From the NCBI GenBank assembly GCA_014762645.1, contig JABURP010000041.1:1-64000 (forward strand): 64,000 nucleotides of DNA, given 5' to 3'. The DNA is from Crocinitomicaceae bacterium. Its GTDB lineage: Bacteria; Bacteroidota; Bacteroidia; Flavobacteriales_D; Crocinitomicaceae. This document shows, one piece after another, positions 1-64,000 of this stretch (its first letter is position 1; each line of letters opens with the position of its first letter). The position numbers and the translations under genes were made by a program. A model generated the notes under the pieces. That model was not told the DNA's origin. It did not search any database and worked only from the letters and a program-made list of their open reading frames with translations.

Positions 1-12
1 TATAAGAGACAG
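1..12. other. Residual Nextera/Tn5 mosaic-end adapter sequence (TATAAGAGACAG)
   Basis: Exact match to the last 12 nt of the Tn5 mosaic end AGATGTGTATAAGAGACAG; it interrupts the aconitase reading frame at the contig edge. Confidence 0.93.
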
Positions 13-2207
13 GTATGGTTCAATTCCATTGTGTCTTTCGAACCATCTCCGTGCTCAACTTCTAAGGTAAGTGGTTTTCCTTCTGCAAATTCAGATAGAT
101 CAATAAAGTTAAATGTATCGTCCTCCTGAATTTTATCGTAGTCGCTTTCATTGGCAAAAGTCAATCCTAACATTCCTTGTTTCTTAAGGTTAGTTTCATG
201 AATTCTTGCGAATGACTTTACAATAACTGCGACCACACCAAGATGTCTCGGCTCCATTGCAGCATGCTCACGAGATGAACCTTCCCCATAATTGTGATCA
301 CCAACTACCACAGTTGGAATTCCGGCAGCTTTGTAGGCTCTTGCCGTGGCAGGAACTTCACCGTACTCTCCAGTAAGTTGATTTTTCACTTTATTGGACT
401 CCATATTAAAGGCGTTCGTAGCACCAATTAACAGGTTGTTTGAAATATTATCCAGGTGTCCGCGATATTTTAACCAGGGACCAGCCATGGAGATATGGTC
501 TGTGGTACATTTACCATGTGCTTTAATCAATAATTTAGCACCTGTTATGTTTTGACCATCCCACGCTTTGAAAGGAGTCAATAATTGCAATCTATCTGAA
601 TTAGGGTCAACTTTTACTTCAATTCCACTTCCATCAATAGAAGGAGCCTGGTATCCATTATCCTCAACATCAAATCCTTTTGGAGGTAATTCAATTCCTG
701 TTGGATCAGCCAACATCACTTCTTCCCCGTCCTTATTGACCAGTTTATCTGTCATTGGATTGAAATCAAGTTTACCGGCAATGGCAACTGCAGCCACCAT
801 TTCAGGTGAGGTTACAAATGCCATGGTATTTGGGTTTCCATCCGCACGTTTCTTGAAATTACGGTTGAATGAGTGTACAATTGAGTTCACTTCCTCTTTA
901 TCAGCTCCTTCTCTATCCCACTGACCAATACATGGTCCACAAGCATTTGTAAAGATTCGGATATTTTCTGCTCTTCCAAATATATCGAAGAGTCCATCTC
1001 TTTCTGCTGTAAAGCGCACTTGTTCAGAACCAGGGTTTATACCTAACTCTGACTTCACTTCAAGTCCTTTATCGGTTGCATCTTTAATGATTGAAGCAGC
1101 TCTTGTAAGGTCTTCGTATGAAGAGTTCGTACAGGAACCAATCAGTGCCCATTCAATTTCCGTTGGCCAATCATTTTTAGCTGCAGCTTCTTTCATTTCC
1201 TGGACAGGCGTGGCCAAATCCGGAGTAAAAGGACCATTTAAGTGAGGTTGTAACTCGCTTAAGTTGATCTCAATTACCTGATCAAAGTATTTTTCGGGGT
1301 TTGCATACACTTCAGGATCTCCTGTAAGATGTTCAGCAACTTTATCCGCAGCTTCAACCACATCAGCTCTATCGGTTGCATTTAGGTAACGTCTCATGGA
1401 ATCATCATAGCCAAACGTTGATGTCGTGGCTCCTATCTCAGCTCCCATGTTGCATATAGTTCCTTTACCTGTTGCTGAAAGTGATTGTGCTCCTTCTCCA
1501 AAATATTCTACGATCGCGCCGGTTCCACCTTTTACGGTTAGAATACCTGCCACTTTCAGAATAACATCTTTTGGTGCGGTCCATCCACTCAATTTACCGG
1601 TAAGTTTTACACCGATTAGTTTTGGGAATTTAAGTTCCCACGGCATTCCGGCCATAACGTCCACTGCGTCAGCTCCACCTACACCTATAGCTACCATTCC
1701 AAGACCACCGGCATTCACCGTGTGTGAATCCGTTCCGATCATCATTCCACCCGGAAAGGCATAGTTTTCCAGCACTACCTGATGAATAATTCCGGCTCCA
1801 GGTTTCCAGAATCCGATTCCGTATTTATCACAAACGGAGGCAAGAAAGTCAAAAACTTCACCATTCGTATGTTTAGATCTCTCCAAGTCTTCTTTAGCGC
1901 CATCCTTTGCCAGGATTAAGTGATCTGCGTGTGCAGTAGAAGGTACTGCGACCTTCTCTTTTCCAGCCTGCATAAACTGCAATAAAGCCATTTGGGCTGT
2001 TGCATCCTGCATAGCTACTCTGTCCGGCTTGAAATCGACGTAAGACTTTCCTCTTTCATAAGGTTTTGTTACAGGATTATCCCATAAATGAGCATATAGT
2101 ATTTTTTCAGCAAGGGTGAGAGGTTTATTAACAACTTCTCGAGCTTTTGCTATTCGCTCGGGATATCTTGCGTAAACCTCTTTGATCATTTCAATGTCAA
2201 ACGCCAT
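13..2207 (-). CDS. Aconitate hydratase, C-terminus truncated by contig edge
   Basis: Reverse-strand translation from ATG at 2207: [43 protein letters not shown]...; contains [25 protein letters not shown] and [17 protein letters not shown]. Ends in ...ELNHT just before the adapter. Absent from the ORF track because it has no stop in the window. Confidence 0.96.
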
Positions 2208-2331
2208 AGATTATAATTTATATAGTTAGTTCCGAAATTTTTCGGATTGGGCCTACGAATTTAACCAATCGTACGCCTAATTCAAAAAATGATACCTAGT
2301 TTTAAGCCTAAATAATAGAAATCCCTGATAA

Positions 2332-2760
2332 ATGGAGCATTTTGAGAGATTATTAAAAATGTACGCATTAGCACCAATCCACGATTTTTACGAGAATATC
2401 AGCATGGAACTACAACCAAAGAAAGCAGAAATTACACTGCCAATAGACAAACGCTATTTCCACGCTGCTATGTCCGCACATGGTTCAGTCTACTTTAAAT
2501 TACTGGATGATGCTGCGTATTTTGCCTGCCAAACGGAAATCAGGGATTTTTTCATTGTGACAACATCTTTTCATATTGAATTATTGCGGCCAATTACCGG
2601 TGGAACAATAAAAGCTGTAGGAGAAATGGAATTTGAATCCAAACAAATGTTTACGGCTTCTTCAAAATTGTATGATGAAAAGAATAGATTAGTGGGTACC
2701 GGCAGAGGTCAGTTCTTGAAAAGTGCTCTTCCTATAACAGAAGTTGACGGATATCGATAA
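2332..2760 (+). CDS. PaaI-family (hotdog fold) thioesterase
   Basis: 142 aa; hotdog pattern FHAAMSAHGSVYFKLLDDAAYFAC...TTSFHIELLRPITGG. Confidence 0.8.
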   Translation: MEHFERLLKMYALAPIHDFYENISMELQPKKAEITLPIDKRYFHAAMSAHGSVYFKLLDDAAYFACQTEIRDFFIVTTSFHIELLRPITGGTIKAVGEMEFESKQMFTASSKLYDEKNRLVGTGRGQFLKSALPITEVDGYR

Positions 2761-2790
2761 AGCAGTAACTTACTCACCATCAAGGCTTAA

Positions 2791-3474
2791 TCAATAGAAC
2801 CAATTGACCATAATCAGTGAGCAGTAGAAGTCTTGCGACTCATAAAACCTAAAGCTCACGATAGACCTCAAATCTTCTGAATCATACTCCAGAGATATAA
2901 TCTCAAGGCCTTCTTCATCCTCCAAAGTTTCTTCTTTTGTGGGATCTCCCAGTATCTTTTTAACTTCTTTCGGCTTCATTCCCAGCCATTTAGTGTCACA
3001 TTCACGGAGATTATACTGCTCAGACACCGCTTCTACATCTGATTCAAAATACTGTACAAAGCTGGTTACTTCAAGAAAGATAGTTTCGATCAAACCTGTT
3101 CTCCCGTTGCACCAAACAGAGAAAGGTACTCGTTCTACTTCTTTATAATTGTACACAAATGCGGAAGAATCGTCAGAATACTGACCACCATTGCTTTTAC
3201 CTAAAATGCTATCTAGCGCTAATTCATTTGCACCGTAAGGGATTCCAATAAAATTGGTCCAGTCATCAACGGTTTCCTTTTCACACTTTTCAGGATCAAA
3301 ATCAATGACCTTATCTGTTACAACGTTGGTTACCAGGCGTTCTTCTTTAGGTTTGCCATCTTCGTCTTTAGCGATAACTGAGCTGTTTTCGGTATCTTCA
3401 TTAGCGGTTCCACCACATGAAAACATGGCTAAAACAAAAGCGAACATTGCAAAAATCCCCATATACTTTTTCAT
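2791..3474 (-). CDS. Putative lipoprotein of unknown function
   Basis: 227 aa with a lipobox-like signal (MKKYMGIFAMFAFVLAMFSCGG). Confidence 0.75.
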   Translation of the reverse strand: MKKYMGIFAMFAFVLAMFSCGGTANEDTENSSVIAKDEDGKPKEERLVTNVVTDKVIDFDPEKCEKETVDDWTNFIGIPYGANELALDSILGKSNGGQYSDDSSAFVYNYKEVERVPFSVWCNGRTGLIETIFLEVTSFVQYFESDVEAVSEQYNLRECDTKWLGMKPKEVKKILGDPTKEETLEDEEGLEIISLEYDSEDLRSIVSFRFYESQDFYCSLIMVNWFY

Positions 3475-3673
3475 TTGAATCCGTTGTCTTTACTGTAAAA
3501 ATAGCATATTGTAACATATCAAAGTTACTTTTTTCAAAAATTTGACATTCACGTATTACAGTATATGGCACTATTTCAACCATTCAATAAGTAAATACGT
3601 GTATACAGTCAAGATGAACGTTTCGGCATACTAATTGTATTACCTTATAGTAGAAATCGAAAAAACAAACATT

Positions 3674-3796
3674 ATGTTATCAGCTCCTCTAACAAAACCA
3701 ATCAAGAAGAACAAATTGAGTATTGATACGAATTTATTGAACCTTGGCGGTAAGATTCTGTTGACAGAACTGATCACCAATGTTAAAAAGGATTAG
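3674..3796 (+). CDS. Candidate 40-aa small ORF
   Basis: ATG..TAG reading MLSAPLTKPIKKNKLSIDTNLLNLGGKILLTELITNVKKD; overlaps the 3' end of the convergent SDR gene by 14 bp. Below the ORF-track length cutoff. Confidence 0.35.
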   Translation: MLSAPLTKPIKKNKLSIDTNLLNLGGKILLTELITNVKKD

Positions 3797-4502
3797 TTGC
3801 AAAGACGGATACCTCTGGTATAAATCCCCTTGTATCCATTTTCAAAGCAGCTATTAATACGTCAGCAATTTCTTGTGGCGTGAGTTTATTCTCTACCAAT
3901 TCTTTCTCTTTGCGATCTTCCTGTCCAAACGCCGTCGGCACTTCACTTGGATTAATCTGAATAACCCGTACATTATATGGTCGCAACTCTGCCTGCCAAC
4001 ACTGTGTAAGTGATCTTAAAGCAAATTTAGAAGACGAGTATATTGACCCCTCTTTATAACCTTTTAGTGAAGCCGTTGAAGCAATATTCACTATTGTACC
4101 ATGGTTTTGACTCTTAAAAATCGGGACAACCTTAGCGGCTAACATAGTAGCTCCGAATACATTTACCTCATATACTTCCCTCATTTTATCCCGGGTGATC
4201 TCCTCCAGGGGTAAACGACCTCCAATTCCTGCATTATTAATGATACCGTCAATCTTGCCAAACTTATCCAATGTAAATTGGATCAGTTTATCCAGTTCTT
4301 CATCAATTGTAACGTCTGTGTGACACCACAAACAATTTGCTCCCAAATCTGAGGCTACGTTCTTTAGCTTCTCTAAATCACGCCCTGTAATAACAACATT
4401 AGCCAGATTCAAGACCAATTCGTGCGCAAAAGCCTTACCCAAACCCGAACTACCTCCGGTTAGGATGTAAACTTTTCCCGCAATTGCTGACTTATTATCC
4501 AT
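3783..4502 (-). CDS. Short-chain dehydrogenase/reductase (SDR) family oxidoreductase
   Basis: TGGSSGLGKAFA nucleotide-binding motif, NNAG, YSSSK catalytic motif. Confidence 0.92.
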   Translation of the reverse strand: MDNKSAIAGKVYILTGGSSGLGKAFAHELVLNLANVVITGRDLEKLKNVASDLGANCLWCHTDVTIDEELDKLIQFTLDKFGKIDGIINNAGIGGRLPLEEITRDKMREVYEVNVFGATMLAAKVVPIFKSQNHGTIVNIASTASLKGYKEGSIYSSSKFALRSLTQCWQAELRPYNVRVIQINPSEVPTAFGQEDRKEKELVENKLTPQEIADVLIAALKMDTRGFIPEVSVFATNPF

Positions 4503-4504
4503 AA

Positions 4505-6994
4505 TTAAATTCCAAATCCTTCACCACCGCCTTCACCGTTCCAATTCCTTTTTCTTTGATTCCGGTCCTGATTTCCAAACCGATACCCAAAGGTAAGCAT
4601 TACTCGTCTTGATTGCCACTTGTATTTTCCACTACTTACAAACACCCCAGGTTGACTTGTCTCATACGCAAACCATCTGGTATTGAAAACATCAGAAAAT
4701 TTCAGGTTCAAATACATTTTATCCTTATAAAATGAATATTTCACGGCGGCATCCATGCCATACATTGGTTGTGACAATCCTTGCGCAAGGATAATAGGAG
4801 AACGATAATATCCAGTGAGCTGTGCGGTCCAACCTTTTTCAAATGTGAATGTATTTTGTATACGTGAAGACCATGAGAAACCTGAATTATTGAGGTCAGC
4901 ATCACCGGATGTACTGTTTAAAAATGTTTGTGAGAAATTCCCCGTTAGCATCATTCTCCACCATTTGTATGGTCGGTAAATAGCCACACCTTCTACCCCA
5001 TAAAAATGTCCGATATCTAAATTTTGCCAACTCACGGTTGCCACACCATTTGAATCAACATTTTTAACGCGTTGGATCAAATCGGTCATAAGGCGGTAAT
5101 ACATGGATGCTGTTAGGGTTAACTTTTTACTGTACTGGCCATATCCAATCTCCACACTGTTTATGTATTCAGGATTTAATTCCGGATTTCCTACGCGCAG
5201 GTTATACGGGTCAGAGTATCTGGAAAATGGGTTAATCGCATGCATGTGTGGTCGGTTTACTCTTCTGGAATAACTCAAAGTAAGTTCTGAAGATTTTGAA
5301 AGTGGTTTTGTCATGTGAACTGAAGGATAAAAACTAAAGTACTGATTGGTATAATCCGTTGAATCATTATCCAACTGCCCCAAAACAAATACCTGCTCTA
5401 ATCGCATTCCTACCTGAAATTTGAATTTTTTCCATTCTTTGCCATAAATACCATAAACAGCATGCACCTGTTCGTTGTAACTAAAGCGATTATTTAAACT
5501 ATCGTCAACATTGCCATTTGTAGACTGAAAATAACTTTCCCGGATATCCCTAAAGGTAGATTTTGCTCCCGCTTCTATCTTTCCATTTTCTATGGGATGA
5601 TAGTAATCAACCTGAACATTGCTAATGTTGTTACCTCCTCCTGTTCGGACATATTGGTCCAAATAATTCTCTTCAGTAATGGTATTGGTAACCGGATCAA
5701 ACTGGTTTTCTGTATAGACACCTTCTGATACATCTCCACCAGCAGAGTATTGCGCATTCAATTCAAGACTTTGCCCTTGTTTTTTCATTTTCCATTCATA
5801 ATAAAATGAACCGTCATATCCGTTTCGAATGGAAGGGTCATTACTCAGACGTTGCCATTTATCGTATAACCCAGAGTCATTATATTCTCTATAGATCATA
5901 TTTCCTGTTCGGTCATTATCTGAAATATTGGCGGTAAATGAAAAGCCCATATTGTGGTTTTTATGGAGATAAAAATCCATTCCACCTTTAAACATATCAC
6001 TTGATTTCATGTGGGTTCCAGACCGGTCCTGTTCAAGTTTATCATAAACGTCATTATACCAGGTTTCATTGGTCGAATTAAAATTGCGGTAACCTTCGTA
6101 ATGCCGGCGGCTATATCCTCCATAAATATTAAAGTACTTATTTCGGTAAGCCAGGTTGGCATTGAGGTTATAATTAATTCCCAACAGGTTGTCATACGTA
6201 TCAAGACTGTCCCAGTGTATACCATTTTCAAGGCTGAGATCAACATTGCCATTAAAACCTTTCAGTTTATTCTTTTTCAATACGATATTGATGATTCCTG
6301 ACATTCCATCCGGATCGTATTTAGCGGATGGATTTGTGATTACTTCAATACTTTCAATAGCACTTGCCGGGATAGATTCAAGTGCACCTTGTCTACCACC
6401 ACCCGTCAATGAAGAGGGTCTTCCATCAATAAGTATAGTAACGTTTGCACTTCCTCTCAAACTGACATTTCCCTCCATATCTACCGTCACTGAAGGCACA
6501 TTTTCCAGGGCGTCTAATGCTGTTCCGCCTTGTGCAGTAAGCTGTTTTTCAACATTAAATATTTTTCGATCTATTTGAACCTGAAGCTCGCCCGTTTCAT
6601 GAACTACTTCTACTTCATTTAATAAGTCTTTGTCTTTTTCCAGTGAGATTGTGCCTAAATCTGTTTCGGGTCTTTTAGGAAAGAAAAACAGTGAATCCTT
6701 ATAGAATGTCTGGTATCCAAATGAAGTGATTTTAGCAATATAAGCACCAACTGGAATTTCATCTATTCGAAAAGTACCATTTTCTGTAGATAAGCCGCCA
6801 GTTACAATTGAGCTATCTCTTCTGTTCAATAGCACAATTTTAGCGAAACCAATATTTTCACCGCTTGCCTTATCGGTTATATGACCTGTCAGAACTCCTA
6901 TTTTAGGACGTTCACCTTTGTATCCTCCTCCAGGAGGCTGAGCAAATGAGATAATGGAAAACAGTGCTGCTATTAAAAGTAGTGTGTAGTTCAT
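4505..6994 (-). CDS. TonB-dependent receptor / outer membrane beta-barrel protein with carboxypeptidase-regulatory-like N-terminal domain
   Basis: 829 aa; signal peptide, CarboxypepD_reg-like repeat, plug (GGTALDALENVPSVTVDMEGNVSLRGSANVTILIDGRPSSL), barrel ending in aromatic-rich strands. Confidence 0.93.
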   Translation of the reverse strand: MNYTLLLIAALFSIISFAQPPGGGYKGERPKIGVLTGHITDKASGENIGFAKIVLLNRRDSSIVTGGLSTENGTFRIDEIPVGAYIAKITSFGYQTFYKDSLFFFPKRPETDLGTISLEKDKDLLNEVEVVHETGELQVQIDRKIFNVEKQLTAQGGTALDALENVPSVTVDMEGNVSLRGSANVTILIDGRPSSLTGGGRQGALESIPASAIESIEVITNPSAKYDPDGMSGIINIVLKKNKLKGFNGNVDLSLENGIHWDSLDTYDNLLGINYNLNANLAYRNKYFNIYGGYSRRHYEGYRNFNSTNETWYNDVYDKLEQDRSGTHMKSSDMFKGGMDFYLHKNHNMGFSFTANISDNDRTGNMIYREYNDSGLYDKWQRLSNDPSIRNGYDGSFYYEWKMKKQGQSLELNAQYSAGGDVSEGVYTENQFDPVTNTITEENYLDQYVRTGGGNNISNVQVDYYHPIENGKIEAGAKSTFRDIRESYFQSTNGNVDDSLNNRFSYNEQVHAVYGIYGKEWKKFKFQVGMRLEQVFVLGQLDNDSTDYTNQYFSFYPSVHMTKPLSKSSELTLSYSRRVNRPHMHAINPFSRYSDPYNLRVGNPELNPEYINSVEIGYGQYSKKLTLTASMYYRLMTDLIQRVKNVDSNGVATVSWQNLDIGHFYGVEGVAIYRPYKWWRMMLTGNFSQTFLNSTSGDADLNNSGFSWSSRIQNTFTFEKGWTAQLTGYYRSPIILAQGLSQPMYGMDAAVKYSFYKDKMYLNLKFSDVFNTRWFAYETSQPGVFVSSGKYKWQSRRVMLTFGYRFGNQDRNQRKRNWNGEGGGEGFGI

Positions 6995-7242
6995 AGAATT
7001 AAATTCGGTACAAAATTAAGTCTAATTAAAGGGGTATAGACTAAATCTTATATGAAAGGTTTAATTTTGATTATAAATCAACTTATTACACTGGCAAGTA
7101 AAGTTTTCAGGAACTTGTACTGCTACATAAAAGGACATTGATCTAAATTTTTCTTAACTTATTAGTTGCCAGATTTTAGGCAAAAAAACGATAAAAAAAG
7201 AGCAAAAATTGCTATCTTTAGGCCACTAAATTTGGATGATAA

Positions 7243-9651
7243 ATGGCGGAACAGGAAGAAGTTTTGAGCGCAACAGATAAGAAATATATTTCAGAAGTAT
7301 TAGAGGATTATAAATTAGCACGTATATCAAGAGAGGCTTCACTTCTGGGAAGAAGAGAAGTTTTAGGAGGCAAAGCTAAATTCGGAATATTTGGAGACGG
7401 GAAAGAAGTATCTCAGATTGCTATGGCCAAACAATTCCAAAATGGGGATTTCCGATCAGGATACTACCGCGACCAAACATTTATGATGGCCATTGGCTGT
7501 CTTACTGTCAAAGAATATTTTGCAGCACTTTATGCGCATACGGATGTAGAAAAAGAACCTGCATCTGCAGGACGTCAAATGGGTGGACATTATTCAACCC
7601 GTAGTTTAAATCCAGATGGTAGTTGGAAAGACCTGATGAAACAGAAAAACAGTTCTTCGGATGTTTCTCCTACCGGTTCGCAAATGCCACGATTGGTTGG
7701 ATTGGCACTGGCTTCCAAAGTTTACAAGCAAAATAAAGAACTACATTCCATGAAAAGTTTCACCAATAAAGGAAATGAAGTTGCCTTTGGAACAATTGGT
7801 GATGCCTCTACCTCGGAAGGTTTGTTTTGGGAATCGATTAACGCCGCTGGGGTATTGCAGGTTCCTTTTGCCTTATCGGTTTGGGATGACGGTTATGGAA
7901 TTTCTGTTCCTAAAAAATATCAGACTACTACCGGAAGCATATCACAGGCTTTATCCGGAATGCAACGCACAGATGATCACTCCGGTTATGAAATCTTTAA
8001 AACCAAAGGTTGGGATTACCCACACCTGTGTGAGACATACGAAAAGGCTATAAAGCTATGCCGTGAAGAACACGTTCCGGTATTGATCCACGTTGAAGAG
8101 GTGAATCAACCTCAGGGACATTCAACTTCCGGATCACACGAAAGGTACAAGTCAGAGGAACGTTTGAAGTGGGAATCTGAAATGGATTGTATCGAGAAAT
8201 TCAAGGAGTTTATCATATCAGCAGAAATTGCAACCGAAGAGGAACTCAATGCTCTCGATAAAGAGGCTAAAAAGCATGTGCGTGAGCAGAAAGGCGAGGC
8301 ATGGAGAGAATTTCAGGAATTGATAAACGAAGACCTCAATACAGCACTGGAACTAATGAACGCCATGGCTAAAGAAAGCTCAAATGGTGTTTTTATTGAA
8401 AAAGTAGCTGAAGACCTGAAAAAAACAATGGGTCCGATTAAAAAGGACATCTTCTCTTCTACTTATCAGGCACTCAAATATATGCGCGGTGAAAATTCGC
8501 CGGCAAAAAAGAGTATGATCGAATGGTTGGAAGAAAAAGAGGAGGAGAATCTGGATATGTATTCTTCCCACCTCTATTCCGAAGCTGACGATTCTGTACT
8601 CAATATTGATGAAGTAGCGCCAGTGTATGAGGACGAAGAGATGACAGATGGACGGATCATATTGAGAGACAATTTTGATGCAATCTTCAATAAGTATCCG
8701 GAAGTTTTAACCTATGGTGAAGATGTTGGTAAGATAGGTGGAGTGAACCAAAGTATGGAAGGCATGCAGGAAAAGTTTGGTGAACTTCGCGTTAGTGACA
8801 CCGGAATTCGTGAGTGCACCATAATTGGTCAGGGGATTGGAATGGCCATGAGAGGATTGCGACCTATCGCAGAAATTCAGTACCTGGATTATCTTTTATA
8901 TGCCATCCAGATCATGTCAGATGACCTTGCAACTGTTCAATACCGAACCAAAGGTGGGCAAAAAGCTCCGCTGATCATTCGTACAAGAGGGCACCGTTTA
9001 GAAGGAATTTGGCATTCAGGATCTCCAATGGGAATGATCATCAATGCATTGAGAGGAATGTATGTCTGTGTACCGAGAAATATGACCAAAGCGGCCGGAA
9101 TGTACAATACCTTATTAGCATCTGATGAACCCGCGCTGGTAATAGAATGTCTTAACGGATATAGAAAAAAAGAACGCGTTCCTTCAAATTACGGTGAATT
9201 CCGTGAACCACTTGGTAAAATAGAAGTGGTTAAAGAAGGAACAGATGTGACCGTCGTGTCTTATGGATCTACTTTTAACATTTGTGAAGAAGTAGCGCAA
9301 CAATTACTTGAAGTAGGAATTTCTGTGGAGCTGATAGATGTACAAACCTTGATTCCATTTGACTTGGACCACGACATTGTACGCTCCCTTGAAAAAACCA
9401 ACCGACTTGTAATTGTAGATGAAGATGTTTCCAGTGGTGCATCTGCTTATATCCTGGATCAGATTCTGGTTAAACAAGAAGGGTACTACTACCTGGATTC
9501 AAAGCCCGTAACTATTTCATCTAAAGATCACCGCCCTGCTTACGGGACAGATGGAGATTACTTCTCTAAACCTAACGCAGAACAAATTTTTGACGGAATC
9601 TACAACGTTATGAGTGAAGCCGACCCGGAGAATTATCCGAGGATTAAGTGA
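7243..9651 (+). CDS. Fused alpha/beta E1 component of 2-oxoacid (pyruvate/2-oxoisovalerate-type) dehydrogenase
   Basis: 802 aa; N-terminal E1-alpha (GDASTSEGLFWESINAAGVLQVPF) and C-terminal E1-beta (GEDVGKIGGVNQSMEGMQEKFG...DTGIRECTIIGQGIGMAMRGLRPIAEIQ) in one frame. Confidence 0.93.
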   Translation: MAEQEEVLSATDKKYISEVLEDYKLARISREASLLGRREVLGGKAKFGIFGDGKEVSQIAMAKQFQNGDFRSGYYRDQTFMMAIGCLTVKEYFAALYAHTDVEKEPASAGRQMGGHYSTRSLNPDGSWKDLMKQKNSSSDVSPTGSQMPRLVGLALASKVYKQNKELHSMKSFTNKGNEVAFGTIGDASTSEGLFWESINAAGVLQVPFALSVWDDGYGISVPKKYQTTTGSISQALSGMQRTDDHSGYEIFKTKGWDYPHLCETYEKAIKLCREEHVPVLIHVEEVNQPQGHSTSGSHERYKSEERLKWESEMDCIEKFKEFIISAEIATEEELNALDKEAKKHVREQKGEAWREFQELINEDLNTALELMNAMAKESSNGVFIEKVAEDLKKTMGPIKKDIFSSTYQALKYMRGENSPAKKSMIEWLEEKEEENLDMYSSHLYSEADDSVLNIDEVAPVYEDEEMTDGRIILRDNFDAIFNKYPEVLTYGEDVGKIGGVNQSMEGMQEKFGELRVSDTGIRECTIIGQGIGMAMRGLRPIAEIQYLDYLLYAIQIMSDDLATVQYRTKGGQKAPLIIRTRGHRLEGIWHSGSPMGMIINALRGMYVCVPRNMTKAAGMYNTLLASDEPALVIECLNGYRKKERVPSNYGEFREPLGKIEVVKEGTDVTVVSYGSTFNICEEVAQQLLEVGISVELIDVQTLIPFDLDHDIVRSLEKTNRLVIVDEDVSSGASAYILDQILVKQEGYYYLDSKPVTISSKDHRPAYGTDGDYFSKPNAEQIFDGIYNVMSEADPENYPRIK

Positions 9652-9761
9652 TCTTATTCTTTATCTTTTGTTGGTCACCCTGGATATAGCGCCAAATAAT
9701 CAGGCAGACAAACCATTGAATCAGTAGATTTTAGAGATTCAAATTATATTTCTAAATTGTA

Positions 9762-9776
9762 GTCAAAATTTTTGAC
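9762..9776 (+). promoter_or_regulatory. Short perfect hairpin abutting the start codon
   Basis: GTCAAA-ATT-TTTGAC immediately 5' of ATG 9779. Confidence 0.4.
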
Positions 9777-9778
9777 TT

Positions 9779-11119
9779 ATGAGAAAACTATTACTTGCTA
9801 CTCTATCATGCATTGGTGCGATCAGTGTAAATGCACAAACCGTCCAATTATTTTTTGATGATTTCGAATCCGGAGGAGGAAGCTGGAGTTTGAACACGGG
9901 AGATGAAGGATGTGTATCCGGAACTTCTGGTGATAACGAATGGGTTATTAACAGTGTGTATGCTGGTGGAACATTTAATTCCTCTATTTGTTTTCCTGGA
10001 AATCCGGTAACTGTAGGTGCTACACCAGGTCAGCCAGTAGGAATAACCAGTCAAAATGGAAATTATCTTCATATTCTTAGTCAGGAAGCTGAAAACGGAG
10101 GTGTGCTAAATGCTAATTACGCTTTAGCAGATAATCAACTTTGCTTTTTTCCATCCTGTAATTTTATGTCTATGAACTCGGATATCAACACCATAGGGAT
10201 GGACAATATCACCATTGATTTTTGGTGGTTAAATGAAGGTAGTGTAAACGGTTATGGAGAAGTTATGGTGTCATTGGACGGAGGAACTTCCTGGACCACG
10301 GTTAACTCTGGCATGTACGGGCAAGGTACATGGACACAAAGCACGTTCACTGATCCTTCATGGGCGAATCAACCTACGGTAAGATTTGCGTTTAAATTTA
10401 TGAATGATGCGGATCAAAGCCTTTCCGGAACAGACCCAGCATGGAGCATTGATGACGTGTTGGTAACAGGAGATACCATAAGTTGTTCAGATTCGTTTAG
10501 CAGCATCAGTGCTACCGGATGTAATTCATACACGGTTCCTTCAGGGGATGAGACATACACCACTCCCGGAACAATGACTGTGAACGATACCATTCCAAAT
10601 GCAACAGGTTGTGACAGCATTATGACCATCAACCTGACTATTAATTCAGTGGATACATCAGTGGTTAACAATTTGGATGGATCTGCTACTGCTCAAAGTG
10701 CATCCGGTACTTTTCAGTGGTTGTATTGTGACAGTGCCTACACCGCAATAAGCGGAGCAACAAGTGCTACGTACAATGCAACATCAACAGGTGGTTATGC
10801 TGTAGAGGTAACAGAAAACGGGTGTGTGGACACATCTGCCTGTACAACGATTCAGATTGGTGGACTGGGCGAATTTGAATCTTCAGAATTTAATGTTTTC
10901 CCAAATCCTAATCAGGGCAGTTTCTCAATTGATCTTAGTGGACTGAAAGGAAATCAAAAATTAATGATTATTGATACGAAAGGAGCAATCGTCTATACAG
11001 AAACAGTACCTTCTGGTGGAGTTTTGCACTATGACCTGACTCTGGAAAAAGGTATTTATCTAATCGAATTAGTGGATCAGCACAGAATGATTCGAAGATC
11101 TCGATTGGTAATTAAGTAA
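9779..11119 (+). CDS. T9SS type A sorting domain-containing secreted protein
   Basis: Signal peptide, MAM/laminin-G-like N-terminal region, C-terminal FNVFPNPNQGSFSIDL...GIYLIELVDQHRMIRRSRLVIK. Confidence 0.9.
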   Translation: MRKLLLATLSCIGAISVNAQTVQLFFDDFESGGGSWSLNTGDEGCVSGTSGDNEWVINSVYAGGTFNSSICFPGNPVTVGATPGQPVGITSQNGNYLHILSQEAENGGVLNANYALADNQLCFFPSCNFMSMNSDINTIGMDNITIDFWWLNEGSVNGYGEVMVSLDGGTSWTTVNSGMYGQGTWTQSTFTDPSWANQPTVRFAFKFMNDADQSLSGTDPAWSIDDVLVTGDTISCSDSFSSISATGCNSYTVPSGDETYTTPGTMTVNDTIPNATGCDSIMTINLTINSVDTSVVNNLDGSATAQSASGTFQWLYCDSAYTAISGATSATYNATSTGGYAVEVTENGCVDTSACTTIQIGGLGEFESSEFNVFPNPNQGSFSIDLSGLKGNQKLMIIDTKGAIVYTETVPSGGVLHYDLTLEKGIYLIELVDQHRMIRRSRLVIK

Positions 11120-11142
11120 GAGATTATAGCATAAAGAAAATG

Positions 11143-11175
11143 AATAGGTTGTTCGTAATTTCCGGACAGCCTATT
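11143..11175. terminator. Bidirectional intrinsic terminator between convergent genes
   Basis: AATAGGTTGTTCG / CCGGACAGCCTATT, 13-bp stem with two wobbles, followed by TTTC/TTTT; overlaps the accC stop. Confidence 0.75.
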
Positions 11176-12637
11176 TTCTTTTCAGCCAGGCTGAGAAGTT
11201 TTGATCTTCATAAACCGGCTCTGCATCATTTTTCAATTTTTTGAAAAGCCCGTAAGCCAGCTCAGCCAATTCAGGTGTAGCCTCCTGGCGTAACATATCA
11301 GGTTCATAATGATCCCCGACAAAATTAATGGTGAACTTACCGTTTCTGAATTCTTTATGATTAATCGCGAAGCGACAAAACCCAAGTGTAGTACTAAAGC
11401 CAAGGATTTGATAATCGTCAATAGCTTTTAGGGTTTTTTCTATTGCATCATCTCTGTCTTTTCCATGAACGACTAGCTTAGCGATCATTGGATCGTAGCT
11501 CAATGGAATGGTCATTCCTTCTTCATAACCATCATCCAATCGCACCCCCAAACCATTTGGCCGTTTATATTTTATGATCTTTCCCAGATCCGGTAAAAAG
11601 TCATTTTCAGGATCTTCAGCATATACTCGAATCTCAATTGAGTGACCATTGATGCCAATATCTTCTTGCTTAAGGGTCAATTTCTCACCGCGTGCAACTT
11701 TAATTTGCTCCTCAACCAGGTCAAGTCCTGTAATTTGTTCTGTTACCGGATGCTCTACCTGTAAACGAGTATTCATCTCCAGAAAATAGAAATTCTTATC
11801 CTTATCTAACAAAAACTCTACAGTTCCTACACCTTCATAATCACAGGATTTGGCAACATTCACTGCAGCCGCTCCCATTTTTTTTCGCAATTTTTCATCT
11901 ACCACCGGAGAAGGTGCTTCTTCAATCACTTTTTGATGCCTTCTTTGGATAGAGCATTCACGCTCGTTGAGATGAATAACATTACCGTGCGCATCTGCGA
12001 GTATTTGAATCTCAATATGCTTGGGTTGTTGTACAAATTTCTCAATAAATACCGCACCATTTCCAAATGATGACATTGCTTCGGAAACTGCCCTGTTAAA
12101 CTGCTCTTCAAATTCAGCTTCCTTTTCGACAACCCTCATACCTTTACCTCCGCCTCCGGCAGAAGCTTTAATAAGAATAGGATAACCAATACCGGCAGCA
12201 ATCTTCTTGCCTTCTTTGATATCTATAATAGCTTCATCTGTTCCAGGCACCATGGGTACATCAAAAGCCTTCACAGCTTGTTTTGCATCCAATTTGTCTC
12301 CCATTATCTTAATGGCATGTACAGAAGGGCCAATAAATTTAATTCCTGCTTTAGATACCTTTTCAGCGAATACGGCATTTTCAGATAAGAAACCATAAGC
12401 CGGATGAATGCCGTCGCAACCTGTTTGTTGAGCAACCTGAAGAATTTTATCCATATTCAGATAACTTTCAGAGGGTGTTGCTTCTCCAATGCAATAAGAT
12501 TCATCAGCAAACTTCATAAAGGGATTTCCTTCATCTACATCAGAATAAATAGCTACAGATTGAATATTCATTCTTTTTAGGGTACGCATAATGCGCAATG
12601 CAATTTCTCCGCGGTTGGCAACAAGTACTTTTTTCAT
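11171..12637 (-). CDS. accC: Acetyl-CoA carboxylase biotin carboxylase subunit
   Basis: 488 aa; KKVLVANRGEIALRIMRT, KASAGGGGKGMR, EMNTRLQVEHPVTE. Confidence 0.95.
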   Translation of the reverse strand: MKKVLVANRGEIALRIMRTLKRMNIQSVAIYSDVDEGNPFMKFADESYCIGEATPSESYLNMDKILQVAQQTGCDGIHPAYGFLSENAVFAEKVSKAGIKFIGPSVHAIKIMGDKLDAKQAVKAFDVPMVPGTDEAIIDIKEGKKIAAGIGYPILIKASAGGGGKGMRVVEKEAEFEEQFNRAVSEAMSSFGNGAVFIEKFVQQPKHIEIQILADAHGNVIHLNERECSIQRRHQKVIEEAPSPVVDEKLRKKMGAAAVNVAKSCDYEGVGTVEFLLDKDKNFYFLEMNTRLQVEHPVTEQITGLDLVEEQIKVARGEKLTLKQEDIGINGHSIEIRVYAEDPENDFLPDLGKIIKYKRPNGLGVRLDDGYEEGMTIPLSYDPMIAKLVVHGKDRDDAIEKTLKAIDDYQILGFSTTLGFCRFAINHKEFRNGKFTINFVGDHYEPDMLRQEATPELAELAYGLFKKLKNDAEPVYEDQNFSAWLKRK

Positions 12638-15600
12638 TCAGTTCTAATTAATCCTGTTGAAGTGGTGTCAGATTCTTCTTCTGGTAATGGAACCCACTTA
12701 TCATTGGTGTTTTCCTTTGGTTCAAATTTAACCTTATTTCCTTTCTTTCTAAAGATGTTGAGGAACTTTTGCCATAACTTGAATTGCTTGGTGGTATTAA
12801 AAGTTTCCTGATAATGTAAACTAATCCCTTGAGTATAATTTCCTTGTGTCGTAATAGATGAAGAATTGGTTTCATTGAAAAAATTCATGGTAAAGCTACC
12901 ATCATCATTCAAGCGGTATTCTATATCTACATCACCCACTATACTACCACTACCGGCGCCCTGGTCATCCGAAATAACACCAAAACTTGTGTTAATTGTG
13001 GTGCGGTCGTTCAGTTTTGTTTCAACTCCTAATGTGGTAGATGATTCCGTTAATCCTGCTTTTAAGTCATAGTTCTCACTCACTCCACTTAGTACAGAAT
13101 TTATTTGTGTCTCTGCCAGACCCAAAACTGCATTCCCGCCTCCTGCAGCTCCTCCATACTTAGGTAAAAATCTTTTCAATACCAATAAGGCAAAGAACTG
13201 TTTATTCAGCTCATCCTGGTCTGCTTTAATCTCATTAATGGCCTTTTTACCCAGGTCATCTGTTTTGGGTGCCTGAATATTAAATCTAAGTTCTGGATTC
13301 ATCAAGGTATTCCCCATTTCTAAGACTCCGTAAACCAATTCTTTCTTTCTACTTTCGGCAGCTTCCGGCGGCATTATATCTGCAAGTGACACATTCCGTT
13401 CAAAGGTGGCTTTTATGTTGATTTGCGCATCATAAGGACTTCCTGTCCATTGAATTGTACCACCATTTTCAAGTACGAAATCTTCCGTTACTACTTGTTT
13501 AATTCTCATTTCATACCGTCCGTCTCGAATGACGTATTCACCATACATTGTCATATCCCCAAAATCATCCATATTGATTTCAATATTTCCTTCACCTCTT
13601 GATATTATCTGATCTTCAAGTACAGGATCAAAAACTATTTTCACTTCCGCCTTTTTTGTGACCTCAAACTTCATAGACAAGGTCATCCCCAGCCGTTCAA
13701 TTTTGTCCTTCTTGTTGTTATTCTCATCTGACGTATCCGGTTCAAAGTAATTTTCATCAAAAACAATAAAAGACCCTTCTTCCAGTTCTGAAGATCCGTA
13801 CATAGGCAACACTAAACTGGTTCCTTTTTCAGTTTTCAAATCAACTTCGATCTCCGTGTGGTCATCATAGCCAAAAATATCCACCATCCCTGATACATAC
13901 GCTTTACCGTAGTAATAATCCCCTTCTTTATATTTGGTGTCCATGGCTAAAAATTGTTTGGATAGATTAGGGTTGTCCATATCCAGCAAAATATTGTAAT
14001 TCCAGTTGGCCCAATCATAATGATAGATAAACATTTGGCAATCTGCTTTATTACCCTCCTGATCGTTAATCATTAAGTGATTCGCTATAATTTCACCATC
14101 AGCAAAACTAATGATCCCATTAGCCCCAAATGCAACATTAAACATTGGAACCTTTACATTTGAATTAGTGATCGCCATCTTTCCCTTTACCAATGGATTG
14201 TCCAACTCTCCGGTAACTTTTAGCTGACCGTTTAACACTCCTTCAATATCCGTATATAATTCAGGATCCTCAAAAGCTTTCAGAAATCCAATATCTGTTT
14301 TATCAAAATCCAGTGTAAAATTGAGGTTGTTTTTCTCTCTGTCCGTATAATACATCCCTTTAAATGAGAATGTCTTCATCCGTTCTCTTCTTAAATCTCC
14401 CTGTGCAAATACACTATTAGAACTTTCGTCATATTGACTGAGTAAGCTAATGTCTCCGACTTCATTTCTATTCATTGTGAGTCCGTCAATTGTTGATTCG
14501 GCTTGAAACTTAGGTGTGTCATAAACATTCGCCAACTGCCCACGCATATTGAGTATCCCTTGTAATTCAAGTGACTCTCCTATGATGCCATTCAAATCAC
14601 TCAAATCGAAATTGTGTACGGTGATGTTCAACCAATCATCCGGGTTTCTGGATACAATTCCTTCAAGGCCGAGATAGTCATCACTGTGTGAAATTTTAAA
14701 ATCTTTGAAGACTAATTTTTCTTTATTATACAAAACTGATGAACTACTCTTCACCTCATACTGATTGCCTTTGAGGAAAAAGAAAGAAGGTCTGAAAGTG
14801 GTTAGGATATCATGATTTTTTGATACGGCTGATTCAAAGGCAAAGAGTGCCGGCTCAGTTTTTTCAAGTCCATCCCACCCTGTTAGTGTTACAAAGGTGT
14901 TGTCTTCAATTCTGGAATCAAACTGAAATTCACGAACGGCCAAACTATCTGTTACTTGAATATGTTCAACCGTGTAATTAAGAACAGCTTTAGTACTGTC
15001 AAAATCATTATCAAGTACAATCTCTTCAAAGCGCATATCTCCGTACTGCACAAATTCTGAATTCAGCTTCAGCACAAAAGTTTTCTTAGCATGCCCGTAC
15101 TCTGATCTAATTTCAGTACCATGTGCTACTTTAATTCCCGTGTCATAAAACTTTAATAGCTCATCAGTATCTTTAAGATTGACATAAAGTTCAAAGTGCT
15201 CTTTACCCGCTTTTTCCGCGTACTGATCTTCAACAATGTTAGACATCACATAGGAAAACTGTTCCGTAAGGGCGTGACCAATATCATTTAGGTCATATTT
15301 CCCGTAAAGATTCATGTCTACATAAGGAGATGTTAAAAGAATGGAGTCATTATCCGGATGACGTGTTACATCTAATGTCATTCTGTCCATTTTAATATCT
15401 ACCACACTGTCCCTATATTCAAGATCTTCGACTAATACAGTTCCGTGAAATTTGTTGACATCTGTCCCCGTTATTTTCACCGTTACTTTTGAGGATAACC
15501 TTTGATAAAGTTCTTTTTCCTTGAGTGTAAGTTCATCCAGTTTTGCGCTATCTATGCGAACCACAAAATCAAACTTCATAGGGGCCTTTAAGTCTACTGA

Positions 15601-17121
15601 ACCGTCATACTTAAGGGCCAGGTTTTGATCATCTATAGTGATTTCACCATCAAATTTATTATTGGTGAAATTTCCGCGTTTTACGGTCACTCCGCTGTAA
15701 TCATATCCCATGACACCAACTTTCTTCAAACCTCCGTGGAACGAAATATCCAGACTTTGTTCATCAAATCCCTTACCTGATACATAAACTGAGCCTGAAA
15801 CTTTGCTAAGCACATCACTTCCTGAAATGACCCCCATGTTCAAATCAGTAACAACTATGTTACCGTAATCAAGATCTTTTCCACCACTGTAATAATACAT
15901 GCTGTCCAGCTCATTCCATTTGAATTTCAGGCCATAATTAAGATCAACTTTACCTATTCCTGAATTTAATTTTCCATCCACCACAAAACTTTGAATATAT
16001 CCGATCATACTCCCATCTGTCAACTCAATAACATTTGCCTGGGCGTATTGTTCCAGTGTGTTGTTCAATGCTTCCTGACCTCTTTCATCCAGAATATTTT
16101 CCAATCCCATCTTCTCAACATCACTAATGGAAGTTCTGAAAAGATGCAGGTCTTCTTCAAAAAATGCTGAACTGGGGTCAGATAAGTTGGGGATTTCAAA
16201 ATCTCCTTTTATTCTTGTCGTGTCCAGGATTTGGATATCCACGTCTTTTATTTTCATCCCATATACAGAACCTTTGGTCTCCATGTTATTGATCAAAATA
16301 TCCCCTTTTAATCCCCAAAGATCGGGCACAAAATAGGCTAGGTCTTCCAAACGCAATCGTGTGCCTGACAAGTGCGAGTTAATACTCACTTTATTCAGGA
16401 ATTCAGCCCAATCCATGGCTCCATTTGGTGTTTCAAAATTCAGGTAATCACCCTTAATATAGGTTTGATTCAGGCCTATTTCCAGGTTGCTGAGTGATAT
16501 AAGTTGTGGATCAATAGATAAGTCACCGCTGAGTTTATTTAATGCCAGGCCAGACTTATCTACAAAACTTAAATTATCCAGCGTAATAATGATTTTCTCT
16601 CCCAACATGTTGAATTTTGAAAATCCACCATTGAGATGTTGAAGGTCAATATGACTAAAATCCATACCATTCGGCGAAGGTTCCGAATTTTCATCATCCA
16701 TAATAAAATGCATGTCCTTTAGCTGTATGGATGCAACGGAAACTTCGAACTCTGAACTTGTCGTGTCCTCCTCTTCAGTTGCAAAGTAATCAACGATATG
16801 CTGAAAATTTAAGGTAGAATCACCTTTGTATTGCCTCATGTGGATATGGCCATCTTCCAAGGTAACAGTAGAAATATCCAAGAAAGATTTTTTGAGGCTC
16901 CAATCACCGATATCGGCGTGGATTACATTTGCATAAATGAAGGTGTCCTTTCTAAGGTCTTCCAGATAAACGCCTTCCAGATCAACCCTGTTAAAGAACT
17001 TGATATCTACCTTATCTATGTATACTTCAGAACCAAATTCATTGGTAAAATAAGCAGAAGCCTGATGTGCCAACCAGGTTTGAAACCAGGAGGTTCTGAT
17101 TGCAAATACCGCAAAAATCAA
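12634..17121 (-). CDS. tamB: Translocation/assembly module TamB-like (AsmA/DUF490) protein; true N-terminus probably upstream of the track start
   Basis: About 1495 aa of TamB-like repetitive beta structure with a DUF490-type C-terminus. The track start is TTG in mid-membrane-helix; the frame stays open upstream to 17208 (KNKAIAKLRKILGWTGNSLHVLFEFLVIV-LIFAVFAIRTSWFQTW). Confidence 0.88.
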   Translation of the reverse strand: MIFAVFAIRTSWFQTWLAHQASAYFTNEFGSEVYIDKVDIKFFNRVDLEGVYLEDLRKDTFIYANVIHADIGDWSLKKSFLDISTVTLEDGHIHMRQYKGDSTLNFQHIVDYFATEEEDTTSSEFEVSVASIQLKDMHFIMDDENSEPSPNGMDFSHIDLQHLNGGFSKFNMLGEKIIITLDNLSFVDKSGLALNKLSGDLSIDPQLISLSNLEIGLNQTYIKGDYLNFETPNGAMDWAEFLNKVSINSHLSGTRLRLEDLAYFVPDLWGLKGDILINNMETKGSVYGMKIKDVDIQILDTTRIKGDFEIPNLSDPSSAFFEEDLHLFRTSISDVEKMGLENILDERGQEALNNTLEQYAQANVIELTDGSMIGYIQSFVVDGKLNSGIGKVDLNYGLKFKWNELDSMYYYSGGKDLDYGNIVVTDLNMGVISGSDVLSKVSGSVYVSGKGFDEQSLDISFHGGLKKVGVMGYDYSGVTVKRGNFTNNKFDGEITIDDQNLALKYDGSVDLKAPMKFDFVVRIDSAKLDELTLKEKELYQRLSSKVTVKITGTDVNKFHGTVLVEDLEYRDSVVDIKMDRMTLDVTRHPDNDSILLTSPYVDMNLYGKYDLNDIGHALTEQFSYVMSNIVEDQYAEKAGKEHFELYVNLKDTDELLKFYDTGIKVAHGTEIRSEYGHAKKTFVLKLNSEFVQYGDMRFEEIVLDNDFDSTKAVLNYTVEHIQVTDSLAVREFQFDSRIEDNTFVTLTGWDGLEKTEPALFAFESAVSKNHDILTTFRPSFFFLKGNQYEVKSSSSVLYNKEKLVFKDFKISHSDDYLGLEGIVSRNPDDWLNITVHNFDLSDLNGIIGESLELQGILNMRGQLANVYDTPKFQAESTIDGLTMNRNEVGDISLLSQYDESSNSVFAQGDLRRERMKTFSFKGMYYTDREKNNLNFTLDFDKTDIGFLKAFEDPELYTDIEGVLNGQLKVTGELDNPLVKGKMAITNSNVKVPMFNVAFGANGIISFADGEIIANHLMINDQEGNKADCQMFIYHYDWANWNYNILLDMDNPNLSKQFLAMDTKYKEGDYYYGKAYVSGMVDIFGYDDHTEIEVDLKTEKGTSLVLPMYGSSELEEGSFIVFDENYFEPDTSDENNNKKDKIERLGMTLSMKFEVTKKAEVKIVFDPVLEDQIISRGEGNIEINMDDFGDMTMYGEYVIRDGRYEMRIKQVVTEDFVLENGGTIQWTGSPYDAQINIKATFERNVSLADIMPPEAAESRKKELVYGVLEMGNTLMNPELRFNIQAPKTDDLGKKAINEIKADQDELNKQFFALLVLKRFLPKYGGAAGGGNAVLGLAETQINSVLSGVSENYDLKAGLTESSTTLGVETKLNDRTTINTSFGVISDDQGAGSGSIVGDVDIEYRLNDDGSFTMNFFNETNSSSITTQGNYTQGISLHYQETFNTTKQFKLWQKFLNIFRKKGNKVKFEPKENTNDKWVPLPEEESDTTSTGLIRTE

Positions 17122-17184
17122 GACTATAACGAGAAACTCGAATAAGACGTGAAGTGAGTTACCTGTCCATCCTAGTATTTTACG

Positions 17185-17192
17185 TAATTTTG
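17185..17192 (+). promoter_or_regulatory. Candidate Bacteroidota -7 promoter box for tsaD (TAATTTTG)
   Basis: Matches TAnnTTTG, ~34 nt upstream of the TTG start at 17226. No clear -33 box. Confidence 0.45.
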
Positions 17193-17225
17193 CGATTGCT
17201 TTATTTTTTTATAAAAGTAACAAAT

Positions 17226-18248
17226 TTGGCCGCTAAAGATGACATAATTTTAGGAATTGAATCGTCCTGTGACGATACTTCCGCCGCCATATTGAAGAAC
17301 GGTGAGATACTTTCAAATATTGTTGCCGGACAGAAGGTTCATGAAGAGTTTGGAGGCGTTGTGCCAGAACTTGCTTCCAGGGCGCATCAACAAAATATCG
17401 TACCTGTAGTTGATACAGCAATTAAAAAAGCAGGAATTTCTAAAGAAGATTTATCTGGTATTGCCTTTACACGAGGCCCCGGTTTATTGGGGTCATTGCT
17501 GGTTGGTGTATCTTTTGCCAAAAGCCTGGGGCTGGCATTGGATATTCCATTAATTGAAGTGGATCACATGAAGGCCCACATACTTGCCCACTTTATTAAG
17601 AGAGATGGTTACACGGCTCCAAAATTCCCATTTATCTGCCTGACGGTCTCAGGCGGGCATACCCAGATCGTGCTGATCAGGGATTATTACGATATGGAAA
17701 TACTTGGTCAAACCAAGGATGATGCAGCCGGAGAGGCATTTGACAAAGCCGCTAAATTGATGAACCTCCCCTATCCTGGTGGTCCGTTGATTGATAAATA
17801 TGCAAAAAGTGGAGATCCAAAAAAATATGAATTCCCTATTTCAAATGTTCCGAATTACGATTTCAGTTTTAGTGGATTGAAAACCGCATTACTTTATTTT
17901 TTGCAGGATGAAATAAAAAAAGATGCCGATTTCGTTCAAAATAATTTGGCTGACATCTGCGCCTCTTATCAACACACCATTATTAAAACCTTATTCAAAA
18001 AACTAATAAAAGCCTGTAAAGCGCATCAAATTACGGAAGTTGCTATTGCTGGTGGAGTATCAGCCAACTCACTTTTGCGTTCAGAACTAGAGCGAATAGG
18101 TAATGAAATGGGATGGCAAACATATATTCCTCCTTTTGAATTTTGTACGGATAACGGTGCCATGATTGCGATTGCCGGATATTACAAATACATCAGTGGC
18201 TCATTTACAGATCAAAGTGTTGTACCGCTGGCAAGGTTAAAGTTCTAA
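17226..18248 (+). CDS. tsaD: tRNA N6-adenosine threonylcarbamoyltransferase TsaD
   Basis: ILGIESSCDDTSAAIL, SGGHTQI, AGGVSANSLLR. The track start (GTG 17154) is probably over-extended; TTG 17226 gives MAAKDDIILGIESSCDDTS. Confidence 0.94.
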   Translation: MAAKDDIILGIESSCDDTSAAILKNGEILSNIVAGQKVHEEFGGVVPELASRAHQQNIVPVVDTAIKKAGISKEDLSGIAFTRGPGLLGSLLVGVSFAKSLGLALDIPLIEVDHMKAHILAHFIKRDGYTAPKFPFICLTVSGGHTQIVLIRDYYDMEILGQTKDDAAGEAFDKAAKLMNLPYPGGPLIDKYAKSGDPKKYEFPISNVPNYDFSFSGLKTALLYFLQDEIKKDADFVQNNLADICASYQHTIIKTLFKKLIKACKAHQITEVAIAGGVSANSLLRSELERIGNEMGWQTYIPPFEFCTDNGAMIAIAGYYKYISGSFTDQSVVPLARLKF

Positions 18249-18298
18249 TTACAATATTATCGTCTGTTGTACAGGACAAGTAAACACTATAAAAACAA

Positions 18299-18623
18299 GG
18301 CTTAGCCAAATAGTTTGTAAAATTTAATTGACTCTAAACTATTTTCTGATTAACTTAAGTGCGGCTATTGAACCTTTTTACCCTGAGAAACTTCAATCTA
18401 ATTTCCACAATATGGATATTAGTTGACCCTTTTAAGGAGTAGCAAACGCTACCCCTTGAGGAGTTTCTAAAATTGTTCTGAAGTGGAGCTATGATACGCG
18501 ACGCGATCATCTCTTCACGAATTGCCGCTTATTAGCGGTTAGCTAATATTTAATTTATTCGTTTGAAAACAGGAGGAATTTCAGAATGTCACTACCCCAC
18601 AACCTGTAAGTTTCTCCTGTTTT
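18299..18623 (+). ncRNA. Candidate structured non-coding RNA or structured 3' UTR (strand uncertain)
   Basis: Successive helices read by eye: 18308-18316/18336-18344 (9 bp); 18386-18394/18460-18468 enclosing two hairpins (18394-18425 and 18434-18457); 18483-18518; 18525-18538; 18566-18584/18604-18623 (about 19 bp). No ORF >=60 aa. Confidence 0.45.
18566..18623. terminator. Long hairpin, possibly a shared terminator for lhgO (-) and the upstream + strand transcript
   Basis: AAAACAGGAGGAATTTCAG...CTGTAAGTTTCTCCTGTTTT, followed by ATTCTTTT on + strand; adjacent to the lhgO stop. Confidence 0.55.
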
Positions 18624-19866
18624 ATTCTTTTACAGAAAGTTTCAGATCAAATTTTTCTTCTGCTATTTCAGCAATATATTCACCAATAGCCAGAGAGGCC
18701 GTTGCTGCAGGTGAAGGAGCATTAAGTACGTGAATAGAATTCTCGGTGTGCTCAATTCTGAAGTCATCACGAGTATCACCATCTGTTCCTAACAGCAAAG
18801 CCCGAACACCAGATCTTCCAGGCTTGAGGTCATCCATCTCAAGAGAAGGAATCATAGTCTGCAATGTTTTTAGAAACAATCGTTTGGAGAACGCACGTCT
18901 GTATTCGTTTAAACCAAACTTCATATTCCCAAAAAATAACTTCCATGTTCCTCTGTATCCCAGTGCATTGAATGTGTCTTTAAAACTAAAATCAGTTTTC
19001 CCGTATCCTTCTCTCTTGAAAGTAAACACTGCGTTTGGTCCACACTCTATTTCCCCATTGGTCATCCGTGTAAAATGGACACCTAAAAACGGAAAATCAG
19101 GGTTTGGCACCGGATAAATAAGATTATTGACTTTGTGCTTTGCTTTATCTGTCAATTCGTAGTAGTCACCTCTGAAACCAACAACTTTTTCTTTGAGTTT
19201 TACGCCATCTTTCCGAGCCATTCTGTCCGCCTGAAGTCCTGCACAAAAGATCATTTTCTTCGTTCTGATCTTCGTTTTATCGGTAACAATTACGTGTTCA
19301 TTGTCCTTGTCATCAATTGAAATCACCTCCTGTCCCAACAATAATTTAGATTCAGGTTGTTTTGCCAGTGCTACTTCAGCCATTTTCTCAGTAGCTCCAA
19401 CAAAGTCGATAATTCCCGTACAGGGCACCCAAATACCGGCAATTCCTTCTACATAAGGTTCGTGATCTTTGACCTGTTCTCCGGTAATTTTCTCTATACC
19501 TTCGGTATTATTAGCAATACCATTTTCAAAGATTTTATTCATGAACGGCAGCTCAGATTCATTTGTAGCCACCACCACTTTTCCACACACATCATGGGCT
19601 ACGCCATATTCTTTGGCAAAGGCAACCAATTCGTGTCTTCCTTTAACACAATTCTTAGCTTTTAGCGACCCTGGTTTGTAATAAAGTCCAGAATGAATTA
19701 CACCCGAATTGTGTCCAGTTTGGTGTCCGGCCAAACGATCTTCCTTTTCCAATAGCACAATTTTGAGATCCGGATTTCTCAATTGTAACTTGTAAAGCGT
19801 TGCCGCTCCAACTATTCCTCCACCAATAATGGCGACATCAAAGATTTCTGTGTTTTCCAAATTCAC
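18622..19866 (-). CDS. lhgO: L-2-hydroxyglutarate oxidase
   Basis: FAD motif DVAIIGGGIVGAATLY, HQTGHNSGVIHSGLYYKPGSLKAKNCV. Confidence 0.93.
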   Translation of the reverse strand: MNLENTEIFDVAIIGGGIVGAATLYKLQLRNPDLKIVLLEKEDRLAGHQTGHNSGVIHSGLYYKPGSLKAKNCVKGRHELVAFAKEYGVAHDVCGKVVVATNESELPFMNKIFENGIANNTEGIEKITGEQVKDHEPYVEGIAGIWVPCTGIIDFVGATEKMAEVALAKQPESKLLLGQEVISIDDKDNEHVIVTDKTKIRTKKMIFCAGLQADRMARKDGVKLKEKVVGFRGDYYELTDKAKHKVNNLIYPVPNPDFPFLGVHFTRMTNGEIECGPNAVFTFKREGYGKTDFSFKDTFNALGYRGTWKLFFGNMKFGLNEYRRAFSKRLFLKTLQTMIPSLEMDDLKPGRSGVRALLLGTDGDTRDDFRIEHTENSIHVLNAPSPAATASLAIGEYIAEIAEEKFDLKLSVKE

Positions 19867-19900
19867 TTAAATTTGACGCAAAATTAATGAAAGCTATAGT

Positions 19901-21025
19901 TTGGCGAACCGTTCTTCACAAAAAATCCCACACATCTATTTTGAAAATTTAGATGCCTTACGCTTTCTAGCGGCGTTCAGTGTATTTCTATTTCACCTTT
20001 TCGCAGACCTGAAACCTATTGTTCCTGCACTCGAGACGAATAACGTGACGAACAAATTCATGGTCATTTTTGACAAAGGAAGTTTAGGGGTGAATTTCTT
20101 TTTTGTATTGTCAGGATTTCTGATCACTTACCTTTTACTACACGAAAGAAAGTACAAAGGACATTTTTCCCTGAAAAAATTTCTGATCAGGCGAACACTG
20201 CGCATCTGGCCGCTCTATTTTATAGTGGTACTCATTGGTTTTGTGATATTTCCTTTGTTGATTCACGGATATGAAACCAGTCACGACCCGTGGATGTATG
20301 TGGCATTTTTAGCCAATTTTGATGAGATTAAAAATGGTATGGCTGATCCGTATAACTTCCTCACTATGCCGTGGTCAGTTGCTGTTGAGGAGCAGTTTTA
20401 CCTATTTTGGGGAGTTACTTTATTTTTCTTTTTAACTGTTAAAGGGTTTAGGTTATGGCACCTCTTATTATTTCTTTATATCGCATCTTTTATATTTAGA
20501 TGGCAACACCGTGAAGATGAATATGTCCTGTATTATCACACCCTGGCCGTTTGCCAGGATATTTTAGCCGGAGCTTTTATCGGATGGTCCTTGTTTGAAG
20601 GAAGAGTGTGGTTAGAAAAATTGAAAAAGCTCAATTTGTTATGGGTGATTGTCATCTACCTGATTGGATTTACACTTTGTGTTGCCAAGAACAAGATTTT
20701 TGCAGGCGACCTGGTGGTCCTGGAACGATTTGTACTGGGAGCATTTTTTGCCTTCATTATCCTGGATCAGGTACGTGGCGAACATTCGTTCTTCAAGTTT
20801 GGTAGAGTAAAGGCCTTCAATTATTTAGGCAGAATTTCATACGGACTTTACATGTACCATCTAATTGTGATGTACTTCATTTACGACTGGATCAGATACT
20901 CGGATATGAATGGCACAGTACTTATTGTTATGTACTTCCTGATTAGTTTTGCAGGGATAGTATCAGTTGCCAGCTTGAGCTATTATGCTATTGAACGGCC
21001 ATTTTTGAGGATGAAACCGAAATAA
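19901..21025 (+). CDS. Acyltransferase (OafA/YrhL, acyltransferase_3 family)
   Basis: 374 aa multi-TM; LDALRFLAAFSVFLFHLF, FFVLSGFLITYLLL, PWSVAVEEQFYLFWG. Confidence 0.92.
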   Translation: MANRSSQKIPHIYFENLDALRFLAAFSVFLFHLFADLKPIVPALETNNVTNKFMVIFDKGSLGVNFFFVLSGFLITYLLLHERKYKGHFSLKKFLIRRTLRIWPLYFIVVLIGFVIFPLLIHGYETSHDPWMYVAFLANFDEIKNGMADPYNFLTMPWSVAVEEQFYLFWGVTLFFFLTVKGFRLWHLLLFLYIASFIFRWQHREDEYVLYYHTLAVCQDILAGAFIGWSLFEGRVWLEKLKKLNLLWVIVIYLIGFTLCVAKNKIFAGDLVVLERFVLGAFFAFIILDQVRGEHSFFKFGRVKAFNYLGRISYGLYMYHLIVMYFIYDWIRYSDMNGTVLIVMYFLISFAGIVSVASLSYYAIERPFLRMKPK

Positions 21026-21058
21026 TTCTGCTCACTCCCAAAAATAAAAAACTGATTT

Positions 21059-21871
21059 TTGAGACAAAACGACAAAATTATTAACATTGAAAAAACTTCA
21101 GGTATGATCAAGTCTTACGGTATATGTCAAGTAGCTATTGCACCAGTCAGAGCTTCGGCTTCAGATGAAGCTGAAATCGTTACGCAATTATTATTTGGAG
21201 ACTACGTAAAAGTTCTTGAACAAGAAAAGCCCTGGATAAAAATCTACTTTCCTGCTGATGATTATGAAGGATGGATGGACTTCAAACAGTTAAAGTATGT
21301 TTCAGAAGACATCTACCAGGAAGGAATTGATACAGAACATGAGGTTGTGAAAACTGGGTTATTAGCTGTAGAAGGACCTATAGGTAAGCAGCACATAATC
21401 TTTGGATCAAACCTTCCTTTTTTAAATGGTTCAGAATTCGAAATAGGTACATTAAAATGTAAAGTACTGGATGAAATTCCTGAATTTGACGAAGACTTTT
21501 GTGAAACGGCTCTCCGTTATTTAAACACCCCCTACCTATGGGGCGGTAAAGGAATCCTTGGAATTGATTGCAGTGGTTTTGTACAAATTGCAGCAAAGGT
21601 TCATGGCATTAATATCCCAAGGGATGCATCAGAACAAGCGGAAGTTGGCGCAAAAGTTAGGTTTGATAATCGACAAGAAGGGGATCTTATGTTTTTTGTA
21701 AATAAGAATGGCCATGTTCATCATGTAGGAATTATTCTCAACGAAAAAGAGATAATTCACGCCGCCGGACATGTGCGTATAGATACTTACGACGAAAAGG
21801 GAATTTTTCGATTAGATTTTGATAAACACACGCATAAATTTCACAGCATTAAACGTATATGGAACAAGTAA
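21059..21871 (+). CDS. C40 family peptidase (NlpC/P60) with SH3-like domain
   Basis: LNTPYLWGGKGILGIDCSGFVQIAAKVHGINIPRDASEQA ... HHVGIIL catalytic motifs. Confidence 0.92.
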   Translation: MRQNDKIINIEKTSGMIKSYGICQVAIAPVRASASDEAEIVTQLLFGDYVKVLEQEKPWIKIYFPADDYEGWMDFKQLKYVSEDIYQEGIDTEHEVVKTGLLAVEGPIGKQHIIFGSNLPFLNGSEFEIGTLKCKVLDEIPEFDEDFCETALRYLNTPYLWGGKGILGIDCSGFVQIAAKVHGINIPRDASEQAEVGAKVRFDNRQEGDLMFFVNKNGHVHHVGIILNEKEIIHAAGHVRIDTYDEKGIFRLDFDKHTHKFHSIKRIWNK

Positions 21872-22266
21872 AAATTCACCTAAGTCCGCGTCCAAGAGGG
21901 TTCCACGTTATCACTGAAGAAGTGTTGCAGCACTTACCCGAACTTCCACAAACAGGTATCTTACATCTGTTTATCCAGCACACCTCGGCAGGTATTTGCA
22001 TCAATGAAAATGCAGACCCCAGTGTATTAAAGGATATGAATAACTGGTACGATAAAAATATCAAAGAAAATGAACCGTACTATGAGCACACGCTGGAAGG
22101 ACCGGATGACATGCCTTCTCATATAAAAGCAGTATTTACGGGTTGTGAAGTTCATATCCCAATTTCCAACGGACAACTCGCATTAGGAACCTGGCAAGGT
22201 ATTTATCTCGGTGAATTTAGAGACAGAGCAAGAAGCAGAACCCTACTTGCCAGTATCATTTCATAG
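21859..22266 (+). CDS. YjbQ family protein (secondary thiamine-phosphate synthase)
   Basis: LHLFIQHTSAGICINENADPSV, LGTWQGIYLGEFRDRARSRTL. Confidence 0.93.
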   Translation: MEQVKIHLSPRPRGFHVITEEVLQHLPELPQTGILHLFIQHTSAGICINENADPSVLKDMNNWYDKNIKENEPYYEHTLEGPDDMPSHIKAVFTGCEVHIPISNGQLALGTWQGIYLGEFRDRARSRTLLASIIS

Positions 22267-22375
22267 TAAAAGCTTATGCGTTCTTCACGTATTTTACAAC
22301 TAATTTTCCAGGTATAATTTCAAATTGTACATTAAAAAAGTTAGTTTAGTGAACCAATAATTGCATACCCAATCT

Positions 22376-24556
22376 ATGAACAGGTATTGTTTTACAGTAC
22401 TCTTCGCGTTTTGCCTGGCACCTTTCTTACATGCTCAGCAATCTGCTGGCAAGTATATTTCCACGGCTGAAAAAAACGTTAAAAAATTGGATTATTCTGC
22501 TGCAGTTGCGGCTTATAAAAGTGCATTAACTGTAGAGCCAAAGAACAAGAAGGCGTTGCAAGGACTCGTTGACATTTATATGAATACCTATCAGTTGTAT
22601 GACTCTGCATTCGTATATATTAATCGTCAACTAGCAACAATAGAACAAGACACCAACTACCTCATCTACTATAACTATGCAAATTGTCTTCGACTGATGG
22701 AAGAGCATGAAAAGGCAATCGAACAATACAAATTCTTTAAAAAATATGGATTGAGAAGGGTGGGTACCAACCATCCGCTTATTGCCGAAGTAGATAAAAG
22801 CATCAATTATTCTGTAAATGCCATTAAAAACCAACAGTTAATTTATGAACCTTTTGAGGTTGAGAACATGGATTTCTTCATTAATTCAGTAGAAACTGAA
22901 TATACACCCGTTTATATCGAAGATGACAACCTCTTGTTATACAACGCCCGTTACAAAGACTACGACACCGAACGCAGGGATATGGATAACAAGTTCTTTG
23001 AAAACATCTATTACTTTGACCTGGAAGAGTCTGTCGCGTCCACCTACAACCCAAGTATCGATCAAAAAACTCACCAATGTGTGGTAGGAAATGTATTTGA
23101 TTCAGACAGTATTCTGGTATTCTATCAAAACAGAGTATGGGTGTCCACCATGACCGAAGATCGGTTAAACAAATTGCAACCACTTCCCGCTAAATTTGGT
23201 TCCTTCTTTTTTCAACCTCATGGTGTATTTTCAAAGGATCAAAAAACCTTTATTTTCACTGCGCGATCTGAGTTCGGAAATCTGGACATCTACATTAGTC
23301 ACCTGGAGGATACTGCCTGGACTGACCCTAAACCAATAAGTCCATACATCAATACCGCAGAAGATGAAGATGGCCCTTTTCTATCTGCTGACGGAAAAAC
23401 ACTTTACTTTTCATCCAGAGGTCACAACTCCTCTGGTGGGTATGATTTTTATATGTCTAAAAAAGTTGATGGAAGATGGACAATTCCAACGAACTTGGGA
23501 TACCCAATGAATTCAGCAGGAGATGATATTTATATCACATGGAACAGAGATGAACGAAGTGGATTCTTTTCTTCCAACCGCTCAGGTGGATTTGGTGGCA
23601 TGGATATTTACATGTTTGGTTTAGTCAAAAAAACCATCAAGGGTACCGCAACAGATCTTGAAGGCGAAGTACTGGCAGGAGTTAAAGTAGAGCTAAAAGA
23701 ATTAGAAACAGAAACTGTTCAAACAGTAATAACTGAAGATGATGGCACGTTTGCCTTTCTCGTTGACCCGGAGAAGAAATTTGAAATTTCAGGAAATAAA
23801 GAAAAATACTTCCCGGATATGAACAGTGTCTCAAGCTTTGGTGAAGATGACGTTTTTGTTTCTGATCTTAAACTTGAAAAAGACCCGGGAATATCCCTTT
23901 TCCTGAAAATTGTTGATGCTGAATCCCAGACAACCATTGACAGTGTTAAAATAATTGTTGTTGACAATATGATAGACACCCGGGACTCTATCATTACTGA
24001 CGAGACAGGCATCTATCACATTCCGTTACCGGATAAAAAACTGGAGGATCGGGGAAGTTATAATTTCACACTGATTAAAGAAGGTTATTTGACGCAAACC
24101 ATTACATACAATGTGCTGTTTGATAGAGAAGGCAAATACAACGTATTTGAGGATATGCAAATAAGAATGGAGAAAATTGAAGTAGGTGTCGATTTAACCG
24201 ATATTATTGATTTACAACCTATTTATTTTGATTACAACAAAGCCATTATCCGACCTGATGCTGCGATAGAACTTGATAAAATAGTAAAAGTTATGAATGA
24301 CAATCCCAATATGAGGATTGAACTAGGTTCACACACAGATGCGCGCGGATCGGCAAAAGATAACCAACGACTTTCTGAAAAAAGAGCGCAGGCTTCAGTA
24401 AAATATATCAAAGAAAGAATTACAAATCCAGATAGAATTACGGGTAAAGGATACGGAGAATCTCAACTCGTAAATGGGTGCGCAGATGGTGTAGAATGTT
24501 CAGAAGTTGAACACCAGGAAAACAGACGAACAGAATTTATTATTCTGGAAATGTAA
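22376..24556 (+). CDS. OmpA family protein with TPR, PD40-like propeller and carboxypeptidase-regulatory domain (PorE-like)
   Basis: Signal peptide from ATG 22376 (MNRYCFTVLFAFCLAPFLHAQ); TPRs, PD40 motifs (GPFLSADGKTLYFSSRG), CRD, OmpA_C (IELGSHTDARGSAKDNQRLSEKRAQASVKYI). Confidence 0.9.
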   Translation: MNRYCFTVLFAFCLAPFLHAQQSAGKYISTAEKNVKKLDYSAAVAAYKSALTVEPKNKKALQGLVDIYMNTYQLYDSAFVYINRQLATIEQDTNYLIYYNYANCLRLMEEHEKAIEQYKFFKKYGLRRVGTNHPLIAEVDKSINYSVNAIKNQQLIYEPFEVENMDFFINSVETEYTPVYIEDDNLLLYNARYKDYDTERRDMDNKFFENIYYFDLEESVASTYNPSIDQKTHQCVVGNVFDSDSILVFYQNRVWVSTMTEDRLNKLQPLPAKFGSFFFQPHGVFSKDQKTFIFTARSEFGNLDIYISHLEDTAWTDPKPISPYINTAEDEDGPFLSADGKTLYFSSRGHNSSGGYDFYMSKKVDGRWTIPTNLGYPMNSAGDDIYITWNRDERSGFFSSNRSGGFGGMDIYMFGLVKKTIKGTATDLEGEVLAGVKVELKELETETVQTVITEDDGTFAFLVDPEKKFEISGNKEKYFPDMNSVSSFGEDDVFVSDLKLEKDPGISLFLKIVDAESQTTIDSVKIIVVDNMIDTRDSIITDETGIYHIPLPDKKLEDRGSYNFTLIKEGYLTQTITYNVLFDREGKYNVFEDMQIRMEKIEVGVDLTDIIDLQPIYFDYNKAIIRPDAAIELDKIVKVMNDNPNMRIELGSHTDARGSAKDNQRLSEKRAQASVKYIKERITNPDRITGKGYGESQLVNGCADGVECSEVEHQENRRTEFIILEM

Positions 24557-24635
24557 TTATTCTTTTAGCTATTGTAATTTTGAACACTGATCATCAATGT
24601 GATGTTCAGAATGTAGGATTACAAAATTTGCAGAC

Positions 24636-25874
24636 TTGACCAAAATCAAACCTTTCAAAGCGATCAGACCAACGCGTGACAAAGCATATCTGGTAGCTAC
24701 CCGACCATACTATTCGTATAAGAAGCATGTGTTGGAGGCAAAATTGGAAACCAATCCATATACTTTCTTGCATGTTATCAATCCTGAATTTAGCATGCAG
24801 GAGGAAAAAAGCGAACCTTATTCACTGGAGCGTTGCGTGCGTTCAAGAGAAAAACTGGAGGAGTTTATTAGCGAAGGTATTATGTTCAGAGACGAGAAGG
24901 AAACCTTGTACCTCTATCGTCAAAGTAACTCTGAAACGGAATATGTCGGGTTGATTGCCGGTGCATCAGTAGATGAATATGATTCCGGAAAAATTAAGAA
25001 ACACGAAGAAACGATTACACAACGCGAAAAGCACTTTACAAAGTATTTACAGGTTGTGGAATGCAACGCAGAACCCGTACTCCTATTCCACAGGCATCAC
25101 GAAAAACTAGAGGAGACACTTGAGCAAATAATGAGAGATCGTCCTGAATATGAATTTACAACTACTCAAAAAATAAAGCATGAAGTGTGGTTAATACAGG
25201 ACGAAAAAATCATATCCGAAATTCAGAGATATTACGAGGACATTGACAGTGTATATATTGCGGATGGTCATCACAGGTGTGCTTCATCCTCCAGATATAG
25301 CAAAGAAGTTAATGCAAAAAAAGATGGCTTCAGAAATTACTTTATGGCCTATTTTATTTCTGAAGTAAACATGGGAATATTAGACTATAACCGTATTGTA
25401 AAAGATCTCAACGGCCTTAGCAAACAAGAATTTATTCGTCTGGTCAAAGAAAATTTCGAAGTTACTGAACTGGGAGAGCATGCTCCAAACTGCACTTCTA
25501 TTCATCAAATTATGATGTATTTGGATAAGAAGTGGTATTTACTTAATATGGAAAGTGCTGAATTCGATCCATCAGATTCGGTTGGGCAGTTGGACACGAA
25601 TATCCTCACGGTTAATTTACTAAGACCAATTCTAGGGATACAAGACTTAAAAACTGACGCACGCATCTCTTTTGTGGCAGGATATAGAGGATTAGAAGGC
25701 ATTGAAGAAAAAATTGATTCAGGTGATTACGAAGTTGGTTTTGTGCTATTTCCGGTTTCTGTTGAACAGCTCAAAACGGTTGCAGATGAAGGCCGGATTA
25801 TGCCACCAAAATCTACCTGGATAGAACCTAAATTAAGAAGTGGACTAACCATGTACCCCTTAAATGATGATTAA
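24636..25874 (+). CDS. DUF1015 domain-containing protein
   Basis: IKPFKAIRPTRDKAYLVATRPYYSY, YIADGHHRCASSSRY. Confidence 0.92.
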   Translation: MTKIKPFKAIRPTRDKAYLVATRPYYSYKKHVLEAKLETNPYTFLHVINPEFSMQEEKSEPYSLERCVRSREKLEEFISEGIMFRDEKETLYLYRQSNSETEYVGLIAGASVDEYDSGKIKKHEETITQREKHFTKYLQVVECNAEPVLLFHRHHEKLEETLEQIMRDRPEYEFTTTQKIKHEVWLIQDEKIISEIQRYYEDIDSVYIADGHHRCASSSRYSKEVNAKKDGFRNYFMAYFISEVNMGILDYNRIVKDLNGLSKQEFIRLVKENFEVTELGEHAPNCTSIHQIMMYLDKKWYLLNMESAEFDPSDSVGQLDTNILTVNLLRPILGIQDLKTDARISFVAGYRGLEGIEEKIDSGDYEVGFVLFPVSVEQLKTVADEGRIMPPKSTWIEPKLRSGLTMYPLNDD

Positions 25875-26529
25875 ACAGAACTTACAACAAATTAAAGAAA
25901 CGATACCGGAAAATGTAACCCTTGTTGCAGTGTCTAAGACAAAACCTGTTGAAATGATACAGGAGGCTTATGACTGTGGACAACGAATTTTTGGAGAAAA
26001 CAGGGCGCAGGAACTAGCTTCAAAATATGAGCAACTTCCAGAGGATATAGAATGGCACATGATTGGTCATTTACAACGCAATAAGGTAAAGTACATTTCA
26101 CCGTTCGTAGCACTTATTCATGGAGTTGATTCCTACAGGCTCTTGAAAGAAATTAATAAGCAAGCTCGAAAGAACGCAAGAAATCAACCCGTTTTACTGC
26201 AATTTCACATAGCTCAGGAATCCAGTAAGTTTGGGTTTGACATGAATGAGATCAATGACATGTTTAATGATCCCGACTTTAAAAATTTGGAGAATATTGA
26301 AATTCAGGGCGTGATGGGAATGGCAACCTTCACCTCTGACCAACGACAGGTTAGAGAAGAATTCCATAGCTTAAAGAAATACTTTGACACCTTAAAAGAA
26401 ACCCATTTTAATGCCGATCCTAATTTTGAAATAATTTCCATGGGTATGAGTGGGGATTATCCAATTGCTATCGAACAGGGCAGTAATATGATTCGAGTGG
26501 GAAGTTCCATCTTTGGGGAAAGAGATTAA
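25864..26529 (+). CDS. YggS family pyridoxal phosphate-dependent enzyme
   Basis: LVAVSKTKPVEMIQEAYDCGQRIFGENRAQEL, WHMIGHLQRNKVKYI, SMGMSGDYPIAIEQGSNMIRVGSSIFG. Confidence 0.95.
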   Translation: MMIKQNLQQIKETIPENVTLVAVSKTKPVEMIQEAYDCGQRIFGENRAQELASKYEQLPEDIEWHMIGHLQRNKVKYISPFVALIHGVDSYRLLKEINKQARKNARNQPVLLQFHIAQESSKFGFDMNEINDMFNDPDFKNLENIEIQGVMGMATFTSDQRQVREEFHSLKKYFDTLKETHFNADPNFEIISMGMSGDYPIAIEQGSNMIRVGSSIFGERD

Positions 26530-28472
26530 ACTCTGAAGGTTACGCGAATTTCTGTGCCTCCTTCATTTTTTATTTCCAGTGTACCCCCTATTTGATCACT
26601 GAGGATATGGATTAACTCAATACCCAATGTGTCACGCTCTCCTTTCAGATATTGATCCGGAATTCCTGAACCATCATCCCTGATAATTAACAAATAAGTC
26701 AATGGTTCCAGTTTTCTCAGTAGGATTTCAATTTTTCCTTTGTCCTGATCGTTAAATGCGTATTTAACTGAGTTTGTAATGGCTTCATTGAGGATCAAGC
26801 CAAGCGGAACAGCTAACTCCAGGTCAAATGATTCATCTCCACTTTTCACTTCGTACGTTATCTTTCCAGACTGCTCAGTCAGTGATTTTAGAATTGACGG
26901 AACTAACTCCTGAACATAGGATTTAAAATCAATGCGTTTAACATCACTCCTGCTGTACAACATCTCATGTACAAGTGACATTGACTGTATCCGACCCTGC
27001 GCATCTGTCAGTACCTTTTTACTGCGTTCGTCTTGCTCTATACCGTATTGAAGATTTAATAAACTGGAAATTATCTGAAAATTATTTTTTACCCGGTGAT
27101 GTACTTCTTTGAACAAAATCTTATTCTCTTCAATCGACTCGCTCAACTCCTTTGTTGTTTTACGATTTTTACGATAAGCACTGGAAATAACCATAATAAT
27201 CAATACCAAACATATTATCGATACTAAAAACAGGGTATAAATCCAAACTTCTTTCTCTCTGTCACTCTCAATTTGAAGTTGAAGCTTTTCTTTCTCTTGT
27301 TTGTTCTTGAGATTCTGAATTTTATCGTTTAACTGAATTTCTTCTGTTTCTATGAAATCTACGAACTCCTTAACAATCTTTTTGTCGTTTTTAACATCTA
27401 CCTCTTTTCGTAATTTCAATGTAATCCGCAAGTAATCATTAGCGAATTCCAGTTCTCCCATCTTCTGATAAACTTCAGCAAGCACTTCATAAAACTCTGC
27501 TTGATCTGACTTTGAAAACCTCGAAAGAAAAACTTCTTCAACCTGTTGTAGCAATTCTAGCGCTTTTTCATATTTACCGATTGCCAAATAACATTTTGCC
27601 CGAATAAATTTGTTTTGATCGATCCCGTCCTGATTCATCAGAATACTGAACTTCTTGTCAGATTGTTCCAGGTATTTTATGGCCAGATCATACTTCCGTC
27701 TTCCATAAGCTGATTGAGCCATTAATTGATAGCTGTAGCCAATAGAGCTTTCCTGGTTAAGTACTTTCTTTTGCTCCATACTGGCTACCGCATAACTTTC
27801 GGCCATTTGGTAATCCCCAATATTCACATAAGAAACGCCCATGTTATTCAGAACATTCGCCCGGAGCATCTCACTCTCCCAATTATCTACTTTGGCAGTG
27901 AGCTTTAAAGCTTTCTTGTAGTTTGTCAACGCACCTTCATAATCCTCCAGGTCATCCAATACTATCCCTATACTTGCATGGCAATAAGCCTGATTGATAG
28001 TAACCATTTCTTCATCCACCAAAACATACGTCTCAAAATTTTCATCTATTATTTGGGCTGCACGTTTAAATTGAACCAAAGCCTGGATATGATCATCCTT
28101 TGAGAGGTAAAAATTTCCCTGATTGTATTCTGCCAGAAAATACTCAATTGAATCAGGATAGTTTTTTAGTATCTCCAGTGATTTATTGCCATAAATAATT
28201 GCGGAATCAATATCAGATGAATAAAATTCTGCCCGCGTTTTTAATTGTAGTGCCTTACCAAAAAAATATTCCGACTCCATTGACTTGGCAATGATCAAAC
28301 ACGAATCAGTAAAAATATTTGCAGAATCAACATCTACATTTTGATAGTACTTTGCTTTATTGTGATAATGATAGAATGCCGCACGTTTCTCAGGATCAAC
28401 CGACTGTGCCATTGAATATAAGCCTGAGGCAAAGATTATATATAAAAAAAGACTTCTGTACAATCCTGACAT
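26526..28472 (-). CDS. Tetratricopeptide repeat sensor histidine kinase (HisKA_2 type)
   Basis: TPRs, TM segment (VWIYTLFLVSIICLVLIIMVISSAY), H-box FKEVHHRVKNNFQIISSLLNLQ, HATPase NEAITNSVKYAF/IRDDGSGIPD. Confidence 0.93.
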   Translation of the reverse strand: MSGLYRSLFLYIIFASGLYSMAQSVDPEKRAAFYHYHNKAKYYQNVDVDSANIFTDSCLIIAKSMESEYFFGKALQLKTRAEFYSSDIDSAIIYGNKSLEILKNYPDSIEYFLAEYNQGNFYLSKDDHIQALVQFKRAAQIIDENFETYVLVDEEMVTINQAYCHASIGIVLDDLEDYEGALTNYKKALKLTAKVDNWESEMLRANVLNNMGVSYVNIGDYQMAESYAVASMEQKKVLNQESSIGYSYQLMAQSAYGRRKYDLAIKYLEQSDKKFSILMNQDGIDQNKFIRAKCYLAIGKYEKALELLQQVEEVFLSRFSKSDQAEFYEVLAEVYQKMGELEFANDYLRITLKLRKEVDVKNDKKIVKEFVDFIETEEIQLNDKIQNLKNKQEKEKLQLQIESDREKEVWIYTLFLVSIICLVLIIMVISSAYRKNRKTTKELSESIEENKILFKEVHHRVKNNFQIISSLLNLQYGIEQDERSKKVLTDAQGRIQSMSLVHEMLYSRSDVKRIDFKSYVQELVPSILKSLTEQSGKITYEVKSGDESFDLELAVPLGLILNEAITNSVKYAFNDQDKGKIEILLRKLEPLTYLLIIRDDGSGIPDQYLKGERDTLGIELIHILSDQIGGTLEIKNEGGTEIRVTFRV

Positions 28473-28608
28473 TTTCTGTTTTCAACGGTAATTGATAACC
28501 TAAAGATACAATTCAACAATCAATTTATGGCCTTGTTTTAAAACTTTGGTCAAGCCTTTTAAACAGTATCTACAGAAGTATTCTGTAAATTAGCTCACTT
28601 TTTGTAAG

Positions 28609-29796
28609 ATGCAGCTGAAAACGATAACCATAAAACCCGCTAAAGATAAATCGATTGTACGTAAACATCCCTGGGTGTTTTCAGGAGCAATCAAACATGT
28701 CGATTCAGATATTCAAGAGGGTGAATTAGTGGAAGTACGGGCAAACAAGGGGCGTGTTTTGGGATATGGCCACTATGCAAATGGGTCTATTGCGGTGCGT
28801 ATGTTAACGTTCGACGAAGCTATTTCTTCTCAGGAACTATATAGAGAACGATTAAAAACGGCGTTCGAACTTAGAAAAGCCCTGCACCTTGTCAACAATA
28901 CGGATACAAGTATTTATCGATTAGTGCACGCAGAAGGTGATTATTTACCTGGATTGATCATTGACCACTATGACGGGCATCTGGTAATTCAATGTCACAG
29001 TGTTGGTATGTACAGGGACCTGGAATACATTACAACTGAACTAAAGGCACTTTACCATGATCAGCTAAAGAGTATTTACCTGAAAAGCGAATCCACACTA
29101 CCTACTAATTTTGAAGGATATGAAGGTGATGGTTTCTTGCATGGCACAGCTGAACTACCCGTGACGGCAACAGAATACGGAAATAAATTTCAAATTGATT
29201 GGGTAACGGGTCAAAAAACAGGTTTTTTTATCGATCAAAGAGAAAACAGGGCGTTGCTGGCTAAATATGCCGGAGACAAGAAAATCCTCAATACGTTTTG
29301 TTACTCTGGCGGTTTTTCTGTTTTTGGCTTGAACGCAGGTGCAAAATTGGTTCATTCGCTTGATTCTTCGAAAAAAGCCATTGAATTAACAGATGCCAAT
29401 ATTACACTTGGAAATTTCGATTCTAAACGACATAAGTCCATAGTTGCGGACACTATGGAATATATTAAAGACCTACCTGAAGATTATGATATAATTATCC
29501 TTGACCCACCGGCATTTGCTAAACACCGAAAAGCTAAACACAATGCGGTGATCGGTTATAAGCGGTTAAATGCTCATGCCATGCGCCAGATCAAACCTGG
29601 AGGAATCATCTTCACATTTTCCTGTTCTCAGGTGGTAGATAAAGTCTTGTTCAACAACACAATTATTGCTGCAGCTATTGCAGCTGAACGAAAAGTTCGG
29701 ATTCTGGAGCAACTTCACCAACCAGCTGACCATCCTATTAATGCTGCACATCCCGAAGGAGAATATCTCAAAGGCTTGGTAGTGCAGGTACTTTAA
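28609..29796 (+). CDS. Class I SAM-dependent rRNA methyltransferase (RlmI/RlmK-like)
   Basis: PUA-like N-terminus (RKHPWVFSGAI), KTGFFIDQRENR, LNTFCYSGGFSVFGLNAGA, IILDPPAFAK. Confidence 0.93.
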   Translation: MQLKTITIKPAKDKSIVRKHPWVFSGAIKHVDSDIQEGELVEVRANKGRVLGYGHYANGSIAVRMLTFDEAISSQELYRERLKTAFELRKALHLVNNTDTSIYRLVHAEGDYLPGLIIDHYDGHLVIQCHSVGMYRDLEYITTELKALYHDQLKSIYLKSESTLPTNFEGYEGDGFLHGTAELPVTATEYGNKFQIDWVTGQKTGFFIDQRENRALLAKYAGDKKILNTFCYSGGFSVFGLNAGAKLVHSLDSSKKAIELTDANITLGNFDSKRHKSIVADTMEYIKDLPEDYDIIILDPPAFAKHRKAKHNAVIGYKRLNAHAMRQIKPGGIIFTFSCSQVVDKVLFNNTIIAAAIAAERKVRILEQLHQPADHPINAAHPEGEYLKGLVVQVL

Positions 29797-29799
29797 TGA

Positions 29800-31143
29800 A
29801 TGTTAGAACTATCCTACAAACGCATATTGATCATTGCCCTGCCTTTGATGTTTGGCACCTTTGTGCAATCATTGATCGTTATTATTGATGGCGCCTTTGT
29901 TTCAGAACTGGGAAACACTGCTTATAATGCAGTTGGTAACGGAGGACTGATGTATGTGGCCATGTTTATGTTGTGCAGAGGCATTGCAGATGGAACGCAA
30001 ATTACCGTAGCTAAAAAATATGGTGAACAAAAAAATGAGGAAACGGGACAGGTTTTGCTGAATGCGCAATTTGTGCAACTATTTCTGGCGGCAATTATTT
30101 TCACATTATTGATGACGCTCTCTGAAACTGTGATTAATGCCATAGCTAAATCTGAACAAATCGATGAAGCAATGGTTGAATTTATCCGGTACAGGAGTTG
30201 GGGGATATTCTTTGCCGCGCTACAGGTTACATTGGTTGGATTCTTTATTGGATTGGGACGAACCACCATCATCATATTCTCTACACTGATTCTCGCCGGA
30301 TGTAATATATTTCTGGATTACAGTCTAATATTCGGCCACTTTGGCTTTCCTGAAATGGGCATGAAAGGAGCGGCAACTGCATCTTCTATATCAGAGGTAA
30401 TAACCTTTCTGTTTTTAATGGTTTACGCGTTAAAAGCTCCATCTCTTAAAGAATTTGCCTACAGTTTAAAGCAAAAATTTTCAAAACTTATTACCAGGCA
30501 ATTGGTCAGGTTAAGTTTACCGTTAATGATTCAAAGCTTCCTGTCGTTGTGGAGTTGGTTGCTATTTTTTACAATGATAGAGCACATGGGACCGAATGAT
30601 TTGGAGGTGGCTCACAATATCCGCTACATGTATTTTATTGCCTTCGTGCCTATCTTTGGATATGCTGCGGCCACCCGAACTTATGTGAGCAATTTGGTTG
30701 GGAGAGACCAACAACACCTCATTCCCAAAATTCAGTTGAAGATTGTAGTGCTCTCATTGAGTAGTATATTTCTACTTTTTCACGGAGCATTTCTCTATCC
30801 CAACACAATGATATCAATTGTAGAACGCAACCCAGATGTTTCGGGATTGATGCTGGAACAAAGTGCTGCTGCCTTACGCTTTGTAAGCGGATCCATATTT
30901 CTTTTTGCACTGGTAATTGTTCCTTTTAATTCAGTTTCTGCGTTAGGAAAAACAGTTCAATCATTTGTTATTGAAGTCATCAGCTTAGTATTCTATACAC
31001 TTGCATGCTATGCATTTATATACGAGTGGGAATGGAACATTATTCAAGTGTGGTGGGTAGAGTATATCTATTTCGGATCTATAGGCTGTTTGAGCATAGT
31101 TTATCTGCTTTTTTATCGAAAAAAGCATATGACAAGCAAATAA
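29800..31143 (+). CDS. MATE family efflux transporter
   Basis: 447 aa, 12 TM-like segments; FGTFVQSLIVIIDGAFVSELGNTAYNAVGNGGLM. Confidence 0.9.
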   Translation: MLELSYKRILIIALPLMFGTFVQSLIVIIDGAFVSELGNTAYNAVGNGGLMYVAMFMLCRGIADGTQITVAKKYGEQKNEETGQVLLNAQFVQLFLAAIIFTLLMTLSETVINAIAKSEQIDEAMVEFIRYRSWGIFFAALQVTLVGFFIGLGRTTIIIFSTLILAGCNIFLDYSLIFGHFGFPEMGMKGAATASSISEVITFLFLMVYALKAPSLKEFAYSLKQKFSKLITRQLVRLSLPLMIQSFLSLWSWLLFFTMIEHMGPNDLEVAHNIRYMYFIAFVPIFGYAAATRTYVSNLVGRDQQHLIPKIQLKIVVLSLSSIFLLFHGAFLYPNTMISIVERNPDVSGLMLEQSAAALRFVSGSIFLFALVIVPFNSVSALGKTVQSFVIEVISLVFYTLACYAFIYEWEWNIIQVWWVEYIYFGSIGCLSIVYLLFYRKKHMTSK

Positions 31144-31146
31144 TAA

Positions 31147-31154
31147 TATATTTG
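31147..31154 (+). promoter_or_regulatory. Candidate -7 promoter box (TATATTTG) for first Usp gene
   Basis: TAnnTTTG match 33 nt upstream of the ATG; no clear -33 box. Confidence 0.4.
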
Positions 31155-31187
31155 TATACCTCTAAATAACTGTTTACCAATTCGCCC

Positions 31188-32027
31188 ATGAAAAGCGTCA
31201 CAATTGACAAGTACTTGGTTCCTTATGATTTTACCGGTGTAACGGATGATGCATTTCATTATGCGATACGGCTGATTAAAACTGCTGGAAGCGGACAGGT
31301 TTTACTTGGGCATATTGTAAAGAATAGTTCTGAAGTTGGTCCGGCTGAAAAGAAGCTTGAAGAAGTCATTTCCAAATTATCAGATGAAGAAAAGGAAATA
31401 ACAAGCTATAAAGTCATAGAAGGCGACATCTTTAAGGACATCCCTAAAATGGCCGACCTAACAGGAGCCTCCGTTATTGTAATGGGGACACATGGGTCAC
31501 ATGGATTGCAGAAAGTTTTTGGCAGTCACGCATTAAAAATTGTTTCGAACTCACATATTCCTTTCATAATCACACAGGAGGATGAAAAAGAATCTGAGAT
31601 CAACGACATAGTCATGCCGTTTAGCTTTCAGCGTGAAAGTGTTCAGGTAACACAATTTGCAGCATCTTTAGCTGAAAAATTTGATGCGACCATTCATTTA
31701 GTAGGTTATCGTGGTAATGACGAATGGTTATTACGCGACATGAAAACCAATCAAGCCATTGTACGGAAACACCTTACTCAGCACGGTGTAAAGTACAATA
31801 TGGTGACATTGCCCGGTAAAAAATCGTACGAAAAAGAATTATTAGAGTACGCAAAAGTTGTAGATGCAGATTTAATAGCTGCGGCATACTTCCCGCAGGG
31901 CATTCGCGCATTGTTTAATTCGTTTGTTCAGGAAATGATTATGAATGAACAAAGAATTCCGGTAATTACAATTAATGCACCAGAAGTAATGGCTGTGGAT
32001 TCTGGATTCTCCTTCCTTACCGTATAA
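31188..32027 (+). CDS. Universal stress protein (tandem UspA domains)
   Basis: 279 aa; YLVPYDFTGVTDDAFHYAIRL, ASVIVMGTHGSHGLQKVFGSHALKIVSNSHIPFII. Confidence 0.88.
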   Translation: MKSVTIDKYLVPYDFTGVTDDAFHYAIRLIKTAGSGQVLLGHIVKNSSEVGPAEKKLEEVISKLSDEEKEITSYKVIEGDIFKDIPKMADLTGASVIVMGTHGSHGLQKVFGSHALKIVSNSHIPFIITQEDEKESEINDIVMPFSFQRESVQVTQFAASLAEKFDATIHLVGYRGNDEWLLRDMKTNQAIVRKHLTQHGVKYNMVTLPGKKSYEKELLEYAKVVDADLIAAAYFPQGIRALFNSFVQEMIMNEQRIPVITINAPEVMAVDSGFSFLTV

Positions 32028-32151
32028 GCATTAATTAACTGTTGCTTAAAGCCCCATCAATCGTAGTTTGACTGTTAAACTCTGTTAAAGAAATTGGGTA
32101 ACCACTTGATTTTAGGGTAGTTTTTTACTATATTATATATATAACCATAAC

Positions 32152-32169
32152 GCATCTAAGTGTAGATGC
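32152..32169 (+). promoter_or_regulatory. Perfect palindrome/hairpin upstream of second Usp gene
   Basis: GCATCTA-AGTG-TAGATGC (7-bp arms), 34 nt upstream of ATG 32204. Confidence 0.5.
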
Positions 32170-32203
32170 AGACATACTTTTTTACGAACCAAATCAAACC
32201 ATC

Positions 32204-33040
32204 ATGAAAACGATAACATTTAAAAAATACTTAGTCCCATACGACTTTACAAAATTCACAAAAGACGCGTATGAATATGCGGTGTCATTGTGTAAACAGA
32301 CAGGCGGTGAAATAATTTTACTTCACCTCGTTGGAGAAGAATCTGAAATTCCAAGTGCCGAAAGGGACATTAAAGAGTACATTGATCGTCACGACAAAGA
32401 CATCCAGGAAATGACCACTTTCAGAGTAATGAAAGGTGACATCTATTCAGACATTAATCAGATAGCTGAAACGGCAGATGCATCTTTGGTTGTTCTCGGA
32501 AAACATCACAATAACCTATTCCAGGAAATTTTTGGATCAGACGCAATGAAGGTAGCTTCACATTCTCATTTGCCTTTCTTAATTGTTCAGGATACTGTTC
32601 AAAAGGAAACCATAGATAAAATACTACTTCCATTTAATTACCAACGTGAAAGTTTACAGGTAACTCAAATGGCAGCATCTATGGCAAAACAATTTGACGC
32701 CACCATTTATCTGGCCGGATTTCAGGATACGGATGACTCTCTTTACAGAGAAATGCGCGTCAACCAGGCGATCATTGAGAAATATCTCAAAAAAGAGAAC
32801 ATCCATTACTTATCAATCCCAATTCCAGGCGGTAAGGCTTACAGTGATTTAATTATGACTTATGCAAAAAACAATGACATGGATTTAATTGCTGCTTCTT
32901 ATCTGGACTTCGGATTTAAGTCATTCTTCCACTCATTTATTGATGAGTTGCTGACCAAACAAAGTCAAATACCGGTGTTGACAGTGAACGGACCTGAAGT
33001 CATGAATCACTCGCCAAAATTGAACTATGTTCCGGTATAA
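32204..33040 (+). CDS. Universal stress protein (tandem UspA domains), paralogue of preceding gene
   Basis: 278 aa; shares KYLVPYDFT..., FGSDAMKVASHSHLPFLIVQ, YQRESLQVTQMAASMA with the upstream gene. Confidence 0.88.
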   Translation: MKTITFKKYLVPYDFTKFTKDAYEYAVSLCKQTGGEIILLHLVGEESEIPSAERDIKEYIDRHDKDIQEMTTFRVMKGDIYSDINQIAETADASLVVLGKHHNNLFQEIFGSDAMKVASHSHLPFLIVQDTVQKETIDKILLPFNYQRESLQVTQMAASMAKQFDATIYLAGFQDTDDSLYREMRVNQAIIEKYLKKENIHYLSIPIPGGKAYSDLIMTYAKNNDMDLIAASYLDFGFKSFFHSFIDELLTKQSQIPVLTVNGPEVMNHSPKLNYVPV

Positions 33041-33055
33041 TGATTAAAATTGTGC

Positions 33056-34003
33056 ATGCAACGAAAGGTCATATTCATGGGGACTCCGGATTTTGCCGTA
33101 GAGTCCTTAAGGCAACTTCTTGAAAATAAGATCAATATTGCGGCCGTTGTTACCGCTCCTGATCGACCTGCAGGAAGAGGACAAAAATTGAAATCCTCAG
33201 CAGTAAAGAAGTATGCAATGGAAAATAACCTGCAGGTTTTGCAACCGGAAAACTTAAAAGATCAGGAATTTATCGAACAGCTTAGTACAATAGGTGCTGA
33301 GCTGTTTGTTGTTGTGGCCTTTAGGATGCTGCCCGAAGTTGTGTGGAACATGCCGCCGAAGGGAACCATCAATTTACATGGGTCACTGCTACCTCAATAC
33401 CGTGGAGCAGCACCGATCAATTGGGCAGTTATAAATGGAGAAAAAAAGACAGGAGCCACCACTTTTTTTATCCGGCATAAAATTGATACCGGAGATATCA
33501 TAGACAAAGTTGAAGTGCCGATTAAACACAAAGATACTGCGGGTACGGTTCATGACCGCTTAATGATTGAAGGTGCTAAACTTCTAGCCAAAACTGTTAA
33601 AAATATCTTAGAAGGAAGTGTATCCGCTACCCCACAAGAAAAACTGGTGGAAGGTGATTTAAAAGAGGCGCCAAAGATTTTCAAAAAGGATTGCAAAATA
33701 AACTGGAACGATACTACTCAGAAAATCTACAATAAAATCCGGGGATTATCTCCCTACCCTACCGCCTGGACAGAAATAGGAAAAGACGACCAAAAGAAAT
33801 CACTGAAAATATTTGACGTGATAGACCACTTTGATGGCTTGAACCATTCCAATGAAGTTAAAACTGTTAATGATCAATTGTATTTTGGAACATCTGACGG
33901 TTGGATAGAAGTTTTACAATTGCAACTGGAAGGCAAAAAGCGCATGTCTGTTTCAGATTTTCTGAAAGGTTTTTTCATATCAGAATGGACATTGCTAAAT
34001 TAG
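33056..34003 (+). CDS. fmt: Methionyl-tRNA formyltransferase
   Basis: VIFMGTPDFAVESL, NLHGSLLPQYRGAAPINWAVINGE. ATG 33056 preferred over TTG 33050. Confidence 0.96.
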   Translation: MQRKVIFMGTPDFAVESLRQLLENKINIAAVVTAPDRPAGRGQKLKSSAVKKYAMENNLQVLQPENLKDQEFIEQLSTIGAELFVVVAFRMLPEVVWNMPPKGTINLHGSLLPQYRGAAPINWAVINGEKKTGATTFFIRHKIDTGDIIDKVEVPIKHKDTAGTVHDRLMIEGAKLLAKTVKNILEGSVSATPQEKLVEGDLKEAPKIFKKDCKINWNDTTQKIYNKIRGLSPYPTAWTEIGKDDQKKSLKIFDVIDHFDGLNHSNEVKTVNDQLYFGTSDGWIEVLQLQLEGKKRMSVSDFLKGFFISEWTLLN

Positions 34004-34007
34004 ACGC

Positions 34008-34406
34008 ATGAAAAATTTTATCGTCATCATTCTAAGCCTTATAGCAGTTGTTACTATAGCACAAGATATTCGTCAGTTAAAAGATGTCAAACCTGAAGAA
34101 GACTTTGAAAATATTTGGGTGAAGAAGATTTCTGATGATGACCATCAAACTTCATTTGTGATTTGGGTGAAACAGAGTGTGCGTTTACACAAGCATGCTG
34201 AGCATTCTGAAAACATCTATGTATTAGGTGGAAAGGGAGAAATGACGATTAATGACGAAAAATTCGTCATAAAAAAGGGTGATTATTTCAACATCCCTAA
34301 AAACACTCCGCATGCTTTAAAAGTACTTTCATCTAGTCCTGTCAAAGTTTTATCTATACAATCTCCAAAATTCACCGGAGAAGACAGAATATTCCTTGAC
34401 GAGTAA
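34008..34406 (+). CDS. Cupin domain-containing secreted protein
   Basis: Signal peptide; HAEHSENIYVLGGKGEMTINDEKFVIKKGDYFNIPKNTPHAL. Confidence 0.88.
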   Translation: MKNFIVIILSLIAVVTIAQDIRQLKDVKPEEDFENIWVKKISDDDHQTSFVIWVKQSVRLHKHAEHSENIYVLGGKGEMTINDEKFVIKKGDYFNIPKNTPHALKVLSSSPVKVLSIQSPKFTGEDRIFLDE

Positions 34407-34506
34407 AAAATTGCGCTAAACCCTAGTAAAATAAGGCATTTTAGGCGTACTTATCAACATTTTGCCGAATTTATTAACAAAATGGGGGTAAAATACCCTA
34501 CAACCC

Positions 34507-34536
34507 TTGTGTAGTATGGATATTCGAATATATTTG
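34507..34536 (+). promoter_or_regulatory. Canonical Bacteroidota promoter for HU gene (TTG-N19-TATATTTG)
   Basis: -33 TTG at 34507-34509, 19-nt spacer, -7 TATATTTG at 34529-34536. Confidence 0.75.
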
Positions 34537-34585
34537 TTCCTGTTATATAAAAATATTGTTTAACCAAAAATCAAAATTGATTATT

Positions 34586-34858
34586 ATGAACAAATCAGAA
34601 TTAGTAGATGCTATCGCATCAAAATCAGGATTGTCAAAAGCTGACTCAAAAAGAGCTTTAGAAGGATTTATCTCAGCAACTGAAGGTGCTTTGAAAAAAG
34701 GAGACAAAATTTCTCTAGTAGGATTTGGATCTTTCTCAATCTCTAAAAGAGCTGCAAGAACAGGAAGAAATCCTCAAACAGGAAAAGAAATTAAAATTGC
34801 TGCTAAAAACGTTGTTAAGTTTAAAGCAGGAGCTGACCTTTCTAAAAAAGTAAACTAA
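34586..34858 (+). CDS. HU family DNA-binding protein
   Basis: MNKSELVDAIASKSGLSKADSKRALEGFI...GFGSFSISKRAARTGRNPQTGKEIKI; ATG 34586 preferred over 34556. Confidence 0.96.
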   Translation: MNKSELVDAIASKSGLSKADSKRALEGFISATEGALKKGDKISLVGFGSFSISKRAARTGRNPQTGKEIKIAAKNVVKFKAGADLSKKVN

Positions 34859-34881
34859 GAAACTTTTTTTGAATAAATTTC

Positions 34882-34914
34882 ACCCTGATCTGCTTCGGTA
34901 GATCAGGGTTTTTT
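34882..34914 (+). terminator. Intrinsic terminator
   Basis: ACCCTGATCT-gcttcggt-AGATCAGGGT followed by TTTTT. Confidence 0.9.
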
Positions 34915-34926
34915 ATTTTCAATCGC

Positions 34927-35625
34927 ATGACAAGGGACGAATGGCTATTACAGCAATTTTATGAGCACATCTCAGATAACAAGAAAAGTTTGTTTGAAGA
35001 GATAATTCTTAAAAGGACCAAGCACATTACTGTTGCTTTGGAAAATATATTCCAGCCTCACAATGCGGCTGCTGTATTGCGCTCATGTGATTGTTTCGGA
35101 ATACAGGATGTTCACATTATTGAAAACGATTGGAAATATTCACCCAACAAAGAAATCGATATGGGTTCTTCAAAATGGCTAAGTCTGCACCGATACAATT
35201 CCGAAGAAAATAACACCCTGTCTACTATCAATCACCTCAAAAACAAAGGCTATAAAGTTATTGCCACTACACCTCATAAAGACGATTGCCTCATTGGCGA
35301 CCTTGATCTAACTGAACCAGTGGCGTTGATGTTTGGTACGGAACTCACAGGACTATCCGATATAGCACTGGAACATGCAGACGGCTATGTTAAATTACCT
35401 ATGCATGGGTTTACCGAAAGCTACAATATATCTGTTTCGGTCGCGCTGGCATTGTTTTCTGTGACAGAACGCATGCATGAAAATCCTGATATCAAATGGC
35501 AATTAAGTCATGAAGAACAAACAGAAATTAAATTGAATTGGGCAAAAAAAGTGGTTAAACACAGTGAAAAAGTGGAGCGTATATTGAATGCCAGATTTAA
35601 TGACGATTCCCTAGCTCAAGAATAA
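34927..35625 (+). CDS. SpoU/TrmH family RNA 2'-O-methyltransferase
   Basis: NIFQPHNAAAVLRSCDCFGIQDVHII, ALMFGTELTGLSDIALEHAD, ESYNISVSVAL. Confidence 0.93.
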   Translation: MTRDEWLLQQFYEHISDNKKSLFEEIILKRTKHITVALENIFQPHNAAAVLRSCDCFGIQDVHIIENDWKYSPNKEIDMGSSKWLSLHRYNSEENNTLSTINHLKNKGYKVIATTPHKDDCLIGDLDLTEPVALMFGTELTGLSDIALEHADGYVKLPMHGFTESYNISVSVALALFSVTERMHENPDIKWQLSHEEQTEIKLNWAKKVVKHSEKVERILNARFNDDSLAQE

Positions 35626-36973
35626 CTTCACTAAACTTTTTCCCAATCGCTTTTTTCTTTTTGTGATTGCCATTGCTTACAATAAGGGTCCCTTTTGCTA
35701 TAGTTCCAAACTGCATTCTCGAATCAGCACTGTAGACCAGTGTACTGGCCAAATTGTCAAATGATGTCGTTGCTATTAAATGCGGTTCAGCTGAAAACAA
35801 AGCGGCGTCAAAATATGCTCCAATCTTAAAGTAATGATGATTGAAGTTCCCCATTGCTTTCCTTCCTGAGCGTAGGGCCCTGTCGATCGCAAATAATCCA
35901 CTATCCCCCTGTTCTTTACTGTAAAATGTATTTCGTTTGTGAGATGTTAAGCGTTGCCCATAATCCAGTAATCGCAGCTCTTCAAGCGGGTTTATTCCCA
36001 CATGCGAATCTGTTCCAATGCTCCATTCCCCACCGCTTTCCTGGTACTTTTTCAATGGAAAAATTCCATCACCAAGGTTGCCTTCTGTAGACGGACAAAG
36101 CACCACATTAACACCAGACTGACCTAACAATTCTGTTTCTTTATCTGTTAAGTGAGTGGCGTGTACAAAATGAAACCGATCACTCAACTCAACATTATCC
36201 AACATCCACTCAACGGGTCTTTTTCCAAGGTATTTAACGGCATCTTCAATTTCCTTCAATTGCTCTGATATGTGAATATGAAAAGGAAGGTCTTTCCTCC
36301 CCTTTTCAGCCACTTCTACAATATCTTTTGGTTCAACACCACGCATAGAATGAATTCCAATGGCGACATTTGCATGCTCGTAATATCCGCAGGATTTTTC
36401 GGATGCTTCCAGCAATTTGTAATACTCATCAATACCCCTGGAAATAAATCGTTTTTGTCCATCCGAAGGTTCTTTTCCAAAGCCACCTTTCTGATAAAAA
36501 ATTGGAACAAGTGTAATTCCAATTCCAACTGCACTTGCCGCTGCCACCAAGCGTTCACCCATCTCAGAAAGATTCATATATGGATTCCCTTCCTTGTCGT
36601 GATGTACGTAGTGAAACTCCGCTACATCTGTATAGCCGTGGCGCAGCATTTCTGCGTATAATTGTTGTGCAATTGCTTGCAGATCATCAGGAGAAATACG
36701 CAGTGCCAGTTTGTACATGGCCTCTCTCCACGACCAAAAATCATCCGGTGTTTCATTGACCGAATGTCTTTCCGCAAGACCTGCCATAGCGTATTGAAAT
36801 GCATGTGAATGTGCGTTCTGAAATCCCGGAACAGCATAGCAGTTTAGTTCTTCTGCCTTTCCTTCAAATTTCTCTGCAATCGATAAAATTTTACCCGCTT
36901 TATCAATAGTGATGAACGCATTGCGCATCCATCCATCATTAAGTAGTATGCCTTTGAGAAAAAATGTCTTCAT
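35597..36973 (-). CDS. hutF: Formimidoylglutamate deiminase
   Basis: Amidohydrolase; PGFQNAHSHAFQYAMAGLAER, DFWSWREAMYKLA, HIHISEQLKEIEDA, LCPSTEGNLGDGIFPL, GTDSHVGINPLEELRLLDYGQRL. Confidence 0.92.
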   Translation of the reverse strand: MKTFFLKGILLNDGWMRNAFITIDKAGKILSIAEKFEGKAEELNCYAVPGFQNAHSHAFQYAMAGLAERHSVNETPDDFWSWREAMYKLALRISPDDLQAIAQQLYAEMLRHGYTDVAEFHYVHHDKEGNPYMNLSEMGERLVAAASAVGIGITLVPIFYQKGGFGKEPSDGQKRFISRGIDEYYKLLEASEKSCGYYEHANVAIGIHSMRGVEPKDIVEVAEKGRKDLPFHIHISEQLKEIEDAVKYLGKRPVEWMLDNVELSDRFHFVHATHLTDKETELLGQSGVNVVLCPSTEGNLGDGIFPLKKYQESGGEWSIGTDSHVGINPLEELRLLDYGQRLTSHKRNTFYSKEQGDSGLFAIDRALRSGRKAMGNFNHHYFKIGAYFDAALFSAEPHLIATTSFDNLASTLVYSADSRMQFGTIAKGTLIVSNGNHKKKKAIGKKFSEVILELGNRH

Positions 36974-37053
36974 AAAGTGATCACCAAAAATATAATTTTA
37001 AGTCAATTGATGAATAGTATTGCCCATTTCAAATAAGACTTGTAATTCCATCC

Positions 37054-37061
37054 TATATTTG
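37054..37061 (+). promoter_or_regulatory. Candidate -7 promoter box (TATATTTG) immediately before the Nif3-like ORF
   Basis: TAnnTTTG match only 4 nt upstream of the ATG at 37066. Confidence 0.4.
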
Positions 37062-37065
37062 TGGT

Positions 37066-38160
37066 ATGACTGTACAGGATATCATTAAACATCTGGAAGA
37101 ACTGGCACCATTGAGCAGCCAGGAAAGTTACGATAATTCAGGACTTATTGTCGGAGAGTATGGACAAGAAGTCAACAACGCCTTAATCTCGCTGGATTGC
37201 ACGGAAGAAATTGTTCAGGAAGCCATAGAAAAAGACTGCAACCTGATCATTTCGCATCATCCAATTGTCTTTAAGGGACTGAAAAAGTTAACGGGTAAAA
37301 ACTATGTTGAACGAACTATTATCAAAGCTATTCAGAACAACATTGCGATTTATGCTATCCACACGAATCTGGACAACTTCAAGTTAGGAGTTAATAAAAA
37401 AATCGGAGATCTTTTAGGGGTATCAAATCCACAAATTCTTGCGCCTGTTCAAGGAAAATTACTCAAGCTTGTGGTTTATGTGCCGCTGGATAAAATGGAA
37501 GTTGTACGAACAGCTCTGTTTACTGCCGGCGCCGGTGAAATTGGAAATTACAGTGAGTGCAGTTTTCACGGTGAGGGCACAGGGACCTACAAGGGGAATG
37601 AGGATTCGAATCCGGCTTATGGCAAAAAAAATGAACGCAACTATGAACCGGAGGGTAGATTAGAAGTGTTGGTTAGCACCCATCAAACAAAACATGTGGT
37701 GAATGCCATGCTCAATGCACATCCGTATGAGGAAGTAGCCTATGACCTGATTCCACTCTTGAATGAAAATAAATTTGAAGGGGCCGGAATGATTGGGGAG
37801 CTGGATAAAGAGATGGATGAAATGAGTTTTCTGGCCTTATTGAAAGAAACCTTTAAAACAGGGTGCATCCGTCATACAAACCTGTTAAACAAACCCATTA
37901 AAAAAGTGGCATGGTGCGGAGGATCCGGCAGTTTCTTACTTTCAAATGCAAAAGCAAAAAAAGCAGATATATTTATTACAGGGGACTTTAAATATCATGA
38001 ATTTTTTGATGCAGAAAATCAATTAGTTGTAGCTGATATTGGGCATTTTGAAAGTGAACAATTTACAATTGAGCTTATAGCCGATCTTATCCGAAAAAAA
38101 ATTCCTACATTTGCACCCTATTTAACGGAACAGAACACCAATCCGGTTAATTATTTCTGA
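37066..38160 (+). CDS. Nif3-like dinuclear metal center hexameric protein
   Basis: DNSGLIVG, ISHHPIVFKGLKKLTG, YAIHTNLDN, CGGSGSFLL, ITGDFKYHEFFDA, DIGHFESEQF. Confidence 0.95.
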   Translation: MTVQDIIKHLEELAPLSSQESYDNSGLIVGEYGQEVNNALISLDCTEEIVQEAIEKDCNLIISHHPIVFKGLKKLTGKNYVERTIIKAIQNNIAIYAIHTNLDNFKLGVNKKIGDLLGVSNPQILAPVQGKLLKLVVYVPLDKMEVVRTALFTAGAGEIGNYSECSFHGEGTGTYKGNEDSNPAYGKKNERNYEPEGRLEVLVSTHQTKHVVNAMLNAHPYEEVAYDLIPLLNENKFEGAGMIGELDKEMDEMSFLALLKETFKTGCIRHTNLLNKPIKKVAWCGGSGSFLLSNAKAKKADIFITGDFKYHEFFDAENQLVVADIGHFESEQFTIELIADLIRKKIPTFAPYLTEQNTNPVNYF

Positions 38161-38164
38161 CAAG

Positions 38165-38920
38165 ATGGCGAAAAAGAAAACTGCTGAAAACACTATAGAA
38201 GATAAACTCAACGGACTATATAACCTTCAACAAATTGATTCTAAAATAGATAAAATCAGAACACTGAGAGGTGAGTTACCTCTTGAGGTTCAGGATTTAG
38301 AAGATGAAATTGAAGGATTAGAAACCCGGTTAGCGAAACTCAATGAAGAAAATGATGAATTGGAGCAGTTGATCTCTGACCGTAAAAACATGATCAAGGA
38401 CGCTAAAGCCGCGATCAAAAAGTATACGGAACAACAAAAGAACGTTAGAAACAACAGAGAGTTTGATTCCATATCCAAAGAGATTGAGTTTCAGGAATTG
38501 GAAATTGAACTTTCAGAAAAGAAGATCAACGAGGCAAAAGCTAACATTGAGCATAAAAAAGAAGTTATTGATGCCGCTAAAGAAAAATTGGCGGAGCGTC
38601 AAAAAGATTTAGACATCAAGAAAAAAGAACTTGATGATATCTCGGCGGAGACTGAAAAAGATGAGAAAAAACTCATTAAAGAATCAGAAAAAGCAAAGCA
38701 AGCTATAGAAGAACGACTTGTTACAGCTTATGAGCGATTGAGAAATAACTCAAAAAATGGATTAGCAGTTGTTTCTATAGTTCGAGATTCTTGTGGAGGA
38801 TGCTTTAATCAAATTCCACCGCAAAGACAGATCGATATTCAAGCAAGAAAAAAGATTATTGTTTGTGAACACTGTGGTAGGATTTTAGTAGAACCACCAG
38901 AAGACGTGAAAGACAATTAA
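38165..38920 (+). CDS. C4-type zinc ribbon / coiled-coil protein
   Basis: Long coiled coil followed by CGGCFNQIPPQRQIDI...IIVCEHCGRIL. Confidence 0.92.
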   Translation: MAKKKTAENTIEDKLNGLYNLQQIDSKIDKIRTLRGELPLEVQDLEDEIEGLETRLAKLNEENDELEQLISDRKNMIKDAKAAIKKYTEQQKNVRNNREFDSISKEIEFQELEIELSEKKINEAKANIEHKKEVIDAAKEKLAERQKDLDIKKKELDDISAETEKDEKKLIKESEKAKQAIEERLVTAYERLRNNSKNGLAVVSIVRDSCGGCFNQIPPQRQIDIQARKKIIVCEHCGRILVEPPEDVKDN

Positions 38921-38922
38921 GT

Positions 38923-38956
38923 AAAAACCCTGATGTGTACCATCAGGGTTTTTTAT
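38923..38956 (+). terminator. Intrinsic terminator
   Basis: AAAAACCCTGATG-tgtac-CATCAGGGTTTTT plus T tract. Confidence 0.92.
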
Positions 38957-39094
38957 TTTCACAATTTGTAGCGGAGTCAATCTGATAGTGGTGTGAGTTG
39001 TTTATGCATTTCAATTCGGTAGCATTATTATATTTGTCTCCTTGCAGAAACCAATACGTTTTGTTTTGGTAGGCATTAAGCAAAAATTTATTCA

Positions 39095-39844
39095 ATGGGA
39101 TTATTAGACGGAAAAGTCGCGATTATTACCGGAGCCTCAAGAGGAATTGGAAAGGCTATCGCTCAAAAATTTATTGAAGAAGGCGCAAAAGTGGCCTTTA
39201 CGTATTTATCATCTGATGAAAAAGCAAAAGCTTTGGAAGCTGAACTTACATCTAGTGGTGGAGTTGCTAAGGGTTTCAAATCTAATGCTGCTGAATTTGA
39301 CGCCGCTCAGAAATTGGCAGATGCTGTCATAGAAGAATTTGGTCAAATTGATGTTTTGGTGAATAATGCAGGAATTACAAAAGACAATTTGCTCATGAGA
39401 ATGAGTGAGGAAGATTGGGACGCTGTCATTGATGTAAATTTAAAATCAACATTCAACCTGACAAAAGCGGTTTTACGTCCAATGTTAAAAGCCAGACAAG
39501 GATCGATTATTAACATGAGTTCGGTGGTTGGTGTTTCCGGAAATCCGGGTCAAGCGAACTACGCAGCTTCCAAAGCTGGTATGTTAGGATTCACAAAGTC
39601 TGTAGCACAGGAATTAGGTTCGAGAAACATTAGATGCAATGCAATTGCTCCAGGTTTTATTGAAACAGAAATGACGGCCGAACTGGACGAGAAAGTAGTT
39701 CAGGGCTGGAGAGATGGCATTCCTATGAAACGTGGAGGAACACCAGAAGATGTTGCCAAAACTACGGTATTTCTAGCTTCAGATCTATCTTCTTACGTTA
39801 CTGGACAAACTATTAACGTTTGCGGTGGAATGTTGACTTGTTAA
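39095..39844 (+). CDS. fabG: 3-oxoacyl-[acyl-carrier-protein] reductase
   Basis: KVAIITGASRGIGKAIA, LVNNAGITKDNLLMRM, YAASKAGMLGFTKS. Confidence 0.94.
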   Translation: MGLLDGKVAIITGASRGIGKAIAQKFIEEGAKVAFTYLSSDEKAKALEAELTSSGGVAKGFKSNAAEFDAAQKLADAVIEEFGQIDVLVNNAGITKDNLLMRMSEEDWDAVIDVNLKSTFNLTKAVLRPMLKARQGSIINMSSVVGVSGNPGQANYAASKAGMLGFTKSVAQELGSRNIRCNAIAPGFIETEMTAELDEKVVQGWRDGIPMKRGGTPEDVAKTTVFLASDLSSYVTGQTINVCGGMLTC

Positions 39845-39875
39845 TCGACAAAATCGACTTTATCTTTTTTATGCC

Positions 39876-39903
39876 AAAGCCACAAATTTTGTGGCTTTTT
39901 TTA
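39876..39903 (+). terminator. Intrinsic terminator
   Basis: AAAGCCACAA-ATT-TTGTGGCTTTTTTT. Confidence 0.9.
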
Positions 39904-40055
39904 TATCTAAATCTTTTAGTTTAACCGAATACGGCTATTGTTCTGGTTCATGGGCAATTATTATCCATTCGTCGATTGGTCGGAATATTCTTATACTTCG
40001 TCTAGACATTATGCCTGCATAGCTAAAACTGCTTTATAAACCCTTTTATCCTCCG

Positions 40056-40063
40056 TATCTTTG
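40056..40063 (+). promoter_or_regulatory. Candidate -7 promoter box (TATCTTTG)
   Basis: TAnnTTTG match 24 nt upstream of the ATG at 40088. Confidence 0.4.
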
Positions 40064-40087
40064 TAGTCGAAAAAGCCAAGCTAACCA

Positions 40088-40519
40088 ATGGAGAAGAACG
40101 AAGTAAAGTGCAGAATTTCAACAGTAAAAAAGATTGCTGAAGACGTATTATTAATTGATATCGAAAACAAACAATCATTTGAACTGGAAGATTATCACGA
40201 AGTAAAACGCGCAGTACTAAAACTAGGTGAAGGCAGTAGTTTTTACAACATCATCAAACTAGAAGAAAATACTCTTCCGACAAAAGACGTTCGTGAAGCT
40301 TCAAGCAGTGTTGAGGGCTCCTACTATAAAAAAGCAGACGCATTTATTGTTAGTTCACTCGCCCAAAAAATTATGGGCAATGTAATGATGCGAATAAATA
40401 AACCAATTGTTCCTACAAAATTCTTCAATTCTATTGATGATGCTCATCAGTGGCTAAATGAACTGAAGGAGTCAAAATTTATTGATTCACGATCAGGTGA
40501 ATTAACTACTCTACTATAA
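40088..40519 (+). CDS. Hypothetical protein (SpoIIAA/STAS-like fold suspected)
   Basis: 143 aa complete ORF; pattern resembles small STAS-like Bacteroidota proteins; family assignment is an inference. Confidence 0.7.
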   Translation: MEKNEVKCRISTVKKIAEDVLLIDIENKQSFELEDYHEVKRAVLKLGEGSSFYNIIKLEENTLPTKDVREASSSVEGSYYKKADAFIVSSLAQKIMGNVMMRINKPIVPTKFFNSIDDAHQWLNELKESKFIDSRSGELTTLL

Positions 40520-41507
40520 ATTTGATTCGTTGTAGTTGATCTTTGGATTGTATCGACATAATATATGATCCATTGCTAATACCGGATACATCAATACCTT
40601 CATTCACAACGTAATTCCCTGCTAACAATTGCTTTCCTGAAAGGTCATAAATTATATATTCATCCTGGTCTTGAGCTCCTTTAATATAAATAGCACCCTG
40701 CTTAGAAGGATTTGGATACACATATAAATTTGAAACCATATTTTCTTCTTCTTGACCAGCATAACATGCAGTTGCTACTGTTGAAGGCTCCCACAAACCA
40801 CCATTTAAAAGTGTTCCGTTATTCCCATTTCCACTATTATCTGGCACAACTGTTCCTGTCGATTGATCCATATTATACAATGCAATTAAATTTGGCATTG
40901 GAGTTGATATCGCACAATCTCTCCATTCACATAATTCTCTTTCTGATCTGGCCACAGTCCAAATGCGAACCTCATCAATATTACCATCAAAGAAATGGTC
41001 ATTAAAACTAAAACCACCTTTGTCGAGAGCACCTATAGACAACGGTAGATTTGTATCCAGGTCAAGATTTAATGGAATGGTCATTGTTTTGACAAGCACA
41101 CAATTAACGTAAAAAAGCAACTGGTCTCCTTTTCTTACACCGGCAATATGGTACCATTTGCCAGCATATAAATCGTCATACGTTAATGAATAATAATTAC
41201 CACCATTGCCGTGAATACTAAAATCAAGCTGAGTAGCTCCGGTATATCCAATTCTTATTCCGTAGCCAGCTCCATTTGGTGTACCAATTGTACTCAACCC
41301 TTTACTGATGATCTTACCACCACTTGGTGCTCCAAAATCATCAATGTAAATCCAGGCTTCCAGTGTAAAATCAGAGACACCTAGATCATTAACATCCCCT
41401 ACATAAATATAATCGTTAGTTCCGTCAAGGTCGACACAATGTGGAGATTGGCTCCAGGCAAATTGTAAAATGAACAATGCTGCCATTGTCAAATTTATCT
41501 TTTTCAT
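40506..41507 (-). CDS. LamG-like domain protein with T9SS type A sorting domain
   Basis: LDGTNDYIYVGDVNDLGVSDFTLEAWIYI (LamG) and C-terminal NLYVYPNPSKQGAIYIKG...GSYIMSIQSKDQLQRIKFIVE. Confidence 0.9.
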   Translation of the reverse strand: MKKINLTMAALFILQFAWSQSPHCVDLDGTNDYIYVGDVNDLGVSDFTLEAWIYIDDFGAPSGGKIISKGLSTIGTPNGAGYGIRIGYTGATQLDFSIHGNGGNYYSLTYDDLYAGKWYHIAGVRKGDQLLFYVNCVLVKTMTIPLNLDLDTNLPLSIGALDKGGFSFNDHFFDGNIDEVRIWTVARSERELCEWRDCAISTPMPNLIALYNMDQSTGTVVPDNSGNGNNGTLLNGGLWEPSTVATACYAGQEEENMVSNLYVYPNPSKQGAIYIKGAQDQDEYIIYDLSGKQLLAGNYVVNEGIDVSGISNGSYIMSIQSKDQLQRIKFIVE

Positions 41508-41610
41508 AACATTTTGTTTAGGTTAATTACCTCTAATTTATACAATAACAAGGACATATCATATTTTTAGTGAACCTTTTGGTGCAATATCAGTATACTA
41601 CAATACAATA

Positions 41611-41940
41611 ATGACTCGTGCACTACTCATATTTATAACTGGAATTACCTTTCTTGCGTGTGCTAGGAACCTAAAGGAGACTGATTCACAGGCAAAATAT
41701 ACTTTTTCTGTTAAAGGATGGGAATCATTGGGTACACAAACCCTTGTCATACTGGATGCAACTAATCCTTCTGCAATGGATCAGCAAATCACCTTTACTG
41801 TCAACGTAATAAACACAGACGGGCAGAAATTTTCGAAAGACACTACCATTAAATTTGCTAGAGACGAGAGTCAAAAAAACTTTCAATTAATTGTAGATAC
41901 CGAGGGCGAAATAGAGGACGTAATCGTTAGTGCGATCTAA
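41611..41940 (+). CDS. Putative small lipoprotein
   Basis: 109 aa with signal/lipobox MTRALLIFITGITFLAC; beta-rich remainder. Confidence 0.65.
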   Translation: MTRALLIFITGITFLACARNLKETDSQAKYTFSVKGWESLGTQTLVILDATNPSAMDQQITFTVNVINTDGQKFSKDTTIKFARDESQKNFQLIVDTEGEIEDVIVSAI

Positions 41941-43323
41941 CTATTCATCATTTCTTTCTTCTGCATCATCTTCATGACTTAAGTTATCCAGGTATTCATC
42001 TACTTCATGCGGATGAGGGTCTCCCAGCTTACCAAGAGACTTGGCAACAACCATTGAAACTGTAGCATCCCCTGTTACATTAACTGTTGTTCTCAACATA
42101 TCAAGTGGACGATCAACCGCAAAAATCAAAGTCAATCCAATAGCGATTTGTTCAGGGGTAAATTTACCTACTGCCTGTAGAACGATTACTAACATTACCA
42201 TTCCGGCACCTGGAACGGCAGCTGAACCTATAGACGCCATCAACGCTGTGAATATTATGGTCAATTGATCCATAAAGGTCAGGTCAACCATCAATGCCTG
42301 TGCAATAAATACCGCCGCAACGGCCTGGTAAAGCGAAGTTCCATCCATATTTATTGTAGCGCCTACGGGTAAAACAAAACTAGACACCTCTTTATCTACT
42401 CCAATGTGCTCTTCTACTCTTTCAATGGTAACTGGTAAGGTTGCCGCACTACTACTCGTTGTAAATGCCAATAGCTGCGCCGGAGCCAAATTTTTAAGAA
42501 ACCAAAACGGATTCTTTTTTGTGAATAGCCACATAATAACCAGGTAAAATATGATCATTATTATCAGACCTGCGATCACAGTGAGGCCGTAATAAAGCAG
42601 TGCTTCAAGAATCTCCCAGCTCTCTGAAGAGACAATTACGGTAGCCATAAGTGCAAGAACTGCGAAAGGAGCAGATAACATTATTATATCTACCATCTTT
42701 AAAACCACGTCATTCAGTCCGTCAAAAAAGTGCTTTATCGTTGTTGTTTTCTCCGGTGGAACAAGTAACATGGCCAACCCAAAAAAGATGACGAAAAAGA
42801 TGACCTGCAACATATTGCCGTTATCTCCTAAAGCTTCAAAAACATTAGACGGCACCATGTTTTCAATGAAAGAAAGAGGTCCGGATGCCCCTTGTTCCTC
42901 AGCCGTGGTAAGTTTAGATGTTACACCTTCGTCTCCAGCATAATTTTCTGTCATTGTAACAATCGTCTCCTCGCTAATACCCTCACCTGGTTTAACCAGA
43001 TTTACAATAATTAATCCTATGGTAATCGCTACGATTGTGGTACCAACATACATCAGGATGGATCTCCCTCCAATTTTAGCGAATTTGGAGATGTCCTTCA
43101 GGTCAAGAATTCCTTTCAATAGAGATGCTACAATCAATGGAATTGCTATGAGCTTCAGGAGATTAACAAAGATAGTTCCCCAGGGCTTAACCCAATCTAT
43201 AACAAAGTCTTTTCCTCCATCAATACCCGCTAAGACAACGCCCAAAATTATCCCCAGCACCATTCCTATTATGATCCTCCAATGCAATGCTAATTTTTTC
43301 CGCGTACCCGATCTTTTTTCCAT
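41941..43323 (-). CDS. Dicarboxylate/amino acid:cation symporter (DAACS, Na+/H+ coupled)
   Basis: TSSSAATLPVTIE, LPVGATINMDGTSLYQAVAAVFIAQ, FAVDRPLDMLRTTVNVTGDA. Confidence 0.95.
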   Translation of the reverse strand: MEKRSGTRKKLALHWRIIIGMVLGIILGVVLAGIDGGKDFVIDWVKPWGTIFVNLLKLIAIPLIVASLLKGILDLKDISKFAKIGGRSILMYVGTTIVAITIGLIIVNLVKPGEGISEETIVTMTENYAGDEGVTSKLTTAEEQGASGPLSFIENMVPSNVFEALGDNGNMLQVIFFVIFFGLAMLLVPPEKTTTIKHFFDGLNDVVLKMVDIIMLSAPFAVLALMATVIVSSESWEILEALLYYGLTVIAGLIIMIIFYLVIMWLFTKKNPFWFLKNLAPAQLLAFTTSSSAATLPVTIERVEEHIGVDKEVSSFVLPVGATINMDGTSLYQAVAAVFIAQALMVDLTFMDQLTIIFTALMASIGSAAVPGAGMVMLVIVLQAVGKFTPEQIAIGLTLIFAVDRPLDMLRTTVNVTGDATVSMVVAKSLGKLGDPHPHEVDEYLDNLSHEDDAEERNDE

Positions 43324-43495
43324 GCGCCTAAAATATACTTTTTTGATTTAATGCTCTGACAATTTTTTTCGACGAGAAAAAATGTCTAACTTTCATTGAC
43401 CCGAACAATTGGATAGTCCAGTTGTTATATTAATGTGCGTTATTTTTTTACTGTGTTAAATTTATATCGACAGAGGGCAATAACTAACACCACTC

Positions 43496-43526
43496 TTGAA
43501 ATGCATGTTTAAACACATTAACTTTG
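43496..43526 (+). promoter_or_regulatory. Candidate Bacteroidota promoter (TTG-N20-TAACTTTG)
   Basis: -33 TTG at 43496-43498, -7 TAACTTTG at 43519-43526, upstream of ATG 43557. Confidence 0.6.
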
Positions 43527-43556
43527 CACGTAAATTTGAACTAAACTTCACGTAAT

Positions 43557-46500
43557 ATGAAAAAAATCTTAACCTTATTCGCAACTTTTGGGCTGCTTAT
43601 GGGAACCACTTCCTATGCGCAGATTACCGTTTTTCCTTATAATGAGGATTTTGAAACGGAAACTCAGGGGCCAACTTCGGGTTGTCCGTTGAGCTATACA
43701 ATGATGGCCGCCGGCTGGACCAATGAAACCGGTGACGGTACTGACTGGACAGCTGATGTCGGAGGTACCACCTCAGGAAGTACTGGTCCTTCTGTAGACC
43801 AGATGCCGGGTACAACTACTGGCCATTATCTTTATACAGAAACCAGTGGATGTAATAGTACCACTGCAGTTTTAACCAGTCCGTCATTCGACTTACCATC
43901 ATCTGCATCAGCTGCAGCTATGGATTTTTGGTATCACATGTACGGAGCTTCAATGGGGACACTCGTAGTAGAGTATACCATTGATGGTGGTATAACATGG
44001 ACCAATATCGGTACACTAACGGACAATATTGACCTTTGGCAACAGTTTACTTTTGACCTGACGCCATTTTTAGGTAATATCGTACAGTTCAGATTTACTG
44101 GTAACCTGGGTACCAGTTTTACCAGTGACATGGCCATTGATAATTTCAATGTTGTGGCACAGGTAACAGATGATATTGGAGGATATTCTATCCAAAATCC
44201 AGTGAACCCTCTTTCAACAGGAGTTCAGACGGTTACAGGTACAATATTCAATTATGGAACGAATGATGTGACCTCTGCAACAATTGGTTGGAGTATAAAT
44301 GGTACACCTCAAACTCCAACAGTTTTACCTGCAACAGTAACAGCTGGAACAGAGTCAGGAACCATTATTTTAGGTGCTTATGACTTCCCAATTGGAACAA
44401 CAGATATTTGTATCTGGACTGAATTACCAAATGGTAATGCAGATAATGTCGCCGCGAACGATACATTTTGTGTTTCATTATGTACCGGTTTAAATGGTAC
44501 TTACACCATAGGCGGTGGAACACCGGATTATGCCACATTTGCGGATGCAACAAGTGCTTTGATGAGTTGTGGTATTTCAGGTCCTGTTGTATTTGATGTT
44601 GCAGCTGGAGTATATAATGAATCAGTTACACTCGGACCAATCTTGGGTTCAAGTGCTACAAATACAGTTACTTTTAATGGTGGTTCAGCTGCTACAACAG
44701 TTGTTGAACATGATGCTACCGGTAAAAATGGTACCATCAACCTTGAAGGTGCAGACAATGTCATTTTTGAAAATCTGACCATTAGAAACACAGGTACTAC
44801 AGACGCCTGGGGTGTTTTCTTAACAGATACTGCAGAATATGACACCATTCAAAACTGTATTATTGAGATGGCCTATTCATCAGGTATAATAGATGTTGCA
44901 GGTATTTGTGCTTCCGGAAATCCTTTGGATGACTTTACTGAAGGTAACAATGCTAACTTCTGCGCTTTTGATAACAATGTTATTACAGGTGGAGAAAGAG
45001 GAATTGTTATGGAAGGTGAAACAATTTTCGGTAATTGGATGAACGGAATTAGCATTACCAATAACCAAATCTATAATGTAGATGATTATGGTATTTATAT
45101 GGATAACCAACAATTCCTGAACATTAGTGGTAACTGGATTGATTCAATCCAACAAACATTTAGTGACGGTATTTACTTATTTGATATTGTAGACTTCAAC
45201 ATCACCAACAATATTGTCAATGTTCAAGACTACGGTGTTTATATCGCAGATGGTAATTTTGGGCTGGACGGTGCACCAACTGGAGTTTCTAATTTCATTA
45301 ACAATATGGTGACCAGTACAACTGACCGTGCGGTATATTTTGATGACGTCGAGGTTACTAATGTTTGGCACAACTCGGTTTACAATGATGGAACAGCTGC
45401 TGGAGCAATGTATGTCAATGACTTGATTAACGTTGATATCCGAAATAACATATTTGTGAGTAACGCAGATTATGCATTTGAGTCTTTGGATGATCTTACC
45501 ACAGGTTCAAATGTCCTCGATTATAATAACTACTATACAAATGGTGCAGTATTCATTAGTGAAGGGCTTGTCGCTCAACCGGACCTTGCGTCATGGCAAA
45601 CAGCACAACCAACATTGAACGTAAATTCAATCTCAGTGAATCCGGTATTTAACTCATCAACTGATCTTCACGTTGTGTCTATTGCATTAAACGATCAGGG
45701 AGATAACTCAGTAGGTGTTCCGTTGGATATTGATGGTGACACCAGACCCGCCGGTACTAATGTAGATATGGGAGCGGATGAGTTTACGCCGCTTACAGAC
45801 AATGTGGAATTAGTAGCGATTGTGTCACCTGCTGGAAGTCAGTGTGGAACAAATAATACTGAAGTGACAGTTGTAATTAGAAACCTGGCTGACACCATTT
45901 TCTCTTGCCCAATAACAGCCGTAATTACAGGTGACATTACACAAACCTTAAACACCACTTACAATGATACACTCTTGTTTAATGAGCAGGATACAGTTGT
46001 TGTAGGTACATTTAATGGTTACAACGGTGGATTTATTAATATTACGGCCTATACTGAATACCCTGGTGATCAAGACACTTCAAATGACACCATATATGAT
46101 AAAGCGTCTACATTAATACCATTTGAACCTGCTGGAACAAGTGACCCAAGTTGTGGATACGATACAACTACTCTCTATGCGGACACCACCTATATTTCAA
46201 ACTTTTTTGATTGGTGGGATTCAGCATCTGGAGGTTCAATAGTAGGTACTGGTAATTCGTTCGTTGTACCTTCTATCGCTACACAAGACACCTACTACCT
46301 GGCTTATCAGGCTGGAGGGTTAGATAGTATGATGACCACGCTTACAGGTACCAATGGCTGTAGTGGAGGAAACATGTTTGATGTTACTTCTGTGAGTGGA
46401 ATCAGTATTTCTGGCTTCCGTGTTAACAGTGGTTTAGCTGCCGGAACCAATGTGCCGGTAACCATCCATTATATTGCAGGTGGATATGCAGGTAACGAAA

Positions 46501-47321
46501 CCAATGCAGCTGCCTGGACAACAGAAGGCTCATATACGGTTCAATCCGGTGGAGCTGGAAATGCATCAACTTTCTTGTCTTTAACAAGTCCAATAACAGT
46601 TGGTGCAGGTCAAACAGTTGGTATCTACGTTGAATATGATGCAGATTACACTACCGGTGCTAACACCTATACAAATGGTGATGTAACTATTGACGCCGGA
46701 GTAGGACTTTGTAGTTCGTTTGGTGGAATTAATGATCCACGAACGTTCAACGGAATTGTATACTGGGGAGGAGATCCTTGTTCTGCTATCCGCGTTCCGG
46801 TTTCAGCGTTTATTACTGCAAATGCTGATGTAAACTTAGGACCTGATTCTGTTGCTTGTGCAGCTAACGGTGCCGTTGTTCTGGATCCTGGACCAAACTT
46901 GACCAATCACATGTGGCAACCATCAGGTAACACAGGTGCAACAGAAAGTGTAACTTCTAACGGACAATACATTGTTACTGCAGAAGATATCAATACAGGA
47001 TGTGAATGGAGTGATACTATCCTCATTATCTTCGGCGAATGTGCATCAATTGATGAGCAAAGCGGATTAGAAGAAATGAATGTATTCCCTAATCCAAACA
47101 ATGGACAGTTTACATTGCAGATTCAACTGATGAACGGTGTTGAACTGAAAAATGTTGAACTCGTTTCTACAGATGGAAGATTACTCAGAACACTGTCATT
47201 CAATGGCGAGCTGGGAAGCTACCAGGCAGATTTTGATGTTCGTGGTGAAGCTAGAGGAATCTACTTTATCAGAGTAACAACTAACGAGGGCATTGCCGTA
47301 CAACGCGTAATTGTAGAGTAA
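43557..47321 (+). CDS. Large secreted adhesin-like protein with right-handed beta-helix and T9SS type A sorting domain
   Basis: 1254 aa; signal peptide, MAM-like module, parallel beta-helix repeats (NVIFENLTIRNTG...ISITNNQIYNVDDYGIYMDN), CTD MNVFPNPNNGQFTLQI...IYFIRVTTNEGIAVQRVIVE. Confidence 0.92.
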   Translation: MKKILTLFATFGLLMGTTSYAQITVFPYNEDFETETQGPTSGCPLSYTMMAAGWTNETGDGTDWTADVGGTTSGSTGPSVDQMPGTTTGHYLYTETSGCNSTTAVLTSPSFDLPSSASAAAMDFWYHMYGASMGTLVVEYTIDGGITWTNIGTLTDNIDLWQQFTFDLTPFLGNIVQFRFTGNLGTSFTSDMAIDNFNVVAQVTDDIGGYSIQNPVNPLSTGVQTVTGTIFNYGTNDVTSATIGWSINGTPQTPTVLPATVTAGTESGTIILGAYDFPIGTTDICIWTELPNGNADNVAANDTFCVSLCTGLNGTYTIGGGTPDYATFADATSALMSCGISGPVVFDVAAGVYNESVTLGPILGSSATNTVTFNGGSAATTVVEHDATGKNGTINLEGADNVIFENLTIRNTGTTDAWGVFLTDTAEYDTIQNCIIEMAYSSGIIDVAGICASGNPLDDFTEGNNANFCAFDNNVITGGERGIVMEGETIFGNWMNGISITNNQIYNVDDYGIYMDNQQFLNISGNWIDSIQQTFSDGIYLFDIVDFNITNNIVNVQDYGVYIADGNFGLDGAPTGVSNFINNMVTSTTDRAVYFDDVEVTNVWHNSVYNDGTAAGAMYVNDLINVDIRNNIFVSNADYAFESLDDLTTGSNVLDYNNYYTNGAVFISEGLVAQPDLASWQTAQPTLNVNSISVNPVFNSSTDLHVVSIALNDQGDNSVGVPLDIDGDTRPAGTNVDMGADEFTPLTDNVELVAIVSPAGSQCGTNNTEVTVVIRNLADTIFSCPITAVITGDITQTLNTTYNDTLLFNEQDTVVVGTFNGYNGGFINITAYTEYPGDQDTSNDTIYDKASTLIPFEPAGTSDPSCGYDTTTLYADTTYISNFFDWWDSASGGSIVGTGNSFVVPSIATQDTYYLAYQAGGLDSMMTTLTGTNGCSGGNMFDVTSVSGISISGFRVNSGLAAGTNVPVTIHYIAGGYAGNETNAAAWTTEGSYTVQSGGAGNASTFLSLTSPITVGAGQTVGIYVEYDADYTTGANTYTNGDVTIDAGVGLCSSFGGINDPRTFNGIVYWGGDPCSAIRVPVSAFITANADVNLGPDSVACAANGAVVLDPGPNLTNHMWQPSGNTGATESVTSNGQYIVTAEDINTGCEWSDTILIIFGECASIDEQSGLEEMNVFPNPNNGQFTLQIQLMNGVELKNVELVSTDGRLLRTLSFNGELGSYQADFDVRGEARGIYFIRVTTNEGIAVQRVIVE

Positions 47322-47346
47322 GCCCTTTCTATTAACTGAATAATTT

Positions 47347-47379
47347 AAGGCCTTCACTTCGGTGAGGGCCTTTTTTTAT
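47347..47379 (+). terminator. Intrinsic terminator with TTCG tetraloop
   Basis: AAGGCCTTCAC-TTCG-GTGAGGGCCTT + T7. Confidence 0.9.
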
Positions 47380-47525
47380 TGCGGGTTTTACGGTTTTTTT
47401 ATGTAAAAACACTTATGGCCAGTTCATTATGGGTTATATTTTAGATATTTAGGTGGATAAAGCTGATGTGGGGTTTGTTCGTATGTTATAGCCAATTAAC
47501 TGTATATTAACGGATAAATTAAATT

Positions 47526-48746
47526 ATGAAAAGTATTTTTACTCTCTTTCTTATAATATGTTTCTTATCTTTTGAAGGTGAAGCATTTTCCCAAACCCCT
47601 TCTTATGTTCCTACAGATAGTCTTATAGGCTGGTGGCCATTTTCAGGCAATGCTGACGATCTAAGTGTAAATGCAAATCATGGTACTGTGCTAAATGGCA
47701 CCATACTAAGCGAAGACAGATTTGCAAATTCTAATAGTTCATATTTAGTAGATGGAATTAATTGTCCTGATGCTAAAGGAATTTCTTTACCATCATCCAT
47801 AGATAATACTCAAAATTATTCTATTAGTATTTGGTTCCAAACAACTGACTCTACTAAGTCGGATCAATCATTATTTAATTCGTTACCACACCAATATATT
47901 GCTGTGAATTTTAATTACCCTTATGGTGGGTTCGACAATAAAACATGTGCTTTTTTAGGAAATGGCGGGTGGCAAATAATGGGAAGTACTGCAAACTGGA
48001 ACACGTACAATATGTTGGACTGGCATCATCTGGTAGTTGTAAAAGACAGTTCCGAATTAAATTTTTATCAAGATGGTTTATTAGCATATACACAAGTTAT
48101 AAATCCAACTTTTAATAGCGGTAGTTTTAGTTCAATTGTGGTTGGAGCAATTAGTGTTAACGGTGGCAGTCAGTGTTATGAAACATTCAACGGTCGTATT
48201 GATGATGTAGGTATTTGGAACCGTTCATTGTCAATTTGTGAAATTCTTAATTTGTACAACTCCAGTTCTACTTCGTTAACAATTACAGTAAGTAATGATA
48301 CTTTATATTCTGATCAAGCAAACGCTTCAAGTTACCAATGGCTTGATTGTAATGATAATTATTCTACGATCAGCTCAGAGACAAATCAATTTTTCTATCC
48401 GTCCTTATCTGGAAATTATGCTGTCGAGATTGATATGTCAGGATGCATTGACACTTCGAACTGTTATTCCTTTACCCCCGGAAATATTGGGTTAAATAAG
48501 ATCACACCAAACACTGAAATAAAAATATTTCCAAACCCATCCAATGGAGAAATTTCAATTGAAGTAACCACTGATATGTTCGGTTCAGAATATACTATTA
48601 TAAATCAGCTCGGTGAAAAAGTTCTATTCGGAATAATTAATGAGAATAAAACTATTTTAAACTTGAATAACCTAAATCTTGGTATTTATTTCATCTCAAT
48701 ATTCAATGATACAAAGTCTTATCAATCTAAATTAGTTAAGAACTAA
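47526..48746 (+). CDS. LamG-like domain protein with T9SS type A sorting domain
   Basis: DSLIGWWPFSGNADDLSVNANHGTV (LamG), CTD IKIFPNPSNGEISIEV...LGIYFISIFNDTKSYQSKLVKN. Confidence 0.9.
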   Translation: MKSIFTLFLIICFLSFEGEAFSQTPSYVPTDSLIGWWPFSGNADDLSVNANHGTVLNGTILSEDRFANSNSSYLVDGINCPDAKGISLPSSIDNTQNYSISIWFQTTDSTKSDQSLFNSLPHQYIAVNFNYPYGGFDNKTCAFLGNGGWQIMGSTANWNTYNMLDWHHLVVVKDSSELNFYQDGLLAYTQVINPTFNSGSFSSIVVGAISVNGGSQCYETFNGRIDDVGIWNRSLSICEILNLYNSSSTSLTITVSNDTLYSDQANASSYQWLDCNDNYSTISSETNQFFYPSLSGNYAVEIDMSGCIDTSNCYSFTPGNIGLNKITPNTEIKIFPNPSNGEISIEVTTDMFGSEYTIINQLGEKVLFGIINENKTILNLNNLNLGIYFISIFNDTKSYQSKLVKN

Positions 48747-48952
48747 TGACTTATAAGGAAATTCAGAAAGTATACAGGAAATGTTATGAAAAAACTATTA
48801 GTACTTGTAAAATTACTGATGCAAAGAGGAAATTGAATTTACCATTGAGAATAGCCTACAATAGAATTGATGAAAACTCAATTCAAAAACCTGCTTCTCA
48901 AGAAGAGTTTCAACGGTCAAAAAAAATTATACTTAATAAAAACAGCTCATAA
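48746..48952 (+). CDS. Small hypothetical protein, possibly HTH-like
   Basis: 68 aa; ATG overlaps the preceding TAA stop (TAATG). MTYKEIQKVYRKCYEKTISTCKITDAKRKLNLPLRIAYNRIDENSIQ... Confidence 0.4.
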   Translation: MTYKEIQKVYRKCYEKTISTCKITDAKRKLNLPLRIAYNRIDENSIQKPASQEEFQRSKKIILNKNSS

Positions 48953-49108
48953 CATAATATGCAAAATTCACCCCCCACCCTCGTCCAAGCGCAACTCCCA
49001 TTGGCGTGTACATAACCGGGCAGCCTGCACGCGTAGGACCGCCCAGAGTACGGGATTTTGGCCATCTCTCTTGGCACCGCAATAAATTGCTAACTTTACT
49101 CAAACGTT

Positions 49109-49437
49109 ATGATTAATTACAAGAAGATTTGGTATTTCATGTGTGCTTATCTCTTGTTAGCACAAGTTATTCTTGTATTCAATCTGCTGACCCTTCGACT
49201 AATCACAACTCCAAAGTTATCTCCACATTCGACTGGAAATTGAACTACATGTTTGGAATATCTCTTGATTATGAAATTCGTTTTGACAAAATAAATCTTG
49301 GTCTTTATACAAAGTTCAGTGTCCGACACAATGATAGGATTGACTACCAATTTATAATCGATAACTGGTTTTCTCATTATGGACACTACACGTCAAATGG
49401 AGGTTATCTTTCTTTTGGGACCTACCTAAGATTATAA
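49109..49437 (+). pseudogene. Frame-broken remnant of a secreted/outer-membrane protein gene
   Basis: Signal-peptide-like start MINYKKIWYFMCAYLLLAQVILVFNLL at ATG 49109 is in a different frame from the barrel-like C-terminus FDWKLNYMFGISLDYEIRFDKINLGLYTKF...GGYLSFGTYLRL (ORF 49129-49437). Confidence 0.5.
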
Positions 49438-49536
49438 AAATTCATACTAACACAACTAGCTGGTAAAACTTACGACTTACACTCGTCCAGGAACCGTATT
49501 ACTTCGAAAAAAGTAATTTAATTTTCTTAAATTGAA

Positions 49537-50697
49537 GTGATTAAACACCTAAAACTGAAAAAGGTTCTGTTCATATCAGCATTGATGGCAAGTGTTTCTG
49601 TGGCTGCACAGACCGTAGACCTGGCAATAAACCCGAATGTGTTGTCGCCTGATTTGAACAGTTGTGATCTTGATCAGGAAAGTCTAACAGTAATTCTCGT
49701 AAATACATCTGCTTTCCCTTATTCAGGGACACTTGAAATGGGCTATAAAATCAATGCCGGAAGTCCTGTAACTTACAATGAAACCATAAACCTAACACCG
49801 GGACCAACATACACCTATACCTTTCCAAACCCTATTGATTTTTCAGGTTGTCAAGTATATGATATGTCAGTATGGGTTCATGAAGTCAACGATATTGATA
49901 ATAACAACGATACAATCAATTTTCAGATAACTTCAGATTGCTCTTCTGCAACGGCCACCATTTCTACTTCTGATAATTGTTACTCATCCGGAGATACACT
50001 GTATCTAAATAACTACTACGGAAACATTACTACCTGGGAAGAATCGGGTGACAATGGTGTAAACTGGACTACAACTGCAACTTCAAACAATTGGTTCTTA
50101 CCATCAAATGGAACACCAAATTTGGTAAGAGTAACTATCGATTCACCATACGGTATTTGTGGTCCCGACATCATTCTGTTCAATGCACCTTATGACAATT
50201 TCCTAATTGGAGTTAATGCCGGAAATGATACAACAGTTTTCATCAATGACTCCTTGCACTTAAATGGTTCTGGAGGAACCAATTTCACATGGTATCCGGG
50301 ATACAATATGACCGACTCAACAATTTCTGATCCTTGGGTTTGGCCAGGTTCAACTACTCTATACTACTTAGAATCTTCTGATGGTGGTTGTACTGGATTA
50401 GACTCCATCCTTATTACAGTTATTGACAATTCGGGAACTTCTGAACATCCAGACAATAAATTATTGATTCCTAACCCTATATCACCAAGCCAGAGCTATT
50501 TGAAGATTATTGGGATTGAAAATTATCCAAATAACCAACTCTTCATTTTTAATTTAAACGGACAACTTGTATATTCTGCTAGTCCTTATTTGAACCAACT
50601 AAATACTAGCTCGTTGGCACCAGGAAACTACGTATATATACTCGACCTAAATAAGGAAAATCAATTTTTCAGAGGTAAAATAACTGTAGTTCGTTGA
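49537..50697 (+). CDS. Secreted protein with T9SS-type C-terminal sorting domain
   Basis: Signal peptide (GTG start), Ig-like modules, C-terminal LLIPNPISPSQSYLKIIG...APGNYVYILDLNKENQFFRGKITVVR. Confidence 0.83.
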   Translation: MIKHLKLKKVLFISALMASVSVAAQTVDLAINPNVLSPDLNSCDLDQESLTVILVNTSAFPYSGTLEMGYKINAGSPVTYNETINLTPGPTYTYTFPNPIDFSGCQVYDMSVWVHEVNDIDNNNDTINFQITSDCSSATATISTSDNCYSSGDTLYLNNYYGNITTWEESGDNGVNWTTTATSNNWFLPSNGTPNLVRVTIDSPYGICGPDIILFNAPYDNFLIGVNAGNDTTVFINDSLHLNGSGGTNFTWYPGYNMTDSTISDPWVWPGSTTLYYLESSDGGCTGLDSILITVIDNSGTSEHPDNKLLIPNPISPSQSYLKIIGIENYPNNQLFIFNLNGQLVYSASPYLNQLNTSSLAPGNYVYILDLNKENQFFRGKITVVR

Positions 50698-50790
50698 AGC
50701 AACAGGGTATATAAAAGTCTCTGATGCTGCGCAACACAGTGCTCTAATCACTGCAATAAATTTGTAATCCTCTGCCCACACAAACAAAAA

Positions 50791-50816
50791 AAGGGAAGAC
50801 GTTAAAGCCTTCCCTT
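50791..50816 (-). terminator. Intrinsic terminator of rpsA
   Basis: On minus strand AAGGGAAG-gctttaacgt-CTTCCCTT followed by TTTTT. Confidence 0.85.
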
Positions 50817-50843
50817 CTCAATTAGAATTTATTCCGATAAGAT

Positions 50844-52997
50844 TTACTTCTCGTCTTCTTTTCCTTCCATTTCAGATTTAAGAGCTGACAATGCATCCAA
50901 ATCTCCGAGTGTTGATTTCTCGTTTGATTTGTTCAATTGCTCAACCGCTTTGCTTCCGCCTTTACCTTTTCCGGTAGACTTTTTCTTAGTGGTTGGTTTG
51001 TCTTCTCCTTCTTCAAATGTACGTGTATGAGAAACAACAATTTTCTTAGCGTCTTTGTTGAACTCAATAATTTTGAAAGGAAGTTTCTCATCTACAGTTG
51101 CATTGCTTCCATCTTCTTTCTTCATGTGTTTCTTCGGGCAAATTGCCTCTACACCATGAGGAAGTGAAACTACAGCTGCTTTATCTTTCTTGTCTTCGAT
51201 TATTGTCCCATCATGAACAGTTCCTTCAGCAAATTCTGCTTCAAACTCATCCCATGGATTTGCTTCCAATTGTTTGTGTCCTAAAGCAATTCTTCTGTTA
51301 TCTCTATCCAGTTCAAGAACTACAACCTCCATTTCGTCTCCAACTTTGCAGAACTCAGATGGATGTTTGATCTTCTTCTGCCATGAAAGGTCAGAAATAT
51401 GGATCAACCCATCAACACCTTCTTCAAGCTCTACAAATACTCCAAAGTTGGTAAAGTTTCTTACCGTTGCTTTGTGCTTAGAGTCAACAGGGTATTTCTT
51501 GTCGATATCTTCCCATGGATCCGGCATCAATTGCTTGATACCCAAAGACATTTTTCTTTCTTCTCTATCCAGGGTCAAAATAACCGCTTCAACTTCATCT
51601 CCCACAGTCATAAAGTCCTGTGCAGATCTCAAGTGTTGCGACCACGACATTTCAGAAACGTGAATTAATCCTTCCACACCTGGAGCAATCTCAATAAATG
51701 CACCGTAATCAGCAATTACGACAACTTTACCTTTGATTTTATCTCCAACCTGAAGGTTTTCATCCAACGCATCCCATGGATGTGGTTGCAATTGTTTCAA
51801 TCCAAGAGCAATTCTTTTCTTCGAATCATCAAAGTCTAGAATTACAACATTGATTTTTTCATCAAGTGATACGATCTCTTCAGGGTGATTAACTCTACCC
51901 CAAGAAAGGTCTGTAATGTGAATAAGTCCATCAACTCCTCCAAGGTCAATAAATACACCATAAGAAGTAATGTTCTTAACGGTACCTTCAAGTACCTGAC
52001 CTTTTTCAAGTCCACCGATAATTTGTTTCTTCTGCTCTTCAAGCTCTGCTTCAATAAGTGCTTTGTGAGAAACAACAACATTTCTGAACTCGTGGTTAAT
52101 TTTAACCACTTTGAACTCCATGTTTTTACCAACAAACTGATCGTAGTCTCTAATTGGTTTAACGTCAATTTGCGAACCAGGCAAGAATGCCTCAATTCCA
52201 AACACGTCAACAATCAAACCACCTTTAGTTCTGCATTTAACAAATCCAGTAATAACTTCTCCAGATTTAAGAACCTCATTAACTTTTTGCCAAGCTCTGT
52301 GGGTTCTTGCAGTTCTGTGAGACAATACAAGCTGTCCGTATTTGTCTTCCAATTGTTCAACAAACACCTCAACTGTATCTCCTACTTTAAGATCAGGATT
52401 GTACCTAAACTCATTTATAGGAATTACTCCTTCAGATTTGTAATTGACATTAACCACAACTTCTTTAGTCGTCATTGCGATAACCCTACCGTCAATCACT
52501 TCTTTCTCTTCAATTTGAGTTAATGAAGAATCGTATACTTCGTTTAGCTTTTCTACTTCTTCTTCTGTATGCCCTTCGTTCTCATAAGCATACCAGTCAA
52601 ACTCTTCTTTTGGAGGTTCTTCTGTTGTTTTGGTTTTCTTTTTAGCTGTCGTTTCTTCTTTTTCTGCTTTCTTCTCCTCTTTTGCTTCAGCTACTGGTGT
52701 TTCTTCAACTTTTTCTTCTTTAGCTTCTTCTTTCTTAGCTTCAGTTTTCTTAGTTGTTTTCTTAGCAGTAGTTTTCTTTTCTTCTTTCGCATCAGATTTT
52801 GACGCAGTCTTCTTCTTTGCAGTAGTTGACTTTGTTGAAGATTTACTTTCAGCTTTTTCTTTGGTTGAATCCGCTTTTGTTGTTGTCTTTTTAGTAGTAG
52901 ACTTTTTAGCGGTTGTCTTTTTTGCGGTAGATTTTTCCGCAGTGGCGTCTTTTTTATCCTCTTTTGCCTTAGAGTCTGATTTTTTCTCTTCTGCCAT
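50844..52997 (-). CDS. rpsA: 30S ribosomal protein S1 with Lys/Ala/Thr-rich N-terminal extension
   Basis: Six S1-type repeats (e.g. KGQVLEGTVKNITSYGVFIDLGGVDGLIHITDLSWGRVNHP). Start MAEEKK at 52997 preferred; alternative in-frame ATG at 53021. Confidence 0.94.
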   Translation of the reverse strand: MAEEKKSDSKAKEDKKDATAEKSTAKKTTAKKSTTKKTTTKADSTKEKAESKSSTKSTTAKKKTASKSDAKEEKKTTAKKTTKKTEAKKEEAKEEKVEETPVAEAKEEKKAEKEETTAKKKTKTTEEPPKEEFDWYAYENEGHTEEEVEKLNEVYDSSLTQIEEKEVIDGRVIAMTTKEVVVNVNYKSEGVIPINEFRYNPDLKVGDTVEVFVEQLEDKYGQLVLSHRTARTHRAWQKVNEVLKSGEVITGFVKCRTKGGLIVDVFGIEAFLPGSQIDVKPIRDYDQFVGKNMEFKVVKINHEFRNVVVSHKALIEAELEEQKKQIIGGLEKGQVLEGTVKNITSYGVFIDLGGVDGLIHITDLSWGRVNHPEEIVSLDEKINVVILDFDDSKKRIALGLKQLQPHPWDALDENLQVGDKIKGKVVVIADYGAFIEIAPGVEGLIHVSEMSWSQHLRSAQDFMTVGDEVEAVILTLDREERKMSLGIKQLMPDPWEDIDKKYPVDSKHKATVRNFTNFGVFVELEEGVDGLIHISDLSWQKKIKHPSEFCKVGDEMEVVVLELDRDNRRIALGHKQLEANPWDEFEAEFAEGTVHDGTIIEDKKDKAAVVSLPHGVEAICPKKHMKKEDGSNATVDEKLPFKIIEFNKDAKKIVVSHTRTFEEGEDKPTTKKKSTGKGKGGSKAVEQLNKSNEKSTLGDLDALSALKSEMEGKEDEK

Positions 52998-53016
52998 GAT
53001 TGGCTCAGATTTGTAT

Positions 53017-53067
53017 CTCATTTACCGGAAAATGAGAGAAATTTAACGTGCCGAATCCGGTTTCGGC
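53017..53067 (-). promoter_or_regulatory. rpsA 5' leader: two hairpins with mutually complementary 6-nt loops
   Basis: Minus strand: hairpin A 53067-53050 GCCGAA-ACCGGA-TTCGGC; hairpin B 53036-53017 CTCATTT-TCCGGT-AAATGAG. ACCGGA is the exact reverse complement of TCCGGT. Confidence 0.7.
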
Positions 53068-53081
53068 TTTATATCGAGGCG

Positions 53082-53113
53082 CAAAGATAGTCTTTCCTTT
53101 TGATTCTTACAAA
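53082..53113 (-). promoter_or_regulatory. rpsA promoter (TTTG-N20-TATCTTTG on minus strand)
   Basis: -33 TTTG (53110-53113), 20-nt spacer, -7 TATCTTTG (53082-53089); predicted TSS near 53077, about 80 nt upstream of ATG 52997. Confidence 0.78.
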
Positions 53114-53292
53114 TTTATAGGCTAGAAGCTTATGAAATTTGTAGAGCATATCTTAAGTAACTACTTTTCAATAACATAATAAATATGCTGATCTCTGCCA
53201 AATCATATCCCATTTATCTCGAAGGACAAATTCAGATGATCGTAATATTTTAACTAGATTTACGACTCATTTAGAAGATCAAAACAAATAAA

Positions 53293-54471
53293 ATGAAAGA
53301 CGTATATATTGTATCTGCTGTACGAACACCAATTGGTAGTTTCATGGGTTCTTTATCCAGTGTGCCAGCACCAAAATTGGGAGCTGCAGCGATAAAAGGA
53401 GCATTAGACAAAGCAGGTATTTCAGCCGATAAGGTTGATGAAGTATTTATGGGCAATGTCCTTCAGGCAGGTTTAGGACAAGCTCCCGCAAGACAAGCAG
53501 CCATATTTGCAGGTATTGGAGATGAAGTTCCATGTACCACCGTAAATAAAGTTTGTGCTTCAGGAATGAAATCAATTAGCCTTGCGGCTCAAACAATCCT
53601 AGCCGGAGATAATGACATTGTTGTTGCTGGTGGAATGGAAAATATGTCTGCTGTACCGCATTATTTAAACGGAAGAAATGGATCCAAACTTGGTGACATT
53701 AAAATGAAGGATGGGATGATCCTGGATGGACTTACAGATGTTTATAACCGAGTTCACATGGGCGTTTGTGCTGACAAATGTGCTACAGAAAAAAACATCA
53801 GTCGTGAAGAACAGGACAATTTTGCAATTGAATCTTATAAACGTGCTGCTGCTGCATGGGCAGATGGTAAATTTAAGGACGAAGTTGTACCTGTAGAAGT
53901 TCCACAACGAAAAGGAGACCCTGTGATTGTTGATCACGACGAAGAGTACAAGAATGTAAAAATGGATAAGATTCCGAATCTGCGTCCGGTATTTACTCCT
54001 GAAGGCGGAACCGTAACAGCAGCCAATGCGTCTACATTAAATGACGGTGCTTCGGCGCTTGTCATTGCTTCAGCTGAAGCGGTTGAAAAACATGGATTAA
54101 AGCCTATCGCAAAGATCGTTTCCTATGCAGATGCCTCCAGAGAACCTGAATGGTTCACCATGGCTCCATCCAAAGCCATACCTAAAGCACTTAAAAAAGC
54201 AGGAAAGGAAACCAGTGATATTGATTACTGGGAACTGAATGAAGCATTTTCTGTTGTAGGAATCGCCAATACAAAAGAGTTGGGACTTGATCCTGAAAAA
54301 GTTGATGTAAATGGAGGTGCTGTATCACTTGGACACCCACTGGGAAATTCTGGTTCAAGAATAATTGTTACCCTTATCAATGTTCTAAAGCAGAATAATG
54401 GAAAATTTGGTGGCGCCGGAATATGCAACGGTGGTGGTGGCGCTTCTGCCATGATTATTGAAAATATTTAA
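53293..54471 (+). CDS. Acetyl-CoA C-acetyltransferase (thiolase)
   Basis: VNKVCASGMKSISLAAQTI, NVNGGAVSLGHPLGNSGSRI-type motif, GICNGGGGASAMIIE. Confidence 0.95.
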   Translation: MKDVYIVSAVRTPIGSFMGSLSSVPAPKLGAAAIKGALDKAGISADKVDEVFMGNVLQAGLGQAPARQAAIFAGIGDEVPCTTVNKVCASGMKSISLAAQTILAGDNDIVVAGGMENMSAVPHYLNGRNGSKLGDIKMKDGMILDGLTDVYNRVHMGVCADKCATEKNISREEQDNFAIESYKRAAAAWADGKFKDEVVPVEVPQRKGDPVIVDHDEEYKNVKMDKIPNLRPVFTPEGGTVTAANASTLNDGASALVIASAEAVEKHGLKPIAKIVSYADASREPEWFTMAPSKAIPKALKKAGKETSDIDYWELNEAFSVVGIANTKELGLDPEKVDVNGGAVSLGHPLGNSGSRIIVTLINVLKQNNGKFGGAGICNGGGGASAMIIENI

Positions 54472-54489
54472 ATACAAAATCACCTTACA

Positions 54490-54530
54490 AAAGACCGGTC
54501 TAACAGTTTTAGACCGGTCTTTCTTTTTTT
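54490..54530 (+). terminator. Intrinsic terminator
   Basis: Perfect 12-bp stem AAAGACCGGTCT / AGACCGGTCTTT followed by CTTTTTTT. Confidence 0.92.
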
Positions 54531-54626
54531 AGTACTATCCTTTCACGAACTAATTACGTTACAAAAATTAGGAGGTTGTACTCGTAATACCGTATTTTTG
54601 GTGTTGCATAAAAAATTAATTTCGAG

Positions 54627-57035
54627 ATGATTAAGAATATTTTACCAGGTTTTTTCCTTTTGTTGGGCTTTAGCGGTTGGGGGCAAAATGTACCCACGGT
54701 GGTCTCTTCAACAGTAGACACGTTATGTTATGGTTCTTATGATGAAGTTTTTCTCACAGTTGTTGTGGAAGACCTTGATGGGGACAGTACTTACATTACT
54801 AACATCATGGAAGTATATGGTTATTTGGACGGTGGTTCAGGATATACAGTTACCAGCCTAAATTATTCACCAGGAGCCACGCAAACTACTTTTGAAATTA
54901 AAGGTTCAACGAGTTGGTCAATTCCAACCGGATTATATATGGAAACCGTGAATTTTGACGTTGTTGGTAATGCAACGAATGATGGTGGTGCAGGATTTGA
55001 AACGATCAATAACATACCTATTTACGGGGATATTCCAGTTACCTTTGACATCTCATCTCTTCAATTCTGCTCAACGGATAATCCGGTTGATATTTCGTCT
55101 TACGCAACACCTGCTGGAGGAATATTTAGTTGGGGAATAGATGAAATTGTTGAAACGAACGGTTCATTCAATATCCAAAGCTACCTTAATGAAGTTAATG
55201 ACGGTGTATCCTATGAATACACTAATGCTGCTGGATGTGTTGGTTTTGGATTTTCTCAGGTGACGATTCTCACTTCTCCCACATTGAATTCAATCGTAAA
55301 CAACTCAACGTGTGGAAATGCAAACGGTGATGCTACAGTCACCATTACCGGGAATAACCCTCCATTTGATGTGTACTGGACCACTGGTTTCTCTGACGCA
55401 GGGGTGAGTTCTACGTCATTTGTAAACAATTTGTCTTCCGGGACTTATTATGCTAACGTGTATGATAATGTAGGTTGTCATGCACAAATTCCTGTTCAGG
55501 TCTCAGATGTAGACTTAACAGTAACTGAAAATATTACTGACCAAACCTGTCCGGGGACGGGTGATGGAGCAATTGACATTACCATTTCAGGTGGTACTCC
55601 AGACTATATTCTTTGGTCCAACGGACAAACTACTGAAGATATCAGTGGACTTCAAGGAGGTGAATATACGGTTACCATTCATACAAGTAATAACTGTCAG
55701 GCATTTAAGACCTATTATGTGTCTAACCCGGCACCATTAGGAATTGACGTTATCAGTATTAATGGTGAAGATTGTGCAACCGGACAAACAAATAGCTTAA
55801 TAGACATTACCACAACGGGTGGTTCGGGATCATACATGTGGGATTGGGATTCAGGAACGGCTACAACAGAAGATTTCACAAACCCGGGAGTTGGTATACA
55901 CACCTGTGTGGTCACGGATCAGACAACAGGATGCTCGTGGTCGTGGACGGCAAATGTCCCCGATTATGGTGCTCCATACGTTTGGGTAGACGAAGTCGTA
56001 CAAACGGATTGTAATCTGAATAATGGAAGTATTGATGCAACGGTCATGCAAAACGTTGCACCTATTGCCAGTATTCAGTGGAACACCGGTCAAACTACAG
56101 AGGATATTACAGGATTGGATGCGGGTCAATATATTATTACCGCCACAGATGTTAACGGTTGTTTTAGACAGGAAAAAGTAACCGTAGGGTATAATTTACC
56201 TTATCAACCATCAATTTGTTTATTGACTGTAGATACCACCTTTACCTATAATCAGGTAATTTGGGAAAAAGATGCTGTACAATCTGTTGAGGGATTTAGG
56301 GTTTACAGAGAAACTCAAACACAGGGAGTATATGAAATGGTAGCAGATCGTCCTTATGCACTTGAGTCTACATTTATTGATAACTCCGCATCACCAATGG
56401 ATCGTTCATGGAGATATTACCTGACAACGTATGATGCTTGCGGAAACGAAAGCTTCCCTTCGTTTGTACATAAAACCATCCATATAGTTGCTACTACACC
56501 TGGTGGCGGAACGTACAATGTATCCTGGGATAAATATGAAGGTATTAACTATAATGATGTTGATCTATTTAGATTTGACAATACCAACGGATGGCAAAAT
56601 GTTGGAACCTATAATACCACCCAGCTAAATACTACGGATACACCACCTGTAACTGCGGGGATAGATTATATTGTGTCATTTAACCTGGCAAGTCCTTGTA
56701 CTTCCAGTAAAGCACAGGATTATAATAATTCAAGATCAAATAATTCATCAGCAACATTTGAAGGCGGTGGATCCACCACTTCAATTATGGATGAAGAAGT
56801 TGGGGAGATTAGTTTTTACCCAAACCCAACCAACGGTATTTTGAATGTATACATTGAAAATCCTGAATTATTTGAATATGTTGAAGTGAGAGATATTAAT
56901 GGCGCATTGGTTTACTCTGCGAATGTGAACAGCTCACAATCTTCTATTGAAATGTCAGATTTTTCAGATGGAATTTATTTTGTGCGATTAATATCAGGCG
57001 AGAAGACAGTCAATCAAAAGATTATTAAACGATAG
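54627..57035 (+). CDS. Large secreted SprB-repeat-like protein with T9SS type A sorting domain
   Basis: 802 aa; repeated GDGAIDITISGGTPDYILWSNGQTTEDISGLQGGEYTVTI modules; CTD ISFYPNPTNGILNVYIE...GIYFVRLISGEKTVNQKIIKR. Confidence 0.92.
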   Translation: MIKNILPGFFLLLGFSGWGQNVPTVVSSTVDTLCYGSYDEVFLTVVVEDLDGDSTYITNIMEVYGYLDGGSGYTVTSLNYSPGATQTTFEIKGSTSWSIPTGLYMETVNFDVVGNATNDGGAGFETINNIPIYGDIPVTFDISSLQFCSTDNPVDISSYATPAGGIFSWGIDEIVETNGSFNIQSYLNEVNDGVSYEYTNAAGCVGFGFSQVTILTSPTLNSIVNNSTCGNANGDATVTITGNNPPFDVYWTTGFSDAGVSSTSFVNNLSSGTYYANVYDNVGCHAQIPVQVSDVDLTVTENITDQTCPGTGDGAIDITISGGTPDYILWSNGQTTEDISGLQGGEYTVTIHTSNNCQAFKTYYVSNPAPLGIDVISINGEDCATGQTNSLIDITTTGGSGSYMWDWDSGTATTEDFTNPGVGIHTCVVTDQTTGCSWSWTANVPDYGAPYVWVDEVVQTDCNLNNGSIDATVMQNVAPIASIQWNTGQTTEDITGLDAGQYIITATDVNGCFRQEKVTVGYNLPYQPSICLLTVDTTFTYNQVIWEKDAVQSVEGFRVYRETQTQGVYEMVADRPYALESTFIDNSASPMDRSWRYYLTTYDACGNESFPSFVHKTIHIVATTPGGGTYNVSWDKYEGINYNDVDLFRFDNTNGWQNVGTYNTTQLNTTDTPPVTAGIDYIVSFNLASPCTSSKAQDYNNSRSNNSSATFEGGGSTTSIMDEEVGEISFYPNPTNGILNVYIENPELFEYVEVRDINGALVYSANVNSSQSSIEMSDFSDGIYFVRLISGEKTVNQKIIKR

Positions 57036-57058
57036 AGGGATATTACCTCAATCTAGCC

Positions 57059-57086
57059 AGCCCTGATCATTGGTCAGGGCTTTTTT
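57059..57086. terminator. Intrinsic terminator between convergent genes
   Basis: AGCCCTGA-tcattgg-TCAGGGCT then TTTTT; overlaps the prmC stop. Confidence 0.85.
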
Positions 57087-57922
57087 ATGGCCCTTACCAT
57101 TCTGTCCTTACCCTGAAGATCCTTCAATATTTCAATATCTTTGAAATTATACTCGGTTAACATTTGGTAAATGTCTTCTCCAAATTTTTCGTGAATTTCA
57201 AAATACACCTTACCTGATGGGTTAAGTATCTGATTACTTATTTCAGCAATTCTTCTGTAAAACTTCAAGGGATTATCATCTGCCACAAATAGTGCTAACT
57301 CAGGTTCATGCTTCAGTACATTTTTGTCCATTTCTGCCTTATCCATTTCTAATACATAAGGGGGATTACTCACAATAACATCATAGCTTTCTTTTGGGAG
57401 ATCATTAAGAATATCCATTTCTATCCATTTGACATCAACCTCAAGTCGACGTGCGTTCAATTGCGCATATTCCAACGCTTGTTTTGAAACATCCAATCCA
57501 CTTACCTTTACTTCTGAGGAATATTTTTTCACGCAAATTGGAATAATGCCGCTTCCGGTACCAATATCGAGTAATTTGCCTGACTTGACCTCATCAATGA
57601 TTATCGCAATAAGTTCTTCTGTCTCCGGACGAGGGCAAAGTACCCCCTCTCCTACTTCAAACTTCAGGTCAAGTACATGTGCCTTTCCTAAAATATATTG
57701 AATGGGAATTTTCTCCTTTAGTTTTTTTATGATAGTTCTGAACCTGAGCAACTCAGACTCAGAGAACCTGCTTTCAGCAGTTAGCAGGTCTGTTTTCTTT
57801 AAATCAAATTCGTCCTGACATGTCCACTCAAAGAAATAATCCACTTCTCTTTCGTCATAGAGATGATCTAACTTCTCATGAAAGTACTTGCGAACACCGC
57901 TAATCGTGTTATTGGGAAACAT
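57074..57922 (-). CDS. prmC: Peptide chain release factor N(5)-glutamine methyltransferase
   Basis: PIQYILGKAHVLDLKFEVGEGVLCPRPETEELI, LDIGTGSGIIPI, DVIVSNPPYV. Confidence 0.95.
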   Translation of the reverse strand: MFPNNTISGVRKYFHEKLDHLYDEREVDYFFEWTCQDEFDLKKTDLLTAESRFSESELLRFRTIIKKLKEKIPIQYILGKAHVLDLKFEVGEGVLCPRPETEELIAIIIDEVKSGKLLDIGTGSGIIPICVKKYSSEVKVSGLDVSKQALEYAQLNARRLEVDVKWIEMDILNDLPKESYDVIVSNPPYVLEMDKAEMDKNVLKHEPELALFVADDNPLKFYRRIAEISNQILNPSGKVYFEIHEKFGEDIYQMLTEYNFKDIEILKDLQGKDRMVRAIKKP

Positions 57923-57923
57923 A

Positions 57924-60008
57924 TTACATGGAGAGAATCAGTACTTCCGTTCTCCTGTTCAGTGACTTGTTGTAATCAGATGTATTGGGAACTTTCGGTT
58001 TGGTTTCTCCAAATCCTTTATACTGCAAACGATCTTTGGATATTCCCTTGGAAATGATATAATCTACCACGCCTTTTGCTCTGTTTTCACTTAGAACTTG
58101 ATTTTCTTTAGCATCTCCTTCGTTATCCGTGTGTCCTTGAATAGAAACTTTAACCGTTGGATTTTCTTTCATGAACTTCACAAATTGATCCAGCATAAAC
58201 ATGGCGTCATCATTAAGTGCGTATGATTTGGTAGCATATAATATGTTGTCCATTTCAAAAGTTTTTCCAACCTCAATTTCTTTAATCTCCATCTCAACCC
58301 CTGAAGTAAAGACATCATCTTCATCCTTAATTTCATCTGCCTTTACTTTTATTAACTTGGAATCAAAAGAAAAGCCTTCTTTCTTCATGGTAATCATTAC
58401 ATCCTGATCCTTTTCTTCATCTACGTTGATGACTGCGGCCCATTTCCCATCATCTCCATTAACTTTGATCTCTTTACTTTCACCTGATTCTTTATAGGAA
58501 ATTTCTACTGTGGCATCTGGTACTGGCTCGCCATAATCGTCTACAAGTTCTCCTTTGACAAATAATACCTTCTTTGGACGTGCTTCGTCGTATAATTCAA
58601 AGTAATATATGTCATAAGAACCGCCACCGCCAGAGGTAAAGTAGCCCAATTTTCCATCAGTTGACACAACAAGACCTACTTCATTCGCTTTGGTATTAAT
58701 TGGATAACCAATATTTTTTGGTTCTACCCAGTTACCATTTTCATCTTTTCGGGTATAAAAAATATCTGAACCACCTGCTCCCATCCTATCAGGGGTACAG
58801 TCAGAGACGAAGTAAAGTGTTTCACTATCCTGATGTAAGAATGGTGCTTTATCATGACCTTCAGAATTAATCGGTCCGGGAACGGGTTGAGCCTGTGACC
58901 ATTTACCGTCTTCATCACGTGTTGAATAATAAATATCGGTGAGGTTTGAACCTTCTCTCCAGGTAGCAAAATAAAGCGTATTTCCGTCTGCTGATAAAGT
59001 TGGTTGCGCTTCCCACCCATCTTTTGTGTTAATGGCGGGCCCAAGATTTTCTAGCTCCGTCCATTTAAAATCGTTTCCACCTTCACCGGTTCGGGTAAAT
59101 CTTGTAACATAGAGGTCACAATTCGCATGTTCCTGATAATCCACCTCTTCACAGGCACAAATGAACATTTCCTTATTATCAAGTGAAAGTGAAACGCCTC
59201 CATAATTATTGAATCTACTGGTATTGAAAGGCGCTCTTAGCATTGCACCAGAGTCAAATTCTCCTTTTGGACCAGGTCTTTGACTCAACGTAAATTTCTC
59301 GATTAAGGTAGGATTAATACCACCTCCCGGTTGCTTTCCTTTTCGTGTGAAAAATATTAGCTCGTTATCTGGCGATATCATGGGTAGGTACTCGTCTTCA
59401 TCTGAAGACACATTTGCTACTTTAACGGGTTCATACGGTACAGGATTATTGAAGAACTTATCAAAAAACTCCATCTCAGGAAGTATTTCTTCGACATCCT
59501 TTTTGTTTTTTGAATAATCTTCGGAATAAGCATTAGGGTCTCTTGAATCAAATTCAAGAAATTTCTTGAAATACATGGCAGCCTGTCCTTTATCACCAAG
59601 TGAGTAATATATGAGTCCTAGCTTATAGTAAGGGTCTGAATGAAATTCAGGACAGTGTTCAATCACATTTTTATATGACTTTGCTGCAGCTTGATATGCA
59701 CCGTAAAGCTGTTTATAATTTGCTGTCCCCTGCTCAAACCTATCTTGAACCGACATTGCATATTCAAAATTAAACGTAGCGAAAGAATAGTGTACATAGG
59801 CATTTTCAGGTGCCATATCTATCGCATCTGTATAACCTTTAATGCGCTCCAGGCGTTCATTTTTTTCATTTTCTGCTGTTTTCTTCAACAGCTTCATCAC
59901 TGGTTTCCCGGGTTCAACACATGATTCATCCTCATCATCCTGGGCGTGAAGATTGAAAGTAAGTGTACACAATGAAAATAAGGTGGTTAAGCGTATTAAT
60001 TTATTCAT
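57924..60008 (-). CDS. OmpA family protein with TPR, PD40-like propeller and carboxypeptidase-regulatory domain (PorE-like)
   Basis: Signal peptide, TPR, PD40 (DEYLPMISPDNELIFFTRKGK), CRD (GELVDDYGEPVPDATVEI), OmpA_C (VSIQGHTDNEGDAKENQVLSENRAKGVVDYI). Confidence 0.9.
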   Translation of the reverse strand: MNKLIRLTTLFSLCTLTFNLHAQDDEDESCVEPGKPVMKLLKKTAENEKNERLERIKGYTDAIDMAPENAYVHYSFATFNFEYAMSVQDRFEQGTANYKQLYGAYQAAAKSYKNVIEHCPEFHSDPYYKLGLIYYSLGDKGQAAMYFKKFLEFDSRDPNAYSEDYSKNKKDVEEILPEMEFFDKFFNNPVPYEPVKVANVSSDEDEYLPMISPDNELIFFTRKGKQPGGGINPTLIEKFTLSQRPGPKGEFDSGAMLRAPFNTSRFNNYGGVSLSLDNKEMFICACEEVDYQEHANCDLYVTRFTRTGEGGNDFKWTELENLGPAINTKDGWEAQPTLSADGNTLYFATWREGSNLTDIYYSTRDEDGKWSQAQPVPGPINSEGHDKAPFLHQDSETLYFVSDCTPDRMGAGGSDIFYTRKDENGNWVEPKNIGYPINTKANEVGLVVSTDGKLGYFTSGGGGSYDIYYFELYDEARPKKVLFVKGELVDDYGEPVPDATVEISYKESGESKEIKVNGDDGKWAAVINVDEEKDQDVMITMKKEGFSFDSKLIKVKADEIKDEDDVFTSGVEMEIKEIEVGKTFEMDNILYATKSYALNDDAMFMLDQFVKFMKENPTVKVSIQGHTDNEGDAKENQVLSENRAKGVVDYIISKGISKDRLQYKGFGETKPKVPNTSDYNKSLNRRTEVLILSM

Positions 60009-60125
60009 GTGGTAATATGTTGTGGATTCAAAATAGAAAAATCATTTCAAGCATCCAATCAGGAAATTGCAAAAACTATTCCCAAAATACATTACTTGAA
60101 ATTGTTAAATTGGTTACACATAAAA

Positions 60126-60746
60126 TTAGCGGTTTAATAGATAATATCTTAGGATTAGGTCAAAACTTAAAATTCTATTGGTAAAGTCACCGTCTGAAAA
60201 TATACTGGGCTTGTACAAATCAATAAAGTGAAAACGAGATTGAGCACCAAGTTCAAAAACACCTCCTTCTCGCTCCATCAGTGTACTTATTCCAACGCCA
60301 ATATAGGGTTGAAAAGTATTAGTAACTGCCGTAAGGTTAGCCTTTCCAATGGTGGTCCAACGTTGATTAAGTACATTATAATTAACACCGCCACCAAACA
60401 GCAAATACCAGTTTCCACTGAGCGCGTAATTCAACATAACCGGGAGGTGTAACGACCCATGTCTGTTACTGCTAATGAGATTTTTATTAATTCGTTCGTC
60501 AAATAGCATCAGTTCAAACGTTAGACCCGTTTGCAATGCAATACCATCACTAAACCACCACTTTACAGGAACTCCAACGTTAAATCCATATCCGCCCGTT
60601 GAAGTACGCAAGCCTGTAATCTTATTTCGTTGCATGTTGGCATGCCATGCGGGTGAAGCTTCTAAACCAAGCTGAAACCCCTCTTGAGCATACGCTTTAT
60701 TCATAACAATTAAAAGCAGTAGAATTAATGTTCGTTTCAATTTCAT
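60126..60746 (-). CDS. Porin-family outer membrane beta-barrel protein
   Basis: Start MKLKRTLILLLLIVMNKAYAQ at 60746 (signal peptide) preferred over 60842; barrel strands ending ...LILRYYLLNR. Confidence 0.82.
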   Translation of the reverse strand: MKLKRTLILLLLIVMNKAYAQEGFQLGLEASPAWHANMQRNKITGLRTSTGGYGFNVGVPVKWWFSDGIALQTGLTFELMLFDERINKNLISSNRHGSLHLPVMLNYALSGNWYLLFGGGVNYNVLNQRWTTIGKANLTAVTNTFQPYIGVGISTLMEREGGVFELGAQSRFHFIDLYKPSIFSDGDFTNRILSFDLILRYYLLNR

Positions 60747-60768
60747 CTTATCCAAATTTACAAAGCCT

Positions 60769-61422
60769 TTAGCTCTTTCCTTCCCATTCGTTATAAAACT
60801 GCTCCAGAAATTTCTCCATATAATCGTGTCGTTCCTGTGCAATTCTTTTCCCAGTTGCTGTGTTCATCAAATCCTTTAACCGTAGTAGTTTCTCATAAAA
60901 GTGATTAACAGTATGTGTTCGTTTGCGTCTGTATTCTTCGGCAGATTTAAATTCTGTTGGCTTCACTTCCGGATCATAGATCATATTACCTGCTTTACCT
61001 CCATAGGCAAAGGTTCTGGCAATACCAATTGCACCTATTGCATCTAATCGGTCAGCATCCTGCACAATGAATCCTTCTATAGATTGCATTTGATTTTCTC
61101 CAACTCCACCTTTAAAAGAACAATTATCCACAATGTGCAAAACCCGTTCAATATCATCTTCAGGGACACCAAGAGGAGTTAACAACTCCCGGACCCGCTT
61201 CTCCGCTTCCTTTTCGTAATCGTCTACGAATTTATGATCAGCTATATCGTGCAATAATGCGCCTAATTCAACAATAAAATGATTAGATTCTTCAGAATCG
61301 GCAATGAGTTTGGCATTTTTCCAAACGCGTTCAATATGATACCAGTCGTGTCCTGTTCCTTCACCATGAAATTTTTCCTTCATGGATTGGACAACCGTTG
61401 CTATGATCTCAGATTTATGCAT
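60769..61422 (-). CDS. HD domain phosphohydrolase
   Basis: GHDWYHIERVWKNAKLIA...LGALLHDIADHKF...IVQDADRLDAIGAIGIARTFAYGG. MHKSEII start at 61422 chosen because the 61440 start lies inside a terminator hairpin. Confidence 0.93.
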   Translation of the reverse strand: MHKSEIIATVVQSMKEKFHGEGTGHDWYHIERVWKNAKLIADSEESNHFIVELGALLHDIADHKFVDDYEKEAEKRVRELLTPLGVPEDDIERVLHIVDNCSFKGGVGENQMQSIEGFIVQDADRLDAIGAIGIARTFAYGGKAGNMIYDPEVKPTEFKSAEEYRRKRTHTVNHFYEKLLRLKDLMNTATGKRIAQERHDYMEKFLEQFYNEWEGKS

Positions 61423-61427
61423 AAAAA

Positions 61428-61457
61428 AATCCCGCCTCACATAAGGGAAGCGGGATT
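61428..61457 (-). terminator. Intrinsic terminator of the downstream-encoded T9SS gene
   Basis: Minus strand AATCCCGC-...-GCGGGATT followed by TTTTT. Confidence 0.82.
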
Positions 61458-61476
61458 AAAATTACATGTTATTTTA

Positions 61477-62406
61477 TTACTTCAGGTTAAATTTCTGAGC
61501 GTAATTTCCTTTACTTGTATTCATGCTAAGAATATAATTCCCTGCAGGAATACCAGAAATATCAAATGTGTAGTTGTCCCACTGATCTACGATACTCCAA
61601 GACTCAATAATACGTCCGGAAACATCAAGAAGTTGAACATTTTTAATGATAGCATCAAATGCTATACCGTTGACGTGAAGGTTAGTTCCGTTTTGGTAAA
61701 CACCAAAATCAGCAACATTTTCGTCAAAAATCCCAGTATAAGAAAGGTTATTCACCAAAGCAAGAACACCAAGGTCAATGTTTAACCCCCAACTGGATGC
61801 ATCATTAACAGCAACCAATGAACCATCACTCCAGATTTCATAGGCATTCTCTCCACAAGCATCTACAGTAGAAACTACACCAACTGTATCTGAACCGAGT
61901 TGCCATGCTACCTGACAAAAGAATGTGTCAGTAACGGTAACTGGAGTTGAAAGCATATATGGGTACCATCCCATTGCTCCTGAAGATGTTGTATCAATGG
62001 AAGATACGGTATGTGTACCAGAAGTTGCTCCAAGCACAGTTGTTCCGTTTTTATCCATTAGAGATCCTAAATACTGCGTCAAGTTATCCACATTTTCTAT
62101 GGCTCCGTACCATACTAAAAATCCTTCTACGTCCGCAGACCCATCAAATGGAAATCGTTGAGAAATTCCTATATCGCCATATCCGTTGGCACCATTAACA
62201 TATCCTCCATTGGAAGAAGTATATACTGTAAAACCGTTAGTAATACAAGTCATCCCGTATGCTGGCGGAGCTAAGGTGTCATCAGATCTATCTTGCGGTA
62301 ACTCTAGTCTGTCCCATGATTGTTCCTGACCACTTACTTCACGGTCCTGAGCAAACGAAAAAGTTGTAGCTAACAGAGCAATACCTAAAATGTACATTTT
62401 TTTCAT
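61477..62406 (-). CDS. Secreted protein with T9SS-type C-terminal sorting domain
   Basis: Signal peptide MKKMYILGIALLATTFSFAQ; C-terminal KNVQLLDVSGRIIESW...GIPAGNYILSMNTSKGNYAQKFNLK. Confidence 0.82.
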   Translation of the reverse strand: MKKMYILGIALLATTFSFAQDREVSGQEQSWDRLELPQDRSDDTLAPPAYGMTCITNGFTVYTSSNGGYVNGANGYGDIGISQRFPFDGSADVEGFLVWYGAIENVDNLTQYLGSLMDKNGTTVLGATSGTHTVSSIDTTSSGAMGWYPYMLSTPVTVTDTFFCQVAWQLGSDTVGVVSTVDACGENAYEIWSDGSLVAVNDASSWGLNIDLGVLALVNNLSYTGIFDENVADFGVYQNGTNLHVNGIAFDAIIKNVQLLDVSGRIIESWSIVDQWDNYTFDISGIPAGNYILSMNTSKGNYAQKFNLK

Positions 62407-62509
62407 AATTAACTTTTTTTTGATTTAGACCAAAGATAAGGATAATGAACAAACTCGTCCACTCGTTAAGTAGATTATTGATGAACGGTGATTTCATTAT
62501 GAATTCAGC

Positions 62510-62517
62510 TATATTTG
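62510..62517 (+). promoter_or_regulatory. Candidate -7 promoter box (TATATTTG) upstream of the ElaA-like gene
   Basis: TAnnTTTG match 13 nt upstream of the ATG at 62531. Confidence 0.4.
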
Positions 62518-62530
62518 GTGTTCTTCGATT

Positions 62531-62983
62531 ATGGAAGTAACAATCAAACATTATACGGAACTGAGCAAAGATGAATTCCACGACATTATAGCACTTCGTA
62601 TTGCAGTTTTTGTGGTAGAACAGGATTGCCCTTATCAGGATTTAGATGGACTCGACAAGGACGCCTACCATTTGATGGTTATAGAAAATGATGAGATTAT
62701 AGGAACGCTTCGTATCCTTAAGCCCGGAGTTTACTACAACGAATCTGCTGTAGGCAGAGTAGTTAGTCACCCTAATCACAGAAATAAAAAACTGGGGCAC
62801 CTTATGATGGAACACGCAATGAATTTCATTCAGAATGAATTGAATCTAAATTCTGTGAGATTATCAGCACAAACCCATTTAATCAAGTATTACGAAAAAT
62901 ACGGATTTGAATCTACCGGCAAAGAATATCTGGAAGATGGAATTCCGCACACAGAAATGTATTTTGAAAACAGCAATCAGTAG
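62531..62983 (+). CDS. GNAT family N-acetyltransferase, ElaA-like
   Basis: LRIAVFVVEQDCPYQDLDGLDKDAYHLM, GRVVSHPNHRNKKLGHLMMEHAM. Confidence 0.92.
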   Translation: MEVTIKHYTELSKDEFHDIIALRIAVFVVEQDCPYQDLDGLDKDAYHLMVIENDEIIGTLRILKPGVYYNESAVGRVVSHPNHRNKKLGHLMMEHAMNFIQNELNLNSVRLSAQTHLIKYYEKYGFESTGKEYLEDGIPHTEMYFENSNQ

Positions 62984-63043
62984 GTAATCAATGCCTTATA
63001 AACATGGCAAAGAATTTGATTTAATCTACTAAACTATTGAACC

Positions 63044-63685
63044 ATGACCATAGAATTTAACGACGTACTCCCTTATCCGCTTGAGGATTATCCTCATGGT
63101 AATGACAGTGTATGGAAAAATAAATTCCATTTAAACTTCCCCAAAAAGGTTGTGCTCAATGCAAGTAGTGGTAAAGGAAAAACAACTTTTGTCAACACTT
63201 TATACGGTATTCGAAAAGATTATAACGGGGCGATAAAATTAGATGGTAAAGATATAAGTGGCTTATCACTTGATGAATGGATTGAATTGAGAAAAAACAA
63301 ACTCAGTGTGGTCTTTCAGGATCTTCAATTGTTCCCTGAATTAACCGTCTGGGAGAATCTAATTTTAAAAAATGACTTAACACAGCATCAATCAGAAGAA
63401 CGAATAAGAGAAATGTTGCACACACTGGGTATCGGAGACAAAGAATATATGCTTTGTAGAAAATTATCATTGGGGCAACAGCAACGCGTAGCAATAATCC
63501 GGGCCTTATTACAACCGTTTGAATTACTGTTAATGGATGAACCTTTTTCTCATTTAGATGAAGGAAATGCAGCAACAGCACTTAAGTTGATCGTTGAGGA
63601 AACAAATAAAAATAATGGTGGATTTATTTTGACTACACTTGGGAGCTATCATGGATACGAATACGAAGAAGAATTAACCCTATAG
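63044..63685 (+). CDS. ABC transporter ATP-binding protein
   Basis: Walker A SGKGKTTF, signature LSLGQQQRVAIIRALLQ, Walker B LLLMDEPFSHLD. Confidence 0.93.
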   Translation: MTIEFNDVLPYPLEDYPHGNDSVWKNKFHLNFPKKVVLNASSGKGKTTFVNTLYGIRKDYNGAIKLDGKDISGLSLDEWIELRKNKLSVVFQDLQLFPELTVWENLILKNDLTQHQSEERIREMLHTLGIGDKEYMLCRKLSLGQQQRVAIIRALLQPFELLLMDEPFSHLDEGNAATALKLIVEETNKNNGGFILTTLGSYHGYEYEEELTL

Positions 63686-63688
63686 GCT

Positions 63689-64000
63689 ATGTTGAGGAAG
63701 ATACTATTTAGAAATAGCACCAATTTTCAGTTCATTTTTGCAACACTGGGAGCACTGGTAGGACTCACGGCATTATGCCTGAGTTTTCATTTGATATTGG
63801 ATGTTCGATCATTTCATTCTGGAGAGGAGGAGCTTTTTGGACCAAATCAAATTGTGATTCAAAAGAAGGTAACAAAATTTAGTACCCTTGGAATGAACAG
63901 CACAGATTTTACAGAAGAAGATTTAAACGAACTGGAAAACAAGGAATTTATTATTGATGTAGCTCCTTTTAAATCAGTCGACTTTCAGGTGGCGATCTCA
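63689..64000 (+). CDS. ABC transporter permease-like membrane protein (partial, runs off window)
   Basis: Open frame from ATG 63689: MLRKILFRNSTNFQFIFATLGALVGLTALCLSFHLILDVRSFHSGEEELFGPNQIVIQKK...; directly follows the ATPase gene. Confidence 0.7.
   Translation, partial: MLRKILFRNSTNFQFIFATLGALVGLTALCLSFHLILDVRSFHSGEEELFGPNQIVIQKKVTKFSTLGMNSTDFTEEDLNELENKEFIIDVAPFKSVDFQVAIS

Follow-up and report, generated by a model that had tools for sequence, protein, structure and literature searches.

The rpsA locus and its leader

The window (the whole 64,000 nt stretch of DNA that was analysed) carries on its minus strand, at 50844–52997, the rpsA gene coding for 30S ribosomal protein bS1. The product matched the NCBIfam model NF004953 at 916 bits (cutoff 720) and contains six S1-domain stretches; comparison with relatives backed a start at MAEEKK (AUG at 52997). 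The S1 domains are preceded by a low-complexity N-terminal extension of about 130 aa, rich in Lys, Ala, Thr and Glu (52610–52990, minus strand), the length of which varies among relatives. All rpsA leader positions given below refer to the same strand. Upstream of the gene, direct reading of the sequence bore out the Bacteroidota-type promoter proposed in a first-pass annotation of this DNA (53082–53113), with a −33-like TTTG at 53113–53110, a 20 nt spacer and TATCTTTG at 53089–53082. Transcription would start a few nt 3′ of this promoter, at about 53074–53079. A TAnnTT(T/C)G box was present just 5′ of the structured region in 147 of 151 homologous leaders (see below), at a median distance of 14 nt from the first hairpin.

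The minimum free energy (MFE) fold of the leader consisted of exactly two hairpins, named here P1 and P2. P1 (53050–53067) has a 6 bp stem (GCCGAA/TTCGGC) and the loop ACCGGA, while P2 (53016–53037) has the stem TCTCATTT/AAATGAGA and the loop TCCGGT. Both had been noticed in the first-pass annotation, which described the P2 stem as 7 bp long, or 8 bp with the flanking pair; sequence and fold agree with the full 8 bp at 53037–53016. The hairpins are separated by the linker ACGTTAAATTT (53039–53049) and by an unpaired C directly 5′ of P2 (53038). P2 is followed immediately by UACAA (53011–53015), a candidate single-stranded contact for S1 or the 30S subunit. The end of P2 lies 18 nt from the AUG, close to the ∼19 nt estimated initially. 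No canonical Shine-Dalgarno (SD) sequence precedes the AUG in the window leader (there is no AGGAG); the spacer is AU-rich and extends from UACAA to a GCC triplet. The alternative in-frame ATG at 53021 (MRYKSEPI), located in the 3′ arm of P2, does exist, but an equivalent start was open in only five of the 151 leaders and it is considered incidental.

Reading of the minus strand confirmed that the two loops are exact reverse complements over 6 nt, an event expected by chance once in 4096 for two given hexaloops. Their pairing (53061–53056, the 5′ kissing strand, with 53029–53024, the 3′ kissing strand) would form a loop–loop helix, P3. Since the folding z-score of the window leader alone was only −1.36, it is the comparative evidence that decides whether these structures are meaningful.

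Conservation of the leader upstream of rpsA

S1 was matched in 99 of 99 relative genomes and the DNA upstream was taken; class- and phylum-level genomes were added. The gene-anchored set, defined as rpsA genes with a UACAA-like element at most 55 nt from the AUG, comprised 151 distinct leaders, each with a hairpin abutting that element. The distance from P2 to the AUG was 15–22 nt in 147 of these leaders, and the C preceding P2 was present in 148. UACAA itself was found in 150, a near-invariance that is partly by construction because the search required a UACAA-like element; independent support for it came from covariance-model matches. A homologous P1 was seen in relatives, separated from P2 by a linker most often 10–14 nt long with a (U/A)AA.. 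core, and the 5′ half of the leader folded better than its dinucleotide shuffles (mean z of −1.07 over 148 leaders).

Altogether, the same architecture was found before rpsA in more than 170 examined leaders from more than 15 families. The element extends through the order and is shared by several more families, among them f17, the largest genus of which is probably Flavobacterium, and f16, which probably corresponds to the Weeksellaceae. A clear loop–loop pairing was missing in a few leaders (L230, L202), and P1 in another (L203). Family f14 was without the element. In this family (L181–L185) the rpsA leader is very short and shows AGGAG (as AAGGAGA) just before the AUG, which makes it SD-like and an exception within a phylum where SD sequences are mostly ignored.

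Covariation in P2 was analysed on a MAFFT alignment made without fitting to the structure (A2). Paired cells amounted to 97.4%, versus 75.9% in shuffled alignments, and double changes were observed in six of the seven pairs. The covariation score was 0.667, versus 0.246 after shuffling, and the signal was lost when the register was slid by one column. The second stem reported in the first-pass annotation thus shows the compensatory changes expected of a conserved helix.

A covariance model comprising P2, UACAA and the AUG (R1) was built without gene context. It matched 94 of the 99 relatives with about one strong match per genome; second matches appeared only at E > 0.1. At the class level 53 of 295 genomes were matched, and S1 adjoined the element at all 30 loci fetched, so the element belongs to rpsA. 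It lies, like other r-protein leaders, in the 5′-UTR and initiation region of an r-protein gene, and its structure is conserved by covariation. The restriction to this gene suggests S1 as the ligand. A factor other than S1 could instead be sensed, be it a different r-protein, an RNA chaperone, cold shock, an sRNA or an RNase. The present data point to the ligand only indirectly, and kissing loops are sensitive to temperature and Mg; however, the rpsA-only association in the matches checked, together with features that fit the preferred ligands of S1, makes this explanation very improbable.

Covariation of the two hairpin loops

The whole-leader MAFFT alignment (A1) misaligned P1 and the loops. 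It was left out of the statistics, which rely on permuting the real loops. When each of 59 genera was represented by a single leader, pairing between the two loops of the same leader had a mean energy of −11.8 kcal/mol, versus −6.1 ± 0.31 kcal/mol for permuted loops (z = −18); the best of 20,000 permutations reached −7.4. In a held-out set of 22 leaders, whose families were absent from the first set and which came from a model without loop-pairing information, the same comparison gave z = −8. When P1 was chosen blind to the loops, loop–loop complementarity of at least 5 nt was present in 69 of 112 leaders, compared with about 5% of swapped loops. When the pairing was jointly optimised, the native median was −11.3 kcal/mol, versus −5.6 kcal/mol in chimeras re-optimised likewise; the per-sequence chimera p-values err on the conservative side, since kisses are shared between close relatives.

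The kissing strands were distinct in 114 of 143 leaders, which renders the loop–loop covariation decisive. All four Watson-Crick types contributed to the pairs, G-U being rare, and P3 was usually 5–8 bp long. Examples, besides ACCGGA/UCCGGU in the window, are AAUCCUGC/GCAGGAUU (leader L019), CAGAUUU/AAAUCUG (L162) and UUGGUAU/AUACCAA (L237). The two loops hence pair and change in a compensatory manner, as in kissing-loop RNAs. The hairpins and the complementarity of their loops might each have arisen by chance, a view that the single-sequence folding z of only about −1.4 would allow, but the permutation results across genera (z of −18 and −8) and the covariation of P2 leave it a negligible probability: a chance origin is refuted by the comparative data. 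A covarying kissing-loop pseudoknot is thus conserved before rpsA at a near-fixed distance from the AUG. The kissing-loop reading advanced in the first-pass annotation is strongly supported by the covariation of P2 and of the two loops, the conservation across families and the exclusive placement at rpsA in the matches checked.

The other possibility raised there, dimerisation of the mRNA through the self-complementary CCGG core, is not supported. Palindromes were not enriched in the kissing strands of the 143 leaders: those of at least 6 nt were found in four (4.2 expected), and those of at least 4 nt in 25 (32.7 expected).

A second pseudoknot before rpsA in a sister family

In the sister family f19, an H-type pseudoknot was found at the same place before rpsA, formed by a hairpin loop and a downstream strand before the AUG. 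It occupies the last 75 nt before the AUG (L251–L280 and L190–L196) and covariation was observed in f19 and also in f21; in one example, the loop GACUCU pairs with AGAGUC about 10 nt before the AUG. For 37 leaders of this type, two of them from f21, the native pairing had a median of −11.1, versus −7.5 with swapped tails, and values of −9 or below were reached by 95% of the native pairings and 32% of the swapped ones; this control is conservative, as the swaps include related sequences. The H-type leader has no Rfam family that we could find and is apparently undescribed. A second pseudoknot of different construction at the same position is what would be expected if the need for it came from the protein and not from the sequence.

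A further pairing, P4, is a weak candidate for a hairpin around the start codon. In the window (52993–53004), GCC at 53004–53002 could pair with GGC at 52995–52993. Where the start reads AUGGC, an upstream GCC was found in 87 of 106 leaders; the 40 leaders with AUGUC had none, and in these CAG or UCAG often faces CUG(A). Pairings of at least 3 bp were found in 67% of native leaders and 61% of swapped ones, which makes the control weak; the association of GCC with AUGGC, though strong, is confounded by relatedness. A triplet of the UTR that matches codons 2–3 may possibly form such a start-codon hairpin.

Possible role of the leader in feedback by S1

Because Bacteroidota ribosomes ignore most SD sequences, S1 and mRNA structure weigh unusually in start-site choice. 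The arrangement described above suggests that the rpsA mRNA would begin with a cis-regulatory RNA of ∼60 nt in which P1 and P2 kiss through P3 to form a compact pseudoknot, followed by single-stranded UACAA, an AU-rich spacer and the AUG about 18 nt from P2. It probably functions as a translational autoregulator (an autogenous operator) of bS1. The leader would act at translation initiation, since it would sit where the mRNA exits the 30S subunit, near bS1, and contains no terminator-like U run. When S1 is limiting, 30S subunits would initiate on this SD-less leader. When in excess, free S1 would bind the pseudoknot and the UACAA/AU-rich strand, a site for which it would compete with S1 on the 30S subunit, and so reduce S1 synthesis.

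Several observations are consistent with S1 sensing. S1 binds SELEX-derived, tmRNA, preQ1 and rpsO pseudoknots with high affinity, the SELEX ligand being of the H type (PMC7708055), and ACA is present in the loops of S1 SELEX pseudoknots (PMC3879156). The leader combines a pseudoknot and ACA, both features of the ligands selected in vitro. Further, in E. coli the SD-less rpsA translation initiation region (TIR) is repressed by bS1 itself through competition with 30S-bound S1 (PMC10931766). Sensing of S1 by the leader is therefore plausible, and the best available explanation.

The same features could, however, only raise basal initiation. The element would then be a constitutive enhancer of translation, similar to a standby site or an IRES: docked on the 30S platform, the pseudoknot would expose UACAA and the AUG, and high S1 synthesis would result, without feedback, in a phylum lacking SD use. 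The near-fixed spacing to the AUG and UACAA agrees with such a role, ACA elements are known translation enhancers (PMC3879156), and standby binding at tisB via S1 is pseudoknot-dependent (PMC7708055). One would expect an enhancer of this kind at other highly expressed genes too, but about one copy per genome was found, before rpsA, and we regard this explanation as rather unlikely.

The position of the leader also bears on a role in sensing ribosome composition. P2 would sit at the mRNA exit site, near S1, so that 30S subunits lacking S1 might initiate specifically on the leader, or S1-replete ones might unfold it differently. A precedent exists in the same order, as bS21-less ribosomes act on rpsU in F. 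johnsoniae (PMC9976891). Neither complementarity nor other direct evidence speaks for this model, and S1 is essential in E. coli to accommodate structured mRNAs on the 30S subunit (PMC3858243); it seems decidedly unlikely.

Some points also weigh against feedback by S1 itself. A few leaders are without a clear kiss and family f14 uses a short AGGAG leader instead. To our knowledge, E. coli S1 represses its own synthesis without a kissing pseudoknot. Tentatively, control of S1, a main factor for mRNA recruitment where SD pairing plays little part, might rely across the Bacteroidia on tertiary RNA structures beside the rpsA start codon. These would read free S1 or the S1 occupancy of the 30S subunit and would exist in at least two forms, as kissing hairpins in the Flavobacteriales-like families and as an H-type pseudoknot in f19; with what is at hand, the case for this wider proposal falls short of even.

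Comparison with known leaders

The E. coli rpsA leader folds into a series of individual hairpins, spaced by AU-rich gaps and without loop–loop pairing. In the leader described here, two adjacent hairpins kiss through a conserved loop–loop helix and UACAA follows P2, so the γ-proteobacterial fold, compared by description, is not shared; the suggestion that the architecture differs from that of E. coli is strongly supported. The two have in common that they belong to the same gene, are structured and poor in SD sequences (no canonical SD precedes the AUG in either), and that feedback by S1 in E. coli operates by competition with the 30S subunit; the S1 TIR fold is described as conserved in γ-proteobacterial families (PMC10931766, a 2023 review). 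In the leaders of rpsO (S15), too, the mRNA of an r-protein folds into a pseudoknot where initiation takes place, and a 'kissing loops' form was proposed for one species, M. tuberculosis (PMC8470358). They differ in that they serve another protein and hide an SD; the rpsA leader lacks an SD, and many families have conserved its kissing form. The same order also offers bS21 (rpsU), a 30S protein that takes part in mRNA selection and is under autogenous control (PMC9976891); this control relies on an extended SD read by bS21-less ribosomes and not on a covarying leader fold. Finally, the S1 SELEX and tisB standby pseudoknots are likewise bound by S1, those from SELEX with ACA (PMC7708055, PMC3879156), but they are of the H type, lack kissing hairpins and are not rpsA leaders.

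As far as we could find, the kissing rpsA leader is undescribed in Rfam 15 and in the literature searched, although an earlier description is possible. Eckert and Weinberg (2020) reported 20 computational r-leader candidates, several of them in Flavobacteria/Bacteroidia and hence in the same phylum; the main text of that work makes no mention of an S1/rpsA leader (PMC7247131). None for S1 is included in Weinberg (2010), and, apart from a supplementary list of 64, the structured 5′ regions that the F. psychrophilum transcriptome paper names belong to other genes. To the extent of this search, a kissing-loop leader of rpsA is new, the S1 leader was previously known only from another phylum, and control of S1 in Bacteroidota had not been described. 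The leader is a compact and clearly defined RNA. It offers a natural catalogue of more than 100 compensatory loop pairs that can be tested in F. johnsoniae at once, and with it as a defined ligand one could study the recognition of an mRNA by its own OB-fold product, a protein of little sequence specificity.

Searches with Rfam 15 over the window leader gave no match at E ≤ 5, so that no r-protein leader family of that release matches it. Among 39 related loci searched at E ≤ 1, none reached the gathering score except for Flavo-1 and tRNA, neither of which was identified as the leader. The Flavo-1 RNA (RF01705, 47.5 bits, above the gathering score) lies upstream of rpsA at L081:619–770, minus strand. 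Elsewhere in the window, sub-threshold matches to L20_leader and RefA9 fell on a terminator-like hairpin near 54490–54522 and not on the rpsA leader. This hairpin (AAAGACCGGUCUAA...UUAGACCGGUCUUU, 54490–54525, from the Rfam alignments) is strong, has the appearance of a bidirectional terminator, and follows a thiolase-like gene.
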